DNA of 39,147 nucleotides from Bacteroidaceae bacterium (GTDB taxonomy: Bacteria > Bacteroidota > Bacteroidia > Bacteroidales > Bacteroidaceae), in NCBI GenBank assembly GCA_017470525.1, contig JAFUYM010000072.1:1-39147 (forward strand), given 5' to 3'. The notes under the pieces are model-generated. The model was not told where the DNA came from and did no database searches. It saw only the letters and a list, made by a program, of their open reading frames with translations. How positions within the stretch are numbered: the stretch's first letter is position 1; each line of letters begins with the position of its first letter. Both the position numbers and the translations under genes were made by a program. Of the stretch, positions 1 to 39,147 are shown piece by piece.

Positions 1-3000
1 ACGCTTGCCGCTGAGGGGAACAGGTGTGCCGTCGCACAGTTGCAGGGACACGCCCTTCGGAGCCACGTTGCCATCAACTGCAATCAGACGGACAAAGGCC
101 GTCAGCGTGTATTCGCCCGGCTCCATATCGGTCATGGTGGCCGTCAGCGTGCGGGCTTCTAACGTCGTGTTGCCCTCTGGGGCGTGGTAGAATATGTAAG
201 GATTGTTAAAGCCCGACTCATCGGCAGCGGAAGCCACGCTGACATTGTATGGCGCGTCAACCATATAGGGGGTATTCTCCATGTTGTACTCCCAGGCACT
301 CATCAGGAATCTCTTAAAGTCGTCGTAGCTTTCGCCACCGCCGCCCTCGTAGGGGTTATAGTAATTCCCGGCTACGGCATCCGTTACCAGTCCCTCGTCG
401 TATAGTTTCTTAAAAGCCGCATAGGAATACCTATACCAGGATTCTGCCACTGGTGTGCAGACATTGGTGGCCGTCAGCAGTTCGTTTTTCGTCACCTTAA
501 GTGCTCTTGCCGCGAAGGCATTGCTCTCTATGTTTGTGCGGGCCTGCTGTATGGCTTCCGTTAGCCGGTAGTAGTTGGCGTAGGTGTGATCGGTCACCAT
601 GGCCTGTTGCAGGGTGTTTCTGGCGTAGACCGACATTTTCTGGGACAATAGTTCCTCAGCCTCAGCCAAAGCTCTAGCGTAAGCCTCATCGAGTGAGGGT
701 ATCTTGGTCAGCATTAGGCTCTTGATTTGCAGAGTGTGCCAGTTGGTGCCCGCCTTCATCTGCTCCATGCTGATGTGCAGCGTGCCATTGACGACAGTGA
801 CTTCCATGGTGTACTCATCGTTCTTCTGGGTGGCTGTGCCGATGTGGGCGGTCATGGGCACGGTGACGTCATTGGCATGAAGGCACACCACATCGGTGGC
901 TCCTTCCTTTAAGTCAGAATCGAAGCCACGCCCATCGGTGTAGTAGGCATTGGCACAGAGCACGAGGGTATAGTCGCCGTACTCCAGCCCTGTGACGGTC
1001 TGCTCCATCACCGTGCCCACAGCCTCCACCGTCATCTCGTAGGTCTCCATCATCTGCGCCCTGCGCCCGTCGGCAGTTGTCACGGCGGGAGCATATTCGG
1101 TGCTGCACACGCCCCAGGCGTACCAGTCCTCCTGCGACGTGCCCACGTGGTCGGTGCGGTCGGCAGGCAGGGCGATGGTCAGGTCGGGCGTGATAGTGAG
1201 CGTTCCCTCCCCGTGTCCCTGAACAAAGTCGCCAATCAGGTAGTTGTCGGCCTTGCCGCCGCTCACGGTGATGGCGTAATTGCCCACGGGGGAATCTTTC
1301 GTGGCTGTGGTGCTGACGGTAGGCAGTTCGCTCAGGGCGGTGGTCTCGGTGTCGCCGTTGCGGAAGCCGTCGTAGGTCACAGTCAGCGTGGGGATGTCCA
1401 TGCCCGTGCCCACTGCCACGTCGTTGGGAGTGATGGTGAGCGGGGCGGGCAGGATGGTGAGGCGGCCCGGCTTGTAGGTCACGCCGTCCTGGCTGCCGCT
1501 AATCAGGATGTCGTAGGTGCCCACGGGCGAAATCTTCGTGACCATGGTGCTGAGCGTCGGCTCGCTCACGGTGCCAGGGCCAGTGACCTCATAGGTAAGC
1601 GTCGGCACGTCATCGCCATAGTACATGACGATGTCGCTGGCCTTTGCTGTGGTGTTCAAGGTGAAAGGCTCTGCCACGGGGGTCACGCCGTCGTTGCTGA
1701 GGAAAATTTCCTTGATGCTTGTCCCATTCCCTTCCCCTCCATCAATTCTGACGCTCACAATATGGGACAGTTCAAGTTCCGGGTAGGCATGAAGGTCGAT
1801 CACCACCACCTTCTGGTTCAGGTCGATGACAGCTTCTGCTTCTGGACCATCGTGATGAGTGCTGCTTATATGTACAGCACCATTTGTAATAGGATTCACA
1901 GTATCGTCCAAGTGCAGCACCATATAGTTGTAGGCAGAAAAGTCCAGTCCGCCATAATAGTTCCAGGCTGGCATTCCACCCCGAGGATACGAACTGGTGA
2001 CGTAATGCCACCCATACCCGAAGCCTTGGAATGTGTGGGTCGTCTCATCGTATGAACTCTCGCCTATGAAGAACCCGGTGTTGCTGACACCGTCTACAGA
2101 CAGTGGAAACAGACTCGAACTGATGCTGAACTCGGCGCTTAACACCTGACCCGTGCCGTCCGTGTACTCGCCGCGGAGGGTTACCGTGCCCTCTTTCCTG
2201 ACGTGCATGTTGCCTTGCTTGACGGTGACGACGCTCTCATCGGAACTGGTCCACACGGCATCGCCAGCCACGTTCCACCGCCGCCCGTTGGCAAACGTCG
2301 CCATCAGGGTGATGGGGCGCGTGTCGCCGGGATAGACCGTCGTGTAGGTGTTCTCCAGTTCCACCCGTTCGGCTCTCAACTCACTGGCGGGAGTGTATTT
2401 TGTTGTGGCATATTCCTTGGTCCATTCGAGGAAAGGTACGTAGCAAGCCTCCGGGGAGTTGTAAATCGTGGGCTGTCCGTCGGGTGAGGGCTGGTTGACA
2501 CGCGCCATGATGTTTCCTTCTGAATACAAGTTCCAACTGACATTTCCCGACTCATCGCACAGGCGCTTGAGGCCCAGCCCAAAGGTGCTCGTGCGGCCGT
2601 ATTCGCCCTCTTCGCCATACCAGGCAGTTTCGGTGATGATGAGTGGAGCCATGTTACTGGCCATCTCCATCTCTTTTGCCCATCTTTCTCTGAGCGTGTC
2701 ATAGTAGGTGTCTAAATCTGTGTTACAATAAAAATGTATGTCATAACCGATGTTCTCTCCCTCGATGGGGTAAACGGCATAGCCGCCATAGTAACTCTGA
2801 TAGCCATGCCCAGGAACCCAGATGACATTGTTGCAGCCATTGCTGCGTATGAGGTCAACCATGGGTTGGTAGTAGTCTTTCAGGGTCTTGAAGTTGTTCA
2901 CACTGCCATCGCTGCCCAGGAAAGTGCCAGGCTCACAGTCCAGCCCGAACATCACGCCTGGGTTGTTCTTGATGCGCGGGTGACGGCTGAGATAGTCTAA

Positions 3001-3447
3001 CCACATCAAGCGGCGCTGCTGCATGGGTTCGCCAATGCGTCTTGTGTAACCATCATCATAGAGTTTCACATCGGGGAAAAGCAGCACGTAGATGCCCTTG
3101 CTGTTCAGATAGTCAATCTTGGGCAATATGTAAATGTCAAACTCCTCAAGGCTTCCGTGTGAGTCGTATGGGTTGCCACAACTCATACGGGCATAGTCCA
3201 GTTTGTAGCCTGCTGCCAGAATAGAGTCAACGGTCAGTTTCCATGCGGAGAAATCGCTCGCAACATCATTTCCATAATAATAAATGTATACCCAATCACC
3301 AATCCACCCGTGCAGCGTCACGATGTCACCTTTCGGGTTCTTCAGGTAGCGACCGTCCACATGGAGCGGTTCAAGGTCTTGTGCATGGCAGATGCCGATG
3401 GTGCCCATCAACATTGCCGTCATGATCATAAGAAGTTTCTTTTTCAT
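1..3447 (-). CDS. Secreted GH5-like glycoside hydrolase with Big2 and MBG-type modules, partial (C-terminus off window)
   Basis: The frame stays open from ATG 3447 to base 1, giving the first 1149 residues; the C-terminus is outside the window. A signal peptide (MKKKLLMIMTAMLM..., ending near CHAQ) is followed by a TIM-barrel catalytic domain at about residues 25-350. Clan GH-A hallmarks are visible: a GLDCEP motif with the likely acid/base Glu172, GYDIHFYC near residue 245, and LIITETAW with the likely nucleophile Glu273. Next come a Big2-like Ig domain (about 360-440), a beta-sandwich or carbohydrate-binding-like region (about 450-590), two MBG-like repeats (about 600-750; YYGDDVPTLTYEV in the first), and another beta-rich then helical part. 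The family acts on beta-linked glucans or mannans, but the exact substrate is not readable. No other polysaccharide-utilisation genes lie beside it in this window. The GH-A assignment is firm; the GH5 family number is likely. Confidence 0.8.
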   Translation of the reverse strand, partial: MKKKLLMIMTAMLMGTIGICHAQDLEPLHVDGRYLKNPKGDIVTLHGWIGDWVYIYYYGNDVASDFSAWKLTVDSILAAGYKLDYARMSCGNPYDSHGSLEEFDIYILPKIDYLNSKGIYVLLFPDVKLYDDGYTRRIGEPMQQRRLMWLDYLSRHPRIKNNPGVMFGLDCEPGTFLGSDGSVNNFKTLKDYYQPMVDLIRSNGCNNVIWVPGHGYQSYYGGYAVYPIEGENIGYDIHFYCNTDLDTYYDTLRERWAKEMEMASNMAPLIITETAWYGEEGEYGRTSTFGLGLKRLCDESGNVSWNLYSEGNIMARVNQPSPDGQPTIYNSPEACYVPFLEWTKEYATTKYTPASELRAERVELENTYTTVYPGDTRPITLMATFANGRRWNVAGDAVWTSSDESVVTVKQGNMHVRKEGTVTLRGEYTDGTGQVLSAEFSISSSLFPLSVDGVSNTGFFIGESSYDETTHTFQGFGYGWHYVTSSYPRGGMPAWNYYGGLDFSAYNYMVLHLDDTVNPITNGAVHISSTHHDGPEAEAVIDLNQKVVVIDLHAYPELELSHIVSVRIDGGEGNGTSIKEIFLSNDGVTPVAEPFTLNTTAKASDIVMYYGDDVPTLTYEVTGPGTVSEPTLSTMVTKISPVGTYDILISGSQDGVTYKPGRLTILPAPLTITPNDVAVGTGMDIPTLTVTYDGFRNGDTETTALSELPTVSTTATKDSPVGNYAITVSGGKADNYLIGDFVQGHGEGTLTITPDLTIALPADRTDHVGTSQEDWYAWGVCSTEYAPAVTTADGRRAQMMETYEMTVEAVGTVMEQTVTGLEYGDYTLVLCANAYYTDGRGFDSDLKEGATDVVCLHANDVTVPMTAHIGTATQKNDEYTMEVTVVNGTLHISMEQMKAGTNWHTLQIKSLMLTKIPSLDEAYARALAEAEELLSQKMSVYARNTLQQAMVTDHTYANYYRLTEAIQQARTNIESNAFAARALKVTKNELLTATNVCTPVAESWYRYSYAAFKKLYDEGLVTDAVAGNYYNPYEGGGGESYDDFKRFLMSAWEYNMENTPYMVDAPYNVSVASAADESGFNNPYIFYHAPEGNTTLEARTLTATMTDMEPGEYTLTAFVRLIAVDGNVAPKGVSLQLCDGTPVPLSGKR

Positions 3448-3543
3448 ATAGGTTTAGGTTTTATTGTTAGCATTTTTGTTCGACTTCTCCCTGTCTCAAT
3501 CGTCAACATACAAAGAAAACGTAGGCAATTACTTTTCGTCTAC

Positions 3544-3664
3544 GTTTCTGAGGTATCTCCCAAACACCTAACTACCATTAACGAGTAAAAGCCCACGCCA
3601 TCAGCGTGAGCATCCGAGCCTTACTCTTGGTAGTTTCTTTATTTTGGGAGAAATTTCAGAAACA
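3544..3664. repeat. Long imperfect inverted repeat with nested stems (MITE-like or structured RNA)
   Basis: Outer arms at 3544-3564 (GTTTCTGA then TCTCCCAAA) and 3644-3664 (TTTGGGAGA then TCAGAAAC) pair over about 21 bp with a few mismatches. Inside, AACTACCA pairs with TGGTAGTT and GAGTAA with TTACTC. A CACGC/GCGTG hairpin sits at the tip. It lies about 100 bases upstream of the GH5-like gene, so it could be in that gene's 5' leader, or it could be a non-autonomous insertion. No target-site duplication was recognised. The function is unknown. Confidence 0.65.
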
Positions 3665-3692
3665 AGATTCTAAGCGGACGCTTTTCTTAATA

Positions 3693-3718
3693 TGTCTTTA
3701 TGTTGTGATGTTACATAG
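3693..3718. repeat. 26-bp direct repeat, left copy flanking the MNT/HEPN cassette
   Basis: This copy begins TGTCTTTATG and ends TTACATAG, and is identical over 26 bases to 4605-4630. It lies just beyond the 3' end of the HEPN gene. The repeat unit including one copy is 912 bp. This could be a recombination scar, an attachment-like site, or a duplicated regulatory sequence. Confidence 0.85.
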
Positions 3719-3750
3719 GCATGAGTATTAATGTGAATAAAGTTCCTTCA

Positions 3751-4158
3751 TCACTTATCTTTGTCAGCGATATACCGCTTGATTTTTTCAATGAATTGAC
3801 GAGTAGGCTCAATACGAGGAATGATTTCGCTTTCCGTTACATTATAGATGCAGTTATAATCGCTTTCTTCTCGCAGTGATTGCATCTGTGAATAGAAAGC
3901 ACCTTCTTCGACCGTGAAGATTCCTGTCTTAACATAATACATGTGGAACCGATTCACTGCCCCTCGGTGTGTGCCCACTTCATGGTGATCACACACTAAC
4001 AATGCGGTGACGGCATGAAACAAGGAATAGTATAGGCGATTTGCCAAATTGCTCCAAAACTTGACCTGACAAAGCATGTCGGTCTCAGCAAAGATCTGTT
4101 CCGCCTTCTCCATTTCTAAGGCAACGACAATCTTTCTATCTTCCTCTTTCAGACTCAT
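3751..4158 (-). CDS. HEPN domain protein, partner of the MNT nucleotidyltransferase
   Basis: This is a 135-residue all-helical protein with the HEPN (PF05168-like) signature ANRLYYSLFHAVTALL near residues 39-54. The segment THRGAVNRFHMYYVKTGIF and a later LREESDY also match this family. Its ATG overlaps the stop of the upstream nucleotidyltransferase gene by four bases (ATGA), so translation is probably coupled. HEPN proteins paired with minimal nucleotidyltransferases are often toxins (RNases) silenced by AMP transfer. Here the RX4HXY motif of HepT-type toxins is not seen; there is instead an Arg41-x6-His48 arrangement in the second helix. A non-toxin role as the substrate-binding partner of the nucleotidyltransferase is therefore also possible. 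Confidence 0.8.
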   Translation of the reverse strand: MSLKEEDRKIVVALEMEKAEQIFAETDMLCQVKFWSNLANRLYYSLFHAVTALLVCDHHEVGTHRGAVNRFHMYYVKTGIFTVEEGAFYSQMQSLREESDYNCIYNVTESEIIPRIEPTRQFIEKIKRYIADKDK

Positions 4159-4472
4159 AATAAGACCTGTTTATCTTCTTCAACGTTGTAATAAAACATG
4201 GCATGAGGACCATGGAACCAGTCGTTTTTCGTATATGTATGCACACTGAAATCTTCCCCTATATCCCATCCCCGTTCCATGATAGGATAGGAGTAGCGGG
4301 CAAAGTCATCATTTTCCACCTTCGGTTTGTCCAGCAACAGCAGCAAGTCCCAGTCGCTGTCTTCATGGTAGTCACCACGGGCACGGGAACCATAGAGGTA
4401 GAGTGTGCTGCCTTTGGGCAGAATCTTCTTCGCCACCTCCTTGATGTTGTCAATAACCTGTGAATGCCTCAT
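4155..4472 (-). CDS. Minimal nucleotidyltransferase (MNT) domain protein, MntA-like
   Basis: This 105-residue protein carries the nucleotidyltransferase fold motif GSRARGDYHEDSDWDLLLLL. Gly28-Ser29 are followed by ten residues and then Asp40-x-Asp42, which fits the GSX10DXD pattern of MntA antitoxins exactly. MntA-like enzymes transfer AMP from ATP onto the partner HEPN protein. The gene is first in a two-gene operon with the HEPN gene (4-base overlap) and has a plausible promoter at 4493-4524. The cassette lies between two perfect 26-bp direct repeats. It may be a type VII toxin-antitoxin pair, or one of the many uncharacterised MNT/HEPN pairs of Bacteroidetes. Confidence 0.85.
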   Translation of the reverse strand: MRHSQVIDNIKEVAKKILPKGSTLYLYGSRARGDYHEDSDWDLLLLLDKPKVENDDFARYSYPIMERGWDIGEDFSVHTYTKNDWFHGPHAMFYYNVEEDKQVLL

Positions 4473-4492
4473 GTCTCTTCTGTTTACAATTG

Positions 4493-4524
4493 CAAATTAA
4501 GGACTTTTTTCCTTATCCTCCAAA
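4493..4524 (-). promoter_or_regulatory. Putative promoter of the MNT/HEPN operon with an overlapping dyad
   Basis: Read on the minus strand, TTTG (4521-4524) is followed by 20 bases and TTAATTTG (4493-4500), one mismatch from the Bacteroidetes TAnnTTTG element. A short inverted repeat, AAGGA/TCCTT (4499-4514), sits between the two elements and could be an operator. The ATG follows about 20 bases downstream of the -7 element. Confidence 0.45.
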
Positions 4525-4552
4525 CAAAAATGCAACTTTTTTCAAAAGGGCA

Positions 4553-4586
4553 CAAAAAAGGCACAAAGCGGAATGTGCTTTGTGCC
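4553..4586 (-). terminator. Rho-independent terminator (minus strand)
   Basis: GGCACAAAGC (4560-4569) and GCTTTGTGCC (4577-4586) form a perfect 10-bp stem with a 7-base loop, followed on the minus strand by a run of six T. It would stop transcription coming from menA. It lies between the right 26-bp repeat and the MNT promoter, so it also insulates the MNT/HEPN cassette. Confidence 0.75.
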
Positions 4587-4604
4587 TCATCTTATATATG
4601 TGTG

Positions 4605-4630
4605 TGTCTTTATGTTGTGATGTTACATAG
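4605..4630. repeat. 26-bp direct repeat, right copy flanking the MNT/HEPN cassette
   Basis: Identical to 3693-3718. It lies upstream of the MNT/HEPN promoter and its terminator-insulated start. The next 290 bases, up to the end of menA at 4924, contain no supported gene, only a short direct repeat containing GGCTCGTCATCAC (around 4877-4913). Confidence 0.85.
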
Positions 4631-4923
4631 ACAAGTATGTTAAGTTCTATTCATTCAGGTTTGTTGGTGAAAATATCAACTGAAAAGACCGACACTTAAT
4701 GTCCACTCAAGTCTCTCACCCATGTCTTGCGGAAACGACAACGAATGTCTTCATGAAACGATAGCGAATATCTTGCTTGCTCTGTTGCCCGTCATCTCGA
4801 ACGACAGTATTCCGCATCATGCTCAAACACTCACCCGTATCTTCCGAGTTCCAACACTCGCCATCACTTTGCTCTGTGGCTCGTCATCACCTCTATCTCT
4901 GGCTCGTCATCACGGGGAATGCA

Positions 4924-6009
4924 TTACAGGAACGTGCTGACGGCAAGCAGGAGCCCGAAGAGGAAAATGTTGCGGGCAGTGGAGCCGAGGACTTGGTTGA
5001 GGGCTTTGCCATCAAGAGTCTTGAGTTGGCGGAAGGTGCGGAAATGAAGAATGAGGTAGATAAGCATGAGGGGATAGCGGATGGTGGAGAAAGGATTGAG
5101 GAACAGAGCGGTGAAGGCAAGGAGGGTAGAAATGATGCCGAGCCAAAGATAGAGGTCGAGGCAGATTTGTTCACCTTCTTTTTGCCCTTGCTGTTCGCCT
5201 AAAGCCCGTTGTTGCGCCTCTATGATGCGGACAACGATGGTGCGTTTTCCGCTCACCTTGTCTTGGTTACGGTCACGGTAATTGTTGACCATCAGGAGGT
5301 TATCAGTTGCCAAGCCCATTGCCAGCCCCGCAATGATAAGAGGGATGTTCCACCCCCCGCCTGTCATCACATAATAAGTGAAGACCACAGGGATGAGTCC
5401 AAAAAAGATGAGCACCAGGAGGTCGCCCCAACCGAGATAGGAGAGACGGGTTGTGTAGAGGAAACAGAATATGACGCAGAGGATGCCGACAAGAAGGAGT
5501 TCGAACTGCATGTGCTGAAGCATGATGGCTATGCCAATGATGCAGGAGAGAACGGTCATGATGCCAATGCCCCACTGCATGGCACGTGGAGTCACCCATC
5601 CTTGCGCACAGGCACGTTCAGGTCCGAGACGGTCTTCGCGGTCAGTGCCTTTCTTGAAGTCAAAATAGTCGTTGATGAAGTTAGCATCAATCTGCATGAA
5701 GACAGCAAAAAGGAGGCAGAGAAAGAAGGAAATGAGGAGTGAGGAGTGAGGAGTGAGGGCTGAAGGGGAAGAGTGGAAAGTTTTGACAAATGCCATCGCA
5801 CCCCCCACCAGCACGGGGGCAATGGCTCCTGTCAGTGTCTTAGGTCGGGCAGCAAGCACCCATGCGCGGATCCTCTCTCCTGCCCTCCCCCATAATGGGG
5901 AGGGAGAACCCTGCGGCGAGTTCCCTGTTGGCTTACAATCCGAATGGCTCTCCCCATTATGAGGGAGATGTCCGTCAAGACAGAGAGGGTCTTTGCTACT
6001 CGTCTTCAT
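4924..6009 (-). CDS. menA: 1,4-dihydroxy-2-naphthoate polyprenyltransferase (MenA), with an element-derived N-terminus
   Basis: MenA prenylates 1,4-dihydroxy-2-naphthoate in the inner membrane during menaquinone synthesis. The UbiA-family signatures are complete. AARPKTLTG occurs at residues 53-61. The first Asp-rich motif is NDYFDFKKGTD (113-123), with the following REDRLGP. The second motif is NNYRDRNQDKVSGKRT. Several hydrophobic helices follow. Starting at ATG 6009 gives 361 residues, about 45 more than usual at the N-terminus. The extra part comes from a palindromic repeat element (5872-5994) that directly abuts the family-conserved start of the protein. The ATG overlaps the end of the upstream MORN gene by 14 bases. 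A GTG just before LAARPKTL is the alternative start, but it would lose the usual Trp. A loop after the first helix is encoded by a 7-bp tandem repeat. Confidence 0.88.
   Translation of the reverse strand: MKTSSKDPLCLDGHLPHNGESHSDCKPTGNSPQGSPSPLWGRAGERIRAWVLAARPKTLTGAIAPVLVGGAMAFVKTFHSSPSALTPHSSLLISFFLCLLFAVFMQIDANFINDYFDFKKGTDREDRLGPERACAQGWVTPRAMQWGIGIMTVLSCIIGIAIMLQHMQFELLLVGILCVIFCFLYTTRLSYLGWGDLLVLIFFGLIPVVFTYYVMTGGGWNIPLIIAGLAMGLATDNLLMVNNYRDRNQDKVSGKRTIVVRIIEAQQRALGEQQGQKEGEQICLDLYLWLGIISTLLAFTALFLNPFSTIRYPLMLIYLILHFRTFRQLKTLDGKALNQVLGSTARNIFLFGLLLAVSTFL
5734..5754. repeat. 7-bp tandem repeat (GAGGAGT x3) inside menA
   Basis: Three perfect copies of GAGGAGT lie in the menA reading frame and encode the loop residues around TPHSSLL between the first two membrane segments. 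Because the unit is 7 bases, gain or loss of one copy would shift the frame. Confidence 0.7.
5872..5994. repeat. Palindromic dispersed element, copy A (at the MORN gene/menA junction)
   Basis: This is about 123 bp with terminal inverted repeats (CCTCTCTCC on the left, GAGAGGGTCTTTG on the right). It has two internal hairpin units built on CCCTCCCCCATAATGGGGAG and CTCCCCATTATGAGGGAG. Copy B at 13124-13248 has the same architecture and long identical blocks. Read in the menA frame it encodes HLPHNGE and SPSPLWGRAGERI, matching the peptide that copy B adds to the helicase. It starts immediately after the stop codon of the MORN gene. Confidence 0.85.
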
Positions 6010-6619
6010 CCTTCCAATACTGGATAGTGATGGTGTTGTTGGTGAAGAACATGGCACCAAACCCACGGCGGTCGTTGTTCTTATATCGCCCATAGTAGTA
6101 GTTACCATTATTATAATAGTACAGTCCCACTCCTTCGCGCTTGCCATTCACCGTTTCACCTACATATTTGTCACCGTTCTGATAAGTGAGCGACTCGAAG
6201 CGGTAAGTTTCCCCATAGTCGGCGGGGAGGCTGTACTTGTCGCCATCCTTCATGATGTAGAGCGGGTCGCCTGTGGTCAGGTCGTAACAGATGTAGTGGT
6301 CGTTAGAGCCAACCTTTGCCATCTGTGTGCCCATCTTGATGCCAAAAAGGAAATTGCCCAGACGGTACTGCCCATAGATGACTCCGTCGTTGTCGGTATA
6401 GTAGGCACCAAAGCCATAGACATTGCGCTCCTTGGTAATCTGCCCGAAATACTGCCCATAAGAAGACTTTGCCACACCACTGGCAAAATCCTTCACATAA
6501 TCGACAAAGGCTGCATCATATTGAGAGGGAATTTGCGGATATTTTTCGAGACGCGTGTACTGTGCACGCAACGAAAGAGTGAACGCCGCACAAAGAATAA
6601 AAATGAAAATCTTTCTCAT
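5996..6619 (-). CDS. Secreted MORN-repeat protein
   Basis: This 207-residue protein has a clear signal peptide (MRKIFIFILCAAFTLSLRAQ) and repeated beta-hairpin units of MORN type. Examples are YQNGDKYVGETVNGKREGVG and YYNNGNYYYGRYKNNDRRGFG near the C-terminus, with a more degenerate NVYGFGAYYTDNDGVIYGQY in the middle. MORN proteins in this phylum are mostly uncharacterised envelope or periplasmic proteins. The gene is divergent from the TonB-receptor-like gene at 6773 and shares its intergenic region. Its stop codon touches palindromic element A, and menA follows on the same strand with a 14-base overlap, so the two are probably co-transcribed. Confidence 0.75.
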   Translation of the reverse strand: MRKIFIFILCAAFTLSLRAQYTRLEKYPQIPSQYDAAFVDYVKDFASGVAKSSYGQYFGQITKERNVYGFGAYYTDNDGVIYGQYRLGNFLFGIKMGTQMAKVGSNDHYICYDLTTGDPLYIMKDGDKYSLPADYGETYRFESLTYQNGDKYVGETVNGKREGVGLYYYNNGNYYYGRYKNNDRRGFGAMFFTNNTITIQYWKDEDE

Positions 6620-6661
6620 AAAAAGGATGATGTATCTTGCTGTATCTTTTAAAAAACGTTA

Positions 6662-6669
6662 CAAAATTA
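6662..6669 (-). promoter_or_regulatory. -7 element (TAATTTTG) for the MORN/menA transcript
   Basis: On the minus strand TAATTTTG matches TAnnTTTG exactly, 43 bases upstream of the MORN gene ATG. No good -33 element was seen at the expected spacing. Confidence 0.4.
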
Positions 6670-6712
6670 CACATAATAACTCAAATTCACACCATAAAAC
6701 TAAACCTTTTCG

Positions 6713-6720
6713 TAACTTTG
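6713..6720 (+). promoter_or_regulatory. -7 element (TAACTTTG) for the outer-membrane receptor gene
   Basis: TAACTTTG matches the Bacteroidetes TAnnTTTG consensus and lies about 52 bases before the ATG at 6773. The -33 element is not evident. Confidence 0.45.
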
Positions 6721-6772
6721 TGGTCGAATTAGCTGTATTGACAAAGAAAAACCAATCAATAAAAAACAGTAT

Positions 6773-9745
6773 ATGAAGAAATCATTACTTGCCATGTTTC
6801 TCACATTGGTGGGACTCAGTGCGATGGCTCAATCAAAATTCAATGTCTCAGGTACAATTCTTGAAGACGACACCAACGAGCCAGTCATCTCCGCAACAGT
6901 ACGTATTCTTTCTTTGCCCGACAGTTCGATGGTAGGCGGTGCCGCAACAGGTCTGAACGGTAGTTTCAGCATTAAGAACGTGAAGAAAGACAAATATGTG
7001 GTGAAGATTACCTACGTGGGCTTTCAGACAAAACTTCTGCCCCTCGACTTGACGAACAAGAAGGATAAGGATGTGAGCATCGGCTACATCCACATCACTC
7101 CCGACTCCAAATTGCTGAAAGAAGCACAGGTGACCGCCAATGTGGCACAGGTGCAGGTGAGCGGCGACTCCATCGTCTATAACGCAGCAGCCTATCGTGT
7201 GGCAGAAGGTTCCGCCCTGGAGGAACTGGTGAAGAAACTGCCAGGTGCCAAGATTGACGACGATGGCAACGTGACCATCAACGGAAAGACCGTGAAGAAG
7301 ATTCTCGTGGATGGCAAGGAGTTTTTCTTCGACGACACGAAGATGGCGCTGAAGAACATCCCCACCAACATGGTGGACAAACTGAAGACCTACGACCGCA
7401 AGAGCGACTTCAGCCGTGTGACAGGCATTGACGACGGTGAAGAAGAAACCGTGCTCGACCTGACGGTGAAGAAAGGTATGAACAACGGTTGGTTCGGCAA
7501 CTTCGATGCTGGCTACGGAACAGAAGAACGTTACTCTGAGAACGTGATGCTGAACCGCTTCATCGACCACAACCAGTTCACCGTAACAGGCGGTGCCAAC
7601 AACACGGGCGACATGGGCTTCGGTGGCGGCGGTGGCCGTGGTTGGGGGCGTGGTGGCGGCGGCTTGCGCAACTCCAAGAACGCAGGTTTCAACTTCGCCA
7701 CAGAAAGCACCCATCTGGAATTAGGTGGAAACATACGTTACCGCTATGACGGAAACGACACCCGCAACTGGTCATCCACCCAAAGTTTCGTCACCTCACG
7801 AGGTGCATTCAGCAACAGCGAGAACTACAGCCGCAGCAGTGCCAACAACTGGAACGGAAACTTCCGCATGGAGTGGACACCCGACTCGATGACCAACATC
7901 ATTTTCCGTCCATCAGGCAGTTTCACCCGCAATAAAGGCTTTAGCAACAACGCGTCAGCCACCTTCAACGATGACCCGAACACCGTGACCGACGACCCTC
8001 TCAACGATGCCATCGACAATGCTGCCAACGTCACAGGACTGCTGGAAATGATTGTCAACACCAACGTGAGCCGTCAGCAGACCTACAGCGAGAACAAGCG
8101 CTTTGCAGGAGAACTGCAAGCCAACCGCCGTCTGAACAACGAAGGACGCAACATCACCCTTCGTGCCACAGGCAACTTTGGCAGTTCGGAAAGCAAGCAA
8201 CTCTCTGCCGCCAACATTCAGTACATGTCCACAGGCACAGAGACCACCAACAACCGCTACTACACCACCCCTGGCAAGAACCGCTCCTACGGTGTGCAAC
8301 TCACCTATTCAGAGCCCATCGCGCCCAAGACCTATCTGCAATTCTCTTACCGATACGACTTCAGTTACAACAAGTCCGACCGTAAGGCATTCGTGATGGA
8401 CCCAACCACCTACACCGATCTGGCAAATGCACTGGTCAACTACCGCTACAACATCGACGGCGCAGTAGATTACCTGCTCAGCAAGGGCTACACCCTCTAT
8501 GGCGAAGATGACAGCGACGATGCCAACAAGTTGAGCCAGTTCTCCGAATACAAGAACTACAACCACACCGCAAGCGTCAGTTTCCGCAAGGTGACCGACT
8601 ACTACAACTTTAGTGCCGGCATCGACCTGCTGCCACAGCGCAGTGTGCTCAACTACAAGTACATGGGCACTCAGTATCCGACGGTCACCCGCAACGTGTT
8701 CAACTTTGCGCCAAACGTTGATTTCCGCTACAACTTCACCCAGCAGACCAATCTCCGTCTCTTCTACCGTGGCCGCACTTCCCAGCCCAGCATGACCAAC
8801 CTGCTCGACATCACCGACGACTCCAACCCGCTCAACATCACCAAGGGTAACCCAGGTTTGAAGCCATCGTTCAGCCACAACATCAACTTCAACTTCAACA
8901 CCTTCCAGATGGACCACTATCGTAGCATCTTCACTTGGGGTAACTTCAGCACAACCCGCAACAGCGTTGCCAACCGTACCAGTTACAACGAGACCACAGG
9001 TGTGAGGACAACGAAGCCTGAGAACATCAACGGCAACTGGAACGCCAGCATCGGTGGTGGTTTCAACACCTCGCTCGACAGCAACAACTACTTCTCCATG
9101 AACACCTTCACCAATTTCAGTTACAACCATCAGGTCAGTTACCTCGACCCGACACAATACACCGAGGACAAGTCGAAGACCAATACAACGAGCGTGTCAG
9201 AAAACCTCGGCTTCGACTTCCGCAAGAACTGGTTTGAGGCTGGAATCAACGGAAGCGTCAGTTACAACACCTCACGCAACTCTGTGGTGAAAACAGGCAA
9301 CATGGAAACATGGAACTTCAGTTATGGCGCAGAAATCAACCTCATCTTCGACAATAGTCTTTCCTTCTCCACCGACATCAGCGAAAGCAGCCGTCGTGGT
9401 TACTCCTCTGCCAGCATGAACACCAACGAACTCCTTTGGAACGCACAGGTGGCAAAGTCCTTCCTCAAGGGCAACGCGCTGACCGTGAGCCTCCAGTGGA
9501 ACGACATCCTGAAGAACCGCAGCAACATCAGCCGTGCCATCGATGCCTACCAGAGCAGCGACTCACGCTACAACGCCATCTACTCATACGGCATGCTCCA
9601 CGTCATCTACAAACTCAACATCTTCGGTGGCAAGAACTCCAACGGCACCGAGAATGCCCGCAGCATGTGGGGAGGCTTCGGAGGCGGATTCCCTGGCGGC
9701 GGTGGTGGCAACCGTGGCGGTGGCGGCGGCGGTCGTCGCAGATAA
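6773..9745 (+). CDS. TonB-dependent receptor-like outer-membrane beta-barrel protein with Gly-rich segments
   Basis: This 990-residue protein starts with a signal peptide (ending AMAQ). A CarboxypepD_reg-like Ig domain follows at about residues 23-110 (GTILEDDTNEPVISATVRI). A plug-like region occupies about 130-235 (SALEELVKKLPGAKIDDDG, ILVDGKEFFFDDTKMALKNI). Then comes a long run of alternating aromatic/polar beta-strands typical of the outer-membrane barrel family that includes SusC-like and OMP_b-brl_3 proteins. A glycine-rich stretch (GFGGGGGRGWGRGGGG) sits in an early loop near residue 285. A second one forms the extreme C-terminus, after the probable last strand YKLNIF, and ends GGGGGGRRR. 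No SusD partner is adjacent, so the substrate cannot be inferred. A bidirectional terminator follows. Confidence 0.85.
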   Translation: MKKSLLAMFLTLVGLSAMAQSKFNVSGTILEDDTNEPVISATVRILSLPDSSMVGGAATGLNGSFSIKNVKKDKYVVKITYVGFQTKLLPLDLTNKKDKDVSIGYIHITPDSKLLKEAQVTANVAQVQVSGDSIVYNAAAYRVAEGSALEELVKKLPGAKIDDDGNVTINGKTVKKILVDGKEFFFDDTKMALKNIPTNMVDKLKTYDRKSDFSRVTGIDDGEEETVLDLTVKKGMNNGWFGNFDAGYGTEERYSENVMLNRFIDHNQFTVTGGANNTGDMGFGGGGGRGWGRGGGGLRNSKNAGFNFATESTHLELGGNIRYRYDGNDTRNWSSTQSFVTSRGAFSNSENYSRSSANNWNGNFRMEWTPDSMTNIIFRPSGSFTRNKGFSNNASATFNDDPNTVTDDPLNDAIDNAANVTGLLEMIVNTNVSRQQTYSENKRFAGELQANRRLNNEGRNITLRATGNFGSSESKQLSAANIQYMSTGTETTNNRYYTTPGKNRSYGVQLTYSEPIAPKTYLQFSYRYDFSYNKSDRKAFVMDPTTYTDLANALVNYRYNIDGAVDYLLSKGYTLYGEDDSDDANKLSQFSEYKNYNHTASVSFRKVTDYYNFSAGIDLLPQRSVLNYKYMGTQYPTVTRNVFNFAPNVDFRYNFTQQTNLRLFYRGRTSQPSMTNLLDITDDSNPLNITKGNPGLKPSFSHNINFNFNTFQMDHYRSIFTWGNFSTTRNSVANRTSYNETTGVRTTKPENINGNWNASIGGGFNTSLDSNNYFSMNTFTNFSYNHQVSYLDPTQYTEDKSKTNTTSVSENLGFDFRKNWFEAGINGSVSYNTSRNSVVKTGNMETWNFSYGAEINLIFDNSLSFSTDISESSRRGYSSASMNTNELLWNAQVAKSFLKGNALTVSLQWNDILKNRSNISRAIDAYQSSDSRYNAIYSYGMLHVIYKLNIFGGKNSNGTENARSMWGGFGGGFPGGGGGNRGGGGGGRRR

Positions 9746-9777
9746 AAAAACGACACAAGAGAGAATATATGCACAAA

Positions 9778-9808
9778 CAAAAAGGCTCGCCATTCCAGCG
9801 AGCCTTTT
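9778..9808. terminator. Bidirectional rho-independent terminator
   Basis: GGCTCGC (9784-9790) pairs with GCGAGCC (9798-9804). The stem is preceded by an A-tract and followed by TTTT, so it can end both the receptor gene and the convergent rsmD transcript. Confidence 0.8.
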
Positions 9809-9819
9809 CTGTTTGCATT

Positions 9820-10374
9820 TCATCGGAAGAAAGAGAAATTCACGCTACCGTAGTTGCGGTGGTCGATGAAACGTGGATGAGTGGAGAAATCGTAGTCCTT
9901 TCCATGCTCAAGCACAAAGATGCCCTCTTCAGCCAACAATGGGAGCACCGCATCGGGAATATCCTTCAGGCTCTCCAAGGCGTAAGGCGGGTCGGCAAAG
10001 ATGATATCGAAACGCGCTGCCGCATCCCTCTGGCACTGTTCTTCATACGCGCGTACATATTTAAATACATCCCCCTTCACAGGCAACCATTCCTGAGCCT
10101 GCAACTCTTTCTGCACACGGGCAAGAAACTGCCAATGCCTGAAGTCCTTCTCCACCGATACCACCTTGCCACATCCACGCGAAGCCAGTTCCAGTCCGAT
10201 GGAGCCAGTGCCCGCAAAGAGGTCGAGCGCCGTCGGTGCCACATCGAAATCCACATACACATTCTCCAGAATGTTAAACAGCCCCTCCTTGGCAAAGTCC
10301 GTCGTGGGACGCGCCTTGAAGCCCGTCGGTGAGGGGATGTGACGCCCCTTATATTTACCACGTATAATTCTCAT
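9820..10374 (-). CDS. rsmD: 16S rRNA (guanine(966)-N(2))-methyltransferase RsmD
   Basis: This is a 184-residue class I SAM methyltransferase. The family N-terminus RIIRGKYKGRHI and RPTTDFAKEGLFNIL (residues 22-36) is present. The SAM-binding DLFAGTGSIGLELASRG starts at residue 51, and the catalytic FADPPY is at 126-131. RsmD methylates G966 of 16S rRNA during small-subunit assembly. Length and motifs are normal. It lies 45 bases downstream of a DUF3822 gene on the same strand, the arrangement expected in Bacteroidetes, and is probably co-transcribed with it. Confidence 0.93.
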   Translation of the reverse strand: MRIIRGKYKGRHIPSPTGFKARPTTDFAKEGLFNILENVYVDFDVAPTALDLFAGTGSIGLELASRGCGKVVSVEKDFRHWQFLARVQKELQAQEWLPVKGDVFKYVRAYEEQCQRDAAARFDIIFADPPYALESLKDIPDAVLPLLAEEGIFVLEHGKDYDFSTHPRFIDHRNYGSVNFSFFR

Positions 10375-10419
10375 AAGGTTTACAGTTGAGAAACGAGAAT
10401 CGCCCAGTGCATGGGCTGG

Positions 10420-11232
10420 TTAGAATCCACAGATGAGCAGCGTCTGCAAGTCGTAGGGGATAAAATGGTTGCCCATCGTCAGGCGGTCCTTGAAGTCCTC
10501 GCTGCGGTCAATCACCGACACGTGCTGCAAGAAATACTTGATTTTCTCCGCCAGTTCCGTCATGCGCTGCTCGATGTCGCCCACCACAAAGAGAGCATCA
10601 TCCACCTGGTCAAACCCCAACTGCTGCCATACATTGAGCGTGTAGTACTGGATGTCAGCCACACTGGTCGCCTCAAACGTGTTGACAAACAGCATCCTGC
10701 CCTGCTCAAACGCGTAGAGCGTCATTTCCTTCTCGTGCAGATAAACAAACATCTTCTTGCCGGAACCAATCAGACTCTTCTCGCCGAAAAACTCAATCAG
10801 CGTACTTGCCGAGGCATAGAACCTTGCCCGTGGGAAGTCGTCGAGCAACAGTTGGCGGATGTTGCGGTCCAGCCCGAAAACGATGGCTATGCCCGAACGC
10901 CTCAGCACATTGTAGGTCACATGCTGCGAAGTGTCCTTCGGGAAGGTGAACTGATACACCGCCTGAATGTCCTCCTTCTGAAACGCCGCCACGGGCACCG
11001 TCGTGAAATGCGGAGTGGTGATGAGCACGTTCACACGCTGATACGCCTGCTTCAGCATCGGCTCATTCATCAGGGCAGCCTTCAGGTTGGCTGCCAATGA
11101 GATGGTGTGGTTCACATCCCACACCTTATACTCAAACGGTTCCTCCTGCCCTGGAGCATACGTGCAAAAAGAAAGTCCATTCGAGCAGACCCGAATGGAC
11201 AAACTTTTATTAGTCATTTGATTTTCTGCCAT
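10420..11232 (-). CDS. DUF3822 family protein
   Basis: This 270-residue protein (ATG 11232; MAENQMTNKSLSIRV) resembles the DUF3822 family of Bacteroidetes, which has an actin/ribonuclease-H-like look with alternating beta-strands (LSIRVCSNGLSFCTY, KKMFVYLHEKEMTLYAF). The second ATG at 11217 is a possible alternative start. The function is unknown. Genes of this family sit immediately upstream of rsmD in many Bacteroidetes, as here. The start codon overlaps the last unit of a 7-bp tandem repeat. Confidence 0.75.
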   Translation of the reverse strand: MAENQMTNKSLSIRVCSNGLSFCTYAPGQEEPFEYKVWDVNHTISLAANLKAALMNEPMLKQAYQRVNVLITTPHFTTVPVAAFQKEDIQAVYQFTFPKDTSQHVTYNVLRRSGIAIVFGLDRNIRQLLLDDFPRARFYASASTLIEFFGEKSLIGSGKKMFVYLHEKEMTLYAFEQGRMLFVNTFEATSVADIQYYTLNVWQQLGFDQVDDALFVVGDIEQRMTELAEKIKYFLQHVSVIDRSEDFKDRLTMGNHFIPYDLQTLLICGF

Positions 11233-11273
11233 CAACTGTCAACTGTCAATTATCAACTGTCAATTGTCAACTG
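11232..11273. repeat. 7-bp tandem repeat (TCAACTG-type, six units)
   Basis: Six consecutive 7-mers of the form TCAACTG, TCAATTG or TCAATTA lie between the stop of the upstream membrane-protein gene and the start of the DUF3822 gene. On the minus strand the last unit reads CAGTTGA and runs into the ATG. It sits where the ribosome binds, so copy number could affect translation of the DUF3822 gene. Confidence 0.75.
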
Positions 11274-11275
11274 CC

Positions 11276-12025
11276 TTATTCCCAGTTACCAGCCATCTTG
11301 TTGTTCGTGTCCTCAAGGTCGCCGATGCGTAGTCCATACCATTCACCCTCCGTGTTGTCCTCGTTATCGAGCATCAGTTCAGCGCAGTTTCTGTGACGCT
11401 TCTTCAGGTCAGCCTTCAGGTTCTTGATCTTCTTCTCGCTCATGCCGTCCATGTAGTCGTCCAGACGGGCACGGAACTCGACGAGCATATCAAACTCGTT
11501 CGACTTCATGTTGTACTGAGCCTTCTTGCGCAGTTCGATGATGCCCTGATAGATCGTATCATACATAGAAGGGTCGAAAGTGGATTGCACCACCTTGAAC
11601 TCACCATTGGCTGGGCGTCCAACTGGCACATACTTCATCGAGTCGGGGTTGGCGATGCCCAACTTCTCGGCAGCAGTAATCCACACCGTGTCGCGCTTGA
11701 TGAGACCCTGAGCCACAGCCTGACGCTCCGTCATGCCAGCCTCCAACTGGTCATCGGTCAACTCGCCTTCCTTGTAGATTCTATCGACAGTCTTACCTGT
11801 CTTCACAAAGTCGATGAGCGAGTCGATGGTGCCGCAATACTCACCAAACGTCATCTTGTACTGCTCCTCTGCATCGCGAATCTGCATCAGACGAGCAATA
11901 ACGAGTTTCTCACGTGCTGCCTTCTCCTCGTCGAAGGCAATGTCGCTATAGATGCTAAAGAAGCATGCAGCGACGAGACCCAATGTACAAAGTACAAGGA
12001 TACCATTGATAATACCTTTTTTCAT
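11276..12025 (-). CDS. Membrane-anchored protein of unknown function
   Basis: Starting at ATG 12025 gives 249 residues. An earlier in-frame ATG at 12145 would put low-complexity residues before the signal anchor and overlap the promoter. One N-terminal hydrophobic helix (GIINGILVLCTLGLVAACFF) is followed by a charged helix (FDEEKAAREKLVIARLMQIRDAEEQYKMTFGEYCGTIDSLIDFV). That layout is similar to pseudopilin-like or periplasmic scaffold proteins of Bacteroidales. The rest is soluble and presumably periplasmic. No catalytic motif was recognised. It precedes the DUF3822-rsmD pair on the same strand. The assignment beyond membrane anchoring is uncertain. Confidence 0.65.
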   Translation of the reverse strand: MKKGIINGILVLCTLGLVAACFFSIYSDIAFDEEKAAREKLVIARLMQIRDAEEQYKMTFGEYCGTIDSLIDFVKTGKTVDRIYKEGELTDDQLEAGMTERQAVAQGLIKRDTVWITAAEKLGIANPDSMKYVPVGRPANGEFKVVQSTFDPSMYDTIYQGIIELRKKAQYNMKSNEFDMLVEFRARLDDYMDGMSEKKIKNLKADLKKRHRNCAELMLDNEDNTEGEWYGLRIGDLEDTNNKMAGNWE

Positions 12026-12132
12026 GATATGTGTTGTTAATTTTTTATGAGTTCTACACTTTTTCACCGTCCGGAAAGCAAGTTTTTCGTCTCGCCTAAC
12101 GTCCGATTCGCAAAAAATCGCTATATTCGTTG

Positions 12133-12140
12133 CAAAAATA
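12133..12140 (-). promoter_or_regulatory. -7 element (TATTTTTG) upstream of the membrane-protein gene
   Basis: TATTTTTG on the minus strand matches TAnnTTTG and would start a transcript with a leader of about 100 bases before ATG 12025. No convincing -33 element is present. Confidence 0.35.
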
Positions 12141-12191
12141 ATCATAAATTTTCAATTGCACCCACTACTTTCAGCATTTTTTTGAAAAAAG

Positions 12192-13733
12192 ATGATAAAA
12201 GACTACCTAAAAGACCTCATTTTGCATCATTTCGGGCATATTCCGACCAATGACCAGGCAAAAGTCATCAATTCGTTGTGCGACTTCATCCTCTCGCCCG
12301 ACGCCGATGAACTTTTCATCCTCCGAGGCTTTGCCGGAACCGGAAAGACATCCCTCGTCAGTGCCCTCGTCAAGACGATGGAGCAACTGGAGCGTGAGTG
12401 CGTGCTCATGGCACCCACGGGACGAGCCGCCAAGGTGCTCTCCCTCTATGCCGACCACCCCGCCTTCACCATCCACAAGCGTATCTACCGCCAGAAGTCC
12501 ATCGACAAGGACAGCATCTTCACCCTCAACTACAACATGCGCACCGACCTCCTCTTCATCTGCGACGAGGCATCGATGATAGCCAACGACGAGTACCTGT
12601 CGGGCAGCCTCTACGGTACCGGCCGCCTGCTCGACGACATGGTACACTTCGTCTATGGAGGCAGGGGGTGCCGACTCATCATCCTCGGCGACACCGCCCA
12701 GTTGCCACCCGTGGGCGACGACGAAAGCCCTGCCCTCAGCGACGACTACATGAACGGCTACGGGCTCCACGTCGTCAGCCACACCCTCACCGAAGTGGTC
12801 AGGCAAGCCGAGTCGTCAGGCATCCTGTGGAACGCCACACACCTGCGGCAACTCATGGACACCGAAGACATCTTCTCCCTGCCCCGCATCCGCTTCCGCG
12901 GCTTTCCCGACGTGCGTATCATCCCCGGCAACGAACTCATCGAAGCCCTCGAAGAGTGCTACCACCGCGACGGCGAGGACGAGACCATCGTCGTAACCCG
13001 CAGCAACAAACGCGCCAACATCTACAACAACGGCATCCGTGCCCAAATCCTCTGGCGAGAAGAGCCCCTCGAAAGTGGCGACATGCTCATGGTGGCAAAG
13101 AACAACTATTATTGGGTAGAGAAGACCCTCTCCCCGACCCTCCCCCATAATGGGGAGGGAGACCATGCGGGGTCTTTGTCGTCAGAAAACAAGCCGAATG
13201 GCTCCCCCCTCCCCATTACGGGGGAGGGGACGGGGGAGAGGGTCTTTTCCTTCATCGCCAACGGCGACACCGCCATCGTCCGCCGCATCCGCAACGAACG
13301 CCAGTTCTACGGATTCACCTTCGCCGATGCCACCCTGGAGTTTCCCGACTACGACGACTTCACCATGGAACTCACCCTCCTCACCGACACCCTCCAAGCC
13401 GAAGCCCCCGCCCTCACCCGCGAGCAGCAGGACACATTATTTAATAATATAATGGAGGACTACAACGGCGACCCCACCCTACGCTCCAAGCAAGACCGCC
13501 TCAAAGCCCTCCGTCAAGACCCCTACTACAACGCCCTCCAAGTCAAGTACGCCTACGCCGTCACCTGCCACAAAGCCCAAGGCGGCCAATGGACCAACGT
13601 CTTCATCGACCAAGGCTACATGACCGACGACATGCTCGGCCCCGACTACTTCCGCTGGCTCTACACCGCCATCACCCGTGCCACCCAACGGGTGTTCTTC
13701 GTCAACTGGAAAGAAGAACAAACCGAACTGTAG
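12192..13733 (+). CDS. RecD-like superfamily 1 DNA helicase with an in-frame palindromic element
   Basis: This 513-residue AAA/UvrD-type helicase has Walker A GFAGTGKTS (46-54), APTGRAAKVL, the Walker B-like motif LLFICDEASMI, and LGDTAQLPPVG. The C-terminal UvrD_C_2 motifs are AVTCHKAQGGQW and YTAITRATQRVFFVNW. The protein resembles short RecD2-like helicases of Bacteroidetes. Between NNYYWVEK and FIANGDTAIV (about residues 311-353) it carries a roughly 42-residue stretch rich in Pro and Gly, encoded by palindromic element B. The stretch interrupts an otherwise continuous conserved core but keeps the frame. All helicase motifs remain intact, so the enzyme is probably functional. The gene is divergent from the 11276-12025 gene. 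Confidence 0.85.
   Translation: MIKDYLKDLILHHFGHIPTNDQAKVINSLCDFILSPDADELFILRGFAGTGKTSLVSALVKTMEQLERECVLMAPTGRAAKVLSLYADHPAFTIHKRIYRQKSIDKDSIFTLNYNMRTDLLFICDEASMIANDEYLSGSLYGTGRLLDDMVHFVYGGRGCRLIILGDTAQLPPVGDDESPALSDDYMNGYGLHVVSHTLTEVVRQAESSGILWNATHLRQLMDTEDIFSLPRIRFRGFPDVRIIPGNELIEALEECYHRDGEDETIVVTRSNKRANIYNNGIRAQILWREEPLESGDMLMVAKNNYYWVEKTLSPTLPHNGEGDHAGSLSSENKPNGSPLPITGEGTGERVFSFIANGDTAIVRRIRNERQFYGFTFADATLEFPDYDDFTMELTLLTDTLQAEAPALTREQQDTLFNNIMEDYNGDPTLRSKQDRLKALRQDPYYNALQVKYAYAVTCHKAQGGQWTNVFIDQGYMTDDMLGPDYFRWLYTAITRATQRVFFVNWKEEQTEL
13124..13248. repeat. Palindromic dispersed element, copy B (inside the helicase gene)
   Basis: This is about 125 bp with terminal inverted repeats AAGACCCTCTCCCC and GGGGGAGAGGGTCTT (the first base of the left arm is at 13123). 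Two internal hairpins are built on CCCTCCCCCATAATGGGGAG and CTCCCCATTACGGGGGAG. It is homologous to copy A at 5872-5994. In the helicase frame it encodes LSPTLPHNGEG and NKPNGSPLPITGEGTGERV. Confidence 0.9.
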
Positions 13734-13771
13734 CGGTGTAGCAAGTGTAGCACACACGGAATACGCAGAAA

Positions 13772-13809
13772 TTTTATTTTCAACAACGAATGAAACGAAT
13801 CAGACGAAT
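13772..13809. repeat. Dispersed CGAAT-rich repeat, copy 1
   Basis: The core TTCAACAACGAATG is followed by AACGAAT and ACGAAT. It recurs near the right end of the window (39006-39045). A GGAATACGCAGAAA just before it (13758-13771) is shared with the inverted repeat at 14728-14821. Confidence 0.6.
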
Positions 13810-13837
13810 TTTTCCGAGAGGACAATGCACCTTCGGT

Positions 13838-14092
13838 GCGTCGGATGGAAACGAATCGCATTAGTCCCGTCGGGGTGTCGGATGGAAACGCAAGGCATAA
13901 GTCCCGAAGGGACAGCAGAATACAGGCAGGCGGTGAAGCGAAGCGGAACCCCTGCTACACATGACATCATTAACAACAACCCTGAAGGGGTGACGGACTT
14001 TTCCATTCTTGGATGAATCCATCACCCCTTCGGGGTTCATATTGGGGGTGTTCACTTTACAGGGGTTCCGCTACGCTCCACCGCCTGCCTGT
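13838..14092. repeat. Composite intergenic repeat: 37-bp tandem pair plus nested inverted repeats
   Basis: Two 37-base units (13838-13874 and 13875-13911) share TCGGATGGAAACG and AGTCCCG. Next, a 33-base inverted repeat (13922-13954 with 14060-14092, two mismatches) encloses a 16-base inverted repeat (13978-13993 with 14022-14037, one mismatch; AGGGGTGA/TCACCCCT). The region 13734-14182 holds no gene I can support. The nested hairpins could act as a bidirectional terminator between the convergent helicase and HU genes, or be a mobile non-coding repeat. Confidence 0.8.
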
Positions 14093-14182
14093 GCTCTTTC
14101 GCCCCGTCGGGGCTTTTCTAAAACAATCCGCAATTCGTTGTTCCTAAACAATTCGTTGTTTCTAAAACAACCCGTCCGCCGT

Positions 14183-14626
14183 TTAAGGCTCAGGTTCCGG
14201 CTCCGAAGGCACATTCTCGCCGTTCCCCTCCTTCACGTCCAGAGCCTCGCTGGCAGCCGTCACGCTCAGCCCCTTCAGCATCTGGGCGAACTTGCCGCCG
14301 GGATAGAAACGCACCTTCTTCTTGCGGATGGAGCCGTCCACCTCCTCCAGCGTCTGAGCCACCTTCGAGGTGAACACCGGCTTGAACGAGCCGAACGTGC
14401 CGAGGCTCACACCGTGACCAATCTCCATGTAGTGAACCAGACGGTTCAGCAGAGCGTCCACCACCGCACGCGTCATGTTCGTGTTCACACCACGCGACTG
14501 CGCGATTTCCTCCACCAACTGCTCATACGTCACCTGCGGATACGTCAACTGCATCGCCTTGTACACCTCTGGCTTCTCGTCCAGGTAGTTCAACTTCACC
14601 TTACCCCTTCTGTACTGAAGTCCCAT
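14183..14626 (-). CDS. HU/IHF-type DNA-binding protein (HU-HIG-like) with acidic C-terminal tail
   Basis: This 147-residue protein has the HU fold. AQSRGVNTNMTRAVVDALLNRL gives the dimerisation helices. GVSLGTFGSFKPVF and KKKVRFYPGGKFAQML form the DNA-binding beta-arm and last helix. It begins MGLQYRRGKVKLNYLDEKPEVYKA, as HU-HIG proteins of Bacteroidetes do, and ends in an acidic, Pro-rich tail (PSEPEPEP). It is longer than ordinary HU (about 90 residues). A GAAAGGAG ribosome-binding-like site lies just before ATG 14626. Proteins of this class often accompany primase and DUF3987 genes, as here. Confidence 0.85.
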   Translation of the reverse strand: MGLQYRRGKVKLNYLDEKPEVYKAMQLTYPQVTYEQLVEEIAQSRGVNTNMTRAVVDALLNRLVHYMEIGHGVSLGTFGSFKPVFTSKVAQTLEEVDGSIRKKKVRFYPGGKFAQMLKGLSVTAASEALDVKEGNGENVPSEPEPEP

Positions 14627-14727
14627 AACTCATTTCTCCTTTCTTTTTTTAATAGTTAAACATTCGTTTCTTTATATCATTTGGCCATCTGATATTCCAT
14701 TTGCTCTTTACGCCCCTGGCGTAACCC

Positions 14728-14821
14728 TTTCTGCGTATTTCCGCGTATTTCTGCGTGACCTTATACAATTTCCGCACGCCATGTTTTTATTTCACGCAGA
14801 AATCGCAGAAATACGCAGAAA
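14728..14821. repeat. Inverted repeat of TTTCTGCGTATTTC type
   Basis: The left arm, 14728-14758 (TTTCTGCGTATTTC...TTTCTGCGTGA), and right arm, 14792-14821 (TCACGCAGAAA...ATACGCAGAAA), are near-perfect inverted copies with a 33-base loop. It is a probable terminator or dispersed repeat between the 175-residue gene and the HU gene. A single arm also occurs at 13758-13771. Confidence 0.75.
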
Positions 14822-14824
14822 CTT

Positions 14825-15352
14825 TCATTCCGACGGGGGCACCTTTTCTGTGCTTTCCGTGCTTTCCGTGCGAGACATCTCCTCGTTCTCCACCACCATC
14901 CAGAACTCCTCTCCCCTTCCCCAAGCCTCATACACCAGTTCCGTCAGCCGTCCGAACACCACGTCCCCGTTCTCCATCCGCCGCTTCTTCGGGTACTCCA
15001 CCTCACGACCCTCCTCGTCCGTGTAGTAGTGAAACACCGGCTCACCCACCAGCACCTCACCCTCAAACATCTGCCTCGCCCACCGGTGGCCGACATACAC
15101 CTGCCTGTGACCCGGACACCTCGCCACCCGCAAGCCCATCGCCCCGTATGGCGAGCCGCCCACCTTCATCCGCCACCTGCCCCGAGGCAGACACACCTGC
15201 GACGCACCCGCGAACGACACCTCATAGTCCCTGAAGCCCACCTCGCGAGCCTCACACACCATCCTTGGCTCCTCCTCGCCGTCCATCCACACCTCCATCA
15301 CCGACTTCGTGACCTCAGCGTCGCCATAATACCGTTTCAACCTGATTTCCAT
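14825..15352 (-). CDS. Uncharacterised 175-residue protein, possibly DUF5675-like
   Basis: It begins MEIRLKRYYGDAEVTKSVMEVW, and a central segment (LPRGRWRMKV...GHRWARQMFEGEVLVGEP) recalls the DUF5675 pattern, but the match is weak. The C-terminal Ser/Thr/Glu-rich tail (MSRTESTESTEKVPPSE) is encoded by short DNA repeats next to the inverted repeat at 14728-14821, so the natural C-terminus may have been altered. It has its own promoter at 15439-15469 and lies between the primase and HU genes on the same strand. The function is unknown. Confidence 0.55.
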   Translation of the reverse strand: MEIRLKRYYGDAEVTKSVMEVWMDGEEEPRMVCEAREVGFRDYEVSFAGASQVCLPRGRWRMKVGGSPYGAMGLRVARCPGHRQVYVGHRWARQMFEGEVLVGEPVFHYYTDEEGREVEYPKKRRMENGDVVFGRLTELVYEAWGRGEEFWMVVENEEMSRTESTESTEKVPPSE

Positions 15353-15438
15353 TCGTCCTTTCTGAATTTACAATCGTTCTTTAGACCTTCGTTTTTTCTT
15401 AGCATCCGCCCCATTCTTCCCCCTCATTTTTCACGCTA

Positions 15439-15469
15439 CAAAGTTACGAATTTTTCCCGACATACGCAA
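15439..15469 (-). promoter_or_regulatory. Promoter of the 175-residue gene
   Basis: On the minus strand TTG (15467-15469), 20 bases, then TAACTTTG (15439-15446) give the full Bacteroidetes -33/-7 arrangement, about 87 bases upstream of ATG 15352. This explains why the gene can be expressed independently of the primase operon. Confidence 0.65.
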
Positions 15470-15531
15470 GCATTCAACCCACTATTTTTCAACTTTTTGC
15501 CAACTTTTTCTTCGGCACCCTTCCACCCCTT

Positions 15532-15594
15532 TCCTGCACCCTTCAAGGCAATTACGATGAGCCGTTCTGCGTAATTACGTCGAGGGGTGCAGGA
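15532..15594. repeat. Nested inverted repeat downstream of the primase gene
   Basis: TCCTGCACCC (15532-15541) pairs with GGGTGCAGGA (15585-15594), enclosing AATTACG (15550-15556) and CGTAATT (15570-15576). It begins 9 bases after the primase stop on the minus strand but is not followed by a clear T-run. It may be a 3' structure, a weak terminator, or a single-strand origin-like hairpin. Confidence 0.6.
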
Positions 15595-15603
15595 GGGAAC
15601 TGT

Positions 15604-16512
15604 TTACTTTGTCGTCAGATAATACTCGCTGAAATCCTTGCAGCCGAGGGGCAGTTGGTGATGCTCCAGACGAGGCAGCACTTGCTGCAACTGGAGGAAG
15701 AGCCGTTCGCCGGGCTGGTCGCGGTCGGGATACATGTGGAAGGTGATTGACAATTGAGCATCAAGCATTGACAACTGCTCCACGTCCTTGGTCTTGAGCA
15801 AGGTGGCCGAGGGGATGGCAATCGCCTTGTGACCTGCCGAGAGCATCGCCCAGCAGTCGGAGCACCCTTCGGTGATGTAGAGTGCCTCGCCGGGGCGGAG
15901 CAGATTCAGCACGGGCAGGTTGTAGATGCCACACTCCGACCCTGCGGGGAAGCGGAATCGGGGCGAGGCTCCCTTCTGCAGATTGCGGTTCTGGATGCCC
16001 ATCAACTTGCCCGTGCGGTCGTAGTAGGGTGTCTGCAGCCACGGGGTGCCCTGCCTGTCTGTCCACGAGGTGAGGCGGCACCAACGCACCACTCGCTCGT
16101 CCAGCCGCCGCTCGTCGAAGAGGAACTTCCGTGCTGCCCCGTTCAGCCAAGGCCGCTCGAAGAACCGCTCATATCGGCTGGCATCAAACGGCTTCTCTTC
16201 ACACTTAGAACATGAAACCTGAGACATGGCACTCTCGCTTGTGAGAATCACGTTATGCTCATCAGCAAGCCATCGGCACGCCTCCCGAAAGTCCTTGCCC
16301 AAATGCTTCATCACGAGGTCAATCGTGCCGCCCGAGGCTCCGCAGACGAAGCAGCGGAAGGTGTTCCTCCGAGGCGAGAAGGACAGCGAGGCGTGGTGGT
16401 CGTCATGGAACGGACAGAGGCACTTGTGCATCCTGACTCGGAGTCCGATCCGCTCTGCGACCCCCTCGATGGGGAGGTCGCGGAGCCTTTGAAGTTCAAA
16501 CTTGTCCATCAT
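15604..16512 (-). CDS. CHC2 zinc-finger / Toprim DNA primase-like protein
   Basis: With the start at ATG 16512 the protein has 302 residues. The CHC2 zinc ribbon is complete: Cys33-x2-His36 (CPFH) and Cys54-x2-Cys57 (CFVC) in a DnaG-like context (FRCFVCGASGGTIDLV). A Toprim-like core follows, with ALYITEGCSDCWAML and later MYPDRDQPGE providing the acidic residues. It is much shorter than chromosomal DnaG and lacks the helicase-binding domain, which suggests a mobile-element primase. Its ATG overlaps the stop of the DUF3987 gene in an ATGATG sequence, so translation is coupled. Together they probably form a small replication operon. Confidence 0.85.
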   Translation of the reverse strand: MMDKFELQRLRDLPIEGVAERIGLRVRMHKCLCPFHDDHHASLSFSPRRNTFRCFVCGASGGTIDLVMKHLGKDFREACRWLADEHNVILTSESAMSQVSCSKCEEKPFDASRYERFFERPWLNGAARKFLFDERRLDERVVRWCRLTSWTDRQGTPWLQTPYYDRTGKLMGIQNRNLQKGASPRFRFPAGSECGIYNLPVLNLLRPGEALYITEGCSDCWAMLSAGHKAIAIPSATLLKTKDVEQLSMLDAQLSITFHMYPDRDQPGERLFLQLQQVLPRLEHHQLPLGCKDFSEYYLTTK

Positions 16513-17819
16513 TGCCCGTTGCCTTTCAGATATTCGTCCGTCTTGGTGTAGAGTCCCGTCTGGCACGAGTAGGTGATGAAGCCGCGGTTCTTCCAGACGT
16601 TGAGTTGGTGCTTGGTGCCCTGCTTGCTCTTGCCAAGGCTGACACGAAGTGCCTCCAACTGCAGTTCGTTGAATACATTGCCCAGATTGTCCAGCATGTT
16701 CTTGGGGCCGCTCTTTTGTTCGTCTTCCGACTGAACTTCGCCGCCTTTGAACATATCGCCAAACACCTTGACCTTCGACCAAAGGTCATAATAGCAGAAC
16801 CACACGACATACTCGCCGATGGAGCGTGTCCAGACATGGTTGTTGAGCAGCCAAAGCGTGGCACCTTTCTTCCATGCTGAGAAGAGGCTGCGGTGGGAGA
16901 GTTCGAAGAGCATGTCATCGTCGGCAAGGTCGGCAAGCGTCGCCATCTCTTCTGCCAACTGGTCGGCAATCTTGTTCAGCGGCTTCACCACAAAACGTCC
17001 CTTGGCGTTGTCCAGACGCAGGATGTATCCGTCGAGTTTTGCAAGGAACTCCTCGTCATAGGCTCCTTGTCGCGGAATGCGCCCCTTACGTTCCCCACGT
17101 GCCTTGTAGGCGAACGGAATGCGGCCGAAGAAGCCGTTCGTCAGGTCTTTCTTGTAGAACGCACGTGCGGCATCGGGAGTGGAACTGAACGTGATGTTCA
17201 CACGCAGAATCGGATTGCCCGTCACACCATCGGCCGTGGCACGCAGCGCACCGGCACGCTGGCGGTCGTAGATGTTGCGGACGGTTTGGCTCACCTGCCT
17301 GTGCCCGCCACACATCTTGTCCGCCATCTCCACTTCGGGCAGATTCAGGTACTGAGTGCGGCCGCCCTGTGCCTCCAGCGCCATCGCATTCTGGATGAAA
17401 GCAGGGTTGGTCAAGTCGGCAGGCGGAAACCAGAATGCAACCTCGGGACGCTCGGGCTTCTCCTTGTTCGCCCCCTTGGTCTTCGTCAGCCGTATCCATT
17501 CAGTGAGTCTCTTATATTCCCCCTCGTCATGGTCTCGGAACGAACGCTGGATAGCCTCCACAAGGCGGGTCAACTGAGCCTTTCCCACACCCGAAGCACC
17601 TATCAAGTGCCCCATCTGCCCGCAAAGTTCGTAGTATTGGTTGTCGGAATACATGAACTCCACCTCCTTCAGATGGGCTGCCAATGCAGGAATCGCCATC
17701 GGAACCAGCGGTTCGCGCATGTCTTTTGATGCCTGTGAGAGGAGTAATTTGCAGATTTCTGTGCCTTTTGCAGGCTTTGGCATCGCCGGAGCGACGCAGT
17801 CAAAAATGTTGTATATCAT
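16509..17819 (-). CDS. DUF3987 family protein (primase-helicase-like)
   Basis: This 436-residue protein matches DUF3987-type proteins of Bacteroidetes. It has an N-terminal region (LVPMAIPALAAHLKEVEFMY), a P-loop-like GASGVGKA at 74-81, and a later NITFSSTPDAARAFYKKDLTNGFFGRIPFA that resembles the core of phage-type primase-helicases. The Walker A motif is unusual because the Ser/Thr after Lys is Ala. The gene is coupled to the CHC2 primase by a 4-base overlap and follows the 131-residue gene after a 196-base gap that holds TCTCAG repeats. It could be the helicase partner of the primase or a remnant of one. Confidence 0.8.
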   Translation of the reverse strand: MIYNIFDCVAPAMPKPAKGTEICKLLLSQASKDMREPLVPMAIPALAAHLKEVEFMYSDNQYYELCGQMGHLIGASGVGKAQLTRLVEAIQRSFRDHDEGEYKRLTEWIRLTKTKGANKEKPERPEVAFWFPPADLTNPAFIQNAMALEAQGGRTQYLNLPEVEMADKMCGGHRQVSQTVRNIYDRQRAGALRATADGVTGNPILRVNITFSSTPDAARAFYKKDLTNGFFGRIPFAYKARGERKGRIPRQGAYDEEFLAKLDGYILRLDNAKGRFVVKPLNKIADQLAEEMATLADLADDDMLFELSHRSLFSAWKKGATLWLLNNHVWTRSIGEYVVWFCYYDLWSKVKVFGDMFKGGEVQSEDEQKSGPKNMLDNLGNVFNELQLEALRVSLGKSKQGTKHQLNVWKNRGFITYSCQTGLYTKTDEYLKGNGQ

Positions 17820-17857
17820 TGCTTTTTAGATAATTAAATGGTTTTCCAATACGTTTG

Positions 17858-18011
17858 GCAGTCTCAGTCTCAGAGTCTCAGTTAGTTTGAAAGTCGTTTG
17901 CCAGCTCCCTCCTTACATATTTATATAATTGATTATTAATTAGTTATAAGCACCTTAAAAGAGGGTTACAAGTTGAATTGTGACTTTTTTTCGAACTGAG
18001 ACTGAGACTGC
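17858..18011. repeat. TCTCAG iteron-like repeats and inverted repeat
   Basis: GCAGTCTCAGTCTCAG (17858-17873), followed by another AGTCTCAG, is inverted exactly at 17996-18011 (CTGAGACTGAGACTGC). This makes five or more TCTCAG units bracketing an AT-rich 120-base spacer (ATTTATATAATTGATTATTA). It lies between the DUF3987 and 131-residue genes. The layout recalls iteron origins or operator arrays, but this is inference. Confidence 0.6.
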
Positions 18012-18015
18012 TTGG

Positions 18016-18411
18016 TTAATACTTTTTCTCTACAAGGCCAGTGAGTGCCCGACGCAACTCGCCCATCACTCCAATGGCATAGCCGTCCACCGTGAAGCCG
18101 CTGCCGACCTCCATCCGCTTGAAGTTCGGACGGAGCGAGCCGTCATCTCCGCGAGTGATGGTGATGTACCTTCCCTCGAACACCCGAGGGTTCCGCTTGC
18201 CGTCACCTGCGGGCAGGGTCTCGACAAAGGTGTAGTGTGCATCTCGGCAAAGAAACTCATCGACCACGCCGTCCGAGTCGCGGCACAACGTGCCCTGATA
18301 CCCCTTGCCCGTCTTCATGCGTCGGTCACTACTGAGAATGGTTTTCACGTCCACACCAAGGTCTGTGTTGGTGTGCCAACCTTGAAGGTCGGAATTCAAT
18401 TCTTTTGACAT
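18016..18411 (-). CDS. Uncharacterised 131-residue protein of the primase module
   Basis: This small protein (MSKELNSDLQGWHTNTDLGVDVK) has predicted beta-rich content and no recognised motif. The segment YQGTLCRDSDGVVDEFLCRDAHYTFVET suggests a compact beta fold. It is first in the minus-strand module with DUF3987 and the CHC2 primase and has a strong promoter at 18576-18606. The leader is about 155 bases long. The function is unknown; position suggests a role in replication or control of the module. Confidence 0.6.
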   Translation of the reverse strand: MSKELNSDLQGWHTNTDLGVDVKTILSSDRRMKTGKGYQGTLCRDSDGVVDEFLCRDAHYTFVETLPAGDGKRNPRVFEGRYITITRGDDGSLRPNFKRMEVGSGFTVDGYAIGVMGELRRALTGLVEKKY

Positions 18412-18541
18412 AATAACAATTGTTTTTGAAATTGTGTTTTATGCCTTCTTGCACTACACGATGGTATAGAAGGACGTTTTTCACCTCATGCCCCGGAGCC
18501 GTGCTCAGTTTTTGACTGCTGATTGACATCTGAAAAAGAAT

Positions 18542-18576
18542 GCAGCAGAAACTCCGTCGGTAGAAATTTCTGCTGC
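18542..18576. promoter_or_regulatory. 10-bp inverted repeat over the transcription start (possible operator or leader hairpin)
   Basis: GCAGCAGAAA (18542-18551) is inverted as TTTCTGCTGC (18567-18576) and touches the -7 element of the promoter at 18576-18606. It may bind a repressor or form a hairpin at the 5' end of the mRNA. Confidence 0.5.
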
Positions 18577-18606
18577 AAAGGTACAGGGAATACCTGATAA
18601 AAACAA
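18576..18606 (-). promoter_or_regulatory. Promoter of the 131-residue/DUF3987/primase module
   Basis: On the minus strand TTG (18604-18606), 20 bases, then TACCTTTG (18576-18583) exactly fit the Bacteroidetes promoter model. Confidence 0.65.
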
Positions 18607-18720
18607 GTAATAAAGAGAATATGAGTTTATGGGTAAATAATTGAAAAACACACGATTGAGAGCGTACCGTAAAACACTTTTTACAGCAGGAGGAACGGAC
18701 GTGAGAAAGAATGACCAACG

Positions 18721-18750
18721 TTTTTACAGAATTGATATTATCTGTAAAAA
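18721..18750. repeat. Perfect 10-bp inverted repeat (TTTTTACAGA/TCTGTAAAAA)
   Basis: Arms at 18721-18730 and 18741-18750 flank a 10-base loop. It may be a second, bidirectional terminator in the region between the 131-residue gene and the 395-residue gene. The rest of 18610-18845 holds no supported gene. Confidence 0.5.
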
Positions 18751-18789
18751 GTTCGACAAAATTTCATCCGAAGAGATGAGAATTCTGTC

Positions 18790-18820
18790 AAAAAAAAGAC
18801 AGATTTTTTTGGAATCTGTC
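18790..18820 (-). terminator. Terminator of the 395-residue gene
   Basis: On the minus strand GACAGATT and AATCTGTC form an 8-bp stem with a short loop, followed by a run of eight T. It lies about 26 bases after the stop codon at 18846. Confidence 0.75.
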
Positions 18821-18845
18821 AAAAGAGATATTGCTAAATCATCAC

Positions 18846-20033
18846 TTATGCTGCATCGACGTGCTTAGACAGATACAAGGAAAAGTTGTTAGCCATCTCT
18901 TGCATCGAAATCTTTTGACGGTAGCAGAAACTCCGCTCCCTGCATACAGCCTGCCACGTGGGCAGCAAATACTCCCCTTTGTAATGATTTTGCAAATAAA
19001 GGTAGAATTGCTTTTCGTTGGGCTCGTCAATGACCTTCTTCCCGTCATCGCTCATGCTGCTGACACCGCTCCACTTGACAAGATACGCCATTTCGCGAGC
19101 ATCGAATGTGCCTTTTTTGCCTTGTGCCTCCGCTTTCTTGCTGTGTTTAAACGGAATATTCAACGAATCCAATTTGGGAATGAGGTCACAAACTTGACGC
19201 CCCCACTCAGGATTCTTTGCCCAGAGAACGGATGCCTTCTCGTCAAGACCGTACTGACAACCAGAAACAAGTCTGTATAGAAAACTCTCACGTTTTAGCC
19301 ATTGCTTGTCGTGGGCATGATAGTCTTTGGCAAGCCAGTCTTTCAATGGACGGGCATTCTTCCTACGCTCTGCCAGTTCTTCATCAGAGATCAACTTCAC
19401 CTGTCCGAACGTGTCAAAGACCTCGCGGACACCGTGGAGTACCTCATCGCAACTCTTTTCAAAAATCTTTTTAAGACGCTCGAAATCTCCCTTCACCTCT
19501 TCCTCCTGACGAATCATGTCTTTGCAGACTTTCAATGTTGTTACCAAATGATAAAAGAATGTTGCCATTTCATGGAAAAGTGTTTGTACTAATTTTTCGT
19601 ATGTCTCTGCCCCAAAGAATTGTCCATAGTACTTTCGGAAAGTGAGTCGCGAGTAATCAAGTGTGGGGACGACATTGCCAGCACCACATCGCTTGCGACG
19701 CACAACAGGGCAGAACTTGCGGAAAATCTTCATGCTGCCCGTAATGGTCGTGCCAATCCGCCTAATCAGCCTTTCGGCCAAACGGAAACATTCATTGTGA
19801 TCTGTAGCATACTGTTCGATAAAGTTCTCCGAAAAATCCACCAAATCCATTGACTCGATATTTAGTCGATTCTGATACTCTCTCACAAGGCACAAGGTTT
19901 TCTCAACCTTCTTCATGTCAAATTTGCATGAAGTAATGGCTTCCATTGCATTTATTTCTTCAAACTCATGAGCCGCATCATATATCATGTCAAACCCTGT
20001 TTGATCTCTTTGCACAATCGTTGAATATAGCAT
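18846..20033 (-). CDS. Uncharacterised 395-residue protein divergent from the restriction-modification genes
   Basis: The frame is complete, with its own promoter element (20073-20080) and terminator (18790-18820), which supports a real gene. The protein looks mostly alpha-helical and charged. Examples are TLFHEMATFFYHLVTTLKVC and QEEEVKGDFERLKKIFEKSC. There is a basic stretch (FRKFCPVVRRKRCGAG) and a C-terminal FYLYLQNHYKGEYLLPTWQA. No signal peptide, membrane segment or catalytic motif was recognised. It is transcribed away from a PmeII-type endonuclease and methyltransferase with about 160 bases between starts. It might be an accessory or defence gene, but no function can be assigned. Confidence 0.65.
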   Translation of the reverse strand: MLYSTIVQRDQTGFDMIYDAAHEFEEINAMEAITSCKFDMKKVEKTLCLVREYQNRLNIESMDLVDFSENFIEQYATDHNECFRLAERLIRRIGTTITGSMKIFRKFCPVVRRKRCGAGNVVPTLDYSRLTFRKYYGQFFGAETYEKLVQTLFHEMATFFYHLVTTLKVCKDMIRQEEEVKGDFERLKKIFEKSCDEVLHGVREVFDTFGQVKLISDEELAERRKNARPLKDWLAKDYHAHDKQWLKRESFLYRLVSGCQYGLDEKASVLWAKNPEWGRQVCDLIPKLDSLNIPFKHSKKAEAQGKKGTFDAREMAYLVKWSGVSSMSDDGKKVIDEPNEKQFYLYLQNHYKGEYLLPTWQAVCRERSFCYRQKISMQEMANNFSLYLSKHVDAA

Positions 20034-20072
20034 AATGATTCAATCTTTTCAAATTAATACTTCATTTGCCCA

Positions 20073-20080
20073 CAAAGATA
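20073..20080 (-). promoter_or_regulatory. -7 element (TATCTTTG) for the 395-residue gene
   Basis: TATCTTTG on the minus strand matches TAnnTTTG about 40 bases upstream of the start at 20033. The -33 position has only a poor match. Confidence 0.4.
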
Positions 20081-20154
20081 CACTTTTAATTTTGAAACTC
20101 ACATCTTTTTTGAGATTAAATGTGAAAAAATTTTTCCTTTTCAGAGATTCTCCG

Positions 20155-20162
20155 TACTTTTG
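20155..20162 (+). promoter_or_regulatory. -7 element (TACTTTTG) for the restriction-modification operon
   Basis: TACTTTTG lies 32 bases before the endonuclease start. A T-rich stretch stands at the -33 position. The start codon is preceded by AAGGAGAAGCC, an unusually good Shine-Dalgarno for this phylum. Confidence 0.45.
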
Positions 20163-20194
20163 CAAAAAGAAAGAATATATATTAAGGAGAAGCC

Positions 20195-20911
20195 ATGACA
20201 GAACAGCAGAAAAGAACAATCATAGAAAGCGGGAAGCAGTATTTCCGTGAAATCATCATCCCAAATCATGTGAAGGGGTTGGAGAAGTTGCGGCTGAAGG
20301 ACTTTAAGATTAACCCTTTCTTGGTGAACTATTTGGCTGCTTTTTTGTGTGGCGACACGGAACCCGAGTCTTTGGCAAAAGCCCTGGTATATCCTCGCAT
20401 ACTCGGCACGAGCATCAATACAAGTTTTGGACAAAACATTCAGATTTTCATTTCAAGTCTTGCACAGGCGGCTGGTTCGGCGTCAGGCATTGACGGCATT
20501 GACATCGAGTTTGTGGATGCCATTGATGGCAGACGTAAATACTGCCAGTGCAAGGCTGGGCCACAAACCATCAACAAGGATGACATCGCCACGATTCTGG
20601 GGCACTTCAAGCATCTGCACAACAAGGCACGGCTGGACAGACTCAACGTGCAGATTGACGACATGATTGTGGGTGTGCTGTATGGCAGCGAAGACGATTT
20701 ATCTGGACATTACAAAATCATCAATTCTCATTATCCCGTGTATTGTGGTGCCGACTTCTGGGAGCACCTGACTGGCGACGCACAGTTCTACCACCGTCTG
20801 GCAAAGGCTTTTGGAGAAGTGGTGGAAGAAGACAACATCGACGGAAGCCATCTGATTATGACCAAAATTAAAGATATTGCACAAGAAATAGAAGAGAAGG
20901 GAGGCTTATAA
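20195..20911 (+). CDS. PmeII-family type II restriction endonuclease
   Basis: This 238-residue protein has the PmeII-family layout: INPFLVNYLAAFL, then ALVYPRILGTSINTSFGQNIQ, then GIDIEFVDAIDGRRKYCQCKAGPQTINKDD. The last part contains a PD-(D/E)xK-type nuclease core (acidic residues of DIEF followed by QCK). Further family blocks are VGVLYGSEDDLSGHYK and PVYCGADFWEHLTGD. It cuts DNA at a specific site; the recognition sequence cannot be read. The methyltransferase starts 6 bases after its stop, so the two form one operon with the endonuclease first, which implies control of expression order. Confidence 0.85.
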   Translation: MTEQQKRTIIESGKQYFREIIIPNHVKGLEKLRLKDFKINPFLVNYLAAFLCGDTEPESLAKALVYPRILGTSINTSFGQNIQIFISSLAQAAGSASGIDGIDIEFVDAIDGRRKYCQCKAGPQTINKDDIATILGHFKHLHNKARLDRLNVQIDDMIVGVLYGSEDDLSGHYKIINSHYPVYCGADFWEHLTGDAQFYHRLAKAFGEVVEEDNIDGSHLIMTKIKDIAQEIEEKGGL

Positions 20912-20917
20912 AGAACA

Positions 20918-22663
20918 ATGGCGATTTTTTTATCCGCAATGAATTTGGCCGACCTTACGGGAACCTCGCTTGCGACGACACAAAAGTGGGGCGAGAATGG
21001 CGTATATCCATACCGCAGGAACGAAAACGGCAAGATGGGCTTCTACATGGAAGACTTGCTTGACATAGAACCTGTACGCCAGATGCTTCAATCGAACTGG
21101 GAGGAAGAAGAGCATGTGGTTCCGCTTCGCGATTTTACATCGGTTGAACTTTTTGCAGGAGCAGGTGGACTGGCTTTAGGCATGCACATGGCTGGGTTTC
21201 GCCACGTGCTTTTGAACGAAATGGATGCTATGGCTTGTCGCACACTTAAAAGAAACCATCCCGAATGGAATGTGCTGGAAGGCGACATTCACCAGATTGA
21301 TTTCACGCCACTTTGTGGACAGGTGGACTTTCTTTCCGGAGGTTTCCCCTGTCAGGCTTTCTCTTACGCAGGCAAGAAAGGCGGACTGAATGACACTCGG
21401 GGAACCCTCTTCTTTGAGATGGCACGTGCCATACGTGAAATTCAACCAAAGGTGTTCATGGGTGAAAATGTGAAAGGACTCCTCTCGCACGACAACGGCC
21501 ACACATTGGAGGTGATTCGCAATGCAATAGCAGAACTTGGTTATACATTGGTGGAGCCTCGTGTGCTGAAAGCCATCATGTATCAGGTGCCACAAAAGCG
21601 GGAACGTCTCATTCTCATTGCCATCCGCAACGACCTTGCAGGACGAGTGCAGTTCCACTGGCCTGATCCCTATCGACGGGTGATGACCTTGCGAGATGCT
21701 TTCTTTCATGGTGACCTTTTCGACCATGATGTGCCCCCATCTGATGGGCAGACATATCCAGCCAAGAAAGCCCGCGTGATGGCGATGGTTCCAGAAGGAG
21801 GCGACTGGCGTGACTTGCCTGTAGAGGAACAAAAGAACTACATGGGAGGCAGTTTCTATTTGGGTGGCGGCAAGACAGGAATGGCTCGACGATTGTCAAT
21901 GGATGAGCCATCGCTGACATTGACTTGTGCACCTGCCCAAAAACAGACAGAGCGTTGCCATCCCACAGAGACACGCCCTTTGACTGTACGTGAATATGCA
22001 CGTATTCAGACCTTCCCCGATGATTGGCTTTTTGAAGGAACTATCGCAGACCAATACAAACAAATTGGGAATGCAGTACCCGTCAACTTAGCCTATGCCA
22101 TTGGCCGCTCACTTATTCGGCTATTCAACGACATCGATGCCGGGAATCCAGAAGAAAGCCACTTTGAAGAAGCGAATCATATTGCCCATGGAATGCTTCC
22201 TCCTGAACTGTTCCCTATCGACCTGACTAATGTCAGAGACAATTATCCAGAACAAATTATCCAAAACGCAGATGGTCGTAAAAGAGTACTTGGCAATAAC
22301 GACTTGGACGACAGCAAGAATGTGCTGGTCAGCCTTGTGACTAACGAAAACCTTGACCCATTCAATCGGAAAAAGGCCAACCTCTATTACACGGGCAAGA
22401 AATTCCCCTCTACCGTAAAACTCAACAAACTCTATTACTTCATGCCATACACCAAGGGGAAAGGCATCCGTGACCTCTATCTCATAAAAGTGGCACGCGT
22501 GGGTACCAAGCACGAAGTGAGGCAGGAGTGTGATGAGAACGATTTCCGACTGGTGTTTGAACTCAAATTTGTAAAGCAGTTGTTTGACGACTATAAGCCT
22601 ATCAAACTACAAATCTGGCACACATTCACAGACACGAACCTCAGGGCAATTCTTGCCATGTGA
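20918..22663 (+). CDS. DNA cytosine-5 methyltransferase with N-terminal HTH-like and C-terminal extra domains
   Basis: This 581-residue protein protects sites from the upstream endonuclease by methylating C5 of cytosine. Motif I is FAGAGGLALGM (79-89), motif IV GFPCQAFS (with catalytic Cys, near 145), motif VI ENVKGL, motif VIII QKRERLILIAI and motif X QIGNAVPVN (near 382). Before the catalytic domain, residues 1-60 look like a helix-turn-helix of MerR/excisionase type (LADLTGTSLATTQKWGENG), which could repress the operon. After motif X about 175 residues remain, including LYYFMPYTKGKGIRDLYLIKVARV, with no recognised family. A strong terminator follows. Confidence 0.92.
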   Translation: MAIFLSAMNLADLTGTSLATTQKWGENGVYPYRRNENGKMGFYMEDLLDIEPVRQMLQSNWEEEEHVVPLRDFTSVELFAGAGGLALGMHMAGFRHVLLNEMDAMACRTLKRNHPEWNVLEGDIHQIDFTPLCGQVDFLSGGFPCQAFSYAGKKGGLNDTRGTLFFEMARAIREIQPKVFMGENVKGLLSHDNGHTLEVIRNAIAELGYTLVEPRVLKAIMYQVPQKRERLILIAIRNDLAGRVQFHWPDPYRRVMTLRDAFFHGDLFDHDVPPSDGQTYPAKKARVMAMVPEGGDWRDLPVEEQKNYMGGSFYLGGGKTGMARRLSMDEPSLTLTCAPAQKQTERCHPTETRPLTVREYARIQTFPDDWLFEGTIADQYKQIGNAVPVNLAYAIGRSLIRLFNDIDAGNPEESHFEEANHIAHGMLPPELFPIDLTNVRDNYPEQIIQNADGRKRVLGNNDLDDSKNVLVSLVTNENLDPFNRKKANLYYTGKKFPSTVKLNKLYYFMPYTKGKGIRDLYLIKVARVGTKHEVRQECDENDFRLVFELKFVKQLFDDYKPIKLQIWHTFTDTNLRAILAM

Positions 22664-22669
22664 CCACAG

Positions 22670-22713
22670 AGAGAGCCCGTGCAATATCACCATTGCACGG
22701 GCTCTCTTTTTCT
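22670..22713 (+). terminator. Terminator of the restriction-modification operon
   Basis: AGAGAGCCCGTGCAA (22670-22684) pairs perfectly with TTGCACGGGCTCTCT (22693-22707) and is followed by a T-rich run. It separates the operon from the convergent alaS. Confidence 0.9.
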
Positions 22714-22760
22714 CTCCTCATCTCATAGGCATGAGGGGGTATGTGACCGAGGCTACGTCC

Positions 22761-25376
22761 CTATAACTCCGCCAACTCGACCACCTTATCGACTGCCGAC
22801 TTCAACCCTTCGGGGTCTTTGCCACCTGCCGTGGCGAAATGGGGCTGTCCGCCACCACCGCCCTTGATGAGTTTGCCAGCCTCACGAACGAGGGCACCAG
22901 CATTCTTGCCTTCTTTCACAAGGTCGTCGGAGAAGGCAACGGTGAGGGTGGGCTTGCCGCCGATGGCACTGCCGATGGCTACGAGCAGACGCTCGGGGAA
23001 CTGGGCACGGAGTTGGAAGGCGATGTCCTTGGCGTGCTGTGGCTCCAATGGCAGAACACCTGCAATGACCTTGGTGCCGTGGATGTCTTGTGCCTTCTCA
23101 ATGAGGATGTTCTTGAGTTCCTGTGCCTTCTGAGCCTTGAACTCGTCCACCTGGCTCTGCAGTTCCTTGTTCTCGGCAATGGCACGCTGGATGGTCGCCA
23201 TGAGGTCGGGAGCGTTGTTGAGGAGCCCGCGGAGGTCAGTCATGAAGTCCTGCATCTTGTCAAGGGTCTCTTCCACCGCCTTGCCTGTGATGGCCTCGAT
23301 ACGACGCACACCTGCGGCAATGCTGCTTTCGCTGGTAATCTTCACCATGCCGAGGCGACCTGTGCTCTGGGCGTGGCAACCGCCACAGAACTCGACCGAG
23401 GTGCCGAACTGAACGACACGCACCTTGTCGCCATACTTCTCGCCGAAGAGGGCGATGGCTCCGAGTTCCTTGGCTTTCTCGATGGGGTAGTCGCGGTACT
23501 CCTTCAGCGGAATGTCCTCACGGATGCGGGCGTTGACGATGTGCTCCACCTCACGAATCTGCTCGGGAGTGACCTTCTCAAAGTGGGAGAAGTCGAAACG
23601 CAGACCTTCGGCGGTGACGAGCGAACCCTTCTGCTCCACATGGGTGCCGAGCACTTCACGGAGAGCCTCATCGAGCAGGTGGGTGCAGGTGTGGTTTGCC
23701 TCGATGGCACGACGCTTCTCCACATCGACACATGCCATGAACTCGGCTTCGGGCTGCTGGGGCAACTTATCGACGATGTGGATCGCCACGCCGTTCTCCT
23801 TCTTCGTGTCGAGCACCTTGATTTCCTCGTTCTCGCTCACGAGCACACCAGAGTCGCCAATCTCACCACCCATCTCGCCATAGAACGGGGTCTTGTCGAG
23901 GATGACTTCGTAGGCGGTACGCTTCTTCTGCTGCACCTCTCTATATTTAACGATGTGGGCGGGATATTCCGTGTAGTCGTAACCCACAAACTCGCTCTCA
24001 GCATCGTTCACCACAACCCAGTCGCCCAACTTCACTTCAGCGGCATTGCGGGCACGATTCTTCTGCTCCTGCATACAAGTGTCGAAACCCTTCTCATCGA
24101 CCGTCAAGCCCTGCTCACGGCAAATCAGTTCGGTGAGGTCGAGCGGGAAGCCGAAGGTGTCGAACAGGGTGAATGCCTTATCGCCAGCAATCTCGGTCTT
24201 GCCTGCTGCCTTGGTCTCGTCGATGACACCCTGGAGGAGTTTGATGCCGTTCTCCAACGTGCGGAGGAACGACGATTCCTCTTCCTGCATCACCTTCATC
24301 ACCAGTTTCTGCTGAGCAGCAATCTCGGGGAAGGCATCGCCCATCTCGGCAACGAGCGTGGGCACAAGTTTGTAAATAAAGGCTTCTTTCTGACCGAGGA
24401 ACGTGTAGCCGTAACGCACGGCACGACGCAGGATGCGGCGAATGACATAGCCAGCCTTGGCGTTGCTGGGCAACTGACCGTCAGCAATGGCAAAGGCAAT
24501 GGCACGGAGGTGGTCAACCACCACTCGCATGGCGATGTCCTTCTTCTCGTCGTCGCCATAGCGGCAACCTGCCATGTCGCCCAGCACCTTGATGAGCGGC
24601 TGGAACACGTCGGTGTCGTAGTTAGAAGTCTTGCCCTGCAAGGTGCGTACCAGACGCTCGAAGCCCATGCCAGTGTCAATCACCTTGGCTGGCAGCCCTT
24701 CGAGCGAACCGTCTGCCTTGCGGTTGTACTGCATGAAGACGAGGTTCCAAATCTCGATGACCTGCGGATGGTCTTTGTTCACCAGTTCACGACCCGGCAC
24801 CTGTGCCTTCTCGGCTTCAGGACGAGAATCCACATGAATCTCGGAGCAAGGACCGCATGGTCCCGTGTCGCCCATCTCCCAGAAGTTGTCGTGCTTGTTG
24901 CCGTTGATGATATGGTCTTTGGGCAAGAACTGCTCCCAGATGGATGCAGCCTCGTCGTCACGCTCCAAACCCTCTTCGGGGCTGCCCTCAAAGACGGTGG
25001 CATAGAGGTCTTTCGGGTCAATCTTCAGCACATCGACGATGTACTCCCATGCCCACGAGATGGCTTCCCGCTTGAAGTAGTCGCCAAACGACCAGTTGCC
25101 CAGCATCTCAAACATGGTGTGGTGGTAGGTGTCGTGTCCCACCTCCTCCAGGTCGTTGTGCTTACCGCTCACACGGAGGCACTTCTGCGAGTCCGCCTGT
25201 CGGCGACACTTGGGCGTGGCGTTGCCCAGAATGATGTCCTTAAACTGATTCATACCTGCATTGGTGAACATCAGCGTCGGGTCGTCCTTCACGACCATCG
25301 GAGCCGACGGCACAATCAGGTGCTCCTTGCTTTCAAAAAACTTCTTGAAAGACTCACGTATCTCTTTTGCTGTCAT
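22761..25376 (-). CDS. alaS: Alanyl-tRNA synthetase
   Basis: The start at ATG 25376 ([19 protein letters not shown]) gives 871 residues, the usual bacterial length. An upstream in-frame ATG at 25406 would add ten atypical residues. The class II catalytic domain is clear ([15 protein letters not shown], then [30 protein letters not shown]). The editing domain has [12 protein letters not shown] (HxxxH) and [12 protein letters not shown], and the C-terminal DHHA1-like region ends [15 protein letters not shown]. It charges tRNA-Ala. It is convergent with the restriction-modification operon and divergent from the heme operon. A -7 element (TAACTTTG) lies at 25404-25411. Confidence 0.97.
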
Positions 25377-25403
25377 AGTTAAATGAAATGTTATTTCAAC
25401 CTG

Positions 25404-25411
25404 CAAAGTTA
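25404..25411 (-). promoter_or_regulatory. -7 element (TAACTTTG) for alaS
   Basis: It matches TAnnTTTG on the minus strand about 28 bases before the alaS ATG. No -33 element is seen at the expected spacing. The rest of the alaS/heme-operon gap (25412-25594) contains only a short CTCAAA/TTTGAG dyad. Confidence 0.45.
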
Positions 25412-25594
25412 CGAACTTTTCACCAAATAATCCCCAAAATCATGACTTTAAATGACAAAGCAGGAGGCAGAACACCCTCAAATACCCTTTTTTGAGTACC
25501 ATGTGCGGTCGGAGTGAGTATGGCGATATGGTTTTTGGGTAGGCGTTTACGTTGAAATGCCCTGAAAATTGGTAGGTTTACTTTTTTTAGAGTA

Positions 25595-25625
25595 TTGCCG
25601 TAGCGGAGAAGACAGCGTAACTTTG
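25595..25625 (+). promoter_or_regulatory. Promoter of the heme-uptake operon
   Basis: TTG (25595-25597), 20 bases, then TAACTTTG (25618-25625) fit the Bacteroidetes model. Transcription should begin near 25632, leaving a leader of about 33 bases. No Fur-box-like palindrome was recognised. Confidence 0.65.
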
Positions 25626-25664
25626 CACCCGAAAAATCAAAAACACCATTAAACTATTTTATAT

Positions 25665-26480
25665 ATGAAAAAGAATTTACTTTCAATTGCCTTGATGGCA
25701 ACAGCATTATTGGCAGGTCTGACATCCTGCTCAAACGACGACGACGATTCACCAGCACCAGTTTTGTACACCACCTACGACGCATGGTCGGCTGTGACCT
25801 TTGTCTACTCACCCAATCCCATGTACGACGATGGCGAGACCGTCTCCATCAGCAAAGACAGCATCAAGTTCCACTCCGACACATGGGGCGACGGTAAGTT
25901 TGGCATTCAATCGGGCGAAGGCGTGCTGGCAATGGAGAACCACCGCACAGGTGGCGTTCAGGAATATGAAGCAACCATCAGCGGCACGAAAGACACAGGG
26001 TTCGTCATCACCGTGCCTTCTGTGATGGGAGGCACCACCCTCTCCGTCACCATCGGCGAGATGCCTACCGCCTGTGCCGCAGCAGGCACCTACAAGGCCG
26101 GCATCTACACCAATGCTGCCTACTTCCAGAAATTTCAGCCAACTGCCGACCAAAGTGTCAGCATCACGGTCAACGAAGACATGGAGACCCTCACGGTCAA
26201 CTTCACCAACAGCACATGGGGCACTTTCACCTACGAGGCTGTGAGTGTGACCAAGAACGAAGACGGCTCTTTGTCGCTGACGGGTGATGGCAAGTGCGCC
26301 ATGCCGAGCATGAGAGACCCGAGTGCGGTGACCGAATACGAGTCCAACTTCACAGGCACCATCACCGATGGCGAGTTGGTGGCAGAGTTCTCCGTACCAG
26401 GCGTGATGGGCGGCACCACGGTGCTTTTCAACCCTGCCGACTTCGACGAAGTGTATCAGCCTGAATCTGAAGAAAAATAA
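25665..26480 (+). CDS. Calycin-like lipoprotein with two tandem repeats, first gene of the heme operon
   Basis: This 271-residue lipoprotein has a lipobox ending LTSC and an acidic SNDDDD linker, as surface-exposed Bacteroidetes lipoproteins often do. Its body contains two related units of Calycin_like type. Unit 1 (about 40-130) has STWG-like SDTWGDGKFGI, QEYEATISGT and VPSVMGGTT. Unit 2 (about 145-260) has NSTWGTFTYE, TEYESNFTGT and VPGVMGGTT. The HmuY gene starts 5 bases after its stop. Position suggests a surface role in heme or hemoprotein capture, which is inference. The classic hmuYRSTUV set lacks this gene. Confidence 0.75.
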   Translation: MKKNLLSIALMATALLAGLTSCSNDDDDSPAPVLYTTYDAWSAVTFVYSPNPMYDDGETVSISKDSIKFHSDTWGDGKFGIQSGEGVLAMENHRTGGVQEYEATISGTKDTGFVITVPSVMGGTTLSVTIGEMPTACAAAGTYKAGIYTNAAYFQKFQPTADQSVSITVNEDMETLTVNFTNSTWGTFTYEAVSVTKNEDGSLSLTGDGKCAMPSMRDPSAVTEYESNFTGTITDGELVAEFSVPGVMGGTTVLFNPADFDEVYQPESEEK

Positions 26481-26485
26481 TATTC

Positions 26486-27160
26486 ATGAATCTTAAAAAG
26501 ACGACCATCATGCTGGGAATAGCCTCAACCTTGGGGCTATTCTCTGCTTGTGATATGCTGGAGGGAGTATATGACGACACCCTCGATGCCGCTCCCGAAC
26601 AGCAGGGAGACAACAGCATCAGCGAAGGGCAGTACTACATCGACGCCACCAGTTACACGCAGTGGGTGTACATCAACTTCCATGGCGACTCGCTCCGCAT
26701 CACCACCTCCACCATCAGCCTCGAAGACGGCACAGAGACAGGCGTGCCCGAAGCGTGGGACATTGCCCAGCACCGCTACGACGTGAAGACCAACGGAGCA
26801 GCCGTCGTGATGACCGACTTTCACTCCATCGAAGAACTGGAGGCAGCAGGATTACCTTCAAATGTCGCATGGGTGGAAGACGAGTGGAGCGAAGAAGCCA
26901 TCACCATCGACATGTCGCACATGCTCGAAGGCTACCTTGTCTATGCCCCAAGCAACAAGAACACAGAGGCAGGAAAGTGGCTCAACGTGGACACCAGCAC
27001 AATGCCACCCATCTACACGATGCACGACAATGTGATACTCTACCGTTTCAGCGACGGCACCTATGCAGCCGTGCAACTGACCAACTTCATGAGCACCGAC
27101 CGATATCAGACCAAGGGATGGATGACGGTGAACTATAAGTACCCGATATTTGCGCAATGA
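26486..27160 (+). CDS. hmuY: HmuY-family heme-binding lipoprotein
   Basis: This 224-residue lipoprotein has a lipobox FSAC near residue 22. HmuY-family blocks follow: YIDATSYTQWVYINFHGD, then EAWDIAQHRYDVKTNGAAV, then later GWMTVNYKYPIF. HmuY proteins capture heme at the cell surface and pass it to HmuR. Which residues ligate heme cannot be assigned from the sequence alone. It overlaps hmuR by four bases (ATGA), so translation is coupled. Confidence 0.88.
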   Translation: MNLKKTTIMLGIASTLGLFSACDMLEGVYDDTLDAAPEQQGDNSISEGQYYIDATSYTQWVYINFHGDSLRITTSTISLEDGTETGVPEAWDIAQHRYDVKTNGAAVVMTDFHSIEELEAAGLPSNVAWVEDEWSEEAITIDMSHMLEGYLVYAPSNKNTEAGKWLNVDTSTMPPIYTMHDNVILYRFSDGTYAAVQLTNFMSTDRYQTKGWMTVNYKYPIFAQ

Positions 27161-29112
27161 GAAGATTACACATATTATTATGGATGACAGGCGTGCTCTC
27201 AGCAGGAACCGCCTTTGCCGAGGATGAGCCAGTGGACACCACCGTCTGGAACAAAGACCCTTTGGGATTGCAGACCGTGGTGGTGACCGCCACAAGAACC
27301 CCAAAAGCACTGAAAGACATTCCGATTGTGACCCGTGTCATCACAGCCGAAGACATTCAGAAGGTGGATGCCACCAACGTGCAGGACATGCTGCAACAAG
27401 AGGTGCCGGGCTTGGAGTTCACCTACTCCATGGGGCAGCAAGTGCTCAACATGGGTGGCTACGACGGCAACAACATCCTATTCCTCGTCGATGGCGAACG
27501 CATGGCTGGCGAGTCGGTGGACAACATCGACTTTGCCCGTTTGGACATGTCGAGCGTGGAACGAATCGAGATTGTGAAAGGTGCGGCGGCTACGCTCTAT
27601 GGCTCGTCTGCCATGGGCGGAGTCATCAACATCATCACCCAAAAACCATCGGAGAAATGGGCTGCCAACGTGCATTCACGCTACGAAGGAGCGACCAAAG
27701 AGTGGCGGCATGGAGCCAACGTGGACTTCAACGTGGGCAAGGTGAACTCACTCACCACCTTCCAGATGACCGATGCCGACTCCCTCTCACTGCGAGGCGA
27801 GACAGCGTCAGCCATCCCAGCCTATGGGCATCGGTCCTACAACGTGAAGGAACGCCTCATCTGGCAACTCTCCGAGGGGCTGAAACTGACGGGACGCGCC
27901 GGGTACTTCTTCCGTGAAAGAGAAACAGGTGCCCTCTCGCATGAACGTTACCGCGACCTCAACTACGGAGTGAAAGGCAATTGGGACATCGACTCGTTGC
28001 AAAACGTGGAGGTGGCATACAGTTTCGACCAGTACGACAAGTCCGACCTCGCCATGCTCACCAAGAAGGATGTGCGCGACTACTCCAACCGCCAGAACAT
28101 CGGACGTGTGCTCTACAATCTGAGCATGCCCGCATGGCAGTCGCAACTCACCGCAGGAGCCGACTTCATGAACGACTACCTGCTCTCCTATCAGTTTGCC
28201 GACAACCAGAAAGACCGCACCCAGAACAGTTATGACGCATTCGTGCAGTGGGACTACATGCCCAACGAGCATTGGGCATTCATCGGAGGTCTGCGTTTCG
28301 ACTACTTTTCTGCCGCCGACAAAGGACAACCCACATGGAAAGCGGCTGGCATGTACAAGACAGGCAGCCACTGCTTCCGCCTCTCCTACGCCAGAGGCTT
28401 CCGTGCCCCTTCGTTGAAGGAATTGTACATGGACTTCTACATGGCGGGCATCTTCATGATTTATGGCAACAAAGACCTGAAGTGTGAGACCAACCACAAT
28501 TTTTCCTTCACATGGGAGAACCACGGCGACTTGGGCAATGACTTCAAGTACTGCATCACGGCGACGGGTTACTACAACTTCTTCAACAACTACATCACCA
28601 CCGCCACCGTCGTGCGCGACGGCAAATATGGGCAGATGTACACCAACATTGCCGACCAGCAGATAGTGGGTGCCGATGCCAACGTGCAACTGCGCCACCG
28701 CAATGGTCTGGGTGCAAGAGTGTCCTACGCCTTCACCAAGAGCATCGTGGACAAAGGGCAGCCCGACCTCACTTCGGCACGTCCTCATTCCCTCACATGG
28801 CGACTCGACTACGACCATCAGTTCACGAAGAATTATGGACTCAACGCCGCCCTCTCGGGCAGATTCCTCTCAGCCGTAGATGTGACAGAGTACACGTCGA
28901 GCCTTCTCGAAGACATGACCACACAGCACTACAACGGCTACAGCATCTGGAAACTCAGCCTCTCGCAGCGGTTCATGAAAGGCATCCGCCTCAATTGTGC
29001 CGTCGATAACCTCTTCAACTACAAACCCAAGAACTACTACGCCAACTCTCCCGTCACGATAGGAACGACACTGACGGTAGGCGTATCTATCGACATCGAC
29101 AAATTCTTTTAA
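27157..29112 (+). CDS. hmuR: HmuR-type TonB-dependent heme receptor
   Basis: This 651-residue outer-membrane receptor has a signal peptide (ending AFAE) and a TonB-box-like LQTVVVTATRTPK. A plug domain follows (VQDMLQQEVPGLEF, ILFLVDGERMAGE, VERIEIVKGAAATLYGSSAMGGVINIIT), then a beta-barrel ending in KFF. The heme-receptor hallmark FRAP is at 415-418, followed by SLKELYMDFYMAGIFMIYGNKDL. The loop after FRAP is rich in Met and Tyr and has no His in the segment up to NKDL. It should import heme delivered by HmuY. hmuS follows after 12 bases. Confidence 0.9.
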   Translation: MRRLHILLWMTGVLSAGTAFAEDEPVDTTVWNKDPLGLQTVVVTATRTPKALKDIPIVTRVITAEDIQKVDATNVQDMLQQEVPGLEFTYSMGQQVLNMGGYDGNNILFLVDGERMAGESVDNIDFARLDMSSVERIEIVKGAAATLYGSSAMGGVINIITQKPSEKWAANVHSRYEGATKEWRHGANVDFNVGKVNSLTTFQMTDADSLSLRGETASAIPAYGHRSYNVKERLIWQLSEGLKLTGRAGYFFRERETGALSHERYRDLNYGVKGNWDIDSLQNVEVAYSFDQYDKSDLAMLTKKDVRDYSNRQNIGRVLYNLSMPAWQSQLTAGADFMNDYLLSYQFADNQKDRTQNSYDAFVQWDYMPNEHWAFIGGLRFDYFSAADKGQPTWKAAGMYKTGSHCFRLSYARGFRAPSLKELYMDFYMAGIFMIYGNKDLKCETNHNFSFTWENHGDLGNDFKYCITATGYYNFFNNYITTATVVRDGKYGQMYTNIADQQIVGADANVQLRHRNGLGARVSYAFTKSIVDKGQPDLTSARPHSLTWRLDYDHQFTKNYGLNAALSGRFLSAVDVTEYTSSLLEDMTTQHYNGYSIWKLSLSQRFMKGIRLNCAVDNLFNYKPKNYYANSPVTIGTTLTVGVSIDIDKFF

Positions 29113-29124
29113 TACACCCCAAAG

Positions 29125-32100
29125 ATGAAGATAAAAAAGAAATACATCTTTCTGATCATACTGACCGTGGTGCTCATCGTGGCTGGAGCGGCATTTTGGA
29201 ACTCCATGTGCAGCACCACGAACATTGCATTCGTCAACTATCAGGTGACGAGCCTTGGCGAAATATCGAAGGCGAACGACAACCGCTTCATCAAGTTGAC
29301 AGAGGAGAAACTCGACAACATTGACGATTGGGACCGATATGACGTGGTGCTCCTCAGCGGCATGGGCATCCGCATGACCGAAGAACAACGCACCAAGATT
29401 CAGGAACTGGCAGATGGAGGATTGAAGATTCTCACCACAGCCGCCACGAACCCTGCCAACAACATCGTGAGCATTGACGAATGGGATGCCGACTCGCTGA
29501 AGCAATACATGTCGGCTGGCGGACGGAAGAACTACCGCAGTTTTCTCAACTACCTGCGCAATGAGGTGGACGGCAAACTTTTCTTCCTCGGCGAGGTGGA
29601 GCCTGTAGAGGAACGCGAAGCACAACTGCTCTACCACCCCGATGTGAAAGACCCTGAGGCAGAGGAAGTTTCATTCACCAGCATCAAGGAATATGACAAG
29701 TTCTTGAAAGAATACGGCTTGCTAAAAGCCGATGCACCACGCATCCTCATTGCAGGCATGATGGGCGACGCCACCGACCTCATCGGCAAACTGGAAGAGA
29801 CGGGCAATGTGGTCTACGCCACACGAGACCTTCCTACACTGGTCAAGACACATGCCATCGACAGCATCCAACCCGCTGCCGTCATCAACATGGCACACGG
29901 ACGCATTGGCGACTACATGGTGGAGTATCTGAAGGAGCAGAACATCCCGCTGTTTTCCACCGTCAATGTGAACCGCATGACTGCCGAATGGGAGGAAGAC
30001 AAGCAAGGCATGCAAGGCGGTTTCTTCTCGCAGAGCATCATCGTGCCCGAAATCGACGGCATGATTCGTCCGTTCGTGCTCTTCGCCATTCGGGAGGGAA
30101 AGGACGGATTGCCCGAGGCATACACCATTCCCGAACGTCTGGAAACGTTTGTGACGGCAGTCAACAATCATCTCGCTCTGCAAAAGAAAGCGAACAAGGA
30201 GAAGAAAGTGGCGATTGTCTATTTCAAAGGTCCTGGCTCCAATTCCCTGATTGCGTCAGGATTGGAAGTGGTGCCGTCGCTGTACAACTTCTTGGTTCTG
30301 TTGAAGGAGAACGGCTATAACGTCAGCGGTCTTCCAGCATCGGCAGAAGAACTGGATGCCCTCATTCAGCAGTCGGGCAGCGTGTTTGGCACCTATGCCG
30401 AAGGAGCGCAGGCGAAGTTCCTCCATGAGGGCAAGCCGCAGTTGGTCAGCAAGAGTGACTTCGAGGCATGGGCAAAGGCTACGCTGACGGAGAAATCGCT
30501 GCAAGAGATGAAGAAGACCAATGGCGAATACCCCGGCGAGTATCTGGCTAAGGATGAGGAGAGCCTTGGTTTGCCCATCATCCATCTGGGCAATATCGTG
30601 CTGATGCCTCAGATGCCAGCAGGCACAGGCAGCGACACCTTCAAGATGGTACATGGCACCGAGGCTGTACCACCCTACCCTTACCTGGCTGAATACCTGT
30701 GGATTCAGAACGCCTTCAAGGCTGACGCACTCATCCATTTTGGCACACATGGCTCGCTTGAATACACACCGGGCAAGCAGGTGGCTCTCTCCCAGAACTG
30801 CTGGAGTGACCGACTGGTGGGGGCGGTTCCTCACTTCTATTTCTACACCATCGGCAATGTGGGTGAGGCAATGATTGCCAAACGGCGCACGTATGCAGCA
30901 ACGGTGTCTTATCTCACACCTCCCTTCATGGAGAGCAACCTGCGCAACACATATAACAAACTGACCGACGCCATCGATGCTTACACGAAAGCACCGAACG
31001 ACAAGGCATCGCTTGCGGTGAAGAAACTGACTGTCGAGATGGGCATCCACCGTGAACTGCGTCTCGATTCGCTCATGAGCCAACCCTATACCGAGAACGA
31101 GATTGCACACATCGAAGCCTTTGCCGAAGAACTCTGCAATGAGAAAATCACCAGTCACTTCTACACACTGGGCATTCCCTACGAGACAGAGCGCATCAAC
31201 ACCTCTGTCTATGCCATGGCAACCGACCCGATTGCCTACAGTCTTCTTGCGCTCGACAAGATGCAGAAACGTGCTGCCAACGACACGGAGAAGCACCAGG
31301 CACTCTTCACGGCTCGCTACCTCAATCCTGCCAAAGCACTGGTCGGCACACTCCTGAATCGCACCTCCGAAGTGACCGACGCTGAGATTTGCCACATAGC
31401 GCATATCAGCATGGAAGACCTCCAACGCGCCCACCACATCGACAGCATCATCACCGCCCCACAAGACATGATGGCAATGATGATGAGCATGGCAAACGAA
31501 ATGCCTGGAGCGAAAAAGGCGGTGGCAACCCACAAGCCGGATAGTTCTCCCCATCAAAAGGAAGACGCCCAAAAGGCAGAGAAGATGTCCAAGATGCGTG
31601 AGATGGGCAAGGGCATGGACCCCAAGAAGGCACTTGCCATAGCCAAGATGATGGGTGCCTCGCCTGAACAACTGAAGAAAATGAAAGAAGCCATGAGAAA
31701 GGGCGAGAACGGAGGTACGGAGGACAAGCACACGGAAAGCAAGATGGCAAACATGTCGCCAGCCATGCAGCAGATGATGGATAAGGTGGCAGAAGCAGGC
31801 ATGCTGACCAAAGAGGACAAGGACTTCTCCCATGCTGTGCTGGAAGTGGAGCGCACCATCCGCAACGTGGGCACTTATAAACTTGCGCTGCAAGGTTCTC
31901 CCCTGCAAGAACTCAATGCCATGCTCAACGCCCTCGACGGTGGCTACACCCCACCCTCCCCGGGTGGTGATGTCATCAGCAATCCCAATGCTGTGCCGAC
32001 AGGCAGAAACCTCTTCGGTGTGAATGCCGAGGCGTGCCCGTCCGAACAGGCTTGGGAGAAAGGCAAGGAACTGGCAGAAAACACCATCCGCATGTATCGC

Positions 32101-33495
32101 GAACGTCACCACGACAGCATTCCTCGCAAGGTGAGTTACACGCTGTGGTCGAGCGAGTTCATCGAAACAGGAGGTGCCACCATTGCCCAATGCCTCTACA
32201 TGCTGGGCGTGGAACCCATTCGTGATGCCTTCGGACGTGTGACGGACATACGGCTCATTCCCTCAAAAGAACTGGGTCGCCCACGCATCGACGTGGTGGT
32301 ACAGACCTCTGGGCAGTTGCGTGACTTGGCGGCTTCTCGACTGTTCCTCATCAACCGTGCCATCGAGATGGCTGCGGGTGCAAAGGATGACCAATACACG
32401 AACATGGTGGCTGACGGTGTGAAGGAGGCAGAACGGGTGCTCGTGGAGAAAGGTCTCTCGCCCAAAGAGGCACGGGAGATGAGCACCTACCGAGTCTTTG
32501 GCGGCGTGAATGGCAATTACGGCACAGGCATTCAGGAGATGACGATGGCAAGTGACCGCTGGGACAAGGAGGAGGAACTGGCTGAGGTGTATCTGAACAA
32601 CATGGGTGCGTTCTATGGCAGCGAGAAGAACTGGGAGGAGATGCGGCAATATGCCTTCGAAGCAGCACTGAGCCGCACGGATGCCGTGATTCAGCCTCGC
32701 CAGTCGAACACATGGGGGGCGTTGTCGCTCGACCACGTGTATGAGTTCATGGGCGGCATGAACATGGCGGTGCGCAACGTGACGGGCAAGGAGCCTGATG
32801 CCTACCTGAGCGACTACCGAAACCGCAACCGCGCGAAGATGCAGGAGGTGAAGGAAGCCATCGGCGTGGAGAGCCGCACGACGCTCTTCAACCCCACCTA
32901 CATCAGGGAGAAGATGCAGGGCGGTGCCAGCGACGCAAACACGTTTGCCGAACTGGTGCAGAACACCTTCGGCTGGAACGTGATGAAGCCCGAAGCCATC
33001 GACAATGAGATGTGGGACGAGATTTACGACACTTATGTGCAAGATAAGTACCATCTGGACACTCGCCAGTTCTTCGAGCAGAAGAACCCTGCGGCTCTGC
33101 AAGAGATGACGGCTGTGATGATGGAGACGGCTCGCAAGGGCTACTGGGAGGCTTCGCCAGAACAACTGAAAGCCATTGCGACGCTCCACACAGAACTGGT
33201 GAACAAGTACGGTGCAAGTGGTTCGCGCATGGTGAGCGACAACCAGCGTTTGCAAGACTTCATTGCGGAACGTGTAGAGGATGCCACCGCCAAGGAATAC
33301 AGGCAGCAAATCAGTGAGGTGCGCAACGAGCAGGTGAACAGCCAAGACGGCAAGGTGCTGAAGAAGGAGGAAATAAACAGAGGCGAGGAGCAAACCACCA
33401 TCATCAGCAACATCGTAGTTGTCGCCATCGTGGTGCTCATCATTGCCCTGCTCGCTGTGCTGATTCGTCGCCGCCGTCAAACCAATAAGGAATAG
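29125..33495 (+). CDS. hmuS: HmuS, membrane-anchored CobN-like chelatase-family protein with a Met-rich segment
   Basis: This 1456-residue CobN/magnesium-chelatase H-type protein has one membrane helix at each end: residues about 6-25 (YIFLIILTVVLIVAGAAF) and about 1425-1448 (IVVVAIVVLIIALLAVLI, followed by RRRR). Most of the chain should therefore face the periplasm. Chelatase-family blocks include ALIHFGTHGSLEYTPGKQ, GRPRIDVVVQTSGQLRDL and SNTWGALSLDHVYEFMGG. From memory of the family, HmuS homologues are linked to removal of iron from heme rather than to cobalamin synthesis. Residues 782-895 form a low-complexity, Met- and Lys-rich segment (21 Met in 114 residues). hmuT starts at the next base after the stop. 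Confidence 0.88.
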   Translation: MKIKKKYIFLIILTVVLIVAGAAFWNSMCSTTNIAFVNYQVTSLGEISKANDNRFIKLTEEKLDNIDDWDRYDVVLLSGMGIRMTEEQRTKIQELADGGLKILTTAATNPANNIVSIDEWDADSLKQYMSAGGRKNYRSFLNYLRNEVDGKLFFLGEVEPVEEREAQLLYHPDVKDPEAEEVSFTSIKEYDKFLKEYGLLKADAPRILIAGMMGDATDLIGKLEETGNVVYATRDLPTLVKTHAIDSIQPAAVINMAHGRIGDYMVEYLKEQNIPLFSTVNVNRMTAEWEEDKQGMQGGFFSQSIIVPEIDGMIRPFVLFAIREGKDGLPEAYTIPERLETFVTAVNNHLALQKKANKEKKVAIVYFKGPGSNSLIASGLEVVPSLYNFLVLLKENGYNVSGLPASAEELDALIQQSGSVFGTYAEGAQAKFLHEGKPQLVSKSDFEAWAKATLTEKSLQEMKKTNGEYPGEYLAKDEESLGLPIIHLGNIVLMPQMPAGTGSDTFKMVHGTEAVPPYPYLAEYLWIQNAFKADALIHFGTHGSLEYTPGKQVALSQNCWSDRLVGAVPHFYFYTIGNVGEAMIAKRRTYAATVSYLTPPFMESNLRNTYNKLTDAIDAYTKAPNDKASLAVKKLTVEMGIHRELRLDSLMSQPYTENEIAHIEAFAEELCNEKITSHFYTLGIPYETERINTSVYAMATDPIAYSLLALDKMQKRAANDTEKHQALFTARYLNPAKALVGTLLNRTSEVTDAEICHIAHISMEDLQRAHHIDSIITAPQDMMAMMMSMANEMPGAKKAVATHKPDSSPHQKEDAQKAEKMSKMREMGKGMDPKKALAIAKMMGASPEQLKKMKEAMRKGENGGTEDKHTESKMANMSPAMQQMMDKVAEAGMLTKEDKDFSHAVLEVERTIRNVGTYKLALQGSPLQELNAMLNALDGGYTPPSPGGDVISNPNAVPTGRNLFGVNAEACPSEQAWEKGKELAENTIRMYRERHHDSIPRKVSYTLWSSEFIETGGATIAQCLYMLGVEPIRDAFGRVTDIRLIPSKELGRPRIDVVVQTSGQLRDLAASRLFLINRAIEMAAGAKDDQYTNMVADGVKEAERVLVEKGLSPKEAREMSTYRVFGGVNGNYGTGIQEMTMASDRWDKEEELAEVYLNNMGAFYGSEKNWEEMRQYAFEAALSRTDAVIQPRQSNTWGALSLDHVYEFMGGMNMAVRNVTGKEPDAYLSDYRNRNRAKMQEVKEAIGVESRTTLFNPTYIREKMQGGASDANTFAELVQNTFGWNVMKPEAIDNEMWDEIYDTYVQDKYHLDTRQFFEQKNPAALQEMTAVMMETARKGYWEASPEQLKAIATLHTELVNKYGASGSRMVSDNQRLQDFIAERVEDATAKEYRQQISEVRNEQVNSQDGKVLKKEEINRGEEQTTIISNIVVVAIVVLIIALLAVLIRRRRQTNKE

Positions 33496-34242
33496 ATGGA
33501 AGCGGTTGTCCTCATACTGATTGTACTGGTCTGCTTCAACACGGTGCTGAAGCAGACCTACCACAAGCCTTGGTGGGTCATCAGCCTTGCAGCCGTGTGT
33601 GCCCTGTTCGTGGCACTCGTATGGCAATATGCCATCGAGCAGAGCAAGTCGCAACTGCACGACTGGCTGAACAATCAGCAACTGATGCTCGACACGGCGG
33701 TGGTGCTCTCCGTCGAGGTGGTCATCCAGATGGCTTACTGCCTCTTGGCTACCCACCTCATGTACACAGGCAAGGTGAGAAAACGCACATTATATATTTA
33801 TAAGGCTCTGCGCTGGTTCCCCGGCATCCTCATCTTCCCTGTCCTCTTCCACCTGGAGACGATGCTGATGTTTACGCTGACGGGCATGGACTTCAAGACC
33901 ATTGCCTACGGACTGGCTGCCGTGGTGCTGGTCGCCATCGTCGCCCTCACATGGCTCGTCCGCTGGCTCATTCCCGAGAAGGAGTTGCGCCTCGAAATCT
34001 TCTTCCTCTCCAACGCCCTCATTGCCGTGCTTGGAGTCATTGCCACCGTGAACGGACGCACCGCCGCAGTCGGCATCTCCGAGGTGAACTGGACAGCCCT
34101 TGCGGGCATCGTGGGACTCACCCTCCTTTTTGCCCTCATCGGCTTCATCATCTATCAGGTGTACCCGAGGGGTACGGTTGGGCGTACCCGAGGGATACGG
34201 CACATCGAACCCGAGGGGTACGTTCCCAAAGAATCGGAATAG
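33496..34242 (+). CDS. hmuT: HmuT-like inner-membrane protein of the heme operon
   Basis: This 248-residue protein has about six predicted membrane helices, for example AVVLILIVLVCFNTVL, WVISLAAVCALFVALVWQY, IAYGLAAVVLVAIVALTWLV and ALAGIVGLTLLFALIGFII. No catalytic motif was seen. It matches by position and type the membrane protein that follows hmuS in hmuYRSTUV operons, so the symbol rests mainly on context. The last 26 residues (YPRGTVGRTRGIRHIEPEG...) are encoded by a 23-bp-period palindromic tandem repeat and look added to the natural C-terminus. hmuU starts 23 bases downstream. Confidence 0.72.
   Translation: MEAVVLILIVLVCFNTVLKQTYHKPWWVISLAAVCALFVALVWQYAIEQSKSQLHDWLNNQQLMLDTAVVLSVEVVIQMAYCLLATHLMYTGKVRKRTLYIYKALRWFPGILIFPVLFHLETMLMFTLTGMDFKTIAYGLAAVVLVAIVALTWLVRWLIPEKELRLEIFFLSNALIAVLGVIATVNGRTAAVGISEVNWTALAGIVGLTLLFALIGFIIYQVYPRGTVGRTRGIRHIEPEGYVPKESE
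34161..34222 (+). repeat. Three palindromic 16-mers at 23-bp period in the 3' end of hmuT
   Basis: GTACCCGAGGGGTACG (34161-34176), GTACCCGAGGGATACG (34184-34199) and GAACCCGAGGGGTACG (34207-34222) are spaced exactly 23 bases apart. Since 23 is not a multiple of three, each copy is read in a different frame, so the repeat acts at the nucleic-acid level rather than as a protein repeat. Confidence 0.85.
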
Positions 34243-34265
34243 AAATCATCATAAAGAAAGACAAC

Positions 34266-34862
34266 ATGAACTACATTTCAGACATTCTCTACTGGATTTC
34301 CACAGGACTGCTCGTGCCTGTCATCATCCTGCTCATCCTCCTCTTCGGACGCGCCCTGCTGCTCATCGGCAGTTTCTTCGGGCAGTATCTCGCCGTGCGC
34401 AAGACAGAAGCCCTGCTCAAGGCTGAGTTCGACGGTCTCAACGCCGACAACATGGCAACCCTCGCAGACCGTCTGCCCAAGCAGAACAAGTCGTTGGTCG
34501 TTCTGTACATCCAGCAGATGCTCGGGCACAAGGACAGCGAGCCACACCTCCAGAAACTCCTTGCCGACTTCGACATTGCCGCCTCCAAAGACCTCGCCAC
34601 CAGCAAGACCCTCAGCAAGATGGGTCCCATGCTCGGACTGATGGGTACCCTCATCCCGATGGGTCCTGCCCTCGTCGGACTGGCGGCTGGCGACATTGCC
34701 TCGATGGCATACAACATGCAGGTTGCCTTTGCCACCACCGTCGTGGGACTCTTCTCCGCAGCCATCGGCTTCATCACTGGGCAGGTCAAAGCACGCTGGT
34801 ACGAACATGACCGCGTCAACCTCCAATTCCTTGCCGACCTGCTCACCGAACCTAAAAACTGA
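34266..34862 (+). CDS. hmuU: MotA/TolQ/ExbB proton-channel family protein (HmuU)
   Basis: Starting at ATG 34266 (MNYISDILYWISTGLLV) gives 198 residues. A longer in-frame start would overlap hmuT and is unlikely. The ExbB-type core is clear: an N-terminal helix (VPVIILLILLFGRALLLIGSF), then MGPMLGLMGTLIPMGPALVGLA, then AFATTVVGLFSAAIGFIT. Such proteins use proton flow to drive outer-membrane or periplasmic machines. Here it may energise HmuR or HmuS action together with HmuV. It starts 23 bases after hmuT and lies 6 bases before hmuV. Confidence 0.87.
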   Translation: MNYISDILYWISTGLLVPVIILLILLFGRALLLIGSFFGQYLAVRKTEALLKAEFDGLNADNMATLADRLPKQNKSLVVLYIQQMLGHKDSEPHLQKLLADFDIAASKDLATSKTLSKMGPMLGLMGTLIPMGPALVGLAAGDIASMAYNMQVAFATTVVGLFSAAIGFITGQVKARWYEHDRVNLQFLADLLTEPKN

Positions 34863-34868
34863 CCCGCT

Positions 34869-35216
34869 ATGTTGAAGAAAACAATGCGCACCTCCCCCCT
34901 CGGAAGCAGGGGGGCTGAAGATGACGACCCGATGTCTGTCGTTTCCAATCTCTTCGATGTGGCAATGGTCTTTGCCGTTGCCCTGATGGTGGCTCTCGTC
35001 ACTCGCTACAACATGACCGAGATGTTCTCGCAGGAGGACTTCACGATGGTGAAGAACCCCGGCAAGGACAACATGGAAATCATCACCAAGGAGGGACAGA
35101 AAATCAACCGCTACACGCCCAGCGAAGACCAGTCGCAGAAGTCGGGCAACCGAGGCAAACGTGTCGGCATTGCCTACGAACTGGAAAACGGAGAAATCAT
35201 TTATGTGCCGGAATAA
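34869..35216 (+). CDS. hmuV: DUF2149 family protein (HmuV), ExbD-like partner
   Basis: This 115-residue protein has one membrane helix (NLFDVAMVFAVALMVALVTRY) near residues 27-47 and a periplasmic tail ending GIAYELENGEIIYVPE, as in DUF2149 proteins. This single-helix layout resembles ExbD, and the gene follows the ExbB-like hmuU by 6 bases. It is the last gene of the operon. A second in-frame ATG after SPLGSRGAEDDDP is a less likely start. Confidence 0.85.
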   Translation: MLKKTMRTSPLGSRGAEDDDPMSVVSNLFDVAMVFAVALMVALVTRYNMTEMFSQEDFTMVKNPGKDNMEIITKEGQKINRYTPSEDQSQKSGNRGKRVGIAYELENGEIIYVPE

Positions 35217-35249
35217 AGAATGAAAAGTGACCAATAAAAGTAAGAAATG

Positions 35250-35272
35250 TTTTTTCAAGCGCGCTTGAAAAA
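35250..35272. terminator. Weak palindromic terminator after the heme operon
   Basis: TTTTTCAAG and CTTGAAAAA form a 9-bp stem around CGCG, 34 bases after hmuV. The stem is A/T-rich and could work in either direction. It is less convincing than the other terminators in the window. Confidence 0.45.
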
Positions 35273-35293
35273 GCAAATTTTTCACTCTTCTTT

Positions 35294-35323
35294 TTGCACT
35301 TTTCTCCTTTTTCCCTATCTTTG
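35294..35323 (+). promoter_or_regulatory. Promoter of the flavodoxin-like gene and GH92 fusion gene
   Basis: TTG (35294-35296), 19 bases, then TATCTTTG (35316-35323) fit the Bacteroidetes promoter model. Transcription should start near 35330, which argues against the earlier in-frame starts upstream of it. Confidence 0.6.
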
Positions 35324-35366
35324 CCCAACAGAACCAAACATGAGTAAAGATAAAAACGAACATTTT

Positions 35367-35990
35367 ATGAAAGTACTACTGATTAACGGAAGCCCCCACA
35401 AGCAGGGCAACACCTTCATCGCATTGAGCGAGATTGCCAAGACCTTGGAGAAGCATGGCATCGAGTCTGAAATCGTGCAAATCGGCGTGAAGCCCGTGCG
35501 TAGTTGCATTGCCTGTGGGCAGTGCAAGATGAAGGGGAATAACAAATGTGTGTTCGACGATGATGTGTGCAACCGCATCTCGGAGAAGATGCAAGCCGCC
35601 GATGCCCTCGTGGTCGGCTCACCCGTCTATTACGGACAACCCAACGGAGCCGTCCTCTCCCTCGTGCAACGCATGTTCTTCTCGGCAGGAGCCTACTTCG
35701 CCCAGAAGCCAGCCGCCGCCGTCGCCATCTGTCGCCGTGGTGGAGCCACCGCCGCCTTCCAGACGCTCAACATGCCGTTCCAGATGATGAACATGCCCAT
35801 CGTCACCTCCCAATACTGGAACATCGCCTACGGACGCGAGGAGGGACAGGCAGCCCAAGACCTCGAAGGCATGCAGACCATGCGCACCCTCGCCGAAAAC
35901 ATGGCATGGCTCCTCCAGAAGATTCACGCCAACGGGCAGCCCGACTACCCCGAGCACGAACCTTGGGCACCGATGCACTTCATCCGATAG
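35367..35990 (+). CDS. NADPH-dependent FMN reductase / iron-sulfur flavoprotein-like protein
   Basis: This 207-residue flavodoxin-fold protein starts MKVLLINGSPHKQGNTF, the FMN phosphate-binding loop. The Cys cluster CIACGQCKMKGNNKC follows near residue 48; such clusters bind an Fe-S centre in iron-sulfur flavoproteins. SPVYYGQPNGAV is the second flavin loop. It likely passes electrons from NAD(P)H through FMN, with an unknown acceptor. The ATG at 35340 is a possible alternative start adding nine residues, but the predicted transcription start lies only about 10 bases before it. The GH92 fusion gene begins 26 bases after the stop, so the two may share a transcript without an obvious functional link. 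Confidence 0.85.
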   Translation: MKVLLINGSPHKQGNTFIALSEIAKTLEKHGIESEIVQIGVKPVRSCIACGQCKMKGNNKCVFDDDVCNRISEKMQAADALVVGSPVYYGQPNGAVLSLVQRMFFSAGAYFAQKPAAAVAICRRGGATAAFQTLNMPFQMMNMPIVTSQYWNIAYGREEGQAAQDLEGMQTMRTLAENMAWLLQKIHANGQPDYPEHEPWAPMHFIR

Positions 35991-36016
35991 AGGTCTTCTC
36001 ACAAAAACGCATCCGT

Positions 36017-38989
36017 ATGAAAACGAAGCGATTCTTAGTAGTATTGTGGTGCTGTCTGCTGACACTGGCGACAGCGGCACAATCGCTCTATGTGGGTTCC
36101 TACAACATCCGATACCAGAATGACGAGGATACCCAAGAGGGAAATGGCTGGGCAAAACGATGCCCCGTGGTATGTGACCAACTGAACTTCGAGCACCCCG
36201 ACATCTTCGGTTCCCAAGAGGTGCTAAAGCCTCAACTGGACGATATGCTGAAACATCTGCCAGGCTATGCCTGCATCGGCGTGGGGCGTGAGGACGGTGA
36301 GGAGAAGGGGGAATTTGCTCCTATCTTTTACAATATGGAGAAACTGGAGTGCCTGTCGTACCATCACTTCTGGCTTTCCCCCACACCTGGAAAGCCCAGT
36401 TTGGGATGGGATGCCGCTTGTATCCGCATCTGCACGTGGGGACTGTTTGAGGACCTGACCACGGGCTTGCAGTTCTACTTCCTGAACCTCCACATGGATC
36501 ATGTGGGTGTGGTGGCACGGCGAGAATCAGCCAAGCAGGTGCTGAAGGAGATTCAGTGGATGGAGGAGGAGGGACTTCCTGTGGTGCTGACGGGCGACTT
36601 CAATGTGGATCAGGACGATGAGATTTACGGCATCTTTACACAGTCGGGACTCCTGAAGGACAGTTATAAGGAGGCTCGGGTTCGCTTTGCGGAGAACGGC
36701 ACGTTCAATGCCTATCATCAGGAGCGGAAGACGCGGAGTCGGATTGACCATGTGTTTGTTTCTCCTCAACTGGAGGTGGAGCGCTACGGAGTGCTGACCA
36801 ACACGTATTGGGATGACCAGAGACGGTTGCCGTCCGACCACTATCCCGTGTTTGTGCATCTGCGTCCCAAAGGCGTTCCTCCTGTGATGATGACGGAAGA
36901 GGAGGGACTGACGGACTTGGTGAACCCTTTCATCGGCACAGGCGGTCATGGGCATGTGTTCCTGGGGGCGAATGTGCCGTTCGGATTCGTGCAGTTAGGT
37001 CCTACGGAGAGCACGTCGGGATGGGACTGGTGTTCGGGTTATCACTACAGCGATTCTCTGATTATTGGCTTTTCTCATTTGCATCTGAGTGGCACGGGAG
37101 TGGGCGATCTGGGCGATGTGTCGATGCTGCCTGTGCTCAACCCTAACCAAGAGAAGGTGAAGTTCTCCCATCAGGCGGAATATGTTCGTCCGGGCTATTA
37201 CTCGGTCATGCTCAGCAATGGCATTCGGGCAGAACTGACGGCAACGGAACGGACGGGCTTGCATCGCTACACCCTGCCCGCCAACGCGTCAGAAGGTTAC
37301 TTGCGACTGGACTTGCGACAGGGCATCGGATGGGACAAAGTGACGGATTGCCAGATTCGGCAAGAGAGCCCAACGGTCGTGTCGGGCTATCGCATCTCGA
37401 AGGGATGGGCAAACCATCAGCAAGTATATTTTGTGGCTGAGTTCCCACGACCTGTGGAGGTCTGCAAAGAAGAGGGAGATACGGTGAAGGTGTTCCGATT
37501 CCTGAGCAGCGACGAGCCGCTGCTGGTGAAGGTGGGTCTTTCGGCAGTCAGCATCGAAGGAGCCAAGGCGAACTTGGCAGTGGAACAGACAGGGTGGAAC
37601 TTCCGAAAGGTGGTGACTGAGGCTGACCGCAAATGGGAAGAGCAACTCGAAAAGGTGCAGGTGACGGGAGGAACAGCGGACGAACAAAGCATCTTCTACA
37701 CGGCTCTCTACCACACGATGACTGCTCCGTCGGTCTTCTGCGACGTAGATAAGAAATACCGTGGCAGCGACGGACAGGTGCATCAGGGTAGTTACACCAA
37801 CTACACCACCTTCTCGCTGTGGGACACCTATCGTGCGGCTCATCCTTTGATGACCATCCTCCACCCCGAACGGCAGGAGGACATCGCCACCACCATGCTC
37901 AACATCTGGCGAGAGCAAGGCAAACTGCCCGTGTGGCATCTGATGGGATGCGAGACGAACTGCATGGTAGGCAATCCTGCCATTCCCGTGTTGGCAGACA
38001 TGGTGCTGAAAGGACTGACACAGCAGAAGACCGATGCCCTGGAGGCGATGAAGGCATCTGCCATGCTGGACGAACGCGGCTTGGCACTCTTGAAGCAATA
38101 TGGCTACATCCCCTGCGACCTCTTCAGCGACAACGAAACCGTGGGTCGAGGACTGGAATATGCCCTTGCCGACTGGTGCGTGGCACGAGTGGCAGAGCGT
38201 TTAGGCAAGAAGAACGACCAAAAGCCGTTTGACCTGCGGGCACAGAGTTACCGCCGCTATTTTGACAAGAAGACACTCTTCATGCGAGGCGTGGACAGCA
38301 AGGGGCAGTTCCGCGAGCCATTCAATCCGTTCCATTCGGCACCTGCCAATCGCGACTATACCGAAGGGAACGCATGGCAATATACCTGGCTCGTGCCACA
38401 TGACGTGCATGGACTGGTGTCGCTCTTCGGCTCGGAACAGCGTTTCGTCCAGAAACTCGACTCGCTCTTCATTGTGGAGGGCGATTTGGGCGAGGCGGCA
38501 CCACCCGACATCACAGGTCTTATCGGGCAGTATGCCCACGGCAACGAGCCGAGCCACCATGTGCTATACCTATATAATTATGTGGGACAGCCTTGGAAGG
38601 GGGCAAAACTCATCCGACGCACCATGCAGGAACTGTACCACAACGCCCCCGACGGACTGAGCGGCAACGAAGATGTGGGGCAAATGTCGGCATGGTACAT
38701 TCTGTCTGCCTTGGGCTTCTATCAGGTGGAGCCAGCGGGAGGCAAGTACGTGCTCGGTTCGCCACTATTCGCAGAGGCAAAGGTGGATGTGGGAGGTGGC
38801 AAGACCTTCTGCATCAAGGCCAAGGATGCGAACGACCAGAACATCTACATCCAAAGTGCACGTCTGAACGGGAAGCCTTACACCCGCTCCTACCTCATGT
38901 ATGAAGACATCATGCAAGGCGGCACACTCGAATTGCAGATGGGCGCACAACCCTCCGATTTCGGAACAAAGCAGAAAGACCGACCATAG
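36017..38989 (+). CDS. Fusion of an endonuclease/exonuclease/phosphatase domain and a GH92 alpha-mannosidase
   Basis: This 990-residue secreted protein starts at ATG 36017 with a signal peptide (ending ATAAQ); longer in-frame starts lie inside the preceding gene. Residues about 25-285 form a complete EEP-fold phosphatase/nuclease domain: SYNIRYQN, GSQEV (metal-binding Glu), LNLHMDHVG, TGDFNVD near 194, SRIDHVF and SDHYPVF near 275. Residues about 300-980 are a GH92 alpha-mannosidase: NPFIGTGGHGHVFLGANVPFG, GWDWCSGYHYSD, SLWDTYRAAHPLMTILHPE, WHLMGCETNCMVGNPA, EGNAWQYTW near 783, GNEPSHHVLYLYNY and GNEDVGQMSAWY near 883. The Trp and NEP features are consistent with alpha-1,2-mannosidases. A phosphatase paired with GH92 would suit phosphorylated mannans. 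Confidence 0.88.
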   Translation: MKTKRFLVVLWCCLLTLATAAQSLYVGSYNIRYQNDEDTQEGNGWAKRCPVVCDQLNFEHPDIFGSQEVLKPQLDDMLKHLPGYACIGVGREDGEEKGEFAPIFYNMEKLECLSYHHFWLSPTPGKPSLGWDAACIRICTWGLFEDLTTGLQFYFLNLHMDHVGVVARRESAKQVLKEIQWMEEEGLPVVLTGDFNVDQDDEIYGIFTQSGLLKDSYKEARVRFAENGTFNAYHQERKTRSRIDHVFVSPQLEVERYGVLTNTYWDDQRRLPSDHYPVFVHLRPKGVPPVMMTEEEGLTDLVNPFIGTGGHGHVFLGANVPFGFVQLGPTESTSGWDWCSGYHYSDSLIIGFSHLHLSGTGVGDLGDVSMLPVLNPNQEKVKFSHQAEYVRPGYYSVMLSNGIRAELTATERTGLHRYTLPANASEGYLRLDLRQGIGWDKVTDCQIRQESPTVVSGYRISKGWANHQQVYFVAEFPRPVEVCKEEGDTVKVFRFLSSDEPLLVKVGLSAVSIEGAKANLAVEQTGWNFRKVVTEADRKWEEQLEKVQVTGGTADEQSIFYTALYHTMTAPSVFCDVDKKYRGSDGQVHQGSYTNYTTFSLWDTYRAAHPLMTILHPERQEDIATTMLNIWREQGKLPVWHLMGCETNCMVGNPAIPVLADMVLKGLTQQKTDALEAMKASAMLDERGLALLKQYGYIPCDLFSDNETVGRGLEYALADWCVARVAERLGKKNDQKPFDLRAQSYRRYFDKKTLFMRGVDSKGQFREPFNPFHSAPANRDYTEGNAWQYTWLVPHDVHGLVSLFGSEQRFVQKLDSLFIVEGDLGEAAPPDITGLIGQYAHGNEPSHHVLYLYNYVGQPWKGAKLIRRTMQELYHNAPDGLSGNEDVGQMSAWYILSALGFYQVEPAGGKYVLGSPLFAEAKVDVGGGKTFCIKAKDANDQNIYIQSARLNGKPYTRSYLMYEDIMQGGTLELQMGAQPSDFGTKQKDRP

Positions 38990-39005
38990 ACATCCAAACA
39001 TGAAT

Positions 39006-39147
39006 TTATTTATATTCAACAACGAATGGAACGAATAAAACGAATAGGGAAAATGCCGTGAACGGCGACGAATGGGACGAATTTCAGCGACCAGCATTCG
39101 CTTTTATTCGTCGCCGCTTGTGGCATAAAAGAAAAACGATTCGTCCA
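39006..39147. repeat. CGAAT-rich dispersed repeat with inverted arms, copy 2 (runs to the window end)
   Basis: TTCAACAACGAATG followed by AACGAAT and ACGAAT matches 13772-13809. It is followed by a 10-bp inverted repeat, GGCGACGAAT (39064-39073) and ATTCGTCGCC (39106-39115), with partial extension on both sides (ATGCC/GGCAT). No gene is visible in the last 158 bases. Confidence 0.65.

Follow-up and report, generated by a model that had tools for sequence, protein, structure and literature searches.

The palindromic element carried in frame by a RecD/Pif1-like helicase gene of the window (the whole stretch of 39,147 nucleotides analyzed here, from a Bacteroidaceae bacterium) occupies the place of a native loop that is present in the helicase of the sister species, and in other genomes the same loop is filled by palindromic repeats of other families. 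On the basis of sequence comparison, we consider it probable (roughly 80%) that the element is a non-autonomous palindrome resembling the Rickettsia palindromic elements (RPE), that it has been exchanged for the native loop and kept as a tolerated linker, and that the helicase loop is a hotspot. An earlier note on this DNA had drawn attention to the element; its observation is confirmed and its interpretation is partly supported, and the filling of the same loop by other palindromic families in other genomes is absent from its account. The genome to which the window belongs, designated G000, is a draft assembly of 83 contigs that is 83% complete.

The 125-bp element with 14-bp terminal inverted repeats that the earlier note had placed in the helicase was found there, with its boundaries shifted two bases to the left, because the positions of the terminal inverted repeats, which are perfect over 14 bp, give 13122-13246 as the best limits (Table 1). 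Folded as single-stranded DNA, the segment 13122-13248 has an energy of -47.8 kcal/mol as compared with -24.4 ± 2.9 kcal/mol for shuffled sequences (n = 200; z = -8.2), none of which folded as well. The encoded peptide reads TLSPTLPHNGEGDHAG..GERV. A search of the window against Rfam at the gathering threshold gave no matches. The helicase product has RecD (3e1s) and Dda (3upu) among its sequence relatives in the PDB. The element (residues 311-352) lies between YWVE and the conserved FIANGD, and the Pfam domains AAA_30 (37-211) and UvrD_C_2 (453-504) are found on either side of it. The intergenic DNA 3' of the helicase gene contains further repeats (13830-14115), with CCCCTTCGGGG hairpins; a direct repeat pair (13830-13866/13867-13903) and an inverted repeat (13899-13954/14060-14115; 56 nt, 82%) are located there.

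Table 1. Positions of the element, its parts and the genes that carry family copies in the window
Feature	Position	Strand	Remarks
RecD/Pif1-like superfamily 1 helicase gene, 513 aa, with the element in frame	12192..13733	+	Pfam AAA_30, AAA_19, PIF1, UvrD_C_2
Palindromic element, read KTLSPTLPHNGEGDHAGSLSSENKPNGSPLPITGEGTGERVF	13122..13246	+	Codons 311-352 of the helicase; absent from sister species G020
Left 14-bp terminal inverted repeat, AAGACCCTCTCCCC	13122..13135	+	Read directly
Left inner hairpin, CCCTCCCC-N6-GGGGAGGG	13138..13159	.	Within inverted repeat I4
Right inner hairpin, CCCTCCCC-N6-GGGGAGGG	13207..13228	.	Within inverted repeat I4
Right 14-bp terminal inverted repeat (GGGGAGAGGGTCTT on the + strand)	13233..13246	-	Read directly
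menA-like UbiA prenyltransferase gene with the second copy	4924..6147	-	Pfam UbiA PF01040; menA is the name used in the earlier note
Second family copy, in frame near the menA N terminus	5869..5994	-	Orientation opposite relative to its gene

As expected of the mobile element supposed in the earlier note, the sequence recurs in the genome and in its relatives. The element gave 77 BLAST matches in G000 at E<=1, and a second BLAST on the fetched stretches resolved 34 family loci at E<=0.01. Of 45 genomes in the genus, 27 (counting G000) contain matches at E<=1e-6, with 1 to 45 in each among the matches listed. The element consists of two inverted hairpin units with ends AGACCCTCTC..GAGAGGGTCT and a spacer of 40-50 nt; in typical copies, judged by eye, one end reads GACCCTCTCCCC..CCCTCCCC-N6-GGGGAGGG and the other GACCCTCTCTGTCC..GGACATCTCCCC-N6-GGGGAGA, with the spacer between them. 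The earlier note had aligned the peptide of the helicase copy with that of the menA copy. The two peptides are indeed alike, a resemblance that stems from a shared codon phase across the hairpin loops, but the two copies do not share one orientation relative to their genes. The element peptide of menA was not seen in the nine regions of relatives, of 11 taken, in which menA was found.

The two-unit architecture raises the possibility, which we do not favor, that the element is a REPIN mobilized by a RAYT encoded in the genome. Like REPIN/RAYT systems, the family has two inverted hairpin units and a spacer in a genus where RAYT-like genes are present: G000 contains one Y1_Tnp gene of RAYT type, above the Pfam cut-off, and RAYT-like matches occur in 37 of the 45 genomes. 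Across the 45 genomes the numbers of element and RAYT-like matches are weakly and positively correlated (rho 0.35, p 0.017). In G000 and G003, a close RAYT and numerous elements occur together. The family differs from REPIN/RAYT systems in that no RAYT is directly flanked by the element and the element does not clearly track with a RAYT. G004 has a RAYT with 84% identity and no element matches, whereas the best RAYT matches in the element-rich genomes G013, G014, G035 and G037 are just 34-49% identical. Genomes that contain a close relative of the G000 RAYT, seven when G000 itself is counted, do not hold more of the element than the others (p 0.47), and the element is absent from a 10-kb stretch around the RAYT of G000, itself an assembly of 83% completeness. 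In 19 RAYT regions (18 picked and that of G000), none has an element directly beside the gene or nearer than 708 bp; in six, an element lies in frame within the upstream gene at a distance of 708-773 bp, and in one of these six the opposite side also has an element, at 1263 bp. On examination of its occurrence, number, identity and flanking DNA, a RAYT is not convincing as a proven parent. The autonomous parent with the same terminal repeats that the earlier note suggested looking for was not apparent by eye among the BLAST matches in G000, and the sequences compared revealed no transposition, donor copy or target duplication.

The comparison that bears most directly on the origin of the helicase copy is that with the nearest helicase, L033 of the sister species G020, whose 462 aligned columns outside the loop show 98% identity to the window. 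(The tree that places the window beside L033 was made by a quick method from 96 rows with the loop columns dropped and was used only for this purpose.) At the element site, L033 has a loop of ~25 residues with an unrelated sequence, which the window lacks. The earlier note had the element adding about 42 residues; this many are encoded by it, but the net gain is 17 because of the missing loop. Of the 45 genomes, 32 have a helicase loop tied to them (the window, L033-L061, L069 and L085; L069 by ORF length alone). Among these loops, 26 are native and 84 nt long, four are palindromes (window, L035, L069 and L085) and two have other lengths, and none contains the native loop and an element together. 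The palindromic loops are not all independent because L069 and L085 are sisters. Short loops in L075-L078, which to judge from ORF length probably belong to the same genus, show that the long native loop is not universal, so that we only infer its prior presence in L035, L069 and L085.

Two other proteins show the same relation. In UvrA (30 loci read; matches in 45 of 45 genomes), a 7-residue tip is replaced by the family of the window in G000. In LeuRS (30 loci read), a native loop is replaced by family members in G000, G037 and G007. Stops were reported in the matches of G003 and G023 (UvrA) and G007 (LeuRS); the ORFs that were read run through the loops. By eye and at the peptide level, the sequence that replaces the UvrA tip resembles the L085 type in G003 and looks like an AT-rich repeat in G016 and G023. 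An AT-rich CAACTGTCAATTATCAACTGTCAATTG repeat is present in the window at 11232-11275; judged from peptides only, it may be of the type seen in the UvrA loops of the last two genomes (L230 and L231). In the helicase, UvrA and LeuRS, the element is present where the native loop kept by close relatives is missing, so that the loop appears to have been exchanged for the element. The earlier note spoke of the insertion of a mobile element; its dispersal and its compatibility with coding sequence stand, but the feature is, on the sequences compared, better called a replacement than a plain insertion.

The same sites argue against a classic MITE, that is, an element derived by deletion from an IS that shares its terminal repeats, and inserted through a DDE transposase. 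The 14-bp terminal inverted repeats, the size of ~125 bp and the dispersal would suit such an element, but comparison of the three genes with G020 by eye reveals no target site duplication and, instead, native loop sequence is missing. In addition, no longer element with the same ends is apparent by eye among the G000 BLAST matches, and we regard this origin as unlikely. An ancestral hypervariable, low-complexity loop that was never mobile is highly improbable. Loop length does vary naturally across the helicase family, with short forms included, but the loop DNA recurs in G000, as at the UvrA locus (90% over 103 nt), its folding is far stronger than that of shuffled sequence, and the element peptide occurs in none of the 109 other helicase rows. 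The ancestral loop, which the earlier note had set against its own reading, was rejected on the sister comparison, in which the nearest relative has a different and unrelated loop.

The helicase loop is highly variable in length and is filled by other repeats in other genomes. In 111 aligned helicase rows, in which the window appears twice and some records appear twice, the SD of loop length is 10.5 at the element site and 2.5 at the next site. From this variability alone, we infer that the loop is probably exposed. Four loops chosen for their palindromic look (L035, L085, L089 and L099) were tested, and all four are dispersed repeats of their own genomes. (i) The loop DNA of L035 has 21 matches in its own genome and four in G000. 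(ii) That of L085 has 11 in its own genome, 13 in G023, three in G026, six in G105 and none in G000. (iii) That of L089 has 24 in its own genome, 21 each in G103 and G104, five in G107, three in G105, one in G017 and none in G000. (iv) That of L099 has 48 in its own genome, 58 weaker ones in G104, 17 in G106, four in G108, three in G109 and one in G000. Loci are fewer than these counts because a palindrome is matched on both strands and the loop also matches itself. A control piece of 80 nt from outside the helicase loop gave a single match in each of four genomes. The tested loops represent families other than that of the window because their few G000 matches fall outside the window-family loci; the mutual differences among the four are less clear than their difference from the family of the window.

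Fold z-scores below -3 were obtained for 10 of 79 loops as compared with 2 of 79 controls (88 distinct loops, nine of which were too short). Folding was not used to count palindromic loops because it missed the confirmed repeats L085 and L099. When hand-made repeat-type labels were placed on the tree, 12 changes were required with 'none' as a state. The seven labeled groups alone need eight changes as compared with a mean of 8.4 for shuffled labels, which were as low in 106 of 200 trials, so that clustering is no better than shuffled and the tree yields no count of events. The suggestion of the earlier note that the element evolves as a peptide linker agrees with some linkers that look, by eye, like decayed elements, namely the loop of L093, which lies beside L089, and the linker of L306 described below.

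Within G000, 24 of the 34 loci are in frame inside genes. Twenty-two were called from agreement of the codon-usage frame in both 210-nt flanks, with reading through the element, and menA and a gene for a 187-residue protein were added by homology. Among these 22, a single locus shows a stop within a flank, at the point where its ORF begins; the C17 locus has the same frame score but contains stops and was left out. The remainder comprise two loci cut by contig ends and eight without demonstrated in-frame reading. A Pfam match was obtained for 17 of 20 submitted host proteins (E<=0.001), 15 of the 20 being above the curated cut-off; the 20 include L154, a contig-end copy. The hosts include GH43, a glycosyltransferase, type IA topoisomerase, CbiD/CbiJ, LeuRS, AroE, a MutS2-like protein, UvrA, HlyD and a Mur ligase-alanine racemase fusion. 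The retention of frame in these 24 copies, together with the occurrence of the same element-bearing 187-residue gene in five genomes, makes it most improbable that repeats were wrongly joined into genes during assembly, even though the draft is in 83 contigs and two copies lie at contig ends.

Twelve of the 13 two-hairpin copies inside G000 genes share one orientation and frame (TLSP..NGEG), and the reversed menA copy is the exception. The bias has p = 14/8192 = 0.0017 under a generous null of two open frames and independence. These 13 copies have 2 to 5 stop-free frames each; L157 and L144 were trimmed short for this count, in which the frame pattern was recovered in 11 of the 12. In one copy examined, no other frame is as hydrophilic as the one in use (KD -1.32, charge -3), which contains neither Cys nor Met. 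The simplest reading of the preference is selection for a harmless linker peptide. Six copies without demonstrated gene context are 140-165 nt long with 0 to 4 open frames, as compared with 120-125 nt for 10 of the 13 in-gene copies. The earlier note held the element to be compatible with coding sequence in one specific frame; this describes most in-gene copies, but the preference is not strict because menA and a gene of six other genomes begin the family in other frames, the latter as RPSPQPSP or similar. This gene, which we presume from its look to be comEA-like (L296 1239-2222; orthologues L297-L300 and L302), carries the family in a linker that follows a probable membrane segment and lies just upstream of a RAYT-like gene, being the upstream gene of the six RAYT regions with an element 708-773 bp away. 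Four other comEA-like genes (L301 and L304-L306) have different linkers, and that of L306 resembles a decayed element.

These features can be accommodated if the helicase copy is one of a genome-dispersed, apparently non-autonomous palindrome that works like the coding palindromes of Rickettsia. Copies that are out of frame or that disrupt a fold would be lost, and those in variable loops with a stop-free, hydrophilic frame would survive as linkers. The exchange of the loop could occur in one event or through arrival of the element followed by deletion of the loop. The helicase loop would be an acceptance hotspot that is taken by other palindromic families in other genomes, as found for the four tested. 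Spread is probably by a single-strand process acting in trans, either a Y1 transposase acting on the hairpins or illegitimate recombination of hairpin single strands. More tentatively, and with less than even odds in our estimate, hairpin single strands may replace loops of housekeeping proteins by two-sided illegitimate recombination, with palindrome families competing for the same few loops and linkers of conserved proteins being routinely exchanged between mobile sequences across this bacterial family.

Protein-coding palindromes are best known from Rickettsia, where their entry into genes is hard to see. Here, sister species that are 98% identical in the helicase differ by the element, which allows a comparison of helicases that have it and lack it and reveals the loop exchange. 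The recurrence of different families in the helicase loop, and apparently also in UvrA, can serve as a natural experiment that bears on where in a protein new sequence is tolerated and on how mobile DNA turns into protein. Because different palindromes fill the same helicase loop elsewhere, repeats that spread through genomes appear to double as interchangeable protein linkers.

RPE (Ogata et al. 2000, as described in PMC2229807) are 105-146 bp long with terminal inverted repeats and a long stem-loop, and they are reported in that description from 19 reading frames, in frame in conserved genes. The element of the window is likewise 125 bp long, palindromic, dispersed over 34 loci and in frame in otherwise intact conserved genes in 24 of them. 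Likened on the published description, it differs from RPE in bacterial group, in the missing native loop and in the different families found in one loop. Intragenic GTAG/CGTC REPs are described in PMC3733652 as hairpin repeats within genes, many for DNA synthesis and repair (uvrA, uvrB, recB and dnaE2); two Xanthomonas recB genes have different REPs at about one site, and CGTC repeats are reported from Bacteroidetes among other phyla. The present family shares with these REPs, as described there, hairpin repeats within genes and uvrA as a host, and differs in that in-gene copies are the majority (24 of 34). In five copies examined, GTAG is absent from both strands; CGTC is found in two of the five, and the right unit of the helicase copy is the one place where it adjoins a hairpin, which sets the family apart from GTAG/CGTC REPs. 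The coding MITEs of enterobacteria and Coxiella, as outlined in PMC2229807, are small elements with inverted repeats whose open frames are fused to genes. The element resembles that outline in its size, inverted repeats and in-gene open frame and differs from it in that, by eye, neither a parent IS among the G000 matches nor a target duplication at the three sites compared was found. Coding palindromes and their recurrence at one site are therefore not wholly new, in view of RPE and the Xanthomonas recB REPs as described in these sources. A literature search, of a kind that may miss published work, found no report of coding palindromes in Bacteroidales. What is added here is their extent in this group, the absence of the native loop at element sites and the occupation of one loop by several families.

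The element-bearing gene for the 187-residue protein (L144 and L288-L291) is nearly identical in five species, which suggests common descent of the insertion or transfer of the gene between species; in the codon comparison, differences within the element were too few for a test of selection. At L151, L295 and L294, the element occurs twice in frame within one gene. The first is PcRGLX-like by Pfam, the second likewise by resemblance, and the third is presumably glycosidase-like. One gene (L292 and L293), which we take to encode an M20-type peptidase, seems to hold two different palindromes in frame. Elsewhere in the window, a direct repeat of 39 nt with 87% identity is present at 3693-3731 and 4605-4643, with a start-to-start distance of 912 bp.
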